From NCBI GenBank assembly GCA_936920195.1, contig CAKZHE010000061.1:1-56002 (forward strand): a stretch of DNA of 56,002 bases. Direction: 5' to 3'. Under the pieces are notes generated by a model, which was given only the letters and a program-made list of their open reading frames with translations, was not told where the DNA came from and searched no databases. The DNA is from an uncultured cyanobacterium. GTDB taxonomy: Bacteria; Cyanobacteriota; Cyanobacteriia; Cyanobacteriales; FACHB-T130. A program made the translations under genes and the position numbers. Below, piece after piece: positions 1 through 56,002 of the stretch. The number at the start of each line of letters is the position of its first letter. Positions within the stretch are counted from its first letter, which is position 1.

Positions 1-37
1 TTCTTATTTCTTAACAGTTATCAGGTAACAGTTATTT

Positions 38-160
38 GGGAATTGGGAATTGGGAACAGGGAACAGGGAACAGGGAATTGGGAATTGGGAATTGGGAATT
101 GGGAATTGGGAAGAGAGGGAAGAGAGGGAAGAGAGGGAAGAAAGGGAATTGGGAACAGGG
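38..160. repeat. Heptameric G-rich tandem repeat (STRR type)
   Basis: GGG runs recur at about 7-base spacing with units such as GGGAATT, GGGAACA and GGGAAGA. This is the short tandemly repeated repetitive class described in filamentous cyanobacteria. Related tracts occur at 21321-21394 and 21511-21570. The regular GGG-N4 pattern also fits a G-quadruplex motif on the + strand. No coding sense seen. Confidence 0.85.
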
Positions 161-466
161 TATTGACTAACAACTCTCTATTTTAGCGATCAACTCTACT
201 GTTGCCCGGTCTATCTCCCGAAGGAAATTGACTACTTTTTTTAGCTGTTGACCACCCAAAATGCCTAATTTGTTGATTTTTATTAAAAATCTTATATTTT
301 TTTCAAAATTGTTCTGAGGGCTAAAGCCCCTTTTGAAGGCTTAAACTTTTACAGTGTAACGGTTTCAGGCTTTGGACTGAGTATTAATCACAGGCTTGAA
401 TTTTTGAGTCCAAGCCGATATACTTGCGACGGCATTTGTAACTAGCATTACAACTGTCAAATAAAA
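161..466. other. Gene-free leader region upstream of the DUF3155 gene
   Basis: About 300 AT-rich bases between the repeat and the first gene. I see no convincing ORF, tRNA or strong hairpin with a T-run. It presumably carries the promoter of the gene at 482, but I cannot pick a -35/-10 pair with confidence. Confidence 0.5.
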
Positions 467-481
467 GAGGAGGTAAGGAGG
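466..481 (+). promoter_or_regulatory. Strong Shine-Dalgarno deciding a TTG start
   Basis: A purine-rich run containing AGGAGG and a second GGAGG ends directly before TTG at 482. No ATG lies near, so the ribosome site supports the TTG initiation codon. Confidence 0.7.
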
Positions 482-799
482 TTGGCAAGAAGACGTAAGC
501 GCAAAAGCCGCCGTCGGCAGGAAGGACGTAGAATTCTGGAGCATGTGCCTCAGTATAGTATTGAAAGCGGCGAAGACAAACCAGTGACAGCAGCGCGCAA
601 ATTTATTCAATCTGAGGGTATCCTTCCACCCGCTTTATTGCTTGTTAAACGTAACGAGCATACCACAGACAGGTATTTCTGGGCAGAGAAAGGACTCTTC
701 GGAGCGCAATACGTAGAAGAAAATCATTTCTTATTTCCCAGTCTGCGGATCATAGATAATGGCATGGAGAAGCCTGCGGTTGCGGTTCGTAGCAGCTGA
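482..799 (+). CDS. DUF3155 family protein, cyanobacterial
   Basis: A 105-residue protein with a very basic N-terminus (MARRRKRKSRRRQEGRR) followed by a compact conserved domain. From memory this is the cyanobacterium-restricted DUF3155 family, function unknown. The start is TTG, supported by an almost perfect Shine-Dalgarno run just upstream. The arginine-rich head suggests nucleic-acid contact (inference). It stands alone, convergent with the dus gene, with a shared hairpin terminator in between. Confidence 0.8.
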   Translation: MARRRKRKSRRRQEGRRILEHVPQYSIESGEDKPVTAARKFIQSEGILPPALLLVKRNEHTTDRYFWAEKGLFGAQYVEENHFLFPSLRIIDNGMEKPAVAVRSS

Positions 800-838
800 G
801 GCTCAACAACTTAGACTTGCTGACAAGTTATAACTTAT

Positions 839-870
839 CCCACTCAAGCACTTAGTTTGGGTGGGTTAAT
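839..870. terminator. Probable bidirectional terminator
   Basis: Imperfect stem CCCACTCAAG / TTTGGGTGGG with a 7-base loop, followed by a T-rich tail on the + strand and A-rich sequence facing the - strand. It sits between the convergent ends of the DUF3155 and dus genes. Confidence 0.5.
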
Positions 871-883
871 TTATTGGTCGAGC

Positions 884-1948
884 TTAATTCGGGAGCAATT
901 CGCGAACTGTTTCGCAACTGGGACGGGCTATTAATCCAGGATACGGCTCGGCGGCAAATTCTCGATCGGGATTGGTTAATAAATAGCGATCGCAAACTCC
1001 TAATAATTCAGTTTCAGTTTGAGCTAACCGCATACTGCGTAAAAAGGCTCCAGCAGAATCTACACTTTGTCCAATAAAGTTTAAATACATTTTCATAAAG
1101 TTTACCCGCGCTCGTTCGGGAAATGTTGGCGCTGTGGTAGTCAACCGCAAACGCTCAATGTAATCGCGCACTTCTGCTAAGGTGACAATCGCCACAACTT
1201 CCCCCCGGAGATATTGGCGAATTTGGCTAAAAATCCACGGGTTGCGAATTGCGGCTCGCCCAATCATTACCCCCGCTGCTCCTGTTTGTTCTAGAACAGC
1301 GGCGGCGGTACGGGCAGATGTTACATTACCATTAGCTAAAACTGGACAATTAACCCGTTGCACGGCGTAGGCAATCAAATCATAATGGACTGCACTATGA
1401 TACATTTCTTTGACAGTCCGACCGTGCAAACTAAGTAAATCAATTTGATGTTGATTAATTAGATCCAGAAGACGATCGAAGTTATCAGTATTTTCAAAAC
1501 CAATTCGCATTTTAACAGTCAATCGTCCATTAACTGCCCCGCGCAATTCCCCTAATATTTGGTTCACTTTTTCAGGATCGCGCAATAGTCCACCACCGAC
1601 ATTTTTTCGATAAATTCGCGGCGCGGGACATCCCATATTTAGATCGATGCCAGCAATGGGATATTGACTCAATTCCTGGGCAATCCGGACTAAATCGGGA
1701 ATGCTTTCACCAATGATTTGAGCAAAGATGGGGCGGTTGGTAGAGTTTTCGGTAATGGCGCGAAGATTATTTTGATCTAAACCAGAATTAGCATAAACGC
1801 GAAAATATTCGGTAAAAAAGTAATCTGGACTGCCATAATGAGCGATCGCGCTCATAAATCGCCAATCGGTTACATCCTGCATTGGAGCCAGGGCAGTTAA
1901 TTTTAATCCCGGCTCAAGGGGAGTAGGAAGGAGCGCGGATTCTAGCAT
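884..1948 (-). CDS. tRNA-dihydrouridine synthase
   Basis: A 354-residue FMN-dependent Dus family enzyme that reduces uridine in tRNA D-loops. Visible motifs: the N-terminal APMQDVTD loop, NMGCPAP with the catalytic Cys at about 107, KMRIG at about 146, LHGRT, ANGNV and GVMIGRAA. These define the TIM-barrel Dus fold and its flavin and tRNA contacts. The subfamily (DusA, B or C) is not certain. The start is ATG at 1946-1948, only 5 bases after the stop of the upstream kinase gene, so the two are probably co-transcribed. Confidence 0.93.
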   Translation of the reverse strand: MLESALLPTPLEPGLKLTALAPMQDVTDWRFMSAIAHYGSPDYFFTEYFRVYANSGLDQNNLRAITENSTNRPIFAQIIGESIPDLVRIAQELSQYPIAGIDLNMGCPAPRIYRKNVGGGLLRDPEKVNQILGELRGAVNGRLTVKMRIGFENTDNFDRLLDLINQHQIDLLSLHGRTVKEMYHSAVHYDLIAYAVQRVNCPVLANGNVTSARTAAAVLEQTGAAGVMIGRAAIRNPWIFSQIRQYLRGEVVAIVTLAEVRDYIERLRLTTTAPTFPERARVNFMKMYLNFIGQSVDSAGAFLRSMRLAQTETELLGVCDRYLLTNPDREFAAEPYPGLIARPSCETVRELLPN

Positions 1949-1953
1949 TGATT

Positions 1954-3501
1954 TTAGTGATTAATATCGATGGAACATTGAGCTAACTTATTTGCCATTG
2001 ATTCTGCGTGCCGCCACCATTCAGTACCACCTACCCAATTGCGGGAAGGGAGATGTCCAAGCGGCGATCGCAAATTAAATTTTAATGCCTCATCGGGAAT
2101 AAAGGGTTGATAGATAGGCCAACCAACGCAGATGCAAAACTTTTCATATTCCTGATTGACGCTGGCATAAATTTGAGTTTGAATGCTAAAACCAAAACGC
2201 CCTTGACTGTGTTTTCTCCACAATTGGTCAATGGTAATTAAATCTTCACAGGGAAGTTTGGCAATACCACTAGGGGACAAATAACCACCTCTATGCTTGC
2301 CGATGATTTGACACAGAGCATCCCAAGTTTCTTGATCTGCTTTTTGCCATTTACCACGGGTGAGAAGTTCCTGGAGAGTCGAATAATCAAAGCCTACCAC
2401 AGATAGGAGGCGATCGCCTTCGGTGGGTTTGCCAACTACTTGTTTCCAAATATTATCTAGAAAGTTAGGACTACGAGCAGGTGGCTTTGGGGGAATGGCA
2501 GGGTTAACAGGCGGGGGAGCAGGTTGAGAAACTGGGGGCTGAATTAACTTGGTTTTCACCGTATGGGAGGGAAGAGGATGACTCTGTTGCCGTGGGGTAG
2601 CGATGGTGGGGACAGAACTAATGGTAGCAACTATTCTTAATACTTCATCGGCGGATTGATAGCGTTCGCTGAGGGCATTTTGTAACAATTTATCCAGAAC
2701 TTTGCCTAGGCGATCGCTCACTTTCGTTTCCGATGGGAGATGATCTCGCCAAATCCAGCGATCGCGATTAATATCAAATAAATCAAAGGGTGAAACCTGA
2801 GTTATCAAATGAATGCAAGTCACACCCAAACTGTAAAGATCGCTAGCAGGTAAAGCTTTCCCCCGGTTTTGTTCCGGAGCCATATATTCTGGACTGCCAA
2901 CAGTTGTCCCAGTATGCAGTAAAGCCGTCCCAGTAATTAATTTTGCCACTCCAAAGTCAATTAATACAGGTTTCAAATCCCGACGGCGGCGGATAATATT
3001 GGCAGGTTTAATATCCCGGTGAATTACTTGGTGACTGTGGATATATTGCAGGACTGGTAGCAAATCTTTCAGGAATTCCCAAATTTGAATTTCATTAAAT
3101 ACCCCTTGATTTTTCAACTCCTGTTGTAAAGTTTGTCCAGAAATTAATTCCTGAATTAAATAAAATTGCTGGTTTTCTTCAAAGCGAGCGAGGAAATTGG
3201 GAATTTGCGGGTGTTCGCCTAATTCTTCTAAACGGACAGCTTCCTGCCGAAATAACTCCCTAGCTTTTTGTAAAACAAATTCATCTTCACTTTGAATATA
3301 AAGTTGCTTAATTACGCAGCGTCGTCGGGAAGGACTATCTTCATCAACTGCCAAAAAAGTTCTGCCAAATCCTCCACTACCCAAGGATTGAATTGGACGA
3401 TAGCGATTTTTCAAGACTAGCGGCGAATTACAACTTAGGCAAAACTGCCCACCATCGGCATTTTGCGGTTGGCGACATTCGGGGGAGACGCAGTAGCTCA
3501 T
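1954..3501 (-). CDS. Ser/Thr protein kinase with zinc-ribbon and GUN4 domain
   Basis: A 515-residue protein. Residues 1-28 form a four-Cys zinc ribbon (C4, C9, C21, C24) typical of cyanobacterial kinases. The kinase domain spans about 33-295, with GSGGFG, Lys65, HRDIKPAN (161-168), DFG (182-184) and an APE motif, so it looks catalytically complete. A Pro-rich linker leads to a C-terminal GUN4 domain (about 370-500), the fold that binds porphyrins and stimulates Mg-chelatase. This suggests a kinase that senses tetrapyrroles or is guided by them (inference). It is the first gene of a pair with dus. Confidence 0.9.
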   Translation of the reverse strand: MSYCVSPECRQPQNADGGQFCLSCNSPLVLKNRYRPIQSLGSGGFGRTFLAVDEDSPSRRRCVIKQLYIQSEDEFVLQKARELFRQEAVRLEELGEHPQIPNFLARFEENQQFYLIQELISGQTLQQELKNQGVFNEIQIWEFLKDLLPVLQYIHSHQVIHRDIKPANIIRRRRDLKPVLIDFGVAKLITGTALLHTGTTVGSPEYMAPEQNRGKALPASDLYSLGVTCIHLITQVSPFDLFDINRDRWIWRDHLPSETKVSDRLGKVLDKLLQNALSERYQSADEVLRIVATISSVPTIATPRQQSHPLPSHTVKTKLIQPPVSQPAPPPVNPAIPPKPPARSPNFLDNIWKQVVGKPTEGDRLLSVVGFDYSTLQELLTRGKWQKADQETWDALCQIIGKHRGGYLSPSGIAKLPCEDLITIDQLWRKHSQGRFGFSIQTQIYASVNQEYEKFCICVGWPIYQPFIPDEALKFNLRSPLGHLPSRNWVGGTEWWRHAESMANKLAQCSIDINH

Positions 3502-3619
3502 AAACCATCTAATACTAAAAATATAAGGCCAAACCAGATTTTGATACTTACTAGCTATTTTCTATCAGGAATCGTTGCCTTTCCGCAAGGCGATCGCCAC
3601 AAAAAGTCAGCTACAAATG

Positions 3620-3640
3620 GGGGCGAATGCCATTCGCCCC
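3620..3640. repeat. Short perfect palindromic repeat
   Basis: A 21-base near-perfect hairpin with arms GGGGCGAATG / CATTCGCCCC lies between the kinase and RND genes. Such units are widespread in cyanobacterial intergenic regions. The left arm of the 10243-10520 element has a diverged version. Confidence 0.6.
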
Positions 3641-3752
3641 TACAAGGTTTTATCCTTTGTGTCTTTGTGCCTTGGTGGTGTCAGAATATTTTCATAACAC
3701 AAGAGCCTCGCCCTTGACATTCAAGACAGTCGCTACTAAATCTAGAGGCTCT

Positions 3753-3764
3753 GCTTAAGTCCTG
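3753..3764. repeat. Decayed end of the CAGGACTTACGC-type MITE
   Basis: GCTTAAGTCCTG lies 3 bases outside the RND stop and differs at one position from the terminal inverted repeat GCGTAAGTCCTG of the MITE family at 17449, 27727 and 29062. No partner end is seen nearby. Confidence 0.35.
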
Positions 3765-3766
3765 GT

Positions 3767-6700
3767 TTATTTGCGTACCAGTGCGGGCATCCTAGAATCG
3801 ATAAACTTGCTCAGGCGATCGCCATTAAACTCGTGCAATAGGATGTAAGAACAAGGAATCAGAAATAGGGTGAGGATTGTCGCCAGGGCTAACCCAGAGA
3901 AAATCACAATGCCCAAGGGCTGCAAAAATTCGCCGCCGTCACCGCCTCCCAAGGCTAAGGGAAAAGCCCCAACTACGGTGGTAATGGTGGTCATCAGAAT
4001 TGGGCGCAAACGGGTGGGAGCAGCTTGTAAAATGGCTTCAATGCGGCTGCATTTTTGCTCGTCTTTCAATTGATTAGCTAGTTCTACCAAGACGATCGCA
4101 TTATTGACCACAATCCCAATTAACAAAATTACCCCAATCACCACCATGACGCTAATGGATGTATTGGTGACATATAGCCCAAAAATTCCCCCTGCCAAGG
4201 CTAGGGGAATGGTGAGCATAATGACAAAGGGATCGATGAGGGAGTTGTATTGGACTGCCATTACCACAAAGACGAGGAAGGAAGCTAATATTCCCAAAAC
4301 TATAAAGGCATTGCTGAGATTTTCATTGGCCTCTCTCGCCGTACTGGGCAAGACTGACACTCCTGATGGCAAAGGGATGGAAGCGATCGCTTTTTCGGTT
4401 TTTGCTAAGGCGTTACTTAAACTAGCCCCTCGCTCTAAACTACCGAGGAGTAAAAAAACCTGGCGCTGATTAATCCGTTGAATTTCGCCGGGAGCTTGTC
4501 CTTCTTGAATGGTAGCCACATCATTCAGGCGCACCGGGCGATTATTCTGGACAAAGAGGGGGACTTGTTCTAATTGGGAAGGATTGCGTCGCCAGATCGG
4601 ATCGAGTTGGACGCGGATATCCACTAAGCGATCGCCCCGTTTTAATTGAGTAGGCACAAAGCCTGTAATGGCAGTTTGCAGCATCCCGCCCACCTCTTGG
4701 GTAGACAAGCCCAGGGCTTGCAACCGTTCCCAGTTAGGAATGATTTGGACTTCTGGTTGGCGGGCATCCACATCGGGACGGAAACTCACCCCTTTAACAT
4801 TTTTCTCCAGGATGCTCAGAAGTTCCATCCCTGCTTGGGCTAGAGTTTCTGGCTCATTGCCTTGTAAAATTACATCAATGTCGGTGCGGGGGACGGGAGA
4901 ATTGTTGACAATAATCCCCCGCACTTGACCGGGATTGAGCCGAATCCGAATCCCCGCTAAATTCAATTTGTCAATTTCCCGATTCACCCGACTGATATAG
5001 CTAGCAATATCGGTATTGGGTTTGAGGGTAATGGTGCTGGCACTGCGAAGGGGGTTGGAAGTGACATTAGTCCCAAAGGAACTGCCCCCAACGGTGCTAA
5101 AGGCATAGTTGGTTTCTGGTTGCTTAGTGATAATTTCCTCCACCAATGTCATTACCTGGCGATTATTCTCTAGGGTAGTGCCGGGGGGAAATTGGGCAAT
5201 GAGGTTAATGTCTCCGGTGCGAACTTGGGGAATAATTTCTTGGGGAATTTGCCGCCCCAGGAGCAACCCACCGCCGCCTAGGACGACAAACAGGGCGATC
5301 GCCACCCAGAGGCGATAGGGAATAATTCGAGCTAGAAAGCGTCCATAGCCGTTGTTGACTGCTTGCAGGCGTTGTTCAAATTTCTGCATCAGCCAAGATT
5401 GATTCAGGCGACTGGAATAGGGAATGGCTAACAACCGAGAGGCTAACATTGGCACTACGGTAACGGCGATCGCAATCGAAGCCACCACCGCAAAACTAAT
5501 TGTCAAAATCAGTTGATTAAATAGCAGGGAGAGGAATCCCCCCAATAATAAAAAGGGCAGAATAACTACCAAGTTAGTGCTGGTGGAAGCAATCAGCGCC
5601 GATTCGATTTCCTGACTGCTGACTTGGGATTGGGCGATGATATCTTCTAGATCTGGGTTGGAGTAGCTAGGTTTTTTCGCCCGCATTTGGTCAAGGCCAA
5701 TGGTGATGTTTTCTAGCATGACAATGGAGTTGTCCACCACAATCCCCACTCCCAAAGCTAACCCTCCCAAACTAAACAAGTTGAGCGAGAAGTTGAAAAT
5801 TCCCATGCAGATAATGGCTGCCAGGGTGGAAAGGGGAATTGCCAAACTAATAATCAAGGTTTGGCGCAGGGAACCTAGAAAGAGAAAGACGGATACCGCT
5901 GCCAATACAGTACCAGTTATTCCCGATGCGGTAACGTTGGCGATCGCGCTGCGAATCAGTTTCGATTCATCTAGCGTGGGAGTGAGAAGGGCATCGCTGG
6001 GAATTTTCCCGGCTTTCTGAAGGATGGCAATCTTCTCTTTGACCCGATCTACGACTTCAATGGTATTGGCATCAGGCTGTTTAGTCACTGCCATTCGCAC
6101 CGCTGGTTCTCCATTCAAGGTAGCAAAAACCCGCTGTTCTTCTTCCCCATCGACAATGTTGGCGAAGTCGCGCAAATAAACTTGCTGTCGCTGGTTGGGG
6201 GAGATATTGCTGGGAAGTAAAAAGGATAGATTGGCTAAGTCTTCGGCACTGCGAAAACGCCCAATTGTCCGGGTGAGGGGTTCCGTATTGCCATCCCGCA
6301 ATCGTCCTCCGGAAATGTCAACATTGCGATCGCGCAAAGCCGTTAAAACATCGTTTAAGTTGATTCCCAAGGCTTGCAGGCGGTTTAAATCCAGATTTAC
6401 CTGTACCTCTTCTTTCACGCCCCCCACCACATCAACGGAAGCGACACCGGGAATAATTGCTAGTTCTCGCCCTAGTTCTTCATCGGCAAATAGGCGCAAT
6501 TGGGCAATGGACAGCCCTGGGGAAGTGAGGGCAAACTCATAAATCGGAAACTGCGAGGGGTCAAATTTAAATATTCGGGCATCTTCAATATCACTGGGTA
6601 AGCGGCTGCGTCCCCGATTGAAACTAGCTACGGTGTTATTTAACGCCTGCTCGACATCGCTCCCTGCTTCAAAAAATAAATCTACCCGCACCTGCCCTTC

Positions 6701-6979
6701 CCTGGTACGGGAAAATAGCTGATTTACCCCTTCAGTGACAGCCAAAGATTCTTCTAAGGGCTTGGTCACTTCGGTAATCGCGACTTCTGGGGTAATGCCG
6801 GGAATATTTAGCTGCACCCCAATCCGGGGATAGACAATGGATGGCAACATATCCACCTGCAAGCGGGTGATAAAAAATGCCCCCATCACCAAAATTGCCA
6901 GCGTCAGCATGAGAGTGCCAATGTGACGGCGAATGGCGATCGCGCTTATACTCCATCCAGTCGGTTTTGGGTCGCTCAT
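3767..6979 (-). CDS. RND-family efflux pump permease (HAE1/AcrB-like)
   Basis: A 1070-residue inner-membrane proton-driven exporter, the usual length for the family. An N-terminal transmembrane helix after IRRHIGTLML is followed by the first large periplasmic porter loop with PGITPEVAI. Then come helices with the proton-relay region GVGIVVDNSIVMLEN, a second periplasmic loop, and the matching C-terminal helices with GIVVNNAIVLVEL. It is encoded 4 bases after the adaptor gene, so the two form an operon. No TolC-like outer-membrane gene is beside them. The substrate cannot be read from the sequence; multidrug or solvent export is typical. Confidence 0.95.
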   Translation of the reverse strand: MSDPKPTGWSISAIAIRRHIGTLMLTLAILVMGAFFITRLQVDMLPSIVYPRIGVQLNIPGITPEVAITEVTKPLEESLAVTEGVNQLFSRTREGQVRVDLFFEAGSDVEQALNNTVASFNRGRSRLPSDIEDARIFKFDPSQFPIYEFALTSPGLSIAQLRLFADEELGRELAIIPGVASVDVVGGVKEEVQVNLDLNRLQALGINLNDVLTALRDRNVDISGGRLRDGNTEPLTRTIGRFRSAEDLANLSFLLPSNISPNQRQQVYLRDFANIVDGEEEQRVFATLNGEPAVRMAVTKQPDANTIEVVDRVKEKIAILQKAGKIPSDALLTPTLDESKLIRSAIANVTASGITGTVLAAVSVFLFLGSLRQTLIISLAIPLSTLAAIICMGIFNFSLNLFSLGGLALGVGIVVDNSIVMLENITIGLDQMRAKKPSYSNPDLEDIIAQSQVSSQEIESALIASTSTNLVVILPFLLLGGFLSLLFNQLILTISFAVVASIAIAVTVVPMLASRLLAIPYSSRLNQSWLMQKFEQRLQAVNNGYGRFLARIIPYRLWVAIALFVVLGGGGLLLGRQIPQEIIPQVRTGDINLIAQFPPGTTLENNRQVMTLVEEIITKQPETNYAFSTVGGSSFGTNVTSNPLRSASTITLKPNTDIASYISRVNREIDKLNLAGIRIRLNPGQVRGIIVNNSPVPRTDIDVILQGNEPETLAQAGMELLSILEKNVKGVSFRPDVDARQPEVQIIPNWERLQALGLSTQEVGGMLQTAITGFVPTQLKRGDRLVDIRVQLDPIWRRNPSQLEQVPLFVQNNRPVRLNDVATIQEGQAPGEIQRINQRQVFLLLGSLERGASLSNALAKTEKAIASIPLPSGVSVLPSTAREANENLSNAFIVLGILASFLVFVVMAVQYNSLIDPFVIMLTIPLALAGGIFGLYVTNTSISVMVVIGVILLIGIVVNNAIVLVELANQLKDEQKCSRIEAILQAAPTRLRPILMTTITTVVGAFPLALGGGDGGEFLQPLGIVIFSGLALATILTLFLIPCSYILLHEFNGDRLSKFIDSRMPALVRK

Positions 6980-6983
6980 CGGT

Positions 6984-8279
6984 TTATGACTCTTTTTCTG
7001 ATAGGACGCTAATTCTCACCGGATTACCTGCTTCTAACTTGCCGCCACTTCGCACCACTACCCGTTCGCCCTCGGTTAACCCCGTTAGAATGACTACTTT
7101 TCCATCCCGGCGATCGCCTAAAGTCACCTCTCGCTCTGCTACTTGGGGCTGCTCTTCATCCCCCTCAATCACTAATATGGTGGCGGTTTTAGGTTGGCTC
7201 TGTTTTTCCCCCGGTTTGGGTTTGGAGGAATTTTTTTTAGTTACTTCTAGGGCGGCTACCGGAACGATTGTCTGCTGTTGCTGCTGGCTGAGGAACTTTA
7301 CCCTAGCTAACTTACCGCTACCTAATTTGCCGCCGGGATTGGGAATAATTACCTCCACGGGCAACAGTCGCGCCACGGGATCGGCGGCGGGGGAAATGCG
7401 CTTGACTCTCCCGGTAAATTTTTGATTGGGTATGGCATCGAAACGCACATCTACGGGTTGTTGGGGGCGAATCTGGCTGATTGCCAATTCCGAAACCTGA
7501 ACAACTACTTTGATTTGACTGAAATCCCCCAACTTTAGGACTTCATTGCCTGGAAAGAGTAAATTTCCGGTTTCGCTCATCCGCTCTAGTACCACACCGT
7601 CAATGGGGGCGGTAATGATGGTGTAGGATTGCCGTTCTTGTTCCCGCAGGCGAATGGCTTGTTGGACTGCCACCCGTTGGGCAGCGGCTCCCACTGTTTG
7701 CTGTTGCAGTCGCACCTGCTGCTCGGAGGCGAAAAATATTTGTTCGGCTGCCCTGGCTTGGGTAAGGGCATTTTCTGCCACTTGTTTGGATACGGCTCCC
7801 TGTTTGGCTAATTGGGAGAAGCGATTGGCATCTGCCTGGGCTTGTCTATATTCCAATCTGGCTCTTTCGGCTTGGGAACGGGCATTGCCTACAGCGGCAT
7901 TGGCTTGGGCAACTTCGGCTTGCCGTGCGGCAATTTCTGCTTCTGCCTGGAGTACGGTGGCGAAAAGTTCGGCATTATCTAGTTGGGCGATCGCTTGTCC
8001 TGCCGAAACGCGATCGCCGATATCCACATTCAAATTTAGCAGTCTTCCTTCCAATCGCGATCGCACGGATACTTCCCGAATCGGGGAAGTTGTTCCGGCA
8101 TACTCTACTTCTGTTGCCAGAGAACCATTGCGCGCGATCGCCACATCCACGGCTACCGGACGATTGGCGGGTTGTGTTTGGGCTTGTACGGCATCTTGGG
8201 GATTTTCCTCAATCGCTCTACAGCCAATACCTGCGGCTGACAAACCAGCGATCGTCACCAGCATCCAAATTCCTTTCAT
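6984..8279 (-). CDS. RND efflux periplasmic adaptor (membrane fusion lipoprotein)
   Basis: A 431-residue adaptor linking an RND pump to an outer-membrane channel. I chose ATG at 8277-8279 because GGAGG lies 6 bases upstream; a frame start at 8306 would lack this. The new N-terminus MKGIWMLVTIAGLSAAGIGC is a lipoprotein signal with the lipid-anchored Cys at 20. A lipoyl-like half motif (GDRVSAGQAIAQLD), a long Ala/Gln-rich coiled-coil hairpin, the second lipoyl half (APIDGVVLER) and beta-barrel domains follow in the family order. It is the first gene of the pump operon. Confidence 0.95.
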   Translation of the reverse strand: MKGIWMLVTIAGLSAAGIGCRAIEENPQDAVQAQTQPANRPVAVDVAIARNGSLATEVEYAGTTSPIREVSVRSRLEGRLLNLNVDIGDRVSAGQAIAQLDNAELFATVLQAEAEIAARQAEVAQANAAVGNARSQAERARLEYRQAQADANRFSQLAKQGAVSKQVAENALTQARAAEQIFFASEQQVRLQQQTVGAAAQRVAVQQAIRLREQERQSYTIITAPIDGVVLERMSETGNLLFPGNEVLKLGDFSQIKVVVQVSELAISQIRPQQPVDVRFDAIPNQKFTGRVKRISPAADPVARLLPVEVIIPNPGGKLGSGKLARVKFLSQQQQQTIVPVAALEVTKKNSSKPKPGEKQSQPKTATILVIEGDEEQPQVAEREVTLGDRRDGKVVILTGLTEGERVVVRSGGKLEAGNPVRISVLSEKES

Positions 8280-8422
8280 CTCAAACCTCCAGGAGACCCC
8301 CACCAAATCTGTACTCAGATTGGTGGCGGGAGGAATGGAGGGTTAATTGTGAAACGTCCTCTGAGTGAATTTGTGCGTGAGCATCGAAATTGATGAGGAC
8401 AGTTGAGCAATTGACAAATCTT

Positions 8423-8717
8423 TTATTGTGCATAGGAGTAACCGTCTTTTGCGTGAATGCGCTTACAAAACTTGTGCGATATTCCTTGAACTAATCCGGT
8501 TTTAGTAGAAATATTGAAACTACCTGACGAACGAATAGCGACTTTGCCAACATAAATACCAACCTTTTTACCAGTGGTAACAACTGCTTTTACAATGTCG
8601 CCAGTTTGAAAATCAAAGTGTATTTTTTCTCTTGGTACATGACGACTAGGGAAGCCGAATTTATCTGTACGACATGATTGCCTTGAACCGTGTCCGTATC
8701 GTGTATAGTTTCCACCA
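8423..8717 (-). pseudogene. C-terminal remnant of an IscB-type RNA-guided nuclease
   Basis: The frame encodes RYGHGSRQSCR, DKFGFPSRHVPR, FQTGDIVKAVV, GKVAIRSSGSFNI and KDGYSYAQ, the conserved C-terminal block of RRXRR/HNH proteins of the IscB family (the part after RuvC-III). Only about 95 codons remain; RuvC, bridge helix and HNH are absent, and the frame upstream of about 8717 has no IscB resemblance. A start in this frame at 8824 would run into the opposing gene at 8745 and is not credible. So this is a decayed insertion relic. Its omega-RNA, normally encoded upstream of iscB, is lost. Confidence 0.75.
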
Positions 8718-8744
8718 ATCAAGTAAAAAAGGATCGTAACTAAA

Positions 8745-8972
8745 ATGTATAAAATTCTCCAAGCTACTTGCAATAATGGCAATCTGGTGTTTGATGAAAA
8801 ATTGAGCAATGAATGGGAAGGCAAAAGTTTTCAAGTAATTGTTTTTGAAACCGATGAAATTGAAGTTAATAAGAAACGGTTTTTTGATTTTGTAGATCGG
8901 TACTCTTTCACTCTCCCCGATGACTATCAATTTAATAGAGAGGAAAGAAGCCAGTTAGCGCAACAAGAGTAA
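8745..8972 (+). CDS. Small antitoxin-like protein
   Basis: A 75-residue acidic protein beginning [20 protein letters not shown]. The pattern of a short beta N-terminus, a DE-L motif, EGK-Q-V-V and an acidic tail with [11 protein letters not shown] resembles small cyanobacterial antitoxin proteins of the AF2212-like or DUF2281-like kind, but I cannot assign a family firmly. No toxin gene follows; its 3' end overlaps the end of the convergent DUF445 gene by 18 bases. It may be an orphan antitoxin. Confidence 0.55.
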
Positions 8973-10184
8973 ACCTGTTTGCAGCAAACCCACCACTAAA
9001 CCTAAAACACCTCCTAGGTTGACAATGGCTTGCAATTCACTTTTGACAATCCCTTGAATTGCCGCTTCTAAATCAGCGGGAGAAGTGGCTTTCACTCTAT
9101 CGATAATTACTTGATCGATGGATAAAATGGGAATGACTTTGGCAACGATTTTTTCTAAATCTTGTTCCAAATAGCGTTCTAAAACCAAAGCTAATTCTTG
9201 ACTAACTACCTCTAGGGAGGCGCTGACGACGGCAGAATTTCGCAGGCGAGCCAGAATTAATTTAGAAACATCTTCCCAATCAACGGATTTACTTAATCCT
9301 TGGATTAAATCAGTGCCTTTCTCTTGAATATAGAGCCGAACTGTTTCCCGCGTGGTTTTTCGCAATTGGCGCACGGTAGAAACTGGTAGGTTTTGCAGAG
9401 AAATGTTTTGCAGAAGTTCCTGCAAGCGATCGCCTATTTTTAAAGCTACAATTAATTCCTCTAGTCTGGCATTGCTGGCTTCTTTTTCATCTAGACAAAA
9501 GGCTCGCAATCGAGTTAAAGTATTTTGCAATCCAAATAAGTTGGCAACTACCCAATATGTACCGCTACTTTTGGCTCGGAAACCTTCATCAATCACTTTG
9601 ATATTCCGATCTGTCAGGAAATCAACGATTCCTTGCCGTAAGATATCCGGTTGTAAAATTACTTGTAAAATCCAATCAGATAGTTTTTTCGCTTGATCTT
9701 CATTCAGTTGAATTTCTAGGAGTAAATTATCAAAAATTTGGTTGATTTGCACTTCCAGAAAATCTTCGCGCCGCGCCCAAATCTTTAAAATCCGGGGAAA
9801 AGCTTGCCCCAATAAATCTCGCAAAATCCCGGCAATTAATTGGGCAGTTTTCTGTTCGCTTTCTTCTTTGACTTGCTCTAAGGATACTCGTAATAACCAA
9901 TGAATGGCTCCTTGTACCCGCTCCGTTTTTAGCAGTCGGCGAGCTAGATTTTGGAGTTCTTCTGGTGTCAGCAGCGAACCCATGATACTATCAGAAATCC
10001 GTTGGGCGAGCCTTTCTTGATTGCTGGGAATTAATCCTGGGGTAAAAGGCAGATGATATTTGCCAATGTAAACCGCTTTATAGGGGCGAAATAACATTTT
10101 AATGGCAATATCATTAGTGAAATAGCCAATAATTGCCCCTAAAATGGGGGGACTGATGTAGAGCCAGTAAGTAGATAAATCCAA
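8955..10184 (-). CDS. DUF445 family membrane protein
   Basis: A 409-residue protein whose N-terminus ([20 protein letters not shown], then [12 protein letters not shown]) is the hallmark of DUF445/YheB-like proteins. A hydrophobic segment lies at each end (about 8-28 and 390-409), enclosing a long helical region. Function is unknown; a membrane-shape or envelope role has been suggested for relatives. The start is a TTG at 10182-10184 without a good Shine-Dalgarno, so the exact start is uncertain. Confidence 0.88.
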
Positions 10185-10242
10185 ATTGGTAATGGGGAAT
10201 AGTGAGATTTTTAAAGATTGTCCGCTGCGTCAGGTGTTAAAA

Positions 10243-10520
10243 TATGTAGGGACGAATGGTATTCCATTGCTGTCAACTTAAGCCTGAAACTTTTGCCCCA
10301 TAAGAGATCCCCCCTAACCCCCCTTCAAAAGGGGGGAACCGGAAAACCGGAAATATTCTTAAAGTTCCCATTAAAAAGAGGGGAGCCAGAAATATTCTTA
10401 AAGTCCCCCTTTTTAAGGGGGATTTAGGGGGATCTAGACTTAGAAAGGTAGCCATAAAAGCCAATTCGGACAAGACTTTAAGCTTAAGTTGACACCAATG
10501 ATAGCATTAGCCCCTACATA
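10243..10520. mobile_element. MITE-like element with imperfect long terminal inverted repeats
   Basis: The left end (from TATGTAGGG, including TGTCAACTTAAG) and the right end (CTTAAGTTGACA through CCCTACATA) are reverse complements with a few mismatches over about 45 bases. The two arms surround a second palindromic element at 10305-10435. There is no transposase. Small ORFs here are artefacts of the palindromes. Confidence 0.65.
10305..10435. repeat. Inner palindromic element, GATCCCCC ends
   Basis: The ends read AGATCCCCC and GGGGGATCT with further C-rich/G-rich pairing (CCCCCTT near both ends), giving an inverted repeat of about 30 bases per side. Two copies of AAATATTCTTAAAGT lie in the middle as a direct repeat. 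It appears to have been inserted inside the older element spanning 10243-10520. Confidence 0.65.
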
Positions 10521-10652
10521 CAGATCGCTCTAGGACTTCCGAGGTAGAATCAGCATAAACTATTTCCACCGTCTGGAAATCTTGATAAATTTGGTATCAT
10601 TACCCAATTATAGCTGTTATTAATTCTCTGTTCTAGGGCTGGTTGAGAGTCT

Positions 10653-11168
10653 ATGGGAAAAATCCAATTGTATATTGCTTCTAGCTTGGATGGCTATATT
10701 GCCAGAGACTCTGGGGAAGTGGATTGGTTGTTTAGCGATCGAGATTATGGCTATACGGAGTTTCTTGCCCAAATTGATACGGTTTTAATGGGGAATAAAA
10801 CCTATCAGCAACTTTTGGGGTTTGGCGAATATCCCTATTCCGGGAAAACTGCCTTTGTTTTTTCAAGAACTCTGGCAGGGCAAAAAGATGAGCGAGTAGA
10901 ATTTATCGGTGGCGAACTTCAGGATTTTGTCCAGGGTTTGCAGAAAACTAGCACGGGGAATATTTGGCTAGTGGGCGGCTCGGAAATAATTTATGCTTTT
11001 CTGAAACATGGTTTGGTTGATGAGTTTATTCTCTCAGTTCATCCAGTGATTCTCGGCAGTGGCATTCCCCTGATTGTTCGCGATCGCACTCTATTTACTA
11101 CATTAGAATTGCAGGATGTCAAAACCTACAAGACTGGATTGGTGCAATTATCTTACCGCAAAATTTAA
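10653..11168 (+). CDS. Dihydrofolate reductase-like (RibD C-terminal domain) protein
   Basis: A 171-residue single-domain protein with the N-terminus IQLYIASSLDGYIA, then VLMGNKTYQQL, FVFSRT, GGEL, IWLVGGSEI and LSVHPVILGSG. These are the motifs of the RibD-C/bacterial DHFR-like family, a NADPH-binding reductase fold. The true substrate is unknown for most of these stand-alone proteins. Its stop overlaps the convergent dehydrogenase stop by 4 bases. Confidence 0.88.
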   Translation: MGKIQLYIASSLDGYIARDSGEVDWLFSDRDYGYTEFLAQIDTVLMGNKTYQQLLGFGEYPYSGKTAFVFSRTLAGQKDERVEFIGGELQDFVQGLQKTSTGNIWLVGGSEIIYAFLKHGLVDEFILSVHPVILGSGIPLIVRDRTLFTTLELQDVKTYKTGLVQLSYRKI

Positions 11169-12199
11169 CCTTGACTGGGATCGATGGGGACTTTAATCAC
11201 TTGCCGCTGTAACATTTCTTGAAAAACTTGCTCTAAATCTTTTAAGGGACGGCGATCGCTCAATAATAAATCAAAGGGAATACTCCCACTTGCCAGCAAT
11301 GCCAAAGCATTTTGGACGTAGGTGGGTGTGTTGTGAAAAACACCTTTCAAAGTCAATTCGCTGTAATGTAACTGTTCCGTATTGACGGTAATTGTGGTAT
11401 CCTTGGGACAACCGCCAAAGAGATTTACTGTAGCTCCAGGACGAGCGCAGGCGATCGCCATTTCCCAAACCGTCGGCACTCCTGTAGCTTCCACCACAAT
11501 ATCTGCTCCCCAACCGGAAGTTAATTGCCGCACTGTGCCAGGAATATCGGTTAATTGCCGATAATTAAAAGTTTTGGCGGCTCCCAACTGTTCCCCGACT
11601 TGCAACCTTTGATCCTGTCCACCAAATAAATATACTTCCTGGGATTGCTGTGCCAAAACTGCCACAAACATCAACCCAATTGCCCCATCGCCGATGATGA
11701 CAACGCTATTTCCCGGTTGAAAATTGGAACGAGCAATCCCGTGTAGCACGCAAGCTAAAGGCTCCGTCATCGCGGCTAATTCCTCTGTCAACCCATCGGG
11801 AACTCGCCATAAATTTCGTTCCACAATCGCAGCGGGAATTTTGACAAATTCGGCAAATGTGCCATTATTCCAAGTTAAATGGGGACAAAGGGAATATTCT
11901 TGCCGTTGACAAAAGAAACATTTCATGCAGGGGGCGGAATTATTGGCGACAACGCGATCGCCTATTTGCCAACCGCTGACTCCAGTTCCCACTGCGGCAA
12001 TTTTCCCACAAACTTCATGTCCAAACAAAGTTGGTAGTTGCAACATTTTGGCATGACCGCCGCGCCGCCACACCTTCAAATCTGTACCGCAAGTCGTAGC
12101 TGCTGCCACTTGCAGCACCACTTCGCCTGCTCCCGGTGTAGGATCGGCAACGGTTTCCAAGCGCAAATCTTCTCGTCCGTAGAGTAATGCTGCTAGCAA
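11165..12199 (-). CDS. Zinc-dependent alcohol dehydrogenase (MDR superfamily)
   Basis: A 344-residue medium-chain dehydrogenase. The catalytic zinc set is visible (Cys37 in TTCGTD, GHEVCG with His61), and the structural zinc lobe has Cys91, 94, 97 and 105 (CMKCFFC...C). A Rossmann NAD(P) motif follows at VVIIGDGAIGLMFV. Overall it is closest to threonine or sorbitol dehydrogenase-type MDR proteins; the substrate cannot be inferred. The start is TTG at 12197-12199 with no clear Shine-Dalgarno. Confidence 0.9.
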   Translation of the reverse strand: MLAALLYGREDLRLETVADPTPGAGEVVLQVAAATTCGTDLKVWRRGGHAKMLQLPTLFGHEVCGKIAAVGTGVSGWQIGDRVVANNSAPCMKCFFCQRQEYSLCPHLTWNNGTFAEFVKIPAAIVERNLWRVPDGLTEELAAMTEPLACVLHGIARSNFQPGNSVVIIGDGAIGLMFVAVLAQQSQEVYLFGGQDQRLQVGEQLGAAKTFNYRQLTDIPGTVRQLTSGWGADIVVEATGVPTVWEMAIACARPGATVNLFGGCPKDTTITVNTEQLHYSELTLKGVFHNTPTYVQNALALLASGSIPFDLLLSDRRPLKDLEQVFQEMLQRQVIKVPIDPSQG

Positions 12200-12269
12200 T
12201 GAAATACCCCTAACCGTCCCTTCCCATTGATTGTATAGTATATAGCGGTTCTCAAATCCATAAAATGAG

Positions 12270-12420
12270 ATACAGTGACGTACTCCTACACTTCCCTATC
12301 GGGTAAGTGTAGGCTTCTCCTCCGAGATTTCCCGGATTCGCGTTTTATAGTGAGGCGAACGCCCAACCCCACTTTTTTAATTAGGATTCCAGAGTTAAGG
12401 TCGCGAGGCATTGACACACC
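12270..12420 (-). ncRNA. Putative omega-RNA (reRNA) / right end of the TnpB element
   Basis: In IS200/IS605-type elements the guide RNA of TnpB overlaps the 3' end of tnpB and the element's right end. Here a strong hairpin (arms CCTACACTT / AAGTGTAGG, inner CCC-GATA-GGG) covers 12285-12313 over the stop codon, followed on the - strand by GGAGTACGTCA, like the right-end relics elsewhere in the window. The guide would be the - strand sequence just beyond about 12270. Boundaries are inferred, not seen. Confidence 0.35.
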
Positions 12421-13572
12421 ACAAGAGCAATCATGCCATCTGTCACTCAATTCTTTCGGAACTCTATTGAGGCATATTGCACAATGTTGAGATGTTCCAG
12501 CTGGGTTAACTTTAATAACTAACCGCCCAGCCCTTGCAGCCTTGTACGGCAAGATTTCATTCAAGAACCCAGCTATCCCAGCATCAGCAAAACTTTTGTT
12601 CAATCCCGACTTAGCCGATTGACCATTAGGCAAAAACTTCCCCTCGTTATCCTGTTTAGGTTTATTACGTTTCGCCAGATTAGAAACTTTGAGGTCTTCC
12701 ACAAAGACAACCTCAGCTTTATCTACTAATTCACCCGCCAACTCAAAATGCCATTGCTGGCGCTGTCTGGCTATCTGTTGATGCAACTTAGCGATGCGCT
12801 CATTAAGTTTGCGTCGGGCTGTAGATCCCTTCTTCCTTGCCTCCCGCTTGGCTTGGAGTTTAGACAGTTTTTCTTCGGCTTGTCGGTAAAACTTAGGCGG
12901 TTTTACCATTGTGCCATCAGAGCAAGCTACAAAATATTCCAAGCCCGCATCAACACCGATACTGTTAGCTTCAGTGGGCTTCTTGTCAATAACGGGGCTG
13001 TCAGGAACAGAAACATCTTCTAGAGTTAAACTGACATACCAACCATCCGCTTTTTGAGTAACTAGCGCCCGTTTGAGGGTGAACCCATCTGGGATAGGGC
13101 GATGTTGAATCAACTTGATTTTTCCTAGCTTAGGAAGCTCAATTCGATTTCCTTGGATGCAATCAGGCTTGACTCGTTGATAAGCAAAAGTGCGATAACG
13201 ATTCTTGTTTTTAAAGCGAGGTTTGCCGCTACGCTTGCCGTTACTATCTCCTTTAATGAACCGAGTCAAGGCTAAGTCTACCCGTTTCACCATATCTTGC
13301 AAGACATCGGCATGGATATCCTTGTACCAATCTCGCTCTGCTTTGAGGGATACCAAAGATCGCTTTTGTCCGTAATATTCTGGTTGTTCCCGTGGTTCAG
13401 CAATACTGCAAACCAATGGACAAGCATTAATGGGGCAGCGATTAAACTCCCACCAGTCAAACCTATCTGCCAACAAATAGTTGTATTGATGACGCAGCAT
13501 ATCGAGCCACTTGCTCATGCGACATCTTTGGTCATGTGTTGGTAGTAGTTTGAATTGGTAGGCTAGTTTCAT
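12286..13572 (-). CDS. tnpB: TnpB-type RNA-guided endonuclease (IS605 OrfB)
   Basis: A 428-residue protein from ATG at 13570-13572 (MKLAYQFKLLPT, the standard TnpB opening); a longer frame to 13656 enters the left-end hairpin and is not used. The RuvC triad is intact: Asp208 in IGVDAG, Glu292 in VFVEDL and Asp391 in PRDLNSG. The zinc finger has Cys364, 367, 382 and 384. Such proteins cut DNA guided by an RNA made from the element's own right end. Nothing suggests decay. It lies between the dehydrogenase gene and argH. Confidence 0.93.
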   Translation of the reverse strand: MKLAYQFKLLPTHDQRCRMSKWLDMLRHQYNYLLADRFDWWEFNRCPINACPLVCSIAEPREQPEYYGQKRSLVSLKAERDWYKDIHADVLQDMVKRVDLALTRFIKGDSNGKRSGKPRFKNKNRYRTFAYQRVKPDCIQGNRIELPKLGKIKLIQHRPIPDGFTLKRALVTQKADGWYVSLTLEDVSVPDSPVIDKKPTEANSIGVDAGLEYFVACSDGTMVKPPKFYRQAEEKLSKLQAKREARKKGSTARRKLNERIAKLHQQIARQRQQWHFELAGELVDKAEVVFVEDLKVSNLAKRNKPKQDNEGKFLPNGQSAKSGLNKSFADAGIAGFLNEILPYKAARAGRLVIKVNPAGTSQHCAICLNRVPKELSDRWHDCSCGVSMPRDLNSGILIKKVGLGVRLTIKRESGKSRRRSLHLPDREV

Positions 13573-13600
13573 GTCATAATTGTACTGCACAAAAGAAATT

Positions 13601-13634
13601 GTCAAAGAGAGGGTTATCGAACCCCCTCTTTGAC
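13601..13634. repeat. Left-end hairpin 1 of the TnpB element
   Basis: Arms GTCAAAGAGAGGGTT / AACCCCCTCTTTGAC with a 4-base loop and one mismatch, 28 bases upstream of the tnpB start codon. It could be a transposition signal or a translation/transcription control structure. Confidence 0.7.
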
Positions 13635-13684
13635 CCGCATTCCTCTCACATCTCACCCGACAGGGGAGTGTGAGAGGAATGCGG
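13635..13684. repeat. Left-end hairpin 2, perfect 16-bp stem
   Basis: Arms 13635-13650 and 13669-13684 are perfect reverse complements (CCGCATTCCTCTCACA and its complement), with a further inner ACCC/GGGG stem. It directly abuts hairpin 1. Its inner core resembles the right-end hairpin at 12285-12313. Confidence 0.75.
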
Positions 13685-13721
13685 CTTTAGCTGATCGGCG
13701 CAAAACAGATTTTTACAATTA

Positions 13722-15110
13722 ATGACACAACCAAAAACTTGGAGCCAGCGGTTTGAATCAGCACTAGATCCCGCGATCGCTCGCTTTAATGCCAGTATTA
13801 GCTTTGATATTGAACTAATTGAGTTTGACATTACCGGATCGGTGGCTCATGCCAAAATGCTGGCGCATACGGGGATCATCTCGGCAGCCGAAGGTGAGCA
13901 ATTGGTGGCGGGATTAGAACAAATTCGTCAGGAGTACCGCGACGGCAACTTTAATCCGGGGGTTGATGCCGAAGATGTCCATTTTGCCGTGGAAAGACGG
14001 CTGACAGAGATTGCTGGCGATGTCGGTAAAAAACTTCATACCGCGCGATCGCGTAACGATCAAGTTGGCACAGATACCCGCCTCTACCTGCGGGAAAAAA
14101 TCACCGAAATTCGGCAGCATCTGCGGGAATTTCAAACTGTACTTTTGGACTTAGCTCAAGTCCATGTAGAAACCCCCATTCCCGGCTATACGCACCTACA
14201 ACGCGCTCAACCCATCAGCCTTGCCCATCACCTGCTCGCCTATTTTCAGATGGCACAAAGAGATTGGGAGCGGCTCGGAGAGATTTATCAGCGGGTGAAT
14301 ATTTCCCCCTTGGGTTGCGGAGCCTTAGCGGGAACCACTTTTCCCATCGATCGCCACTATACGGCAGAATTGTTAGGGTTTGCTCGCCCCTACAGCAATA
14401 GTTTGGATGGAGTCAGCGATCGCGACTTTGCCATTGAATTTTTGGCAGCGGCTAGTCTGATTATGGTGCATCTCAGCCGTCTTTCGGAAGAAATTATTCT
14501 TTGGGCATCCCAAGAATTTAGTTTTATCTCCCTGAAAGATAGTTGTGCCACGGGTTCTAGCATTATGCCCCAGAAAAAGAACCCCGATGTTCCCGAATTG
14601 GTGCGGGGGAAATCCGGGCGAGTATTTGGGCATTTGCAAGCCATGTTAGTGCTTTTGAAGGGATTGCCCCTGGCCTACAATAAGGACTTGCAAGAAGATA
14701 AAGAAGCCCTGTTTGATACTGTCAAAACCGTGAAAGCCTGTTTGGAAGCCACCAGCATCCTCTTGCGAGACGGTTTAGAATTCCGCACCGCCAGACTCAC
14801 CGCCGCCGTTGCCGAAGACTTTTCCAACGCCACCGACGTAGCCGACTATTTGGCAGCTAAAGGCGTACCCTTCCGAGAAGCTTATAACTTGGTAGGAAAA
14901 GTGGTGAAAACCTCTTTAGCCGCTGGCAAATTGTTGAAAGACTTAACCCTCGCCGAATGGCAAGAACTCCATCCTGCCTTTGCTGAAGATATATACCAAG
15001 CGATCGCCCCTCGGCAAGTGATTGCGGCTCGCAACAGTTATGGCGGTACTGGTTTCGAGCAAGTTCGGCAAGCGATTCAAACCGCTCAAATTCAACTTCA
15101 ACAGAACTAG
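13722..15110 (+). CDS. argH: Argininosuccinate lyase
   Basis: A 462-residue enzyme of the last arginine biosynthesis step: argininosuccinate to arginine and fumarate. The N-terminal [10 protein letters not shown], then [10 protein letters not shown], the TGYTHLQ-like [10 protein letters not shown] and the fumarase-superfamily signature [12 protein letters not shown] are all present, with the flexible catalytic Ser in that loop. Length and ends are normal. It starts at ATG 13722, about 40 bases beyond the TnpB element's left end, so the insertion lies just upstream of its promoter region. Confidence 0.97.
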
Positions 15111-15255
15111 CGGATAGACCGTGTAGCTACAATTTGTTAATATTGCCAGGTGCGATCGCCTATCCCTCAAGTTATCCTCAGAAATGGGGGCGATCGCTCT
15201 TTTGAATTCAAAATTCAAAATTATCAATTCAAAATTAAAGACAATTTCATTTCCT

Positions 15256-15567
15256 ATGGCAGCAATTGAATTAGTTTTGGTGAGCGGACTAGCGGCGATT
15301 GCTGGGTGGTTATTCTACCACATTCTGCAACAGCGCCAGCAACAAACTCAGTTAGAAAGAGCTTTTTATAAACTGCTAGAATCTCAAAATGGTTGCATTT
15401 CCCTGATTCAACTAGCCGCTGCTGCTAGAGTTAACGGACAATTGGCGAAGGAGTATTTAGAAGAACAAGCAATCATGTTTGAAGCTACTACCGAAGTCGA
15501 TCTTGATAACGGCACTTTTTATCGGTTTCCTAAACTGCGATCGCCATCCAAAAGCCATCTCAATTAA
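15256..15567 (+). CDS. Small single-pass membrane protein, unknown
   Basis: A 103-residue protein from ATG at 15256 (MAAIELVLVSGLAAIAGWLF). An in-frame start at 15184 would read through a TTCAAAATT repeat and is not used. One N-terminal membrane helix is followed by a Gln-rich linker and a small domain with LESQNGCISLIQLAAAARV, which looks like a winged-helix-type fold (inference). I recognise it only as a conserved-looking cyanobacterial hypothetical. It stands alone after argH. Confidence 0.65.
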   Translation: MAAIELVLVSGLAAIAGWLFYHILQQRQQQTQLERAFYKLLESQNGCISLIQLAAAARVNGQLAKEYLEEQAIMFEATTEVDLDNGTFYRFPKLRSPSKSHLN

Positions 15568-15594
15568 AATTGCAAGGGTTTTCCGGACTAATAG

Positions 15595-16410
15595 CTAAGG
15601 TAAATATTTTTGGACTGTCGCTGTGGGAATGCCCCAACTGAGAGCTTCCATTTGGCGAAATTGTTCAATGGAGGGTAAAGTACCATCAGCTAATTTAAAT
15701 ACGCTAATTCCCTGTAAAGGATATTTCAACCGTCCATTGATGCCCACTAATTGACCATATTGATTTAAAATTGGTCCACCACTCATGCCCTGATCGATAT
15801 CGTTGGTATAGCCTAATTGATAGCCGCTGGCTAGAGATAAAGATAATTTCATCTTCACTTCTCCGGCGGTTAATTTAAAGGCTTGCCAACCCAATTCGCG
15901 AGTATTTTCGATTCTTTCGGGATTAACTAATCGCCAATTGGGAAATCCGGCGGCATAAAGGCGATCGCCTGGTTGTAAAATTTCCGAATTCCCCCATTGT
16001 ACCACTTGATAACTATTCGGACTACTAAATTCCACTAAGGCCAGATCTAAATCGCCAAAATTCACTTGGCAAAGCCATTTAGCACTATGTTTTTGTTCAT
16101 CTGTCGTCAGAATATGATACTCGATATTTTTAGAATTTAGACATTTTTGATGTTCGCCACTGGTGTCAACCACATGGCGATTGGTTAATACTGTATATGT
16201 CTCGGCTTTTTTGGCAATAATTACACCAGAACCTGCCAAATTTTCTCCTAACACTCTGACTGTGACTTGGTTGGCAATTTCAGAACTTGTTATTTCTGGT
16301 TGGGCAGAATTGACAGCCATTCGATCTAATCTGCTGGCGGATAGGGGTTGCCCAACCGCTAGCAGAAGTGCGATCGCCACATAAAACCAAAAGCGATAAA
16401 GATTTTTCAC
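15595..16410 (-). CDS. Secreted trypsin-like serine protease
   Basis: A 271-residue S1-fold protease with an N-terminal signal peptide or anchor (hydrophobic 8-20). The catalytic triad is visible: His79 in TNRHVV, Asp122 in GDLDLAL and Ser210 in QGMSGGPIL. Its length is that of the protease domain alone; no PDZ domain follows, unlike HhoA/HhoB/HtrA. It probably acts in the periplasm. It is followed by, and divergent in function from, the permease gene upstream on the same strand. Confidence 0.88.
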   Translation of the reverse strand: MKNLYRFWFYVAIALLLAVGQPLSASRLDRMAVNSAQPEITSSEIANQVTVRVLGENLAGSGVIIAKKAETYTVLTNRHVVDTSGEHQKCLNSKNIEYHILTTDEQKHSAKWLCQVNFGDLDLALVEFSSPNSYQVVQWGNSEILQPGDRLYAAGFPNWRLVNPERIENTRELGWQAFKLTAGEVKMKLSLSLASGYQLGYTNDIDQGMSGGPILNQYGQLVGINGRLKYPLQGISVFKLADGTLPSIEQFRQMEALSWGIPTATVQKYLP

Positions 16411-16433
16411 AACTCTTAAATTGCAGAGACTTT

Positions 16434-17426
16434 TTAGACTTTTTGGATGAATTGACGACCTAGTAAACCCTGGGGACGTACTAACAGCATAACAAATAAG
16501 ATTCCAAAAGCGATCGCATCTCTATATGCCGAAAATTCTCCCGGCACAAAAGCTTCAATTATCCCAATTACTAATCCCCCTAGCACTGCGCCGGGAATAC
16601 TCCCCAATCCTCCCAACACAATCACCGCTAAACCCTTCAGTCCAAAAGCAATGCCAAAATATGGACCAGCAATCCCCACGCTAGAACCAACTAAAGTGCC
16701 TGCCAATCCCGCCAAGAAACTGCTAATAAAAAAGGTTAGAACAATAAATCCATCAGTATTAATTCCTAGTAAACTTGCTGTTACTGGGTCTTCTGCCACC
16801 GCTTTCATCGCTTTCCCAAATTTGGTAAAATTGATAAAATAAGTTAAAATTCCCAAAACAAAGATGGAAACTCCAAAAATTGCCACCTGCACGGTACGGA
16901 TGGGAATTGGTTTTTCGATGGAGCCAAAGTTAATCGCAGCGGGTAAATTTCCATAAGTATTAGCGGGAAACGGGTAATTTTCTGCCCCCACTAAATACTG
17001 AATGAGGTTCACAATAATAAAAGCTACGCCCAAACTAGAAACCACTGTCAGCAGAGATTCTGCTCCTTGGCGACGCAAAGGACGAAAGGCGAGCCGTTCA
17101 ATTGCCACTCCCACTAAACCAGTTAGAATGCTGCTGAACAATAGCGCCCAAAAAAAGGGTAATTGTATGGGGATTTTGGCATTAGCGAGCAAACCATTAA
17201 AACCAAAAGCTTCTCCCATCAAAGCATAGGTAAAATAGGCTCCAAGGGTAAACATTGCACCGTGGGCGAAGTTAATAATTCCCAAAATTGAAAATATCAG
17301 AGTGTATCCCAAGGCAAAAATGGCATAGACACTCCCGACTGACAAGCCGTTGAGAAATTGTTGGAGAAAGAAGGTGATGAAGTCCAAGGCAAGAATTAAA
17401 GAGGTACAGTTAAATAGTAGGGGCAA
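16434..17426 (-). CDS. Branched-chain/neutral amino acid ABC transporter permease (LivH/NatD type)
   Basis: A 330-residue multi-helix permease beginning FLQQFLNGLSVGSVYAIFALGYTLIFSILGIINFAHG, the LivH signature region, and containing IERLAFRPLR and GLGSIPGAVLGGLVIG. In cyanobacteria this family includes NatD of the N-I uptake system. Partner genes (LivM/NatC, ATPases, binding protein) are not in the window. The outer start is TTG at 17424-17426; a TTG 39 bases downstream, nearer to where family members begin, is equally possible. Confidence 0.88.
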   Translation of the reverse strand: MPLLFNCTSLILALDFITFFLQQFLNGLSVGSVYAIFALGYTLIFSILGIINFAHGAMFTLGAYFTYALMGEAFGFNGLLANAKIPIQLPFFWALLFSSILTGLVGVAIERLAFRPLRRQGAESLLTVVSSLGVAFIIVNLIQYLVGAENYPFPANTYGNLPAAINFGSIEKPIPIRTVQVAIFGVSIFVLGILTYFINFTKFGKAMKAVAEDPVTASLLGINTDGFIVLTFFISSFLAGLAGTLVGSSVGIAGPYFGIAFGLKGLAVIVLGGLGSIPGAVLGGLVIGIIEAFVPGEFSAYRDAIAFGILFVMLLVRPQGLLGRQFIQKV

Positions 17427-17448
17427 GTTTGCGAGAAGTTATCGTCAA

Positions 17449-17539
17449 CAGGACTTACGCATTTACTCCGTATATAGCGTTGATGGTGCGTTACGCTGCG
17501 CTAACACACCCTACTGATAGAGGCATTGCGTAAGTCCTG
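17449..17539. mobile_element. 91-bp MITE with CAGGACTTACGCA ends
   Basis: Terminal inverted repeats CAGGACTTACGCA and TGCGTAAGTCCTG enclose a short non-coding core. The 5-base flank GTCAA is repeated directly on both sides (17444-17448 and 17540-17544), a target-site duplication. The core is almost identical, in inverse orientation, to the copy at 27727-27814. Confidence 0.8.
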
Positions 17540-17637
17540 GTCAATTTCTATTCAAAATATCATTAAATTACCCCACAAGGCGCTATAGTTGTTTAACTAA
17601 AACGGCTGAAAGCCTTGCGAAATGTACATTTGTGTTA

Positions 17638-17709
17638 AGCCGATAATGAGATTTGAACTCACGACCGCTCGATTACGAATCGAGTGCTCTACCACTGAGC
17701 TATATCGGC
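17638..17709 (-). tRNA. tRNA-Thr (anticodon CGU)
   Basis: On the - strand the 7-base acceptor stem GCCGATA pairs with TATCGGC. The D-arm reads AGCTCAGTGGTAGAGC, the anticodon stem-loop TCGATTCGTAATCGA has CGT as anticodon, and the T-arm contains GTTCAAATC. No CCA is encoded and no intron is seen. The CGU anticodon reads the threonine codon ACG. Confidence 0.95.
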
Positions 17710-17819
17710 GCTGGATTCCTATAATAGCAAAAAGCTGGTGGTTAGATCAAGGATTGCAGATCTTTGGTGGTGGAGTTGTGGAGGGAGTCACGCTCGCACG
17801 ATCGCCTCCATAACCAACT

Positions 17820-19115
17820 CTATTTTACTGGTAAGGCATCTTTAGCCGAAACCCCTTCCCCTTGCGCTCCAAAGTACCACAGAACCGCTACTGCTTCGGC
17901 ACGGGAAACAGATTTTTTCGGTTGAAACAAAGTGGTGTAGCCCAACACCCGCCGGATATTGGCTAAATCCCCATTTTGAAAATCTGCTAAAACCGCTCGC
18001 AATGCCTTCGGATCAATCTTGCTGGCATCTTGAAATCCCCAGGTTTGCTTCACGGCATCCAGGGAAGCATTAGGTAAGGCTTGACGACTATCTAAAGGCA
18101 CTTTCCACAGGATCAGATTTTCCCGCGTCAGGGGGGAATCTGGGCGAAAGGCAACATTAGTGCTATCGCCAGTTAAAGGACTAGGAATTAAACCTGCTTC
18201 GGCTAATCCCTGAATGGCAGCGAAATCAGGATCGGTTTTTGGAATATCTTGGAAAGCTGGTGGGGAACTTTCGGCGGCTAACCGAATTTGTTTGCCGGGA
18301 TTGTTGGCATACATTTTATTGTTGGCAGCTACTAACCACCGGACATATTCTCGCCGGGTAATTACTTTACTGGGTTCAAATAAATTGCTAGCAGCAGGAT
18401 TTTTGGTAGGGGCAAGATTGAGTATGCCCAAAGCTGCCATATCTTGGACATACTGGCGTAATTCCTTGGGAACTTTGTCTAAGTCTTTAAATGTTTGGGG
18501 TGTGGTGGATGTAGGGGGGCTAGGTGCAGGGGAAGTTGTAACATTGGGACTGCTGGTAGGGGATGGCATCCCGCTATCGGTCAGATATTCGATCGTAAAT
18601 TCGGTAATATTTTTGGGGGAAGGATTGGCTGCAGGGGAAGTGGAGGGAGTCGGGGAATTTTGGGAGGGGATGGCTTGAGTCGTAACCGTAACTTGTAAAT
18701 TGTTGCGTTTAGCAACTATGGTATCTGAGGTAGAATTTGGGCTAGAAATTTTCCACCCATTCGATTGCAAAGCTTGTTCGTAAAAGATTTGAACAAAATT
18801 ACTAGGATCGACAGTTTGCCAGCGGGTGAGTTTTCCGGCGGCTGTCGGTGGACTTGCCGCCGTTGAATCGGTTACGAGTTGGGCTTCTGGATAAAGGGGA
18901 ATTTCTGAGGGAAAGTCCGTTGGCAGTTCGCGACGGGGTGGACTGGGGGATGACTGAGGAGAGGGGGAAGCGCCCACAACGGCAGGGGAATCTTTTAGCC
19001 GAGGATCGGCGGCAAACGAACTTTCTAGCGCCTTGCTGTTGGTACTGTTGGCGCAGGAGGTGAGGGTAAGGAGGCACAAAGCCGCGAAGATGGCAGGATG
19101 TTGATTAAGTAACAC
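17820..19115 (-). CDS. Lipoprotein with S-layer homology (SLH) domains
   Basis: A 431-residue protein. The N-terminus has a lipoprotein signal ending LTLTSC with Cys21 as lipid anchor. A Pro/Ser-rich segment (about 45-75), a central small domain and a second Ser/Thr/Pro-rich linker (about 155-200) are followed by SLH-like units (FKDLDKVPKELRQYV, FQDIPKTDPDFAAIQGL and RAEAVAVLWYFG). SLH domains bind cell-wall polymers, so it probably ties outer structures to peptidoglycan. The start is GTG at 19113-19115. It stands alone. Confidence 0.85.
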   Translation of the reverse strand: MLLNQHPAIFAALCLLTLTSCANSTNSKALESSFAADPRLKDSPAVVGASPSPQSSPSPPRRELPTDFPSEIPLYPEAQLVTDSTAASPPTAAGKLTRWQTVDPSNFVQIFYEQALQSNGWKISSPNSTSDTIVAKRNNLQVTVTTQAIPSQNSPTPSTSPAANPSPKNITEFTIEYLTDSGMPSPTSSPNVTTSPAPSPPTSTTPQTFKDLDKVPKELRQYVQDMAALGILNLAPTKNPAASNLFEPSKVITRREYVRWLVAANNKMYANNPGKQIRLAAESSPPAFQDIPKTDPDFAAIQGLAEAGLIPSPLTGDSTNVAFRPDSPLTRENLILWKVPLDSRQALPNASLDAVKQTWGFQDASKIDPKALRAVLADFQNGDLANIRRVLGYTTLFQPKKSVSRAEAVAVLWYFGAQGEGVSAKDALPVK

Positions 19116-19247
19116 AGCGATCGCTCGAACAAGTCTTAATCCCTTCTTACGCTAGCGCAGAATGGGCAGACTATTCTGGATTTTCTCTCAATAATTGATA
19201 AATGCACCCTTGGCAAATGGATTGAGATTGAGAGAGCAGAGATTTTT

Positions 19248-20150
19248 TTAACCGGCGATCGCTTTTCCTGGGCGGCGTTTCAGCAATTGGCTACCCGCAA
19301 ATACTACTCCTAAAGCGACTAATCCCATAGTATTGCCAGATTCTGGTACGGCTGTCAGAGTTCCGGCTAGAGCCAAACCATCATTACCGCATTCTATAAA
19401 GATGTTGCTGAAGAATTTACCATCAGGCAACAAGGAACGATCGATTTGAAATCCAATTGTCTGACTGCCCAAAGCAGAAAAGTGACCAAAATCTAGTCCG
19501 GCTGCGGCAAGGGCAGATGCGCTGAGGGAGCTAACGTTGCCCACTATCGTACCAGTATTAATCACATTCAGAATCGGAGTGTTGCTGGTAGTAGGGTTAC
19601 TGCCAACTGTATTGCCGTAGTAATAGTTGTAAACAGATGCGGCGGTTGGTAGATCGGTTCCTTGGGTGTTGCCTTGTCCCCATCCGTAATCGTAATACTG
19701 TTTCAAACTACCGTAGCCGTGGTTATCTGTGGTGACGCTGGTAGCTTGGACGTTTTTATAGACTCCAGTGGTGGCAGCTTTGGAATCGTTAGTACCCGCA
19801 AAGCGAACTGCAAATAAACTGTTGCTGTCGCTGGCACTCTTAAAGTCTTTGCCAGTGAAATTAAAGAAAAGATCGCCCCAGCCAATATTGCCATCAGCAG
19901 CACCGCTGTTGGCAGTACCTTCTAAAGGCAAACCGCCTGTCAAAGCTACAAAAATACTATCTGATGTTTCTTTGATGGCAAGGCCACGAATATTGTAAAC
20001 ATCGCCGCCGGAACCATCAGTCAAAGAATCAATGCCGTAGTTCCAACCGTTGTACAGTTGGCCTGCGTTTGCTTGCTGTCCGTTGCTTGCCATGAGGCCA
20101 AGAGCTAGGGCAGCACTGCTAAATAAGGTGGCAAGTTTAGATGATTTCAC
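19248..20150 (-). CDS. Exosortase-sorted surface protein (XDD3/PEP-CTERM-like)
   Basis: A 300-residue secreted protein. A signal peptide ends near ANAG (about 28). The body carries YNGWNYGIDSLTDGSGG and FVALTGGLPL, which I recognise as the XDD3 family. The C-terminus is a sorting tail: VPESG, a hydrophobic helix (GLVALGVVFAGSQLL) and KRR. An exosortase would cut at this tail and anchor or release the protein; none is in the window. A TTGTGAA-type double motif lies about 150 bases upstream. Confidence 0.8.
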   Translation of the reverse strand: MKSSKLATLFSSAALALGLMASNGQQANAGQLYNGWNYGIDSLTDGSGGDVYNIRGLAIKETSDSIFVALTGGLPLEGTANSGAADGNIGWGDLFFNFTGKDFKSASDSNSLFAVRFAGTNDSKAATTGVYKNVQATSVTTDNHGYGSLKQYYDYGWGQGNTQGTDLPTAASVYNYYYGNTVGSNPTTSNTPILNVINTGTIVGNVSSLSASALAAAGLDFGHFSALGSQTIGFQIDRSLLPDGKFFSNIFIECGNDGLALAGTLTAVPESGNTMGLVALGVVFAGSQLLKRRPGKAIAG

Positions 20151-20297
20151 GTTCCTAACCCTCAGTTTTGCGTTTAACTTGTCCTGTCTTAGTCATAACA
20201 AGAATCGATTAAGTTCTCTGTAAACTTCACCGGAATATTCGTGTTGTTTTGGTAAAGAATTAACTCTGATTTAATTTGTAAATTTTTGATCGTAAAA

Positions 20298-20316
20298 TTG
20301 TGAATATTTTGTGAAG
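20298..20316. promoter_or_regulatory. TTGTGAA-N4-TTGTGAA-like motif upstream of the surface protein gene
   Basis: TTGTGAATATTTTGTGAAG recurs almost exactly at 21934-21952 and, inverted, at 22002-22018. The repetition of a half-site at about 11-base spacing suggests binding by a regulator on one helix face. The role is inferred only from recurrence. Confidence 0.3.
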
Positions 20317-20419
20317 TAAATGGGGCGATCGCTATTAGTTATTTTGATGGTAAATTAAGTAACTTTACTGATAAGATTCTCTAGAAATAGAAAAATTTTG
20401 TTAAAATAAACTGGTTAAA

Positions 20420-20532
20420 CTGGTTCCCATGCGGGAGCCTAGGAACCGACATCAAAAGGCTCTGCCTCGCTTGGTTTTCATAGAGGCAGAGCCTCTCGAT
20501 AGGCGTTCCCAGGCAGAGCCTAGGAACGAGTA
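20420..20532. repeat. Palindromic repeat with GGCTCTGCCT core (copy A)
   Basis: An element of about 113 bases with left end CTGGTTCCC and right end GGAACGAGTA, and an inner hairpin GAGGCAGAGCCTC paired with GGCTCTGCCTC. Copies B (42084-42194), C (44606-44716) and the split copy D (44473-44520 plus 44774-44796) are closely similar. In copy A the left arm has diverged (CATGCGGGAGCC). Non-coding. It lies between the surface protein and lepB genes. Confidence 0.8.
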
Positions 20533-20663
20533 GAAATTAGCCGGATATTTTTTTATATGGGGAGAAAATTTACAAGACGCAACAATAATGATGGTAGGAT
20601 TGTGGCAATATATTGCGTAAAATAAACCAATCGGCTTTTTCTCCCCAAATATTAATTAGTTGT

Positions 20664-21323
20664 ATGGCATCTGAGGAAAAAGATTTAACAGGCAACCAGT
20701 CTCGCCCATTGGAGAGTATGGTTGAGGGAACTGTTCAAACCCCAGCAGTAACTCCCATCCCGGAATCTCCGAAAAAAACTGCTCCCTTGGGAGGCTTTTG
20801 GCAGCAAATTCGAGAAAATCTGCAAATATTAGCGATCGCTCTGGTATTAGCCTTGTTGTTGCGGGTATTTATTGCCGAACCCCGTTACATCCCCTCAGAA
20901 TCCATGCTACCAACTTTGGAAACAGGCGATCGCTTAGTGATCGAGAAAATTTCTTATCGTCTGCACCCGCCAGCAGCTCGCGACATTGTAGTATTCGCAC
21001 CCCCTCCCCAATTACAAGTTCTCGGTTATGGTAAAGACCAAGCCTTCATTAAGCGGGTAATTGGCCTCTCTGGACAAATGGTAGAAATTCGGAACGGCAA
21101 AGTTTATATAGATAGGGAACCCCAACCAGAAAAATATATTGCCGAACCTCCCGATTATCGTTGGGGACCAGAAAAAGTCCCGGAAGGCCAGCTATTTGTC
21201 ATGGGTGACAATCGGAATAACAGTAATGATTCCCACGTCTGGGGTTTCTTGCCCAAGGAAAATATTATTGGTCGCGCTATTTTCCGCTTTTGGCCTCCCC
21301 GTCGCATTGGTTCTGTGAAATAG
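20664..21323 (+). CDS. lepB: Signal peptidase I
   Basis: A 219-residue membrane protease that removes signal peptides. I chose ATG at 20664 over an in-frame TTG at 20613. One membrane helix (about 53-70) precedes box B, IPSESMLPTL, with the nucleophile Ser80. The general base Lys130 lies in FIKRVIGL, and box E (GDNRNNSNDSHVWG) is complete. It has the single-helix form usual for cyanobacteria. The stop codon TAG forms the first bases of a G-rich heptamer repeat. Confidence 0.95.
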   Translation: MASEEKDLTGNQSRPLESMVEGTVQTPAVTPIPESPKKTAPLGGFWQQIRENLQILAIALVLALLLRVFIAEPRYIPSESMLPTLETGDRLVIEKISYRLHPPAARDIVVFAPPPQLQVLGYGKDQAFIKRVIGLSGQMVEIRNGKVYIDREPQPEKYIAEPPDYRWGPEKVPEGQLFVMGDNRNNSNDSHVWGFLPKENIIGRAIFRFWPPRRIGSVK

Positions 21324-21394
21324 GGAACAGGGAACAGGGAATAGGGAATAGGGAAGAGGGAACAGGGAAGAGGGAACAGGGAACAGGGAACAGG
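21321..21394. repeat. Heptameric G-rich tandem repeat
   Basis: Units GGGAACA, GGGAATA and GGGAAGA repeat with a 7-base period, beginning at the lepB stop codon itself. Same family as 38-160. Confidence 0.85.
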
Positions 21395-21510
21395 TAAGAG
21401 GTATTCGCGATGAGGGCTGAGGAATCAGTGTTGCTTTTTTGATTTTGCTTTATTTTTTATCTATGCTCTAACATTTATTATTTACTAGTGAATTTGTTAT
21501 AGGTTACTGG

Positions 21511-21570
21511 TAACAGGGAACAGGGAATAGGGAATAGGGAATAGGAGAGATAGGAGATAGGGAATTAGGG
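21511..21570. repeat. Heptameric G-rich repeat, partly degenerate
   Basis: Further GGGAACA/GGGAATA units degrading to TAGGAGA and TAGGGA-type sequence, about 115 bases after the previous tract. Confidence 0.7.
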
Positions 21571-21571
21571 A

Positions 21572-21856
21572 TTAGACAGCTAAGGGGATTTCGCGATGGC
21601 GGCTGAGGAATCGCAGTGCTTGGGCTGAGATTAAAAATATTTGAGGAACATCCTCTACCAGTAAGAGCCAGCGGTCTTCCTGAAATTGTAACTGCCATTT
21701 TTCCAATGATGAGAGAGGCAATATCAAATAGGATTGGTCGTGGACTTCATGGCAAGGAAATCCCCATTTTTTCGCCTTTATAAAAACTCTTTGTGAATCA
21801 ACTACTGGAAAAATTGTCGATTGATTGCTCAGAGGTAAAAAGTTATAATTATTCAT
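21572..21856 (-). CDS. Hypothetical small protein
   Basis: A 94-95 residue protein with a codon pattern like its neighbours. It contains WQLQFQEDRWLLLVEDVPQIFL and ends RFLSRHREIPLAV. No known domain comes to mind; the sequence has the look of a conserved cyanobacterial hypothetical with a beta-rich core. I use ATG at 21854-21856; a TTG two codons upstream is possible. No membrane segment or signal. Confidence 0.55.
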   Translation of the reverse strand: MNNYNFLPLSNQSTIFPVVDSQRVFIKAKKWGFPCHEVHDQSYLILPLSSLEKWQLQFQEDRWLLLVEDVPQIFLISAQALRFLSRHREIPLAV

Positions 21857-21935
21857 AAACAATCTTGGTTTTTTGCAAAAAGTCTGTTTTAAGGATTTAT
21901 TACCTGTGGTTACAATATAAAATTAGCTTTTGATT

Positions 21936-22018
21936 GTGAATACTTTGTGAAGGCAGCGATCGCTTTCTAGTCGATGGCAATAATTTCTAAATTTTCCAGA
22001 AATTCACAAAGTATTCAC
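21936..22018. repeat. Perfect 16-bp inverted repeat with 51-base spacer
   Basis: GTGAATACTTTGTGAA (21936-21951) and its exact reverse complement (22003-22018). Each arm contains two GTGAA-type half-sites. It lies upstream of a terminator-like hairpin, with no ORF between. Confidence 0.7.
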
Positions 22019-22058
22019 TTTTTTAGCTCATAGTAGCTATTATCAAAGCCGAAAGCCG

Positions 22059-22121
22059 CGAAGCAAGTCGTTTTAGTCACTTCGTCACCGTTGTGCAAAA
22101 TACTTGCTTCGTTTATTTTTT
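22059..22121 (+). terminator. Terminator-like hairpin in a gene-free gap
   Basis: Arms CGAAGCAAGT (22059-22068) and ACTTGCTTCG (22102-22111) are exact complements, followed by TTTATTTTTT. The 33-base loop is long. No ORF precedes it on the + strand, so it may end a short untranslated transcript. Confidence 0.4.
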
Positions 22122-22140
22122 GGGCGAGCTATTGCCTGTA

Positions 22141-22163
22141 GAGACGTTCCGGTGGAACGTCTC
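22141..22163. repeat. Palindromic repeat GAGACGTTCC type
   Basis: Perfect hairpin with arms GAGACGTTCC / GGAACGTCTC, a common interspersed palindrome in cyanobacterial genomes. Confidence 0.7.
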
Positions 22164-22186
22164 CAGGACTGACGCTAAAACCATCT

Positions 22187-22225
22187 TTGACATACTCACC
22201 GTCCTAAAGGAGCGGTGATTCTTGA
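22187..22225 (-). mobile_element. Solo right-end relic of a TnpB-type element
   Basis: On the - strand: AAGAATC, a hairpin CACCG...CGGTG, then GAGTATGTCAA. This is the same arrangement as the relics at 25940, 26517 and 47377: GAATC, GC-rich hairpin, then ATGTCAA. No tnpB coding remnant is recognised beside it. Confidence 0.6.
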
Positions 22226-22336
22226 CAGTTCACTGATCAGTTTTATTATTAAGTTCTGTAACAATTTCTGGCGGGGTGAGGGGTAACGCCCCTCAATGAG
22301 GTATATTAGTTTTAGTAGATGCACCCTGATAAATCG

Positions 22337-22370
22337 ACGCCCTCAATTGATGGGCGTTTTTTATTTTTAC
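22337..22370 (+). terminator. Rho-independent terminator-like hairpin
   Basis: Stem ACGCCC / GGGCGT around an AT-rich loop, followed by TTTTTTATTTTT. It sits in the mosaic gap with no intact gene upstream, so it probably belongs to a lost gene or mobile element. Confidence 0.55.
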
Positions 22371-22391
22371 CAAAAAAACGGGTATAAAGTC

Positions 22392-22417
22392 CCGTCCTTC
22401 TAGGACGGCTTTTTATT
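22392..22417 (+). terminator. Short hairpin with T-run
   Basis: Stem CCGTCCT / AGGACGG with a 3-base loop and tail CTTTTTATT. It could be an insertion-sequence end hairpin or a terminator. It lies 30 bases beyond the previous one. Confidence 0.5.
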
Positions 22418-22462
22418 AGTATATTTTATCCCGCCTACCCAATGCTGTGACTATTTTCGTGG

Positions 22463-22520
22463 TAGCTGTTCACGTTGCGAGTTTTTGAGCAATGTTTTTC
22501 ATGCAATAACCGTGTACGAT
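22463..22520. repeat. End fragment of the GCTGTTGAC-type element
   Basis: It aligns with the left end of the element at 44521-44773: shared GTTGCGAGTTTTTGAGC-like and TTCATGCAATAAC blocks with the same order and spacing. Only one end is present. Confidence 0.6.
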
Positions 22521-22651
22521 CCCAGGGCTGTTTCACGCTAACGTTCAATCGGGGAAAGAAGAGGCGATCGCTATCTATCAAGTAAACTAGAAAACGATCG
22601 CCAGTTTTTTAATCAATCCACTCGCTACTTTGAATAGGCTTGACAGCTTTG

Positions 22652-23284
22652 CTATATTTGCCCGTCCACAGGACCCCAAAACCAGTTGCCCACAGCACCG
22701 GGTTCCTTTTCAGTTAGAAATTCTCTCTTAGCAGAAACAAACTCTTGTTTAGAGAGGATGCCGTCCTGATCGGTATCAAGCTTGGAGAAGACAAAAGCTG
22801 ATTTTTCAGCATCTAGGTCAAACACACTGAAGAATAGACTATGCTCTTGTTGTGATATATGACCATCACTGTCTAAATCAACCATGTCAAACAAAGTCTC
22901 TATTAAAGGGTCGTTGTAATCTGGATTTGAAACCCCTTTCTCCATGCCCTGACAAAATTCTTCGGGACTTACCTTACCATCACCATCCAAATCCGCTGTA
23001 GACCAAAAATTCTCCCAAATATAAAGCCACTTAAACAACAAATCTTTGTGAATCTCTGAACCAAGCTCTGCACTACGGATGTTGGCGAACCTCTCTGCAA
23101 AAATCTCAACATCTTCTTTCGCAATGAAGCCTGAATTATCAGCATCCAGACAGTAAAAGTGATGCAGTAACTTTTTTCTATGATATTCGCTTAACAATGC
23201 TTTTCCCCATTGCTGACCAAACATACCTAAATTACCACATCTTGTGTAATCGCCTGGACATGACATCAGCCCAATCTTCGACAA
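22652..23284 (-). CDS. EF-hand calcium-binding protein
   Basis: A 210-residue protein with four canonical EF-hand loops: D47-E58 (DADNSGFIAKED), D98-E109 (DLDGDGKVSPEE), D136-E147 (DLDSDGHISQQE) and D170-E181 (DTDQDGILSKQE). All have acidic residues at the ligand positions, so four calcium ions could bind, as in calerythrin-like or sarcoplasmic-type proteins. No signal peptide, so probably cytosolic. The start is uncertain: TTG at 23284, ATG at 23266 or ATG at 23224 are all in frame. It follows the GH57 gene closely on the same strand. Confidence 0.88.
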   Translation of the reverse strand: MSKIGLMSCPGDYTRCGNLGMFGQQWGKALLSEYHRKKLLHHFYCLDADNSGFIAKEDVEIFAERFANIRSAELGSEIHKDLLFKWLYIWENFWSTADLDGDGKVSPEEFCQGMEKGVSNPDYNDPLIETLFDMVDLDSDGHISQQEHSLFFSVFDLDAEKSAFVFSKLDTDQDGILSKQEFVSAKREFLTEKEPGAVGNWFWGPVDGQI

Positions 23285-23290
23285 GACTAA

Positions 23291-25912
23291 CTAGGTGCTG
23301 CGGAGAATCTCCCAAGCACTAACATCAATAGCTAATTTTTGACCTAAGCGCAGCAAGGAACGTAAATGATGGAGATCCCAACTAGCCCAACCGACTAAAG
23401 GCGATGACGTGGTTGCCGTAGCTGGTAGGGAGGTAATTTGACTGGAGAGGTGGCTGAAATATAACTCCTGAGCGCGGTCTAAGGATAAACTGAGGTGGAG
23501 CTTTGACCCTAAATCGATCATGCGATGAATACATTGAATGTCTGCAACCAAAGAGGTAGATTTACCTTCGTCGAGTAATTGCCAGAGCGATCGCCAGATC
23601 AAACGCTCTAAAGTAGGTTTAGCATCGGGAATCTTTAACTGACAGCGCATTCGGTCGGATTCAGTGGCGATCGCATCTAAATCTGTTAAATTTTTTAACT
23701 GTGAGGGGGTAGAGATTTCCCCTGATTCACTAAAATCCTGTTCCAAAGCTCGCAACTTGGTTTGTACCTGGTGGGATAACGCCACCTCCGCCGCTACCTG
23801 TAACTCCGGCGGTACGGGCAACTCATCCCGATGGAACGCCATCAACACCCCATAATTATCTCGATAAACCTGGGTATATAACTGATCCAATCGAGTTAAA
23901 TTTTCTTGACTGAGCAGCCGGACAATCCGATGTCGTTCCTCGGCAAACAAATTCTGCAAGCTAAAAGTGGAAGTGCCAAACAATTCCACCATCGCTAAGA
24001 TGGCATTGGCGGCACTAGCATATTGCAATGCCTCAAATAATTGTTCCTTCAGATGAGTATAGGGGCGACGACCAGCAAAGGGTTGCAGACAGCAGTGGAA
24101 ATCCCAACCGCCTAAGTGCAGCACCGCAAAGACAAAATTGGCACTTTCCCGCGTAATCAGGGAAACTAACTCTATCTGTCCCACAGACAGGGTGAGGGAG
24201 CCTATCCGTTGTAATTGATAATCAATCTGATTTGCTTCATAACAATAGATGCGCTGCTGACTGCTATAGGGCGTAAATAAAGAGCTAATCCCGTAGTGTG
24301 CCGCCACTTGGGGCAGATTAATTTGGGCAGTCATCACCAGTTGGCGATAGACTTCTGCCCCATTTTGGAATTCCTCTACATTGCTGGGGGCAAAAGATAA
24401 ATGCTGAATAAAAGCCGCTTCTAACTGAATGCCAGAAATATCTCCGGCGAGTTCTAGCGCTCTGGCAGCATAGCGCAAAATCTGCACCCCTTCGGGACGG
24501 GACAATTCCTCAAAGAACCAACCACAACTGGTAAACATTAACAAGGCGTGGCGCTGCATTTCTAGCAACCGCAAAGCATCGGTTTTTTCTTCCGCTGTGA
24601 GAGGATGGGATTGCTGGCGGACTAAAAATTCTTCTAAATTACCAGGAGAACGGTCAAGAATAACTTGAATATATTCATCTCGCGCTTGCCAAGGGTCAGA
24701 AAATAACTCCTGCGATCGCTCTGTATAAATGGGCAGCAATTGATCGCGCAACCAGTTTAAACTATCTCGCAGCGGTCGCCGCCATTTTTGATGCCAGCCG
24801 CCACCCCCACCACAACCGCAATCATCTTGCCAGCGATTGACTCCGTGGGAACAACTCCAAGCGGTGACAGGTTTCAGTTCTACTTCCCAAGTGGGGGGAC
24901 AAAGGCTGAGATAATGGGCAAAGTTGGTGACAGTCCAACCCCGCTGAGGAAATTCACCAGTAAAAGCGTAGGCAAGGGATTTTTCTGTGCCGCCTTTGTG
25001 ATGTCCAAAGGTTTCGCCATCGGTAGAAACGGCTAATAATTGACTGGGGCGATGATCTCCGCGAACTGCTTGCCCAATTCTCCCGGCTAAATGTTGGGAG
25101 TTGTAGAGGACATCGCTAAAACCCATGTCGCGGGAAATTGGTCCGTCATAAAAGAAGATATCAAGGTAGTCGCTATCGCGATCGCCTCCTGGTAAAAAGC
25201 AGCGGTAGGGGCGAGTGGGATCGATTTGTCCACCTCCCACACCATACCAAGATTCTTCCCCTGTTCCTAGGGGGCGACAGCGTTCGGCTTGGGAAGGGGC
25301 GAGGACAATGAAGCGAATATTTTCAGCAATGAGGGCAGCAATGGTGGCTCTATCCACTGCCGTTTCTGCTAACCACATCCCCTCTGGCTCTCTGCCAAAC
25401 CGAGCGCGGAAATCCGCTTTGCCCCAACGGATTTGGGTGTATTTGTCCCGTTGGTTAGCCAGGGGCATAATAATATGATTGTAGACTTGGGCGATCGCAT
25501 TGCCATGACCGTTGAGGCGATCGCAGCTTTTTTTGTCCGCTTCCAAAATCCGCTGATAAACTTCTAGGTCATAGCGTTCCAGCCATGACATCAGCGTTGC
25601 TCCCATATTAAAGCTTAAATATTCGTAGTTATTAACTATATTTACTACCTCGCCCCGGTCATTAAAAATTCTGGCGAAGGCATTAGGACGATAGCATTCT
25701 GCATGGATGCGCTCATTCCAATCGTGGAAAGGGGAGGCGCTGGGTTGGCGCTCAATGGCATCTAAATAGGGATTTTCGCGGGGAGGCTGATAAAAGTGTC
25801 CGTGAACCGTCACATACACGCCTGTAGCTGTTTCTAAGGGCGTAGTCGCCCCCGCTACTGTGGGGTGGGCAGCATCGGCTTGTAACGCAGGCACATCGGC
25901 AGTATAAGTCAT
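23291..25912 (-). CDS. Glycoside hydrolase family 57 / DUF3536 protein
   Basis: An 873-residue protein with the GH57 opening TVHGHFYQPPRENP, then HAECYRPNAF and EGMWLAETAVD, and a large C-terminal DUF3536 region. GH57 enzymes act on alpha-glucans (amylase, branching, transferase), so a role in glycogen metabolism is likely, but the exact activity is unknown. I use ATG at 25910-25912 (MTYTADVP). An ATG 33 bases upstream (25943-25945) lies inside a mobile-element end (GAGTATGTCAA) and would be a recent extension. Confidence 0.88.
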   Translation of the reverse strand: MTYTADVPALQADAAHPTVAGATTPLETATGVYVTVHGHFYQPPRENPYLDAIERQPSASPFHDWNERIHAECYRPNAFARIFNDRGEVVNIVNNYEYLSFNMGATLMSWLERYDLEVYQRILEADKKSCDRLNGHGNAIAQVYNHIIMPLANQRDKYTQIRWGKADFRARFGREPEGMWLAETAVDRATIAALIAENIRFIVLAPSQAERCRPLGTGEESWYGVGGGQIDPTRPYRCFLPGGDRDSDYLDIFFYDGPISRDMGFSDVLYNSQHLAGRIGQAVRGDHRPSQLLAVSTDGETFGHHKGGTEKSLAYAFTGEFPQRGWTVTNFAHYLSLCPPTWEVELKPVTAWSCSHGVNRWQDDCGCGGGGGWHQKWRRPLRDSLNWLRDQLLPIYTERSQELFSDPWQARDEYIQVILDRSPGNLEEFLVRQQSHPLTAEEKTDALRLLEMQRHALLMFTSCGWFFEELSRPEGVQILRYAARALELAGDISGIQLEAAFIQHLSFAPSNVEEFQNGAEVYRQLVMTAQINLPQVAAHYGISSLFTPYSSQQRIYCYEANQIDYQLQRIGSLTLSVGQIELVSLITRESANFVFAVLHLGGWDFHCCLQPFAGRRPYTHLKEQLFEALQYASAANAILAMVELFGTSTFSLQNLFAEERHRIVRLLSQENLTRLDQLYTQVYRDNYGVLMAFHRDELPVPPELQVAAEVALSHQVQTKLRALEQDFSESGEISTPSQLKNLTDLDAIATESDRMRCQLKIPDAKPTLERLIWRSLWQLLDEGKSTSLVADIQCIHRMIDLGSKLHLSLSLDRAQELYFSHLSSQITSLPATATTSSPLVGWASWDLHHLRSLLRLGQKLAIDVSAWEILRST

Positions 25913-25939
25913 CAGAGTTAATCCAAATTTGAATAGAAT

Positions 25940-26010
25940 TGACATACTCCCCTGAGAAAAGGCATGGGGATTCTAAGCTCGAACAGCAATCGCAGGCATT
26001 AGCCCGTCTG
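25940..26010 (-). mobile_element. TnpB right-end relic at the GH57 gene start
   Basis: On the - strand: a short TnpB-like coding tail (ANACDCCSSLESPCLF), GAATCCCC, hairpin CCCC...GGGG, then GAGTATGTCAA. It has the same order as the relics at 22187, 26517 and 47377. The terminal ATG is an in-frame start for the GH57 gene. The left end and most of tnpB are gone. Confidence 0.6.
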
Positions 26011-26438
26011 ACATTGTAATTATTGGTAATCAATCCACTGGCAGCTTACACAATTACCGAGCCAGATTACTGAGAATTGAACCTTAATTTCCTCAAAAAT
26101 CCACCCGAAATTAATCTTTCTCAAAAAAATCCTGGTCATTCCGGTGGGAAAGGAGAGAAAATTGAGAGCGATCGCGACCGGAATCAATCAATTCATCAAC
26201 TAGCTGGGATCGCCATATATCTAGGAAAATGCCCATATTAGCTCCGGAAAAATCAAGATGGCGATCGCATCGCAATTTTACCACCCACAAAAATTTCACT
26301 TTAGCACCATTGCCAAGAAATTTTAACTTTTTCCGCGCCCCCTGGCTAAAGCCAATTTTAACTGGGGGTAATACAGCTTTCCCAGAGTGAATGTTAAAGT
26401 CAAATTCAGATAGGACTTGCATCCTCCCCTCCCCACAC
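26011..26438. other. Gene-free stretch between two TnpB relics
   Basis: About 430 bases with no convincing gene. A - strand ORF of 117 codons (26111-26464) overlaps the + strand TnpB remnant and has no family resemblance, so I do not call it. GCGATCGC sites and AT-rich blocks only. Confidence 0.5.
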
Positions 26439-26550
26439 TCTATTAACGCCTGGGGAGAGTTCAACCTCTGCCAGTTAGATGCAAGTCTGGCTGGTAAGTT
26501 GTCTCGCGTGTTTCAGGAATCCCCGTGCCTTTAGGCTGGGAAATGTCAAC
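26439..26550 (+). mobile_element. TnpB C-terminal and right-end relic upstream of cax
   Basis: The + strand reads SINAWGEFNLCQLDASLAGK, then LSRVFQESPCL and a stop at 26532-26534, a typical TnpB C-terminus. GAATCCCCG, a hairpin (GTGCC/GGC), and ATGTCAAC follow at 26517-26550. The rest of tnpB is absent. Together with the - strand relic at 25940 it forms a pair of outward-facing right ends about 600 bases apart. Confidence 0.65.
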
Positions 26551-26606
26551 CTTGTAGTCGTACCCTAAAAGGTATCGGCGAACTTGAAAGATTAACATAA
26601 ATTTTG

Positions 26607-27725
26607 ATGCTGAACCTGAAGAATGTCTTATCCGTTCTCTTGCTGTTTATTCCCGTTTCCATCGCTGCTCATTTTCTCCATTGGGGAGAAGCAGTAGTTT
26701 TTATCACCGCTTGCTTAGGAATTATTCCCCTAGCCGCTTGGATGGGAACCGCCACTGAAGAAATTGCCGTTGTCCTTGGGCCTTCCCTCGGTGGTTTATT
26801 AAATGCCACCTTTGGCAACGCCACCGAATTAATTATTGCCCTAGTTGCCCTCAAAGCCGGATTAGTTGGAGTTGTCAAAGCCAGCATTACCGGATCGATT
26901 ATTAGTAACTTACTCTTAGTCATGGGTTTTTCCATGTTATTAGGAGGTTTGCGTTACAAAGAACAAGAATTTCAACCAGTGATAGCGCGGGTAAATGCTT
27001 CTTCGATGAACCTGGCGGTGATTGCTATTTTAGTCCCAACGGCAGTTAATTATACTTCTTCTGGGATTGATGAAGTGACCATTCAAAGACTTTCGGCTGG
27101 AGTCGCCATCGTCTTAATTTTGGTTTACGGATTAACCCTTTTATTCTCCATGAAAACCCATACCTATCTCTACGATGTGGGTTTGGCAGAGATGGAGCCA
27201 GAAGAATTAGCCGAAGCTAATTTAGCCCCAGATGAAGGTGGAAAAAAAGTTAATCTACCTCTATGGATTGGGGTGCTATTACTGGCAACTTTAGCCGTAG
27301 CCGTGGAATCGGAGTTGTTAGTTGATTCTCTGGAAGTGGCAACTTCTCAACTAGGATTAACCGCCCTATTTACTGGGGTAATTCTCGTGCCGATTATTGG
27401 TAATGCGGCGGAACACGCCACGGCAGTTACAGTGGCAATGAAAAATAAAATGGATTTGTCCGTTTCTGTGGCAGTGGGTTCCAGCTTGCAAATTGCCCTA
27501 TTTGTAGCTCCGGTTTTAGTATTAGCTGGTTGGGTAATGGGACAACCAATGGATTTAAATTTCAATCCTTTTGAATTAGTGGCTGTCTCTGTTTCCGTAT
27601 TGATTGCTAATTCGATTAGTTCTGATGGCAGTTCCAACTGGTTAGAAGGAACATTATTGCTAGCCGCATATACAGTTTTGGGGTTAGCCTTCTACTTCCA
27701 TCCCGCGATTCAAGGGATTGGTTAA
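26607..27725 (+). CDS. cax: Calcium/proton exchanger (CaCA superfamily, CAX)
   Basis: A 372-residue antiporter with about 11 membrane helices. The two inverted alpha-repeats are clear: FGNATELIIALVALKAG in the N-half and IGNAAEHATAVTVAMKN in the C-half, with the Glu residues that bind cation. An acidic cytosolic loop (MEPEELAEANLAPDEGG) separates the halves. It exports Ca2+ in exchange for H+. The start is ATG at 26607; a TTG just before is also in frame. A MITE is inserted exactly at its stop codon. Confidence 0.93.
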   Translation: MLNLKNVLSVLLLFIPVSIAAHFLHWGEAVVFITACLGIIPLAAWMGTATEEIAVVLGPSLGGLLNATFGNATELIIALVALKAGLVGVVKASITGSIISNLLLVMGFSMLLGGLRYKEQEFQPVIARVNASSMNLAVIAILVPTAVNYTSSGIDEVTIQRLSAGVAIVLILVYGLTLLFSMKTHTYLYDVGLAEMEPEELAEANLAPDEGGKKVNLPLWIGVLLLATLAVAVESELLVDSLEVATSQLGLTALFTGVILVPIIGNAAEHATAVTVAMKNKMDLSVSVAVGSSLQIALFVAPVLVLAGWVMGQPMDLNFNPFELVAVSVSVLIANSISSDGSSNWLEGTLLLAAYTVLGLAFYFHPAIQGIG

Positions 27726-27726
27726 A

Positions 27727-27814
27727 CAGAACTTACGCGCCTCTATCCGTAGGGTGTGTTAGCGCAGCGTAACGCACCATCAACGCTATATACGGAGTAA
27801 ATGCGTAAGTCCTG
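27727..27814. mobile_element. 88-bp MITE with CAGGACTTACGC ends, at the cax stop
   Basis: Ends CAGAACTTACGC and GCGTAAGTCCTG. The 6-base GTTAAA is duplicated at 27721-27726 and 27815-27820. The left duplicate contains the cax stop TAA, so the reading frame is intact. The core is nearly the same as 17449-17539 read in the other direction. Confidence 0.8.
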
Positions 27815-27832
27815 GTTAAATTCAGCTAAAAA

Positions 27833-27944
27833 GTAGGTTGGGTTGAGCGAGCGTTGGCGTTGGCGTAGCCGCTCTGAAAGAGCTAGCGTGCCGAAGGCGT
27901 AACCTAAAAAACCTGATAAATAGCGATCGCACAACCCAACCTAC
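27833..27944. mobile_element. 112-bp MITE-like element with GTAGGTTGGGTTG ends
   Basis: Perfect 13-base terminal inverted repeats GTAGGTTGGGTTG / CAACCCAACCTAC. It is non-coding inside, with a GGCGTAGCC-type sub-repeat. A relative with TTGGGTTTT inside lies at 44368-44448. Confidence 0.7.
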
Positions 27945-27985
27945 GATTCACTAACACATCGTTACCAGCTAGGAGGAGAAAAGGT

Positions 27986-28927
27986 TTGGTTCAGATACCA
28001 TCAGATTATGACAGTCCTTGGAAAGAGGCAATAGATATTTACTTTGAGCCGTTTATGGAATTCTTTTTCCATCAGGCTTATCAGGAAATTGATTGGTCGA
28101 GAGGTTACGAATCCTTAGACACAGAATTGCAAGAAATTATTCGAGATGCCGAAACTGGCAGGCGGTTAGCAGACAAATTAGTTAGGGTTTGGCTACTTTC
28201 AGGAAAGGAGGCATTGATATTAATTCACATTGAAATTCAAAGCCAAGTGCAGGCTGATTTTGGCAAGCGGATGTATATCTACAACCACCGATTCTTTGAC
28301 AAATACGACCAAGAAGTAATCAGTTTAGCAGTTTTGGGAGACGAACAAACCTCTTGGCGACCAAGTAGTTATGGGTATAGCCGCTGGGGATTCCAGAGTT
28401 CTCTACAATTTCCCATCGTCAAGTTGTTAGACTATCAATCCCAGTGGCAAATGTTGGAATCAAGCCGGAATCCCTTTGCCGTAATTGTCATGGCTCATTT
28501 GAGAACCCAAGCAACTAAAGGGGATTCTCAAGCGCGATTGCAGTCGAAGTTGAGTCTAGTGCGCGGATTGTACGAGCAGGGTTATAGTAGAAATGAGATT
28601 CTGCAATTGTTCCGGCTAATTGAATGGATGATGGTTTTGCCAAAAGAACTAGAGCAAGATTTTAGAAATGAACTGAGATCCTATCAGGAGGAAAATCGGA
28701 TGCCATACATTACTGGTTTTGAAATAGATGGAATGGTGAAAGCTACTCGCGAGTCGGTAATTGAGGTTTTGGAAACGCGGTTTGGAGTTGTGCCATCAAG
28801 GTTAAGCGATCGCCTGAATTATCTTGATAATTTGACTCAGTTAAAACAGCTTCTCAAACAGTCAATTACTGTAACTTCTGTAGATCAATTTGAGCAAATA
28901 TTAGCTGAAATTATCGCAGAAAGTTAG
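27986..28927 (+). CDS. Rpn/PD-(D/E)XK nuclease-like protein
   Basis: A 313-residue protein of the family often labelled Rpn, transposase-like or DUF4351. The nuclease core shows LADKLVRVWL (acid), then LILIHIEIQSQ with the E-x-Q variant of the PD-(D/E)XK motif, and GKRMYIYNHRFFDKY. A C-terminal small helical domain (RLNYLDNLTQLKQLLKQ) follows. Such genes are multicopy in cyanobacteria and linked to recombination or mobile DNA. TTG at 27986 is supported by AGGAGG about 9 bases upstream. Similar to the gene at 49542. Confidence 0.8.
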   Translation: MVQIPSDYDSPWKEAIDIYFEPFMEFFFHQAYQEIDWSRGYESLDTELQEIIRDAETGRRLADKLVRVWLLSGKEALILIHIEIQSQVQADFGKRMYIYNHRFFDKYDQEVISLAVLGDEQTSWRPSSYGYSRWGFQSSLQFPIVKLLDYQSQWQMLESSRNPFAVIVMAHLRTQATKGDSQARLQSKLSLVRGLYEQGYSRNEILQLFRLIEWMMVLPKELEQDFRNELRSYQEENRMPYITGFEIDGMVKATRESVIEVLETRFGVVPSRLSDRLNYLDNLTQLKQLLKQSITVTSVDQFEQILAEIIAES

Positions 28928-28962
28928 TTGTAAATTACTGAGCAATGCACGGAGATTGGTTA

Positions 28963-29353
28963 ATGAAAACTCTGGAGGAAACCAAGCAATGGCTGGTGCT
29001 GCATAAGTCAGTTTTGCAGGAAAGTTATCATGTCAGAGAGCTAGGAATTTTTGGCTCCTATCAGGACTTACGCAGACCCTCTACATATAGTGTTTTGTAG
29101 GGGCAATCCCCCCGTGGTTGCCCCTATTGCTAGGATAGTTGCGTAAGTCCTGTCCTATGTTCGGAAAGAGCAGACTGAAGCCAGCGATATTGATTTGCTA
29201 GTCGAGTTTTCTGAAACACCAAGCTTGTTAAAATTTATCAATTTAGAGAATTATCTCAGCGACAACTTGGGAGTAAAAGTCGATTTGGTTCATAGGGCAG
29301 GTGTGAAACCTCGGATTAGAGAGCAAATTTTAGGGGAGGTTGTCTATCTGTGA
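28963..29353 (+). pseudogene. MntA-type nucleotidyltransferase antitoxin, split by a MITE
   Basis: The frame from ATG 28963 reads MKTLEETKQWL to LGIFGSY, is broken at 29062-29152, and resumes with VRKEQTEASDIDLLVEF to the stop at 29351-29353. Joined, it is a 97-residue MNT protein with the GSY...DID catalytic motif of minimal nucleotidyltransferases (MntA antitoxins that AMPylate HepT). The 91-bp MITE plus a 6-base duplication adds 97 bases, shifts the frame and brings a stop at 29098-29100. The remnant of hepT follows directly. Confidence 0.85.
29062..29152. mobile_element. 91-bp MITE inserted in the mntA-like gene
   Basis: Ends CAGGACTTACGC and GCGTAAGTCCTG, like the copies at 17449 and 27727 but with a different core containing GGGGCAATCC / GGTTGCCCC. 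The flanking TCCTAT is duplicated at 29056-29061 and 29153-29158. Removing the element and one copy restores the antitoxin frame exactly. Confidence 0.9.
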
Positions 29354-29403
29354 CTAAACGGCAAGTGGAGGACTATTTACAGGATATTATTGAATGGACA
29401 TGA
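29350..29403 (+). pseudogene. hepT toxin remnant (17 codons)
   Basis: GTG at 29350 overlaps the mntA stop (GTGA), the usual arrangement of MntA-HepT operons. The frame reads MTKRQVEDYLQDIIEWT and stops at TGA. DYLQDI is the typical HepT N-terminal helix. The remaining roughly 90 codons, including the RX4HXY motif, are gone; the next bases belong to a second broken antitoxin copy. Confidence 0.7.
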
Positions 29404-29433
29404 TATGATACCATACTAAAGAGAGATTGGTTG

Positions 29434-29534
29434 ATGAAAACTCTGACAACTTGGCAGTAAAAGTCGATTTGGTCTATAAGGCAGGTGTGAAACATTAGAT
29501 TGGAGAGCAGATTTTAGGAAAGTTTATCCTGTAG
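29434..29534 (+). pseudogene. Second, internally deleted mntA-like copy
   Basis: GAGATTGGTT-ATGAAAACTCTG repeats the start region of the first copy (28953-28975). It is fused directly to sequence matching the end of the first copy (from ACAACTTGG, GTAAAAGTCGATTTGGT to GAGAGCA-ATTTTAGG). About 290 bases between are lost and the frame stops after eight codons. So a tandem duplication of the module was followed by deletion. Confidence 0.75.
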
Positions 29535-29558
29535 CAAAGTTGGAGAATTGGTATTACT

Positions 29559-31004
29559 ATGCAAATCAAACAATTGAAAATTAAATCTTTTCGAGGCATC
29601 AAGGATTTAGCACTAGAATTCAATTCAGAGCAACCTAATTTACTCATCGGTGTTAATGGTTCTGGCAAATCGAGTATCCTTGATTGCCTTGCGATTCTCT
29701 TGTCTCATTTTACTGAACCAATTCGCAATCCAGATTCTTCAGGGGATTTTTTTGGTGAAGAGGATATCAATAATGAAAATAAAGATGGTATTGCTAGTGC
29801 TGAAATAATAGCTAATATTGGCGATTGGGCGAAGCCCAGCGCTAAGAGCGATCGCGAAATCAAATGGAGTTTAACAAAAACTCGCGAAGGGAATAATAAC
29901 GATTTGGCAGCAATATCTGATGTTGTCGATAATACAAAAAATAAAATAATAGAAGATGCTGATTTTGCACTTCCTATAATTACCCACTATACGGTTAATC
30001 GTGTAGTTAGAGATATACCTTTGAGAGTTCGCAAAAAGAATTTGTTTGAAACGAAAGATGCTTATTATAAATCTCTAGCAAGAGGAGGAATAAGTTTCGG
30101 GGACTTTTTTGAGTGGTTTAGAAATCAAGAAGATATAGAAAATGAAGAGAGAAGCAATCTATTCCTCAAATCTTTAAACGAACTTGTCGCAGTAATGGTG
30201 GAAAAGTTCTTAAAGGAGCAGAATTTACATCATAAATTGTCTCAGCATTCTAGCAATGAAGGCTCTACAGAATTTGAGAGCGATATAATCAATATTTTAA
30301 AACAGTCTGATAACCCAAATGAAAATTTTCAATCAACCCCAAAATTATTTTATAATTACCAATTAGAAGCAGTCAGAAAAGCAATTGGTTCAATATTAGA
30401 TGGCTTTTCTAACTTGCGGGTTCAACGCAGACCGCTAAAAATGATTGTGGAAAAGCAAGGTAAAAAACTTTATATTAATCAACTATCGGATGGGGAAAAA
30501 TGCCTGCTAGCAATGGTGGGAGATCTCGCTAGAAGGCTGGCAATTGCCAATCCAGGTTTAGAAAATCCGTTGCAAGGTAGTGGCGTGGTTTTGATTGACG
30601 AAATTGAATTGCACCTGCATCCCCAATGGCAGCGCAACATTATTCTAAGGTTGCAAGAAACTTTTCCCAACTGCCAATTTATTATTACTACTCACTCACC
30701 GCAGGTAATTAGTGGCGTAAAATATGTGACTTTGTTGGATGTGACTCCAGAAGGGATTACGGCTGAACAAATCCCATCTTACGGTAAAGATAGCAATCGG
30801 GTTCTAGAAACAATTATGGGGACTTCATCACGTCCCCAAAAAATTATGGAAGACTTGCAACAATTATTTGAATTGATTGATCGAGGAAATCTTGATGATG
30901 CACGGCAATTAAGAGATCGGATAGCAGAAGAAATGGAAGATCAAGATCCAGAGTTTACTAAGGCAGATTGGTTAATTGAGCGCAAGGAAATTCTCAAACA
31001 ATGA
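29559..31004 (+). CDS. AAA/ABC-type ATPase of a Septu-like defence system (PtuA-like)
   Basis: A 481-residue RecF/OLD-like ATPase. Walker A is GVNGSGKSS (31-39), the ABC-type signature is QLSDGEKCLLAMVGDLARR (about 305-325), Walker B is GVVLIDEIELHLHP (about 345), and the switch His lies in IITTHSPQVI. The insert between is helical and charged. Its stop overlaps the start of an HNH nuclease gene (ATGA, 31001-31004), the PtuA-PtuB arrangement of Septu anti-phage systems and of the Eco7-type retron effector. No reverse transcriptase is nearby, so a stand-alone Septu type is more likely. Confidence 0.82.
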   Translation: MQIKQLKIKSFRGIKDLALEFNSEQPNLLIGVNGSGKSSILDCLAILLSHFTEPIRNPDSSGDFFGEEDINNENKDGIASAEIIANIGDWAKPSAKSDREIKWSLTKTREGNNNDLAAISDVVDNTKNKIIEDADFALPIITHYTVNRVVRDIPLRVRKKNLFETKDAYYKSLARGGISFGDFFEWFRNQEDIENEERSNLFLKSLNELVAVMVEKFLKEQNLHHKLSQHSSNEGSTEFESDIINILKQSDNPNENFQSTPKLFYNYQLEAVRKAIGSILDGFSNLRVQRRPLKMIVEKQGKKLYINQLSDGEKCLLAMVGDLARRLAIANPGLENPLQGSGVVLIDEIELHLHPQWQRNIILRLQETFPNCQFIITTHSPQVISGVKYVTLLDVTPEGITAEQIPSYGKDSNRVLETIMGTSSRPQKIMEDLQQLFELIDRGNLDDARQLRDRIAEEMEDQDPEFTKADWLIERKEILKQ

Positions 31005-31639
31005 AGTATATTCAGAAAGGGAGCGAACCGGAAGAGTTTGCTACCTGGAAATCAATCCAGAGAAATGTTGGAGTTAATTGCAATTATAAAAGCTTGCAAA
31101 ATCCTGAGAAGAATTTAGTACATGAATCATTATTAAGCGAACAAGGTTTGATTTGTTGTTATTGTTGCGATCGCATTAGCAAAAATGGGAGTCATATTGA
31201 ACACCTAAATGCTCAAAGTGAAAATGATGACGATTCATCCATTGATTATAATAATATGCTAGCTTCCTGCAGAAGTTCTGAGCGCTGGCCTAAGCATTGC
31301 GGTAATAAAAAAGGCAAAAATCAAATTGAGATTACGCCATTACAGGTAGATTGTGAAGATTTTTTTGCTTACTCTGTAAGCGGAAAGATAGTGGCGGCAA
31401 GTGAGTTGAGTCAACTAGAAGCGGAGAAAGCGATCGCCACAATTGATATTCTTGGATTAAATGACAGAGATCTAGAGCAAAGTCGGAAAAGAGCTTGGGA
31501 AGCTTTACAAGGTATTACAGATGAGGAAGCACAGAAAATCGCCCAAGCTTGCCAGCAAAAAAATTCTCAAGGACAATATCGACCTTTTGCTAATGCTGTT
31601 TTGTCTTACCTTCAGCAACTTTTTAGGATTCAGGTTTGA
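31001..31639 (+). CDS. HNH endonuclease of a Septu-like system (PtuB-like, TIGR02646-type)
   Basis: A 212-residue protein starting MKYIQKGSEP. The nuclease core has the metal ligands LICCYCCDRIS (Cys52-56), the catalytic HIEH (65-68), DYNNMLASC (82-90) and KHCGNKKG (98-105). This order matches the TIGR02646 / retron-associated HNH family. It is translationally coupled to the ATPase by an ATGA overlap. The complex probably cuts nucleic acid upon phage sensing, as shown for Septu relatives (inference for this pair). The C-terminus is helical. Confidence 0.82.
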   Translation: MKYIQKGSEPEEFATWKSIQRNVGVNCNYKSLQNPEKNLVHESLLSEQGLICCYCCDRISKNGSHIEHLNAQSENDDDSSIDYNNMLASCRSSERWPKHCGNKKGKNQIEITPLQVDCEDFFAYSVSGKIVAASELSQLEAEKAIATIDILGLNDRDLEQSRKRAWEALQGITDEEAQKIAQACQQKNSQGQYRPFANAVLSYLQQLFRIQV

Positions 31640-31686
31640 AATTATCCTATCCCCGATGCGAGATTCCCGCTTTTGCTATGATAATT

Positions 31687-32763
31687 TCAGGTAGATTTTA
31701 GTTCGGTATCGGCAGTTTGGATTTGCTCCATGATATCAGCGGGAATCCGCTCGATGGCGCGATCGCCGTAACTAATAAAGAAGGTAAATCCAATCCCCCC
31801 TAAGCGAAGGCGATCGCGGTCTTTGAGTAGAATTGGTTGACGAACTGGTCTACTATTGACAAAGGAGCCATTGGTGCTTTTAAGATCGACTAAATAAAAT
31901 CCCTTGCCATCCAAATACCGAATTGCGGCATGATGGCGAGATAAACGGTCATTTTGAGCCGGAATAGCTGAATTGCGATCGCGTCCAATTGTCCAAACTT
32001 GCTCTTCCGAAATTAGGATTTGGGTTTTGCCCTCTAAAACATTACTCGCCAAAAAAGCTTGCTTACCCTGGACAATTCCATAAATGCAGCGGGGGACTGA
32101 TTCCGGGGATAATCTTTCCCCAGCACTTTCCAAGTCTTCAAATAGTGTATCAATACTTTGGCGCAGTTGATTGCGTTCAATAGCGATCGCCGCTTGAGAT
32201 GCCAGCAAACTAACTATCCTCTGTTCCCAAGCCGAAAACGGCTGTGTCGTCTCCTGGACATTATCAATCGTGACGACAGTATCGGGGCGAATTTTGCGAT
32301 TGATTAGTTGCAGTACCCCAGTCGTATCGCCCTCGGAGTTCCGCATGGGCAGCAGCAGTACCGAACGAGTTTTATAGGAGATATCCTCATCAAAATTGCG
32401 CTCAAACTTGTAGGGAACTCCCGGCGGCAACTGATAAACATCGGCGCAGTTGAGACTTTCCCCGGTGATTGCCACATACCCCGCCAAACTTTCCCGCGTC
32501 ATGGGCATAGCAAACTCCCGCAGGGACAAATTTGGCTGGGAAGCGTTCTGTGCCACCATAAATAATAGTTTAGATACGCGATCGCTCCGATCGAGTAGGT
32601 AGATGCTACCTGCATCGCTCCAAGTCAGTTCTCGGCTCTTGGATAAGATCAGGTTCAGCAATTCCTCTAAATCTTGGCAACTAAAAAGCCCAGTGCCAAC
32701 AGCTAATAGCTGCTCGATTAGTTTTACCTGTTCATCGGCTGTCTGGGAAAAATCCTGGCTCAT
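31687..32763 (-). CDS. GAF and FHA domain signalling protein
   Basis: A 358-residue cytosolic protein. The GAF domain (about 25-200) has TWSDAGSIYLLD, a VLLLPMRNSEG strand and TGVLQLINRK, then an FSAWEQRIVSLLASQAAIAIERN helix. It is followed by a C-terminal FHA domain (about 245-340) with IGRDRNSAIPAQNDRLSRHH and DLKSTNGSFVN, the phosphothreonine-binding residues. It probably joins a small-ligand signal to Ser/Thr kinase signalling; several such kinases lie in the window. No output enzyme domain. Confidence 0.9.
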   Translation of the reverse strand: MSQDFSQTADEQVKLIEQLLAVGTGLFSCQDLEELLNLILSKSRELTWSDAGSIYLLDRSDRVSKLLFMVAQNASQPNLSLREFAMPMTRESLAGYVAITGESLNCADVYQLPPGVPYKFERNFDEDISYKTRSVLLLPMRNSEGDTTGVLQLINRKIRPDTVVTIDNVQETTQPFSAWEQRIVSLLASQAAIAIERNQLRQSIDTLFEDLESAGERLSPESVPRCIYGIVQGKQAFLASNVLEGKTQILISEEQVWTIGRDRNSAIPAQNDRLSRHHAAIRYLDGKGFYLVDLKSTNGSFVNSRPVRQPILLKDRDRLRLGGIGFTFFISYGDRAIERIPADIMEQIQTADTELKST

Positions 32764-33001
32764 ATCAATCTCTGGGGCGCTTAGAAGCCGAGTATCTGAC
32801 AGACCTCGGAGGGGAAAGCAACGGAACTGATTCCAGGGTATCAGGAAAGGATGAAGATAGGGAATAGGGATTTGACTTTTCGGGCTAGAAAAGACTATTT
32901 GCTAATTAGTCATTTGAGATTCCTTGTGTTTGGGAGCCTGTAACCCTTGACTGGTATAGATCGCCCGGAAAATTTAAATAGCTAACAGGTTATAAAACAT
33001 C
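32764..33001. other. Intergenic region between GAF-FHA and patatin genes
   Basis: No ORF, tRNA or clear repeat. It is the divergent promoter region for the genes at 32763 (-) and 33068 (+). A single GGGAATAGGG remnant of the heptamer repeat occurs near 32860. Confidence 0.5.
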
Positions 33002-33028
33002 TTGACAACATCGCTGATAAAATATAAC
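33002..33028 (+). promoter_or_regulatory. Possible sigma-70 type promoter of the patatin gene
   Basis: TTGACA at 33002-33007 and TATAAC at 33023-33028, separated by 15 bases (slightly short), 40 bases before the ATG. Plausible but not proven. Confidence 0.35.
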
Positions 33029-33067
33029 TTATCTATATTCTCCTTGTGGCTCATATTCAGGAATACT

Positions 33068-34228
33068 ATGACTTTTAAAATTCTCAGCTTAGATGGTGGT
33101 GGTATGCGTGGAGTTGTATCGGCAACAATTCTAAAGCAGATAGAGGAAATACTGTACAAAAAGAAGGGAAAGAAATTACATGAATATTTCGACTTGATTG
33201 CTGGGACATCCACTGGCTCAATTCTGGCGGCGGGAATTGCTTGTCAGAAGGATGCTAAGAGCCTGATCGATCTCTACAAGAAAGAAGGAAAAAATATTTT
33301 CCTAGATTCGGTACGTTCCGAGCGAAAATGGCGGTTATTGAGTCGGCTTTTCAGAAGTCGCGGGTTATATCCCAACCAGGATAAAGAACCGGGGTTAGCT
33401 GAGGTCTTGCAAAAACAATTGATTTATCCAGGGTTGGGTAAATCTCCGACACTTGAAGATATCCAGCACCCATCTCTCTTGATCCTTGCTTATGACGTTT
33501 TATCCCGAAATACAACCTGGTTTGCGAATGATGGCAAGTATGAGAAGAATGGCAAGGAGAAATGGTATTATACACTTCCTCTCTGGAAAATATGCACCGC
33601 CTCGGCTTCAGCGCCAACATTTTTCCCTTCTGTCCCACTCTGGCACAATGAACTAGAGGAATATCTTCCGCATATTGATGGTGGGGTAGCGGCTAATAAC
33701 CCAACTTTGGCGGCGATTGCCCATGCTTTATCGATGAGAATGGCTGATGGAACGATTAGTAAGTTAAATTTACAAGATATTGCTGCTCTCTCCATTGGAA
33801 CTGGTTCAACAACTCCTCCTTATAAATATCCCGAGATCAGAAATTGGGGACTCCTGGATTGGGTAAAAAATTTACCAAATATTTTCCTGAACCCTGGTGC
33901 GGAAAATTCAGAGCGTATTGCTGAGTGCATATTACAAAAGGCAGATATTCAAAATTATCTGCGTTTGGATTTCAGGCTAAATTATCGGTTTGACATAGAA
34001 GAAAATAAACTAGTAAAATTAAAACAGCGTTATAATGGATACATTTTTAAAGAGACGAACGAGAAGAAAGAAATCAGCGAAGATATCGACGATCCAAACA
34101 CTTGTAACGACCTGATCCTGGCAACTAAATGCTATATTAACCATGGAGAAGTTCAATGGAATGTTAATGGTAATAATTCAAATATTACTGTTATTGAGGC
34201 AATTGAAAAGTTTATTGAGCTTCACTAA
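33068..34228 (+). CDS. Patatin-like phospholipase
   Basis: A 386-residue lipid acyl hydrolase. I use ATG at 33068 (MTFKILSLDGGGMRG) with AGGA 5 bases upstream. All key parts are visible: the oxyanion loop DGGGMRG (10-16), the nucleophile Ser48 in GTSTG, and the dyad Asp204 in HIDGGVAANNP. No signal peptide, so cytosolic or membrane-associated. It resembles bacterial patatins that act on membrane lipids; the CBASS effector CapV is a relative, but no cyclase is present here. Confidence 0.92.
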   Translation: MTFKILSLDGGGMRGVVSATILKQIEEILYKKKGKKLHEYFDLIAGTSTGSILAAGIACQKDAKSLIDLYKKEGKNIFLDSVRSERKWRLLSRLFRSRGLYPNQDKEPGLAEVLQKQLIYPGLGKSPTLEDIQHPSLLILAYDVLSRNTTWFANDGKYEKNGKEKWYYTLPLWKICTASASAPTFFPSVPLWHNELEEYLPHIDGGVAANNPTLAAIAHALSMRMADGTISKLNLQDIAALSIGTGSTTPPYKYPEIRNWGLLDWVKNLPNIFLNPGAENSERIAECILQKADIQNYLRLDFRLNYRFDIEENKLVKLKQRYNGYIFKETNEKKEISEDIDDPNTCNDLILATKCYINHGEVQWNVNGNNSNITVIEAIEKFIELH

Positions 34229-34464
34229 ATCGGGTGTCTTTACTTACGATTCACAACTACTGTTTTGATTCCCCTTTGCGTCCTTTGCGCTCCCTTTGCG
34301 TCCTTTGCGTTAAAAAAATCGTTGATTGCGATTAGTCACCTTATTGATTTTTCGTTCCCAACAGGAAAATAAAGCATAATATTTGGCAACTCAAAGTGCC
34401 ACAGGCTTTGAACAAGAGGATTTAGATAGATACCATTAATTCTGGCATTTATCTAAATCCTGTT

Positions 34465-34923
34465 TTAATTGTTTTCTAATTGGGCGATCGCATCCACTGG
34501 CGTGACATTTTCCTGGATGACTGCCATAATTCCCGGTAAATACTCGTCCATGATGGTGACATTAGCATATACTAAGCGCTGCATCAGGGGAAAGCTGAGG
34601 CGATCGCCCTGGACATCAATACTGGTTTTATAGAAAATCTCGCCATTCTCGAAATTTAGCTCAAAATTGCCAATCGCCATCCCGGAATTAGCTCTGGTAA
34701 TAAATTCTGCCACTGCCAGCCGTTTTGATTCCGGGGCGACAATGGGGCAAATTGAATAAAAGACCATTTGCTGATGTTCTTCTCGCACCCAAGCGTAGCA
34801 TCCCCATTTGCCGTTGTTTCCCTGAAATTTCAAGTGCAAGGCAGACTGTTCTCTGATTTCTGTAAACATCCAACCATCTTTTCGGAAAAAATTGATGATG
34901 GTTTCCAACAAAGATTCGCTCAA
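34465..34923 (-). CDS. YbjN domain protein
   Basis: A 152-residue protein with the YbjN (type III secretion chaperone-like) pattern: LLETIINFFRKDGW at the start, LHLKFQGNNGKWGCYAWV, VFYSICP, LAVAEFITRANSGMAIGNFELNFENGEI, and a C-terminal helix with AIAQLE. Function is unknown in cyanobacteria; the fold often mediates protein contacts. The start is TTG at 34921-34923, with AAGGAG 6 bases upstream and no ATG near, so TTG is credible. Confidence 0.85.
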   Translation of the reverse strand: MSESLLETIINFFRKDGWMFTEIREQSALHLKFQGNNGKWGCYAWVREEHQQMVFYSICPIVAPESKRLAVAEFITRANSGMAIGNFELNFENGEIFYKTSIDVQGDRLSFPLMQRLVYANVTIMDEYLPGIMAVIQENVTPVDAIAQLENN

Positions 34924-34981
34924 GATTTTCTCCTTAAAAGCTGGCGATCGTTCAAAAAAAGAACTAAAATAATTAAATAAT

Positions 34982-36802
34982 ATGGACTTCGATCAAAATA
35001 CCGTACCAGACTTACTTTTGCAAGGGCGCTATCGCCTCCAGAAACTGCTGGCGCGAGGGGCAGTTAGCAAAACTTTTTTGGCAGTGGATGAATTGTCATC
35101 GCCGCCAATTCCTTGCATAGTTAAACAATTTTGGCTGGGCAATGCCACTGGGGAAGTTTTAGCTAAGGCGCAAGCTTTATTTCAACAAGCGGCTATTTCC
35201 TTAACTGAATTAGGCGCACAACCCCAAATTCCGGCTTTATTAGCGGCTTGCGAACAATATGATTGCTTTTACTTGGTGCAGGAGTTTATCGAGGGAACTA
35301 ATTTAGCCCAAGTGTTAGTGGCGGAAGGCACTTTTAGCGAAGTGCAAATTTGGCAATTGCTGGCGGAGGTGTTGCCAGTGCTGAGTTTTGCCCACCAGCG
35401 GCAAGTTCTGCACCGAGATATTAAGCCGGAAAATATCATCCGAGCTACTGGGAGCAACCAGCTAGTATTGGTGGATTGGGGAACTCCACAATTAATGGTA
35501 GAAAGTAACGTGGTTCTCTCGCTTAATAGTGGTAGTGCGGAATATACGGCTCCCGAACAAGCTCAGGGAAAAGCAGTGGTTGCGAGCGATCTTTATAGTT
35601 TAGGGGTAACTTGCATTCGTTTGCTAACTCAGGTTTCGCCTTTCGATTTGTTCGATGGGGCGGATAATTGTTGGGTGTGGCGGCAATATTTACCGACTCC
35701 AGTTAGCGATCGCCTGGCCATAATATTAAATAAATTACTGGAAAATGACCCTACCCGTCGCTATCAATCGGCGGCAGCAGTCCTTATGGCATTACCGCAA
35801 CGATTGCAAATTCCGATTCCTGCTCCGGTTTCGCCCTGGGAATGTACCCAAGTTCTCACTATCAATGATGGTATCCCAGCTAGTGTTAATGCGGTGGCTT
35901 TCAGTCCCAACGGGCAGTTTTTGGTGAGCGGGGGAGATGATAAAATTGTCAGGTTGTGGGATGTCAATGTTGGACGTGCGCTCAGTGCTGTCCAAGAGCA
36001 TTCCGATGCGATCAATGCGATCGCCTTTAGTCCGGATGGTAAAATGATTGCTAGTGCCAGCAGCGATCGCAGTATCATTCTTTGGGAAATTACCAGTCAA
36101 CAAACTTTACAGGCAATTGCTACTCTCACCGGACATCAACGCGCTGTTAAATCCTTGAATTTTAGTCCCAATGGGGAATTACTCGCCAGCGGCAGTTGGG
36201 ATAAAACCATCAAACTGTGGCATCTTCCCCAACAGCGAGAGGTTGCCACCCTAGTTGGACATACTTTACAAGTTACTGCCGTGGCCTTTAGCCCCGATGG
36301 AAAATTTTTAGCCAGTGCCAGCTTTGACCGCACCGCTCGCCTGTGGGATCTGCAAGCCCTACAATTGAATCAGGAGAGCGTCTCCGGGGACAACTCTCCC
36401 AAAATCAAAACCATTAGAATTTTCTCCGGTCATTTATGGCCTGTATTTGCCGTCGCTTTTAGCCTGGATGGTCAAATTTTAGCAACGGGAGGCGACGACC
36501 GCACGGTGCAACTCTGGAATCCCGAAACTGGACAAGCAACCCGGGCGCTTCTAGGTCATTCCTGGTCAGTGGTGGCTCTGGCTTTCAGTCCCGATGGTAA
36601 AATCTTGATCAGCAGTAGTTGGGATAAAACCATTAAACTCTGGGAATGGAGTACAGGTCAAGAAATCTGTACTCTCGCGGGACACTCGGACTCCGTATGC
36701 GCTGCCAGCGTCATTGCCACCGATGCCAAAGCTTGGGCGATCGCTAGTGCTAGTAAAGACAAGAGTATCCGATTATGGCAACCAGTTCCCAAGCTCTCTT
36801 AA
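34982..36802 (+). CDS. Ser/Thr protein kinase with WD40 repeats
   Basis: A 606-residue protein. The kinase domain (about 17-275) has a glycine loop variant (LLARGAVSKTF), Lys48 in CIVKQF, the catalytic HRDIKPENI and APEQ. DFG is replaced by DWG (VLVDWGTPQ), keeping the metal-binding Asp. Seven WD40 repeats follow (about 295-606), each ending LWD/LWE-like, enough to close a propeller. Typical cyanobacterial kinase-WD40; the propeller probably selects partners. It is convergent with PSRP-3, 11 bases apart. Confidence 0.92.
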   Translation: MDFDQNTVPDLLLQGRYRLQKLLARGAVSKTFLAVDELSSPPIPCIVKQFWLGNATGEVLAKAQALFQQAAISLTELGAQPQIPALLAACEQYDCFYLVQEFIEGTNLAQVLVAEGTFSEVQIWQLLAEVLPVLSFAHQRQVLHRDIKPENIIRATGSNQLVLVDWGTPQLMVESNVVLSLNSGSAEYTAPEQAQGKAVVASDLYSLGVTCIRLLTQVSPFDLFDGADNCWVWRQYLPTPVSDRLAIILNKLLENDPTRRYQSAAAVLMALPQRLQIPIPAPVSPWECTQVLTINDGIPASVNAVAFSPNGQFLVSGGDDKIVRLWDVNVGRALSAVQEHSDAINAIAFSPDGKMIASASSDRSIILWEITSQQTLQAIATLTGHQRAVKSLNFSPNGELLASGSWDKTIKLWHLPQQREVATLVGHTLQVTAVAFSPDGKFLASASFDRTARLWDLQALQLNQESVSGDNSPKIKTIRIFSGHLWPVFAVAFSLDGQILATGGDDRTVQLWNPETGQATRALLGHSWSVVALAFSPDGKILISSSWDKTIKLWEWSTGQEICTLAGHSDSVCAASVIATDAKAWAIASASKDKSIRLWQPVPKLS

Positions 36803-36813
36803 AAACTGCCCAA

Positions 36814-37113
36814 TCAAGCGCTACCTGTAAAAGTAACTTCGGGAAACTTCAACTGTGCTTCTGACATTGGACGGCGTTTGCCTTCCTCTTGCCAGTAGTT
36901 AATCACTTCAGTTGCTTTGTTCAACAAACCCACTCGGTCAACTTCGGCAATCCAGTGCTTGGCTTCTAGTTCGCTTTTTAATTGTTCCCAAGCATCGTTG
37001 CGAGGCCAAAAAAAGTACGATGTTAGGGGGCTAGTACCTTTGCCTACTACTTGGTCAACGGCTAGGGCTACGTTCTCATCCAACCACAGAACTTTTAAAA
37101 TAAACTTCGACAA
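36814..37113 (-). CDS. 30S ribosomal protein PSRP-3 / Ycf65
   Basis: A 99-residue small-subunit protein specific to cyanobacteria and plastids. [39 protein letters not shown] and [11 protein letters not shown] are family signatures. The start is a TTG at 37111-37113 with GGAGG 5 bases upstream on the - strand; no ATG precedes the domain, so the TTG is real. Length is normal. Confidence 0.93.
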
Positions 37114-37207
37114 TTACACCTCCACGGCTATTCCGGGAACGCCAGTCTACAAACAGCTATTATACCATTGACCAGAGCGATCGCACTCCAAAATATTTTT
37201 TCTCCCC

Positions 37208-37999
37208 ATGCCAATAGTAATTTTTGATATTGATGGCGTAATTCGGGATGTCAGTAGTTCCTATCTCCGAGCCTTGGCAGATACCGTCGAACACTTTACG
37301 GACGGTGCCTATCGTCCCACTACCGCTGATATTGACCAACTGAAATCGGAAGGGATTTGGAATAACGATTGGGAAGGTTCTCAGGAATTGGTTTACCGTT
37401 ACTTCGAGGCACAAGGCACTGAGCGATCGCAGCTTGCCCTTAACTATAACCAGTTAGTGGCCTTCTTTCAATCTCGGTATCGGGGTACAGATCCCGATAA
37501 CTGGACAGGGTATATTTGTCAAGAGCAATTACTCGTAGAACCCAGCTATCTAGAACAGCTAAGTACCGCTGGAATTCCTTGGGGGTTTTTCAGTGGAGCC
37601 ACTCGCGCTTCCGCCACCTACGTTTTAGAAGGCAGATTAGGCTTAAAGCCGCCAGTTTTAATTGCGATGGAAGATGCCCCGGGCAAACCCGATCCCACAG
37701 GCTTGCTTACTGCCGTTTGTCAGTTAGAATCAATCTATGGAATTAAAGACTCTGCGCCAGTTATCTATGCCGGAGATACCGTCGCCGATATTTATACCGT
37801 CGCGCAAGCCAAAAGAATTGATGCCGAGCGACTTTGGATTAGTGTAGGAATTTTGCCCCCTCACATTCAAGAGAATGAGAAATCAGCGCTCACCTATCAA
37901 GCCACTTTGATGGCTGCCGGAGCCGATGCAGTTTTCAGTAATATCCAAGAACTAACAGTCAACCAAATTAAAAAACTGGTGAATTCACCTGCGACTTAA
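37208..37999 (+). CDS. HAD-superfamily hydrolase (TIGR01548 type)
   Basis: A 263-residue phosphatase-like protein. Motif I is FDIDGVIRD with Asp7 and Asp9, FSGATRAS gives motif II, a Lys occurs in the APGKPDP region, and the GDTVADIYT motif binds Mg. The cap insert has SEGIWNNDWEGSQELVYRYF. The family is common in cyanobacteria and plants with unknown substrate. The start is ATG at 37208, upstream of a kinase gene in the same direction but 90 bases away. Confidence 0.88.
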   Translation: MPIVIFDIDGVIRDVSSSYLRALADTVEHFTDGAYRPTTADIDQLKSEGIWNNDWEGSQELVYRYFEAQGTERSQLALNYNQLVAFFQSRYRGTDPDNWTGYICQEQLLVEPSYLEQLSTAGIPWGFFSGATRASATYVLEGRLGLKPPVLIAMEDAPGKPDPTGLLTAVCQLESIYGIKDSAPVIYAGDTVADIYTVAQAKRIDAERLWISVGILPPHIQENEKSALTYQATLMAAGADAVFSNIQELTVNQIKKLVNSPAT

Positions 38000-38090
38000 A
38001 TAAAATTTAGTTTTAAACTAGAAGACAATCGCGATTTAGCTTTTTCCTAAAGCCAGCACCATTCTAAATTCTTTTAGGGCAAGATCGACA

Positions 38091-41000
38091 GTGACTGAAA
38101 TCCCTGGCTACGAAATTATTACCGAACTCAGTGCAAGTCCCACCTCGGCTATTTATCGAGGATACCGCCAACGCGATCGCCAACCAGTAATTTTAAAATT
38201 TCTTCAAAAAGAGCATCCTGCCAACGAAGAGATCGCTCAGTATCAACACGAATATGAAATCCTGAAAAATCTAGACTTAGAAGGTGTCATTCGAGCCTAC
38301 GATCTCCAAAAGCATCAGAATTCCCTGGTATTAGTTTTAGAAGACTTTGGCGGAGAATCCTTAAGAAATTTTTGGGGCGATCGCAAGCTAGAAATGAGAG
38401 AATTTTTACTAACTAGCCTGCAAATAGTAGAATGTTTAGTCCAACTCCATCGTCAAAATATTATTCACAAAAATATCAACCCTGACAATATTGTGATCAA
38501 TCCCCAAACTGGCCAGATCAAACTGATAGATTTTGGTTTGGCGATGCAATTAAACAGTCAAATATTAAAAATTGAAAATCCTCATGTTTTAGAAGGTACG
38601 CTAGCTTATATCTCTCCCGAACAAACTGGAAAAATTAATCGTTTTCTTGACTACCGAACTGATTTTTACTCCCTGGGAGTGACCTTATATGAAATGCTCG
38701 CTCAAAGATTGCCATTTAAAACCACCAATATCACCGAATTAATTCACTGCCATATTGCCAAATCTCCCCTCTCTCCCTATCAAATTAATCCCCTCATTCC
38801 TCAACCAGTTTCAGATCTAGTGATGAAACTACTAGAAAAAAATGTGGAAGACAGATATAAAAGTGCTTGGGGAATTAAAGCAGATTTAGTCATTTGTTTA
38901 ATGCAGTTAGAAGCCAACGATGAAATTGAATGTCTAGTCCCAGGAGAACACGATATTTCTGATAAATTTCAAATCTCCCAAAAATTATATGGCAGAGATC
39001 GGGAAATTGAAATACTACTAGCAGCATTTAATCGCGTTCGCGAAGGCAAAAGCGAAATGTTTTTAGTCACAGGTAATCCTGGGGTGGGCAAATCAGCCTT
39101 GGTTGAAAAAATTTATAAGCCAGTTAAGCAAAAAAAAGGTTACTTTATTCGGGGAATATCGGATAAATTGAAAGCTAATATTCCTTACATTTCCATAATT
39201 CAAGCTTTTCAAAACCTGATTTTACAGTTGCTAGCCGAAAGCGAATCCCAAATTGCTAATTGGCGCAAGCAACTACTGACAGCCTTGGGAAATAATGCTC
39301 AAGTTATCATTGATTTAATTCCCGAATTAGAACTGCTAATTGGCAAACAACCTGCCGTAGCAGAACTAACAGCAACAGAATTGCAAAATCGCTTTTATTT
39401 AGTCTGGAAAAATTTCATTCATGTCTTTACTAAACCAGAACACCCCCTAGTAATTTTCCTGGATAACTTGCAATGGATAGATCCTGCGTCTATCCATTTA
39501 ATGCAGTCCCTAATCCTAGCAGATAGCAAATATTTATTATTTATTGGAGCCTATCGAGATGGTGAAATGAATGCCAATATTACCCTAATGTTAGCGCTAG
39601 AAAGAATCAAAAATCATTATTTTAATTCTAGCAAAAACTCTGGTCGTAATATCAATGTAATTGCTATTTCAAATTTGCAGCTACTGGATATCAGTCATTT
39701 AATTGCTGATACCTTGAGTTGCGATTTCAAAAGAGCTAAAAATCTAGCCGAGTTAATTATTGCTCAAACCAAAGGTAATGCTTTATTTACAAACAAGATT
39801 TTGACACAAATTTATAGGGATAAGTTATTAGAGTTTAATTTTGATTCCTATATTTGGCAATGGAATCTTGAAACAATCAAATCTTCCCCTATTGTCAATT
39901 TTAATAATGCCACAGAATTAATAGCCCAGAAATTTAACCAACTATCCGAATTAACGCAGAGGACAATTAAATTAGCTGCCTGCCTGGGCAAGCAATTTGA
40001 TTTAAATACTATATCAACTGTTGCCAATAGAAACGATGAAGAAATTGCTGCCGATCTTTGGCAGGGAATTGAGTTAGGACTAATTGTTCGCGTAGAAAAT
40101 AGTTACACTGAAGCCAATTTACTGATAAAAGAAATAGCCCATTTGCCGACAGAAACAGTAGGCGATCGCTTAGACAATCAAGAACTTGAACAGAATTATA
40201 TTTATAAATTTTCGCACAATTTAGTCCACCAAACTATTTATGATTTAATTTCACTCTCCCAAAAATCCACCATTCATCAGCATATCGGTCAATCACTTTG
40301 GCAAAAAAATTCCCACGATCAACTATTTGAAATTGTCAATCAATTAAATCTGAGCATCGAATTATCAACAACTTCTCTAGAGCGACACGAGTTGTCTAAA
40401 ATAAATTTAGCTGCTGGTCAAAAGGCTCAAACTTGGGTGGCGAGAGAAGCGGCTTTTAACTACTTTCAAATAGGGGTCAATTTATTAAGTATCGATAGCT
40501 GGCAACAGCACTATGATTTAAGCTTAGAATTATATATAGAAGCAGCCGAAGCCGCATCTATCAAAGGTGATTTTGAGCAGATGGAGAAACTGACAAGTAT
40601 TGCCTTGTTAAAAACTCAAACTTTACTAGAAAAAGTTAAAATCTATGAAATCAGAATTCAATCATATATCCAGCGACACCAAAAATCAACCGCCATTCAA
40701 ACAGCTTTGGAAGCATTAAATTTGCTGGGAATCAAGTTGTCTCCACACCCCACTAATTTAGAGATATTTCTGGGCTGGCTAGAAACAAAATTAGCTTTGC
40801 ACAATAAACAAATTGATGACTTGCTCAATTTGCCAAAAATGTCTGCACCGAATCAATTAGCCGCAATGCGAATTATGTATAGTGTTTGTATGCTGGCGGA
40901 TAGCACGACGAATAAACTATTTATGCTATTGCAGCTAAAAATGATCGCTTTATCGATCAAATATGGTAACACCGGAATTTCTGCTTTTGTCTATGCTCAT

Positions 41001-42062
41001 TATGGAGTAATGCTCTGCGAATCTTGGAATCAGGTTGAACTAGGATATCAATTTGGTAAACTAGCTTTGATTTTATTGGATGATTTTAATAGTAAAGAAC
41101 TAAAAAACCGGGTATTTTTGGTAGTCCATACTAGAATCAAACCTTGGCGGCAGCATCTTCGCAAAAGCTTAAATTTTTTCCTAAAAGCCTATCGTCAAGG
41201 AATTAAAAGTCTGGATTTTGAAGCCGCAGTTTATGCAATATTTTCTTATTTTTATTCGGCCTACTATATTGGCGAAGAATTAGGATATCTGGAGCAGGAA
41301 ATAGCTAGATATAACGAGAAAATTAGCAAATTTGAACCAGAAATAATTATTGAATTGAATCGGCTCTATCAACAAGTTACTTTGAATTTGATGGACAAGG
41401 GGAAATATCGCTGTCAATTAGTCGGTAAGGATGTCAATGAACAGACGATGTTATTGCATTATCAAGAGACAAACCATCGAGTAGCTATTTATCATTTATA
41501 TTTTAATAAACTAATTCTCAGCTATTTATTTGAGGAATACGATCGCGCTGTCGAATCGGCGGTATTAGCTGAAAAATATTTAGATAGCGTGACGGGAACA
41601 ATAGTTTTTTATGGGTTCTTTTTTTACGCTTCCCTTGCTCAATTAGCCAGATGCAATCATGGACAAAAGAATTATCAAAAACGGGCAATAGTGGCTCAAG
41701 TCCAAGCGCACCAGCAAAAGCTGAAAATTTGGGCAGAAAATTCGCCGATAAATTATTTACACAAATTCTATTTAGTCGAAGCTGAATTATCTAGCATTCT
41801 CAATCAAAATACTAAAGCTATAGATTACTACGATCGCGCCATCGAGTTAGCCAAAGAACATAAATATACTCACGAAGCCGCCCTAGCTAACGAACTGGCA
41901 GCTAAATTCTATCTAGCCAAAGGCAATGCTAGACTGGCGCAACCCTATTTGCTCAATGCCCGTTATTGCTATTATCGTTGGGGGGCAATCGCCAAAGTTA
42001 ACCAGTTGGAAGATAAATATTCTCAACTGCTAGAAACCAAGTTTTTTAGGAATAAGGAATGA
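38091..42062 (+). CDS. Kinase-like / STAND ATPase protein, HstK type without its sensor kinase half
   Basis: A 1323-residue protein. N-terminal kinase fold (about 7-270): Lys36 and DFG (147-149) are present, but the catalytic loop reads HKNINPDN (126-133), with Asn128 where relatives have Asp (HKDINP). A predicted ATPase follows with P-loop GNPGVGKS (328-335) and VIFLDNLQWID. A long helical repeat region ends ARYCYYRWGAIAKVNQLE. In family members this is followed by GAF and histidine kinase domains; here it stops. So phosphotransfer may be lost at both ends. The start is GTG at 38091. A repeat element begins 22 bases after the stop. Confidence 0.88.
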   Translation: MTEIPGYEIITELSASPTSAIYRGYRQRDRQPVILKFLQKEHPANEEIAQYQHEYEILKNLDLEGVIRAYDLQKHQNSLVLVLEDFGGESLRNFWGDRKLEMREFLLTSLQIVECLVQLHRQNIIHKNINPDNIVINPQTGQIKLIDFGLAMQLNSQILKIENPHVLEGTLAYISPEQTGKINRFLDYRTDFYSLGVTLYEMLAQRLPFKTTNITELIHCHIAKSPLSPYQINPLIPQPVSDLVMKLLEKNVEDRYKSAWGIKADLVICLMQLEANDEIECLVPGEHDISDKFQISQKLYGRDREIEILLAAFNRVREGKSEMFLVTGNPGVGKSALVEKIYKPVKQKKGYFIRGISDKLKANIPYISIIQAFQNLILQLLAESESQIANWRKQLLTALGNNAQVIIDLIPELELLIGKQPAVAELTATELQNRFYLVWKNFIHVFTKPEHPLVIFLDNLQWIDPASIHLMQSLILADSKYLLFIGAYRDGEMNANITLMLALERIKNHYFNSSKNSGRNINVIAISNLQLLDISHLIADTLSCDFKRAKNLAELIIAQTKGNALFTNKILTQIYRDKLLEFNFDSYIWQWNLETIKSSPIVNFNNATELIAQKFNQLSELTQRTIKLAACLGKQFDLNTISTVANRNDEEIAADLWQGIELGLIVRVENSYTEANLLIKEIAHLPTETVGDRLDNQELEQNYIYKFSHNLVHQTIYDLISLSQKSTIHQHIGQSLWQKNSHDQLFEIVNQLNLSIELSTTSLERHELSKINLAAGQKAQTWVAREAAFNYFQIGVNLLSIDSWQQHYDLSLELYIEAAEAASIKGDFEQMEKLTSIALLKTQTLLEKVKIYEIRIQSYIQRHQKSTAIQTALEALNLLGIKLSPHPTNLEIFLGWLETKLALHNKQIDDLLNLPKMSAPNQLAAMRIMYSVCMLADSTTNKLFMLLQLKMIALSIKYGNTGISAFVYAHYGVMLCESWNQVELGYQFGKLALILLDDFNSKELKNRVFLVVHTRIKPWRQHLRKSLNFFLKAYRQGIKSLDFEAAVYAIFSYFYSAYYIGEELGYLEQEIARYNEKISKFEPEIIIELNRLYQQVTLNLMDKGKYRCQLVGKDVNEQTMLLHYQETNHRVAIYHLYFNKLILSYLFEEYDRAVESAVLAEKYLDSVTGTIVFYGFFFYASLAQLARCNHGQKNYQKRAIVAQVQAHQQKLKIWAENSPINYLHKFYLVEAELSSILNQNTKAIDYYDRAIELAKEHKYTHEAALANELAAKFYLAKGNARLAQPYLLNARYCYYRWGAIAKVNQLEDKYSQLLETKFFRNKE

Positions 42063-42083
42063 AAAAATCAATAACTTGATACA

Positions 42084-42194
42084 CTGGTTCCTAGGCTCTG
42101 CCTGGGAACCGATATCGAGAGGCTCTGCCTCGCTTAACAATCATCGAGGCAGAGCCTCTCGGTAGGCATTCCTAGGCAGAGCCTAGGAACGAGT
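42084..42194. repeat. Palindromic repeat with GGCTCTGCCT core (copy B)
   Basis: Left end CTGGTTCCTAGG, right end CCTAGGAACGAGT, inner hairpin GAGGCAGAGCCTC. It is close to copy C at 44606. It follows the stop of the large kinase-like gene by 22 bases. Confidence 0.85.
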
Positions 42195-42200
42195 GAAAGT

Positions 42201-42212
42201 GCGTAAGTCCTG
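42201..42212. repeat. Solo end of the CAGGACTTACGC MITE
   Basis: GCGTAAGTCCTG, identical to the right terminal repeat of the copies at 27727 and 29062, with no matching left end nearby. Confidence 0.5.
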
Positions 42213-42233
42213 AATAAGTGAAATGCTCCCATA

Positions 42234-43052
42234 TTATTGCAATTTCAGAAATTTCTCTAAGGCGGCAGACATAGCTGGGGGCCAACGGCGAACATTTTTT
42301 ACCCAATTTAAATTATGATAGCGCGAATCTAACCCAGCCGCTGCTACCCAATTACTTTCCGCTTCACCCCGCTTCCCTGCTACCCATAAAGCTGCTGTCA
42401 AGGCGGCACGAACATCAGGAAATTGGGGATATTTGCGAGCTAGAAATTTTAACTTCTGAATTGCTTCTGCTACTTGCCCCGTTTGATAAAGAGCGAGAGC
42501 ATGATTGGCACGAGCTAAAGCAAAATCAGGGGCTATTTTCACCGCTGCCAGATAGTCAGCGATCGCCCCTTGCCATTCTCCTAAACCAGCTTGAGCATTG
42601 CCGCGATTGTTGAAAGCAGCGGCATCTTGGGGATATAATTCTAAAACCTGGTTATAATCGGCGATCGCCTCTGACCATTTGGCCATTCTTTCCCAGGCAA
42701 TACCGCGATTCAAATAAGGATCGGGGGCATCGGGAGCCAGTACAATAGCTTGATTAAAATCAGCGATCGCTTCCGGCAACTTATTTTCACTCACCCTGAT
42801 ATTACCGCGATTGCTCCACACCGCCGGATTATGGGGAAATTGCTCGATCAACTCCGTCCAATAGTTTTCCGCTCCCGCCAAGTCCCCCTCCCTAGCCGCA
42901 GCAAAGGCTTTTTCCGCAAGGCGATCGCCTGCTTGTAACTGTTCTTCGGTAAACTGTGGTAATGTAGGATGATTGGGAATGGCTGTGGCTGGGGAAATAT
43001 TTACCGATATCCAAACCAGTAATAAAACCAGTAAACTTAAGATTTGCGTCAT
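42234..43052 (-). CDS. Secreted/lumenal TPR protein
   Basis: A 272-residue protein with a signal peptide (hydrophobic 3-20, cleavage near ATA-IP at about 25). At least four tetratricopeptide repeats follow, with the pattern AVWSNRGNIRVSENKLPEAIADFNQAI, each about 34 residues. The C-terminal part is less regular, with WVKNVRRWPPAM. It probably acts as a scaffold in the periplasm or thylakoid lumen. It stands alone, divergent from the COG0523 gene. Confidence 0.88.
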   Translation of the reverse strand: MTQILSLLVLLLVWISVNISPATAIPNHPTLPQFTEEQLQAGDRLAEKAFAAAREGDLAGAENYWTELIEQFPHNPAVWSNRGNIRVSENKLPEAIADFNQAIVLAPDAPDPYLNRGIAWERMAKWSEAIADYNQVLELYPQDAAAFNNRGNAQAGLGEWQGAIADYLAAVKIAPDFALARANHALALYQTGQVAEAIQKLKFLARKYPQFPDVRAALTAALWVAGKRGEAESNWVAAAGLDSRYHNLNWVKNVRRWPPAMSAALEKFLKLQ

Positions 43053-43194
43053 TTTTGGTCAAAGGGAATAGGGATTAACTCTTCTGTCTCATTGTATCCC
43101 CAACCCTGCTTGCGGCGATTTCCCAAGCTGGCTATAAATGCTATATATAAGATTAAACAAACTTCCTAGCGTTTTCTTGGATATTGCGATCGCC

Positions 43195-44334
43195 ATGCAA
43201 CCAGCCGTTACCTCCAGTCCCTCCCCCACCATCGATGCTCCTAAGCGCGGTTTGCCCGTCACCATCATTACAGGTTTTCTCGGCAGCGGTAAAACCACCC
43301 TCCTCAACCACATCCTCACCAATCAACAAGGAGTGAAAACCGCCGTTCTAGTCAATGAATTCGGCGAAATTGGCATTGATAACGAACTAATTATCTCCAC
43401 TGGTGATGATATGGTGGAGTTAAGCAACGGTTGTATTTGCTGCACCATCAATAATGACTTGGTAAATGCCGTTTACAAAGTTTTAGAGCGGGAAGATAAA
43501 ATTGATTATTTGGTAGTAGAAACTACAGGTTTAGCTGACCCCATGCCAGTCGCATTGACTTTTATTAGTACCGAACTGCGCGATTTAACTCGTTTAGATT
43601 CCATAGTTACCGTCGTCGATGCTGCCAATTATAGTCTAGATTTGTTCAAGAGCGAAGCCGCCTATAGTCAAATTTTATACGGCGATGTTATTCTGCTGAA
43701 TAAAGCCGATTTAGTAGATGAAGCCGACCTTGATAGTTTAGAACTGAAAATCCGCGATATCAAGGAAGGAGCTAGAATTCTCCGTACCACCAAATCCCAA
43801 GTTCCATTACCATTAATTCTCAGCGTAGGATTATTTGAAACTGACCTTTATTACAAATCCGAAGAGAAGGGAAAGCACGAACATCACGACCATCACGACC
43901 ATCACGACCATCATCACGACCACCACGACCATGAAGATCATGAAAACTGCGATCATGATCGTGGCGTTTGCAATCACGAGCATCACGAACATCACCACCA
44001 TTCCCATCACTTAGAAAATGATGGTTTTACCTCCGTATCCTTCCAGAGCGAAAAACCGCTAGCTATCAGAAAATTTCAGCACTTCCTAGATAATCAATTG
44101 CCTGCCAACGTATTTCGTGCCAAGGGAATTTTGTGGTTTGATGAAAGTCCCAGCCGTCACATTTTCCACCTCTGCGGCAAACGACTTACCATTGATGATG
44201 AAGAGTGGAAAGGCGAAAAGAAAAATCAGCTAGTGTTTATTGGTCAAGATTTAGATCGAGAAAAAATCCTAGAGCAATTAAAACAATGTGTTTGTCTTCC
44301 TTCTACCTATCGCGCCAAAGGTTTTGGAAAATAA
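43195..44334 (+). CDS. COG0523 (CobW-like) GTPase with His-rich metal-binding stretch
   Basis: A 379-residue G3E GTPase from ATG 43195; a frame start at 43138 would add 19 residues and lacks support. P-loop GFLGSGKTT (27-35), the metal motif CICC (80-83), ETTGLADP and NKAD (169-172) are present, then a CobW C-terminal domain. Between them, residues 228-272 contain 24 His, made by a 9-base CATCACGAC-type DNA repeat. Such proteins insert or deliver zinc, cobalt or nickel; a zinc-chaperone role is the likely guess. I do not see a Zur box upstream. Confidence 0.92.
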   Translation: MQPAVTSSPSPTIDAPKRGLPVTIITGFLGSGKTTLLNHILTNQQGVKTAVLVNEFGEIGIDNELIISTGDDMVELSNGCICCTINNDLVNAVYKVLEREDKIDYLVVETTGLADPMPVALTFISTELRDLTRLDSIVTVVDAANYSLDLFKSEAAYSQILYGDVILLNKADLVDEADLDSLELKIRDIKEGARILRTTKSQVPLPLILSVGLFETDLYYKSEEKGKHEHHDHHDHHDHHHDHHDHEDHENCDHDRGVCNHEHHEHHHHSHHLENDGFTSVSFQSEKPLAIRKFQHFLDNQLPANVFRAKGILWFDESPSRHIFHLCGKRLTIDDEEWKGEKKNQLVFIGQDLDREKILEQLKQCVCLPSTYRAKGFGK

Positions 44335-44367
44335 ATAAAATGCCTAATTGCAGCACTGGCAATACAC

Positions 44368-44448
44368 GTAGGTTGGGTTGTAACGATAGTGAAAACCCAA
44401 CATTTATCAGTGGTTTGTTGGGTTTTGCTCTCTAGTAACCCAACCTAA
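44368..44448. mobile_element. MITE-like element with GTAGGTTGGGTT ends (second copy)
   Basis: Left end GTAGGTTGGGTTG, right end AACCCAACCTA, with the inner AACCCAACA / TGTTGGGTT pair adding a nested hairpin. Same terminal repeats as 27833-27944, shorter core. Confidence 0.65.
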
Positions 44449-44520
44449 GATTACTGATTAAACTGGTTTAAACTGGTTCCTAGGCTCTGCCTGGGAACCG
44501 ATATCGAGAGGCTCTGCCTA

Positions 44521-44773
44521 GGCTGTTGACTTTGCGAGTTTTTGAGCGGTTTTATTCATGCAATAACTGTGTTCGATATTCTCACTACCATTGAACTGGT
44601 TTGAACTGGTTCCCAGGCTCTGCCTGGGAAGCGATTCCAGAGGCTCTGCCTCGCGGATGACAAAGCGAGGCAGAGCCTCTCAATGGGCATTCCCAGGCAG
44701 AGCCTGGGAACGAGTAAACAGATCGCAAACTGCATGAGCAAAAAGCTCCTAAAACGGCACAAAGTCAACAGCC
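44521..44773. mobile_element. 253-bp element with GGCTGTTGACTTTG ends
   Basis: Perfect 14-base terminal inverted repeats GGCTGTTGACTTTG / CAAAGTCAACAGCC. The subterminal regions are also partly complementary (GAGTTTTTGAGC against GCTCCTAAAAC). It is inserted in repeat copy D and itself holds repeat copy C. It has no coding capacity. A related end lies at 22463-22520. Confidence 0.75.
44606..44716. repeat. Palindromic repeat with GGCTCTGCCT core (copy C), nested
   Basis: Complete copy: CTGGTTCCCAGG left end, CCTGGGAACGAGTA right end, inner GAGGCTCTGCCTCGC / GCGAGGCAGAGCCTC hairpin. It lies inside the 44521-44773 element. Confidence 0.85.
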
Positions 44774-44831
44774 TAGGCTCTGCCTAGGAACGAGTAAAGG
44801 CTGTATCTGGTTTTTAAAAACCTCTACTTCA

Positions 44832-45665
44832 CTAACGGGTTTGTAAGCTTTGAATCAGCTTTTTAAAAATCTCCACAATAATTTGTCCATCATTATCTCT
44901 GGTAAAAATATCGTAATTGGGATGAGAATTCATTTCAATTAGCCAATATTTACCGCTAGTATCCACCGCAATATCTAGTCCAGAATAACAAACTTCTATT
45001 TCTGTAAAAATTGGTTGCATAAAATTTCTGACAGCCGCAAGAATCTCCGAATCAGTAATATGTTTGGCAACGGCTCCCTCCCAATGCAGCGGACTTAAAT
45101 TACCAGAAAATTCAGCTTGGCTAATATCTTTTTGATAAAGCAACATTAACTCCTCGTGCAGAACCACTGCCCGATACTCTTTCTCAATGTTAATATATTC
45201 CTGGACCAAGGCCACATAATCATAGTTCTTGCTATTAATATTAAATATGGTTTCTAGGGCAGTTGCAATTTCCGAGACTTCTTTACAGAGAAATACATTA
45301 TCACCCGCCGAGCCAGAATTCCTTTTAACAATCACTGGCAGGTCAAAATTGAGCTTGATTGCCTCGATCATTTTGGGAATAGTGGGATAATCCAAATATT
45401 TTTTATAATCTTGCTTGGTAAAAGGGGATAAAAACGATAAAGTTCTGGGAATATTAATTTTATCTTTTAAAACCTGATAACTGTATTCTTTGTCTTTAAA
45501 AATAGCAGCGATCGCCTGAACATTCAGAGGAGTGCTATAATTGACAAAATAATAAAATTTGTGATTGATTTTAATTCTATACAAATTCTCTGCCGGATGT
45601 AGAATTTCGTAGGGGATATTTAACTGCTTGCAAGCTTCAATCGAAAGCTTAATATTACCCAGCAT
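44832..45665 (-). CDS. ATP-grasp ligase-like protein (active-looking paralogue)
   Basis: A 277-residue protein of the RimK/glutathione-synthase-like ATP-grasp fold. I use ATG at 45663-45665, with GAGG 9 bases upstream; a TTG 15 bases earlier overlaps that GAGG. VIVKRNSGSAGDNV carries the ATP-binding Lys114, EKEYRAV a catalytic Arg165, LDIAVD an acid, and WLIEMNSHPN the metal-binding Glu244 and Asn246. It likely joins a carboxylate to an amine; the substrate is unknown. It lies 90 bases downstream of a paralogue. Confidence 0.8.
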   Translation of the reverse strand: MLGNIKLSIEACKQLNIPYEILHPAENLYRIKINHKFYYFVNYSTPLNVQAIAAIFKDKEYSYQVLKDKINIPRTLSFLSPFTKQDYKKYLDYPTIPKMIEAIKLNFDLPVIVKRNSGSAGDNVFLCKEVSEIATALETIFNINSKNYDYVALVQEYINIEKEYRAVVLHEELMLLYQKDISQAEFSGNLSPLHWEGAVAKHITDSEILAAVRNFMQPIFTEIEVCYSGLDIAVDTSGKYWLIEMNSHPNYDIFTRDNDGQIIVEIFKKLIQSLQTR

Positions 45666-45755
45666 GACTTTAGACCTCAATGACGAACAAAATATTCAAT
45701 GTTTGCTGATTATAGCGACAAACTTCTGCAACCGACTAAGTAATGCTGAATTTTT

Positions 45756-46589
45756 TTAGCAATCTGGCAAACCTTGAATCAGCTTTTTAAAGATCTCCAC
45801 CGCAATTTGAGCATCGTTATGCTTGAGGAAAAAACGGTAATTTGGTTTAGAAGTCATACTCATCAACCAATATTGACCGCTTTTATCTACAGCGATATTA
45901 CAACGAAAGTATTTCGCTTCTGCAATTTCTTGGAAAATGGGTTGGATAAATTTGCCAATGGCTGCCAAAATATCAGGATTGGTAATCTGTTTGCCAACGG
46001 CATTTTCTGCCTCACCGGAAATTACCTTGTCACCCAACTTGGGTTGATTTATCCCTTTTTCATAGAGTAAAACTAATTCATTATATAAGGCAATTGCCGA
46101 ATACTGTTTTTCAATTTCCACATATTCTCTTACCAAAGCCACAGAATCATAATTGCGATCGTTAAATATTTGTCTGACGGCATTTTCAACTTCGGCGATC
46201 TCTTGGCAGAGAAATACATTTTTTCTATCTGCACCAGTATTTTTGCTAAGGATAACTGGCATAGTAAAATTCAGCTTGACCATCTCGATCATTTGCTCAA
46301 TAGTCGGATAATCCAAATATCTTTTTAAAGTATCTTTGCTAATCAATGGCGATAAAAAAGCTAGGGTTTTAGGAACTTTTAGCTTATTTTTGAAAACATA
46401 ATAGATGTATTCCCTATCTTTCAACAAGTAGGCGATCGCCTGACTATTCACGGGAGTAGTATCATTAGCAAAGTAATATACTTTATTGTTTAATTTGATT
46501 CTATATAAACTTTCTTCCGAATGAAGCATCTCATAGGGAATATTTAACTGCGTGCAAGCCTCAAGAGAAAGAGCAATATTAGTCATCAT
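45756..46589 (-). CDS. ATP-grasp paralogue with lost catalytic residues
   Basis: A 277-residue protein aligning without large gaps to its neighbour (shared ACxQLNIPYE, LYRIK, YLDYPTI, NVFLC and EIFKKLIQ). The key positions differ: the ATP Lys is Ser115 (VILSKNTG), the acid before AVD is Asn231, and the IEMN metal site is MSMT (Ser244, Thr246); the catalytic Arg in EYRA is Ser. So the fold is kept while the chemistry looks lost. A role as regulator or partner of the active copy is possible (inference). ATG at 46587-46589, AAGG upstream. Confidence 0.78.
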   Translation of the reverse strand: MMTNIALSLEACTQLNIPYEMLHSEESLYRIKLNNKVYYFANDTTPVNSQAIAYLLKDREYIYYVFKNKLKVPKTLAFLSPLISKDTLKRYLDYPTIEQMIEMVKLNFTMPVILSKNTGADRKNVFLCQEIAEVENAVRQIFNDRNYDSVALVREYVEIEKQYSAIALYNELVLLYEKGINQPKLGDKVISGEAENAVGKQITNPDILAAIGKFIQPIFQEIAEAKYFRCNIAVDKSGQYWLMSMTSKPNYRFFLKHNDAQIAVEIFKKLIQGLPDC

Positions 46590-46816
46590 GGCCTTAAACC
46601 TCAGTTGTTAATACCCAAAATATTACAATTGCCGATCTGGAGAAATAAATCTAGGCAATTTATGGAAAAATCGGCTTGATGGCTAGGCTGGGCGGCATCG
46701 CCGCCACCAACATCGTCAAAATATCCCAAGCTTTGCCATTTGCCTAGATAGCCTGAAGACCCAGATGGTGAGAAGATAGTATGAGAACGATTGTCATAAA
46801 ACTTAACAAGGCTATC

Positions 46817-47152
46817 ATGGCTCAAATTCAGTTCTCCAGAGGTATTAACGAAGAAGTCGTGCCAGAAGTGCGCCTCACTCGTTCCCGTAACGGGACAAGT
46901 GGGACAGCGACCTTCTATTTCCAGAATCCCCAAGCTCTAGGTAACGATACCACAGAAGAAGTCACTGGGATGTATATGATTGATGAGGAAGGGGAGTTAG
47001 TGACGCGGGAAGTCAAAGCCAAATTTATCAACGGCAAACCTGATGCCCTAGAAGGGATTTACACCATCAAGTCAGCAGAAGAGTGGGAGCGGTTTATGCG
47101 CTTTATGGAGCGCTATGCAGCCGAACATGGTTTAGCATTTTCCCAATCTTAA
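46817..47152 (+). CDS. psb28: Photosystem II assembly protein Psb28
   Basis: A 111-residue protein from ATG 46817 ([20 protein letters not shown]) with AAGG 5 bases upstream; an in-frame ATG 36 bases earlier is not needed. [17 protein letters not shown] and [19 protein letters not shown] are Psb28 signatures. The protein binds CP47/D1 intermediates during photosystem II assembly and is absent from the mature complex. It stands alone on this strand, facing away from the ATP-grasp pair. TnpB relics lie directly after it. Confidence 0.96.
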
Positions 47153-47164
47153 TTAGGTTGAAAG

Positions 47165-47222
47165 TTACGTTGGAACTCTCACCGCCAAGCTCTTACTATT
47201 GCTGTGGCGGGAGATTCTTGCT
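47165..47222 (-). mobile_element. TnpB right-end-like relic after psb28
   Basis: Read on the - strand: AAGAATCTCCCGCC, a hairpin with CCGCC/GGCGG, and GAGAGTTCCAAC. This matches the order GAATC, hairpin, GAGTATGTCAA of the other relics with more changes. The - strand frame ending IKQESPATAIV resembles a TnpB C-terminus. Confidence 0.4.
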
Positions 47223-47289
47223 TGATCAGAAGAATGGGTCTAAAACCCCGTAGTTCTACGACAGCTTGCCAGTATGCTAAACTATGGAA

Positions 47290-47416
47290 AACAGTCGCCA
47301 TAGGGCATTGGGAGACTCTAAACGGACGTGGAGCGAAGGTAAGACTACTTCGGTAGCGCATGGCTGTGAAGCGTCAAGGAATCCTCGCTCCTTCAGGGCG
47401 AGGAGGCATGTCAACC
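47290..47416 (+). mobile_element. TnpB C-terminal and right-end relic upstream of moaB
   Basis: The + strand reads GHWETLNGRG-like and EASRNP-like TnpB tails in different frames, then GGAATCCTCGC, a hairpin CCTCGC...GCGAGG, and GGCATGTCAAC ending at 47416, 17 bases before the moaB ATG. The right-end layout is the same as at 26517-26550. The rest of the element is missing. Confidence 0.6.
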
Positions 47417-47433
47417 CTACTCTTAGAACTGAT

Positions 47434-47943
47434 ATGGCGCATCAACCTCACGCCAGCCCGGTTAGCCAGATAGTTAACTGTGGGGTAATTACAGTTAGCG
47501 ATACCCGCTCTCCAGAGACAGACAAAAGCGGACAGTTAATTCAACAGTTACTCGTAGCCGCTGGTCATCATCCTAGTGTATATACGATTGTCAAAGATGA
47601 ACCTATAGAAATTCAGGCGCAGCTAGTAGCCATCAGTCAGAATTCTGAAATTGATGCGGTGATTTTTCATGGCGGTACGGGGATAGCGCCGAGGGATACC
47701 ACCTACGACGCTATTGAAGGTTGGCTAGAAAAAACCTTGCCGGGATTTGGGGAACTATTTCGCTGGTTGAGCTATCAGGAAATTGGTTCGCGAGCGATCG
47801 CCTCCAGAGCAGTAGCCGGAATCTATCGCCATAAATTGATCTTTTCCCTTCCCGGCTCCACCAACGCCGTTAAATTGGCGATGGAAAAACTGATTCTGCC
47901 AGAACTAGCCCATCTCGTCAGTCAAATCAGCCGTTTGTCCTAG
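47434..47943 (+). CDS. moaB: Molybdenum cofactor biosynthesis protein MoaB/MogA
   Basis: A 169-residue protein from ATG 47434 (MAHQPHAS); a longer frame to 47284 runs through a mobile-element relic and is not used. VNCGVITVSDTRSPETDKSG, FHGGTGIAPRDTT and a SRAVAGIYRHKLIFSLPGST block are MoaB/MogA signatures. It adenylylates molybdopterin before metal insertion, or is a structural homologue. No other moa gene is nearby. It is convergent with ctp. Confidence 0.9.
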   Translation: MAHQPHASPVSQIVNCGVITVSDTRSPETDKSGQLIQQLLVAAGHHPSVYTIVKDEPIEIQAQLVAISQNSEIDAVIFHGGTGIAPRDTTYDAIEGWLEKTLPGFGELFRWLSYQEIGSRAIASRAVAGIYRHKLIFSLPGSTNAVKLAMEKLILPELAHLVSQISRLS

Positions 47944-47976
47944 GGGCGAAGCATTCAATGTTTCACCCCTACCCAT

Positions 47977-49299
47977 CTACCGACTCACCGCAGGAACTAT
48001 CAAATTAGGAGCATTCTGGGAATTGCCCGTTTGAGCCAAACGACTATTTGCCAGAGTAGCGATCGCCTTAGCATATTGTGGATCGGCGGGAGTCCCAATC
48101 AACTCCGAATTAGCCGCTAATTGTTGGCGCTGTTCGGCAGTTAACTCCACTACCACATCCGGCGAGATCCCTTTATGACTAATATCCGTGCCATTCGGCG
48201 TATAGTAATGAGCCACCGTCACCGCCAAACCCGAACCATCCGATAAGGAGTGAACCGACTGTACCAAAGCCTTGCCAAAAGTTTGCGTACCAATCACCGT
48301 CGCTCGCCCATTATCCTTCAGCGCCCCAGTCAGAATTTCACTAGCGCTCGCCGAATTTTTATCCACCAGCACCGCTAGGGGCAACTTAGTCAAGGCACTA
48401 CGATTAGCTTTAAACTCTTCATTACTACCCTGACGGTCTACCGTCCGCACAATTGCCCCTCGGTCGAACCACATCTGAGCAATTTCCACACTAGCATACA
48501 ATAGTCCGCCGGGATTGCCTCTCAGATCGAGGACAAAAGCATCTACTTTTTGGTTAGTGAGACTCTTAATTGCTTGACTCATCTGAGATGCTGCATGGGA
48601 ACTAAACTCCTCTAGGTGGATATATCCCACCCGCATTTTCCCTTCCTGCTTCAGACTGTAGCGAACCGTGGGCAACTCAATTTGAGCGCGTTTCAGGGTA
48701 ACTTCAAATACGCCCTTACCTTCCCGACTCAGCTTCAGAGTAATCGGCGTTCCTACTTCCCCTCGAATTAGGGCTGAAGCCTTATCCAGACTCATCCCTA
48801 GGGTTGATTGACCATCAATCGCTAAAATTTTATCTCCGGCTTTAATTCCGGATTGGATGGCGGGAGAATTTTCAATCGGTTCGACCACTTTGACAATCTG
48901 GCTGCTGTCATCAATTTCCATCCGGATGCCGATACCAGAAAGTTCTCCAGAAGTTTGATTGGTCAGAGCTTGATATTTTTTAGGGTCTAGAAAGCGAGTA
49001 TAGGGATCTTGTAATTTTTCTAAGGCTTCCCGAATGGCAGTATAAGCTTGTTCGCGAGAGCTATAGGTTTTGCTTAATAGGTCTTTGCGGACGTGCTGCC
49101 AATCATTTTGATTAAATGTGCCGTCAACATACTCGCGGTTGACAATTTGCCAAACTTCATCTACAACAGCTTTTGGGCTGTTTTCTAGGGTTGCACCTGC
49201 CGAGCGCCCACCGACAGTAGATAAGAGAGCCGTGGCAGCAAATGCTCCGCCCAAAAGAATGCCTGGGGATAGAAAAAAATTGGGGCGAGATTGAGTCAT
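47977..49299 (-). CDS. C-terminal processing protease (S41, PDZ)
   Basis: A 440-residue protease exported by an N-terminal signal/anchor (about 13-28). A helical N-domain (VDEVWQIVNREYVDGTFNQ) and a PDZ domain (about 115-200, SGIGIRM, GIKAGDKILAIDG) precede the S41 catalytic core with the Ser318-Lys343 dyad (KNSASASEI and FGKALVQ, 25 residues apart as in D1 protease). It belongs to the CtpA/B/C set of cyanobacteria; sequence memory favours CtpB or CtpC rather than the D1-processing CtpA. It acts in the periplasm or lumen. Confidence 0.93.
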   Translation of the reverse strand: MTQSRPNFFLSPGILLGGAFAATALLSTVGGRSAGATLENSPKAVVDEVWQIVNREYVDGTFNQNDWQHVRKDLLSKTYSSREQAYTAIREALEKLQDPYTRFLDPKKYQALTNQTSGELSGIGIRMEIDDSSQIVKVVEPIENSPAIQSGIKAGDKILAIDGQSTLGMSLDKASALIRGEVGTPITLKLSREGKGVFEVTLKRAQIELPTVRYSLKQEGKMRVGYIHLEEFSSHAASQMSQAIKSLTNQKVDAFVLDLRGNPGGLLYASVEIAQMWFDRGAIVRTVDRQGSNEEFKANRSALTKLPLAVLVDKNSASASEILTGALKDNGRATVIGTQTFGKALVQSVHSLSDGSGLAVTVAHYYTPNGTDISHKGISPDVVVELTAEQRQQLAANSELIGTPADPQYAKAIATLANSRLAQTGNSQNAPNLIVPAVSR

Positions 49300-49541
49300 G
49301 GAGGGGTGACGATAAGGGGGTTGTTTATATTATATAGATCTGACAGCTTGAGCTAGGTGGTTGGATTAACTACAAATCCAGAAGAATTCCGGCTAGTTGT
49401 CTTGATATCTGCCTCTACTGGGCAATAAAAGGTAGGCTAGATTTCAGGATACTCAAGCGGAATTACGAAACCCCAGTAATTTTGTGCCAGTTTCCTCAGT
49501 GTCCCCGCTCTCAAGCACAAATCAACCAGCTATCTTCACTA

Positions 49542-50498
49542 ATGATCGACCACGACCGCTTATTCAAAGAACTGCTGACCACCTTCTTCTGGGAATTCAT
49601 CGAATTATTTCTCCCAGAAATTACCGCTTACTTAGATCGAGATTCCATCTCCTTCCTGGACAAAGAAATATTTACTGATGTGACTGCGGGAGCAAGATAC
49701 GAAGCGGATATCGTTGCTAAAATTCGATTTAGAGGTCAAGAATCATTCTTTCTCATTCATTTAGAACATCAAGCACAACCGCAAGCCGAATATGCCCGAA
49801 GAATGTTTCGCTACTTCTCCGGCCTGCATGAAAAATATAACTTGCCAGTTTATCCCATTGCACTTTTTTCATATACTTATCCCCTTAGTTTAGAACCGAA
49901 AGTTTATCAAGTTGAGTTTCCCAACAAAATAGTGCTACAGTTCGATTACGATGTAATTCAACTCAATCAACTCAACTGGCGGGATTTTTTACAGCAGGAA
50001 AACCCAGTCGCGGCGGCACTAATGGCCAAAATGCGAATTGATAAGCGCGATCGCCGTCGGGTAAAATACGAATGTTTGCGCCTGTTAGCCACCTTAAAGT
50101 TAAATCCCGCTAAAATGAGACTAATTGCTGGATTTGTAGACACTTACTTGCGGTTGAACGCGGCAGAGGAAAAATTGTTCAAAGCCGATATCACTCAGTT
50201 AGAACCAGAAAAGCAGGAGGTAGTGATGGAAATTGTCACTAGTTGGATGGAAGAGGGTATTCAACAGGGTATTCAACAGGGCATTCAACAAGGAATTCAA
50301 CAGGGCATTCAACAAGGAATTCAACAAGGAGAAAAAACCATCATTCAACGCTTATTAGAGCGACGGATAGGTGCGATCGCCCCAGAATTACAAGCTCAAA
50401 TTAACCAACTATCTTCGCCCCAATTAGAATTACTAGCAGAAGCATTATTGGACTTTGCCTCAGCTGGAGATTTAGCCGCTTGGCTGCAACATCATTGA
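49542..50498 (+). CDS. Rpn/PD-(D/E)XK nuclease-like protein with GIQQ repeats
   Basis: A 318-residue protein from ATG 49542 (MIDHDRLFKELLTTFFWEF). The nuclease core shows EADIVAKIRF and FFLIHLEHQAQPQ (E-x-Q), and RRMFRYFSGLHEKY. Residues about 239-262 are six GIQQ-like units encoded by a 12-base tandem repeat (50255-50330). The DUF4351-like tail LQAQINQLSSPQLELLAEAL follows. An in-frame extension to 49482 repeats this tail motif (QAQINQLSS) and looks like debris of another copy. Relative of the gene at 27986. Confidence 0.85.
   Translation: MIDHDRLFKELLTTFFWEFIELFLPEITAYLDRDSISFLDKEIFTDVTAGARYEADIVAKIRFRGQESFFLIHLEHQAQPQAEYARRMFRYFSGLHEKYNLPVYPIALFSYTYPLSLEPKVYQVEFPNKIVLQFDYDVIQLNQLNWRDFLQQENPVAAALMAKMRIDKRDRRRVKYECLRLLATLKLNPAKMRLIAGFVDTYLRLNAAEEKLFKADITQLEPEKQEVVMEIVTSWMEEGIQQGIQQGIQQGIQQGIQQGIQQGEKTIIQRLLERRIGAIAPELQAQINQLSSPQLELLAEALLDFASAGDLAAWLQHH
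50255..50330 (+). repeat. 12-base in-frame tandem repeat (GIQQ)
   Basis: ATTCAACAGGGT-type units repeated about six times without frameshift. Slippage would change protein length in steps of four residues. Confidence 0.85.
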
Positions 50499-50700
50499 AC
50501 TTGAAATGCGGCTCCAGACTTAGCCAGTGAGCGGTAATCTCATCCTGCCACTACCGCTAAAGTAGAAATGGGGCGCACATTAGGGGTGGGCGAGGGAGGA
50601 TTATCCTGAATTTACGGAAGATGCTGGTATAATTGTCAGGAATTTCACCGAGCAGATACAATGGTTCGGAAAGTAGAATAGATTCAAGAGTGTAATTCTC

Positions 50701-50711
50701 AGGAGGTAAGG
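50701..50711 (+). promoter_or_regulatory. Shine-Dalgarno deciding a TTG start
   Basis: AGGAGGTAAGG directly precedes TTG at 50712, nearly the same arrangement as at 466-481. Confidence 0.7.
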
Positions 50712-51818
50712 TTGACAGTTATCCAGAAAGTTTCCCTAACTATCGGCAGCTTGTTAGTAGCAGGAATGGCGATCGCCCTGCCCTCAGTTGCCCTTGCCAA
50801 CCCCCCCGTTGTCGTTAGCCAGCAACAGCAACCCAATTCGGCGATTGCTGACTTACTGAAGGAAGGACGCAAGCAAGTAGATAGTGGCAATCTAGCCGCA
50901 GCCCTGGAAATTTATCAGCGGGCAGCTGGTTTAGAGCCAAATAATGCCAAGATCTTTTCTGGAATTGGTTACGTTCAAACTCTCCAAGGCAATTTTGACG
51001 ATGCCGCCTCAGCCTATCGCCGAGCGATCGCCATCGACCAAAATAATCCTGATTTCTACTACGCTCTGGCCTACAGCCTCGCCAATACTGGAGATAATGC
51101 CAGTGCTGCCGCCGCTTACCGCCGGACAGTCCAACTCAACAATAAGAACGTTAAGGCACTTTTGGGCTTGGGGATTGTACTGCTCCGCCAAGGAGACTCC
51201 CAAAACGCTTTGTGGGCTTACCAGCAAGTAGTTGCCCTAGAACCCAAAAATATTGAAGCCTATCAGTTACTCAGTGCCACTCTCCTGCAAGAAAAGCGTC
51301 CCAAGGAGGCAATTAAAGCCCTGCAAAAAGCGCTGGAAATCGCCCCCCGCAATGCTAATTTGCAGTTGAAATTAGGGGCAATTTTTATCGATCAAGGCGA
51401 TATGAATGCTGGCATAGCCGCTTTAGAAAAAGCTGCCAAACTAGACCCCCGCAATCCTCAAGTTTATGTCCAAATGGGCAGGGTTTTGCAAATCCAAAAT
51501 AATTGGGATGGCGCAATCAAAGCCTTTGAAAAAGCTACCAACATTTTACCCAATTCAGTAGAAGCGCAAGCAGGATTGGCAGATTCCTATCTAGCCAAGT
51601 CAGACTTTCTGATGGCAACGATCGCCTACCGTCGGTTAACGGAATTGGCTCCCCAAAACGCCCAAGCCTACTATAATCTGGGACTAGCCTTGAAAGAAAG
51701 AGCGCGGACTCCAGAAGCGATCGCTGCCTTAGAAAAAGCCCGCGATCTATTTCGCAGCCAAAACCAAGTCGAAGGTTTCCAAAAAGCGGAAGCTACTTTA
51801 CGACAAATTCGGGAATAG
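50712..51818 (+). CDS. Exported TPR protein
   Basis: A 368-residue protein with a signal peptide (TIGSLLVAGMAIALPSVALA, cleavage near 33). About eight tetratricopeptide repeats follow, with the pattern GNLAAALEIYQRAAGLEPNNAKIFSGIG and a strict 34-residue period. The last motif ends with ALEKARDLFRSQNQ. The start is TTG at 50712, with an excellent Shine-Dalgarno just upstream. It is probably a periplasmic or lumenal scaffold. No operon partner; the c-di-GMP gene starts 130 bases later. Confidence 0.92.
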   Translation: MTVIQKVSLTIGSLLVAGMAIALPSVALANPPVVVSQQQQPNSAIADLLKEGRKQVDSGNLAAALEIYQRAAGLEPNNAKIFSGIGYVQTLQGNFDDAASAYRRAIAIDQNNPDFYYALAYSLANTGDNASAAAAYRRTVQLNNKNVKALLGLGIVLLRQGDSQNALWAYQQVVALEPKNIEAYQLLSATLLQEKRPKEAIKALQKALEIAPRNANLQLKLGAIFIDQGDMNAGIAALEKAAKLDPRNPQVYVQMGRVLQIQNNWDGAIKAFEKATNILPNSVEAQAGLADSYLAKSDFLMATIAYRRLTELAPQNAQAYYNLGLALKERARTPEAIAALEKARDLFRSQNQVEGFQKAEATLRQIRE

Positions 51819-51945
51819 GCAACCCCTGAGCGAAAGTTGAGAAAGATTAAGAAATACTTAAGAAAGTCTCAAAAAAAGCGAAAATAGGATGGCAAGGGCA
51901 ACAAATAGCATTGGCAGCCCCCTAATTTTCAGTAGCTAGCCATGA

Positions 51946-54900
51946 ATGATTAAACCAAACCCTTATCCGCATCAAGCAGTTCCGCTTAATGCCAAGCCTC
52001 AATCTCACCTTCCAGAACCTCGTTCCGTGAAACCGTTGAACGGTATTGTTCGCGAAGCTGCTCATCTTTGTCAAGCCCCAATTGCCCTACTTTGGTTAAG
52101 TGATGGGAGCGATTGCGCGAATATAGGGCTTCACTGCCTACAATCCTTAGTTGGTTGGGAAATCGCTAAATTCCCCAACCATAGTAACTTTTGCACCCAA
52201 ACCTTGCAGTTGTTAGACTGGCTAGTTGTGCCAGATACACACCAAGACGAGCGATTTGCCAGCGATCTCTTGGTAGTAAGAGAGCCGCAGATCCGATTTT
52301 ATGCTGGCTTACCCTTCAAGATTGGCATAGAAAAAACAGTGGCCATTCTAGGGGTAATGGATATCGTACCGCGTCTAAATTTAACCTGGGCGCAGAGGCA
52401 TGGTTTGCAAATATTAGTGAACCAAATTGTTGCTCAACTAAAATTGCATCTATTGTTAAATCAGACGGGTTGTCGCTCAAGCAAAAGCCCGCAGGCAGAA
52501 AACCAACTAGATATATTTTTGGCACTATCGCTAGATATGCTGTGCGTGGCTGGCTTTGATGGCTACTTTAAGCTGGTAAATCCTATGTGGAAAAAAATTC
52601 TGGGTCATTCTGACCAGGAACTGCAAAGCCGACCATTTATTGAATTTGTTCATCCGGAAGACCGCGCGGCTACCCTGGCAGTTGTGGAACAACTGGCGAA
52701 GGGTAATCCAGTCATTGCCTTTGAAAACCGCTATTGCTGCCAAGATGGTTCCTATCGCTGGTTGTCGTGGAACTCTACACCTTTAGTGCAGACGCAATTA
52801 ATTTATGCCACGGCGCAAGATATCACCGATAGTAAAGTTGCCCAGAAAATTCTCCAAGAAATTACCGCTGAAAACCAAAAATTATCCCAGGTACTAAATT
52901 CTGCCTCGGAAGGAATTATTATTACCGATCCCAATCAAAAAGATAATCCAATTATTTATTGCAATCCAGCTTTTACCAAGATCTCTGGGTACAAATTAGA
53001 AGAAGTTTTGGGGCGCAACTGCCGCTTTTTACAAGGCGATAAAACTGACCCCCAAGCGATCGCCCAAATTCGGCAAGCGATCGCCCAAAAACAAGAAATC
53101 AAAATCATCCTGCTCAACTATCGTAAAGACGGTCAGCCCTTTTGGAACGAATTAAAAATTTCCCCAGTTTTCGGGTCTTCATCTCTGCACTCAGAAAGCT
53201 CAACTAACTCCCAGCTAGTTGAAACTCAAAATAGTCCATCACCCCAACTGCTCTACTTCATCGGCATTCAAACAGACATCACTGAGAGCAAGCGAGTGGA
53301 AGAAGCCCTCCGACAAAGCGAACAGCGCTGGCGCTTCCTGGCAGAATCCATCCCCCAACAAGTATGGACAGCCAAGCCAGATGGCCTAGTCAACTATGTC
53401 AACCAGCGGGTACTAGATTATTTCGGGCGACCCCCAGAACAAATTTTGGGGATGAAATGGCAGTCCCTGATCCATCCAGAAGATTTGCCTAATTGTCTCC
53501 AAATTTGGCGGCATTCTTTAACTACCGGGGAACCCTACGAAGTCGAATTTCGCTTAAAGAAAAAAGATAGCACTTATCGCTGGCATATCGGACGGGCTTT
53601 GGCTTGGCGAGACTCCCAAGGGCAAATTGGGGCTTGGTTTGGCACGAATACAGATATTGACGATCGCCAGCAAGCAGAACGCAACCTGAGAAGCCATGCC
53701 AATCAGCAAGCAGTAGTAGCAGAACTAGGGCAACTAGCTCTAGCTGGCAAGGATTTAATGGTGCTGATAGATCGGGCAGTGGAGCTAGTTGTCCAAACCC
53801 TAGAAATTAAATATTGCTATATTTTAGAACTTTTACCAGGGGACAATGCCTTTCTACTGCGAGCGGGGACAGGTTGGCAAGACGGATTAGTTGGTTATGC
53901 AATTATTGGCGCTCAGGAAAATTCCCACGCTGGCTACACTTTGTTGGTGCAAGAGCCAGTCATTGTAGAGGACTTGCGGATAGAAACGCGCTTTTCTGGA
54001 CCGCCATTGCTGCACAACCACCGGGCAGTCAGTGGAATTAGTGCGATTATCCCCGGACAAGATAAACCTTTTGGAGTTTTGGGGGTGTATTCCACCCAAA
54101 AGCGCCAATTTACCGAAGACGATATTCACTTCTTGCAAGCCGTGGCGAATGTCCTGGCAACAGTGCGGGAACGCCAGCGCACGGAAGAAGCCCTGCGAGA
54201 AAGTCAGGAAAGATATGCGATCGCCGTCCGTGGTTCCAACGAAGGTTTGTGGGATTGGGACTTGCGGGCAAACGAAGTTTTCTTTTCTCCCCGCTGGAAG
54301 GCCATTCTAGGCTGTACAGACGGGGAAATTGGTGATACTCCAGAGGAGTGGTTTGAGCGCGTCCATCCCGATGACCAAGAACAATTGCGCGCCGAAATTG
54401 CCGCCCATTTGGAAGGTTTAATTCCCCATGCCATCAGCGAACATCGCATCCGCCATCGGGATGGAACCTATCGTTGGGTTCTCTGTCGAGGGCTAGCGGT
54501 GCGGGATGCGAAGGGCAATGCCTACCGCTTGGCAGGTTCCCAAACTGATATTACAGACCGGAAATTGGCAGAGGAACAGCTAATTTATGACGCTCTGCAC
54601 GATGCCCTGACTCACTTGCCCAATCGTAACTTGTTTATGGACAGGTTGGGACAGGCGATCGCACGGCGCTTAAGGCATCCTAGCTATCAATTGGCGGTAC
54701 TATTTCTAGATTTAGACCGCTTTAAAGTAGTTAATGATAGTTTAGGACATCTCCTCGGCGACCAATTGCTAGTGGCGATCGCTCGCCGTCTAGAAGCTTC
54801 CCTGCATAGTGGCGACACCGTAGCCCGCTTGGGGGGTGACGAATTTGTGATTTTACTGGAAGATATTCAAGGACTGAGCGATGCCGCCAGTATAGGCGAT

Positions 54901-55968
54901 CGCATCCATCGAGCCTTGCGAATGCCCTTTGACCTCAACGGTAATGAAGTTTTTGTCACCGCCAGCATTGGGATTGCCCTCTGTCCAGATGAATCCACCC
55001 ATCCCACCCATCCAGAAGACCTCTTACGCAACGCTGACATTGCCCTCTATCGAGCTAAAGCCCTCGGTAAAGCCCGCTATGAAGTTTTTGATACTGAAAT
55101 GCACAAACGCGCCGTGGAGCGGATGCGGCTCGAAAACGAATTGCGTCGCGCCATCGAAGCCACGCCCAAGGTTGCCAAGATTGCTGCCAAAATTGGTTAT
55201 GGCGACGTGCCATTACCGCACTTGCTAGTTTACTATCAACCAATTGTCAGACTCTCTGATGGTCAAATTGCTGGATTTGAAGCCCTCGTTCGCTTATCGC
55301 ACCCAGAACGGGGCTTAATTCCCCCTTCTGACTTTATTCCCATTGCCGAAGAAACGGGATTAATTGTAACTTTGGGAGCCTGGGTATTGCATGAAGCCTG
55401 CCGTCAAACTCGCCTTTGGCAGCAGCTATTACCCGAACTAACCATTAGCGTCAATCTTTCCGTTAAGCAATTTTCGCAACCAGATTATGTCGCCCAAATC
55501 GAGCAAACTTTATTGGAAACGGGATTGGAACCGCGCCATCTCAAGTTAGAAATTACTGAAAGCGTATTAATGGAAAATGCCTCGGCTACAGCGGAAATTT
55601 TGCGGCAATTAAGAGCATTGAAAATTCAGTTGAGTATTGACGATTTTGGCACAGGCTATTCTTCCTTAAGTTATTTACACCGTTTTCCCATTAATACCCT
55701 CAAGATTGATCGTTCCTTTGTCAGTTGTATCGGACAAGAGGGCGAAACCTCAGAAATTGTCCAAACCATCATCACCCTCGCCCATCACCTCAATATGGAT
55801 GTGATTGCCGAAGGGATAGAAACGGCGGAACAACTAGCTTTACTACAATCTTTGCAATGCGAACAAGGACAAGGATACTTTTTATCAAAACCCCTGGATT
55901 ATTTAGCCGCAGAGCAGTTAATTTTAAGTCAACTGCCCCACCCACAAGGGGATGGGGCTTGTAACTAG
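51946..55968 (+). CDS. GAF/PAS/LOV sensor with GGDEF and EAL domains
   Basis: A 1340-residue cytosolic cyclic-di-GMP enzyme. Domains in order: GAF (about 32-170), PAS (188-298), LOV (about 310-446), PAS/PAC (458-578), GAF (590-740), PAS/PAC (752-872), GGDEF (875-1050), EAL (1090-1335). The LOV domain has GRNCRFLQ with the photoactive Cys359, flavin-contact Asn391 and Asn401, and Gln442, with an insert of about 25 residues at 410-435. GGDEF (963-967) is intact, the I-site Arg is missing (HSGD). EAL has [17 protein letters not shown] and AEGIET, so a diesterase is likely. The start is ATG at 51946. Confidence 0.94.
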
Positions 55969-56002
55969 GAAACAGAATTTCCTGAAACATCCGGGGTATT
56001 GA
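55969..56002. other. Short 3' flank of the last gene
   Basis: Thirty-four bases after the stop with nothing identifiable. Confidence 0.5.

Follow-up and report, generated by a model that had tools for sequence, protein, structure and literature searches.

A LOV-GGDEF-EAL protein from an uncultured cyanobacterium with a 20-residue insert in the Hβ-Iβ loop of its LOV domain

We analyzed a window of 56,002 nucleotides, the entire contig C61 from the 5.7-Mb genome of an uncultured cyanobacterium. Near its end, a complete open reading frame on the plus strand (51946-55968) begins with ATG, stops 34 bases short of the contig end, and encodes a protein of 1,340 amino acids with the domain order GAF-PAS-LOV-PAS-GAF-PAS-GGDEF-EAL (open reading frame list, Pfam, and NCBIfam). 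An earlier note, made from the letters alone, had described one dual GGDEF-EAL reading frame with six sensory domains. Its coordinates proved exact, and Pfam returned four PAS-fold stretches and two GAF stretches, together with one GGDEF (2.4e-47) and one EAL domain (3.5e-74). All ten Pfam families listed scored above their cutoffs. None of the NCBIfam equivalogs among the 25 of 44 families listed passed its cutoff; the best of them, the Tlr1612-family c-di-GMP phosphodiesterase (NF053781), reached 625.4 bits against a cutoff of 1600, which leaves the protein outside that family.

A gene for a TPR protein lies directly upstream, 127 bp away (50712-51818, plus strand; Pfam and tblastn of the neighborhoods). 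The related gene is likewise preceded by a TPR relative in G030, G025, and G051 (48 to 53% identity), so that the pair occurs in four of nine genomes including the window's own, while tblastn found no TPR relative within 20 kb around the gene in G001 to G005. The stretch from 49482 to 50498 encodes a DUF4351/Transposase_31 protein, in which a 12-base tandem repeat (50254-50330) encodes repeated IQQG units. Elsewhere in the window, a CobW-family protein (43138-44334) contains a repeat (43876-43932) of CACGACCAT units, which would read His-Asp-His if in frame and is possibly a metal-binding loop. Tandem arrays of heptamer and related units (TTGGGAA, AGGGAAC, and AGGGAAT) are found at 36-148, 21319-21401, and 21515-21575, the contig starting 35 bases ahead of the first. 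Such heptamer arrays are common between cyanobacterial genes.

All domains of the 1,340-residue protein are encoded on the plus strand. The N-terminal GAF-like domain (about residues 25 to 175; 52018-52470) is one of the two Pfam GAF stretches and is 31% identical to the same region of L027, a related protein discussed below. PAS1 (about residues 185 to 298; 52498-52839), one of the four stretches matching Pfam PAS_3, is 60% identical to its counterpart in L027, and it was by comparison with that protein that the limits of these first two domains were drawn. The LOV domain (residues 308 to 449; 52867-53292), supported by phmmer against the PDB, alignment, AlphaFold2, and Foldseek, is followed by PAS2 (about residues 456 to 582; 53311-53691; Pfam PAS_4 at 467 to 575), which is 66% identical in L027. 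Next come GAF2 (residues 604 to 739; 53755-54162; Pfam GAF), which we considered as a candidate for binding a bilin or another known chromophore but which matched no PDB sequence at E ≤ 0.001, and PAS3 (residues 778 to 864; 54277-54537), the best Pfam PAS_3 stretch. The GGDEF diguanylate cyclase domain (residues 883 to 1042; 54592-55071; GGDEF motif at 54832-54846) and the EAL phosphodiesterase domain (residues 1092 to 1316; 55219-55893) were each supported by Pfam and by alignment with PDB 4rnh, and the EAL domain by the motif script as well.

We then considered the LOV domain. Its motifs were located by script at residues 356 to 363 (GRNCRFLQ), 391 to 396 (NYRKDG), 399 to 401 (FWN), and 440 to 444 (GIQTD), with Cys359 (53020-53022, plus strand) as the expected flavin-adduct cysteine. 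LOV domains contact their flavin through Asn, Arg, Asn, Asn, and Gln. We aligned the window domain with 31 further rows, which the motif G.NC[RK][FILM]L picked out of 33 loci; no row came from L068, which duplicates the L027 segment, or from L071, another Cys-LOV, in which the motif is GENCRCLQ. Asn358, Cys359, Arg360, Asn391, and Asn401 were present in every one of the 32 rows, and Gln442 was present in 31. For Asn and Cys these counts are no independent evidence, the rows having been selected by that very motif. The LOV motifs named in the earlier note, Cys359 and GIQTD included, are where it had put them. A phmmer search of the PDB with residues 300 to 460 returned LOV domains on top, the nearest chains by sequence being two of a histidine-kinase LOV from Meiothermus ruber (9vf7 and 9vf8; E 1.2e-34 and 2.8e-34), followed by the blue-light photoreceptor 2pr5 (YtvA; E 2e-32). 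Chance motif matches as the source of the LOV call were ruled out by the E value of 1.2e-34 and by Pfam families that all exceeded their cutoffs. The AlphaFold2 model (mean pLDDT 84.4, pTM 0.72) has the strand and helix order of LOV/PAS domains and a long C-terminal helix; a Jα-like helix (model residues 139 to 161) is directed towards PAS2. Foldseek against the PDB likewise ranked LOV domains top among the 50 rows listed, with the M. ruber LOV domain first (TM 0.94 by target length). As judged from its sequence, the LOV domain is canonical, with a complete set of flavin-contact residues. We consider it very probable that it is photoactive, which would entail flavin binding and the usual photochemistry.

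The one feature that sets this LOV domain apart is an insert of 20 residues (about residues 410 to 429; 53173-53232, plus strand), placed by the alignment and the predicted structure in the Hβ-Iβ hairpin loop. The earlier note had reported an unusual insert of 25 residues in the LOV core: its length is in fact 20, but unusual it is, the 20 columns being empty in all 31 other rows of the alignment, including L027, the sole full-length LOV-bearing ortholog among the matches listed. When loop lengths were counted by regular expression in 34 rows, the window domain had 31 residues and 30 rows had 11; the three rows that could not be measured in this way were two spurious frames (18 and 19 residues) and L074, in which we counted 11 by eye. 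A phylum-wide search with a LOV profile gave a match at E ≤ 1e-25 in 102 of 386 genomes. Among the 150 rows listed, taken without a filter for the cysteine, 138 had no net difference in length from the profile model, nine differed by between -1 and +3, two were longer by 7, and the window alone was longer by 20. Since the profile includes the window row, and since domains with large inserts could be split or ranked lower, this makes the insert rare rather than proven unique. Judging by titles and the opening parts of abstracts, we recognized no published description of a LOV domain with an Hβ-Iβ insert or of this protein.

The insert is rich in Ser, Thr, Gln, and Pro and is predicted to be disordered (pLDDT below 50 at model residues 108 to 121). 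Its origin through faulty assembly or as a repeat that moved in recently would fit with its being known from one assembly, no genome of the same genus being among the 60 searched, and with the short imperfect hairpin that it holds at 53200-53222. We regard such an origin as extremely unlikely, because the insert is in frame with the reading frame open on both sides, its GC content (0.44) lies less than one standard deviation from that of the gene, and no second genomic copy was found, the 15 other matches being of 14 to 33 bp with E values of 1.6 or worse. A tandem repeat or mobile element was also discarded as its source, there being no tandem array at this place, no direct repeat, and no second copy in the genome. 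The simplest reading is that of a tolerated loop extension. It is very unlikely, in our judgment, that the extension serves a function of its own, for instance by tethering or docking at the LOV sheet, with an effect on dimer packing, adduct lifetime, or the contact with the neighboring PAS domain; if it did, the light input to a c-di-GMP enzyme would have been retuned in this lineage. As a natural example of what the Hβ-Iβ loop tolerates, the extension is of minor use in LOV engineering.

The output half of the protein was compared with the motif sets expected of active EAL and of active GGDEF domains. GGDEF was located by script at residues 963 to 967, EAL at 1112 to 1114, and DDFGTGYSS at 1232 to 1240. 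The phosphodiesterase set, including EAL, LKID, and AEGIE by the motif script and QGYF by reading the translation, was intact, also in the alignment with 4rnh, a chain named 'Motility regulator' that is the nearest solved one to the GGDEF-EAL region by sequence (E 6.1e-111), and the cyclase motifs were intact by the motif script. The inhibitory RxxD, expected five residues before GGDEF, is replaced by HSGD (54805-54816, plus strand). Here too the earlier note, which had claimed intact active sites for both making and breaking c-di-GMP as well as a missing RxxD, was correct. Because the GGDEF motifs are intact and RxxD is missing, synthesis of c-di-GMP would be possible.

It could be, as the earlier note suggested, that light sets the balance of synthesis and breakdown, with both domains active and the LOV domain switching the net direction. 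Both catalytic motifs are intact, a cyclase without RxxD would escape product control at that site, the nearest solved chain is itself a GGDEF-EAL protein, and bifunctional GGDEF-EAL proteins exist: MorA and MucR are reported as bifunctional in vitro, although in vivo MucR acts mainly as a cyclase and MorA mainly as a phosphodiesterase (PMC10874727). Nevertheless, we hold such a balance to be unlikely. In SL2 of Synechococcus, the one characterized cyanobacterial LOV-GGDEF-EAL protein that we came across, blue light is described as stimulating phosphodiesterase activity (PMC8846402, PMC5812497), and no light-regulated synthesis is reported for two LOV-GGDEF constructs derived from LOV-GGDEF-EAL proteins (PMC10396304), which is weak evidence because one construct lacked the GGDEF residues and the other was a truncation. 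The authors of that study suggested that in those LOV-GGDEF-EAL proteins light may regulate the EAL domain (PMC10396304). The sequence of the window protein offers nothing to tell the balance from a light-regulated phosphodiesterase. By analogy with SL2, with RmcA and RbdA, which have both domains intact and are described as predominantly phosphodiesterases (PMC10874727), with MorA, and more weakly with the two constructs, a phosphodiesterase is the more likely output. Against light-altered breakdown as the main output stand MucR, mainly a cyclase in vivo with two intact domains (PMC10874727), and the relatives of the window protein, most of which have no Cys-LOV.

We searched the full protein in 60 genomes, among them that of the window, scoring at most ten candidates per genome. 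Some match was found in all 60. Among the matches listed, one other genome, G030, combined a match to residues 2 to 1327 (60% identity) with a Cys-LOV. This genome is taken as Aphanothece sp. MAG CMT-3BRIN-NPC111, and its protein (L027/L088; a frame of 1,309 residues) has the same eight-domain order, a Cys-LOV (57% identical to that of the window), and the upstream TPR gene. Like the window protein, it lacks RxxD, having NFGD at the site; unlike it, L027 has no Hβ-Iβ insert and a shorter linker between GGDEF and EAL. The linker is thus a second difference in length between the two, and its length also varies in other relatives; in the window protein the linker carries a short direct repeat (55166-55195). 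In the order as a whole, 26 of 388 genomes, again including the window's own, had a match to this LOV domain at E ≤ 1e-35.

Among the matches listed, seven further proteins (L028 to L034, from G001 to G005, G025, and G051) are 60 to 65% identical in the GAF2-PAS3-GGDEF-EAL part. None of the seven has a Cys-LOV; each has a Cys-less PAS domain (GRTPRFLQ, GKTPRLLQ, or GKTPEILN) before GAF2, the relative from G004, taken as Trichocoleus sp. FACHB-40, being one of them. By tblastn, the G002 stretch aligns with residues 1 to 1318 (52%), and those of G025 and G051 align from about residue 180 onward (48%), so that some of the sharing extends to PAS1 and the N-terminal GAF, and the Cys-LOV is the difference. 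With the Cys-LOV missing in seven of nine closely related proteins (the window's included), the rest of the protein has evidently been kept without it. We rejected the idea that the Cys-less PAS is a decayed LOV domain, since the domain order puts it just before GAF2, the place that PAS2 holds here. L028 has another PAS domain between PAS1 and the Cys-less PAS, and L033 has a stretch of similar length there that is only weakly similar to a window PAS (E 0.02). Cys-less PAS domains with GRTPR or GKTPxxL in place of GRNCRFLQ occur in L028 to L034 and also on contigs C68 and C227 of the window's own genome; in some of them the LOV-like motif set is partly retained (NYRKDG, FW, and VQRD).

In a tree of LOV domains, a single branch (support 93/82) separated the 32 Cys-LOV rows from eight Cys-less rows, one of which (L040) belongs to a protein less closely related, and 95% of 200 bootstrap trees had one change at the cysteine. 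The tree speaks against repeated loss of the cysteine in these proteins. Because the branching order at the window row is not resolved and long branches are flagged, it does not settle whether the LOV domain was gained or lost. A tree of the C-terminal part grouped the other eight proteins to the exclusion of the window's (82/71) and paired L027 with L033 and L034 (100/98); since these two have no LOV domain, loss of the LOV domain or an independent gain is possible. RxxD is present in five of the nine proteins (L028, L029, L030, L033, and L034) and absent in four (the window's, L027, L031, and L032). We claim no link between LOV and RxxD, because both LOV-bearing proteins lack RxxD but so do two without LOV, and the numbers are too few.

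The window's own genome gave 17 matches to the LOV domain, five of which have the cysteine by motif search (the window, C274, C148, C251, and C296); the phylum-wide profile search had seven matches at E ≤ 1e-25 in this genome, five of them among the rows listed. The C148 match belongs to a second LOV-GGDEF-EAL protein (L182:102-3416, minus strand; a frame of 1,105 residues), in which LOV is the last sensor and is joined straight to GGDEF by the linker DITDRKLTEEQLIHNAFHDGLT, and which has RxxD in the form RVED. Like the window protein, it combines a Cys-LOV with GGDEF and EAL, but it has no Hβ-Iβ insert. Its layout is closer to the simple one of SL2. As a direct light-to-c-di-GMP switch, the C148 protein would be the more obvious candidate of the two.

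In the window protein, by comparison, LOV is the third of six sensors, and 441 residues, occupied by PAS2, GAF2, and PAS3, separate the DIT at its end (residue 445) from the DALT turn of GGDEF (residue 886). Coupling of light to the phosphodiesterase is uncertain over such a distance. This raises the question of whether the domain might bind flavin and bleach without being coupled to the output, or serve as a redox or dimerization module, the other sensors controlling the enzyme. The distance, the presence of a Cys-LOV in just two of nine closely related proteins, with a Cys-less GxTP PAS before GAF2 in the other seven, and the existence in the same genome of a protein with LOV adjoining GGDEF are all consistent with it. 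However, the flavin-binding and photochemical residues have been kept, which argues for a retained function, and the LOV domain has also been kept in L027. We find an uncoupled LOV domain unlikely; that the domain measurably changes c-di-GMP turnover is likely.

Overall, we favor, as the probable role of this protein, a multisensor c-di-GMP enzyme in which blue light, via LOV, mainly alters c-di-GMP breakdown by the EAL domain. Flavin bound to the LOV domain would absorb blue light and form an adduct with Cys359, and Gln442 and the Jα helix would relay the signal to GGDEF-EAL by way of PAS2, GAF2, and PAS3. As in SL2, it is chiefly the breakdown of c-di-GMP that would be altered; the GGDEF domain would either bind GTP and regulate the protein or be a second enzyme free of inhibition. 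Light would presumably be one input among several, and the 20-residue insert a neutral or near-neutral extension of its loop. If photoactive and coupled, the protein would add a further blue-light input to c-di-GMP in cyanobacteria and would be a test case for a LOV signal that passes three further sensor domains. The nine related proteins, two of them with a Cys-LOV, provide a natural set for studying the effect of adding or losing a light sensor in a similar enzyme.

LOV-GGDEF-EAL proteins are a kind already known, of which this is another member, and only the loop insert is unusual. SL2 of Synechococcus elongatus PCC 7942 (Cao et al. 2010) is described as a LOV-GGDEF-EAL protein whose c-di-GMP phosphodiesterase activity is stimulated by blue light (PMC8846402, PMC5812497, PMC13001216). 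Since its single polypeptide has a Cys-LOV as well as GGDEF and EAL domains, the window protein belongs to the same kind: compared by description, both are cyanobacterial and combine a canonical LOV domain with GGDEF and EAL. SL2 is described with LOV, GGDEF, and EAL, whereas in the window protein the LOV domain stands among five other sensors and carries the Hβ-Iβ insert. RmcA of Pseudomonas aeruginosa, which has been implicated in a light effect, resembles the window protein in being described with several PAS domains, one of them LOV-like, together with GGDEF and EAL (PMC8846402, PMC10874727). The LOV-like PAS domain of RmcA is, however, described as lacking the cysteine that the LOV domain of the window protein has.
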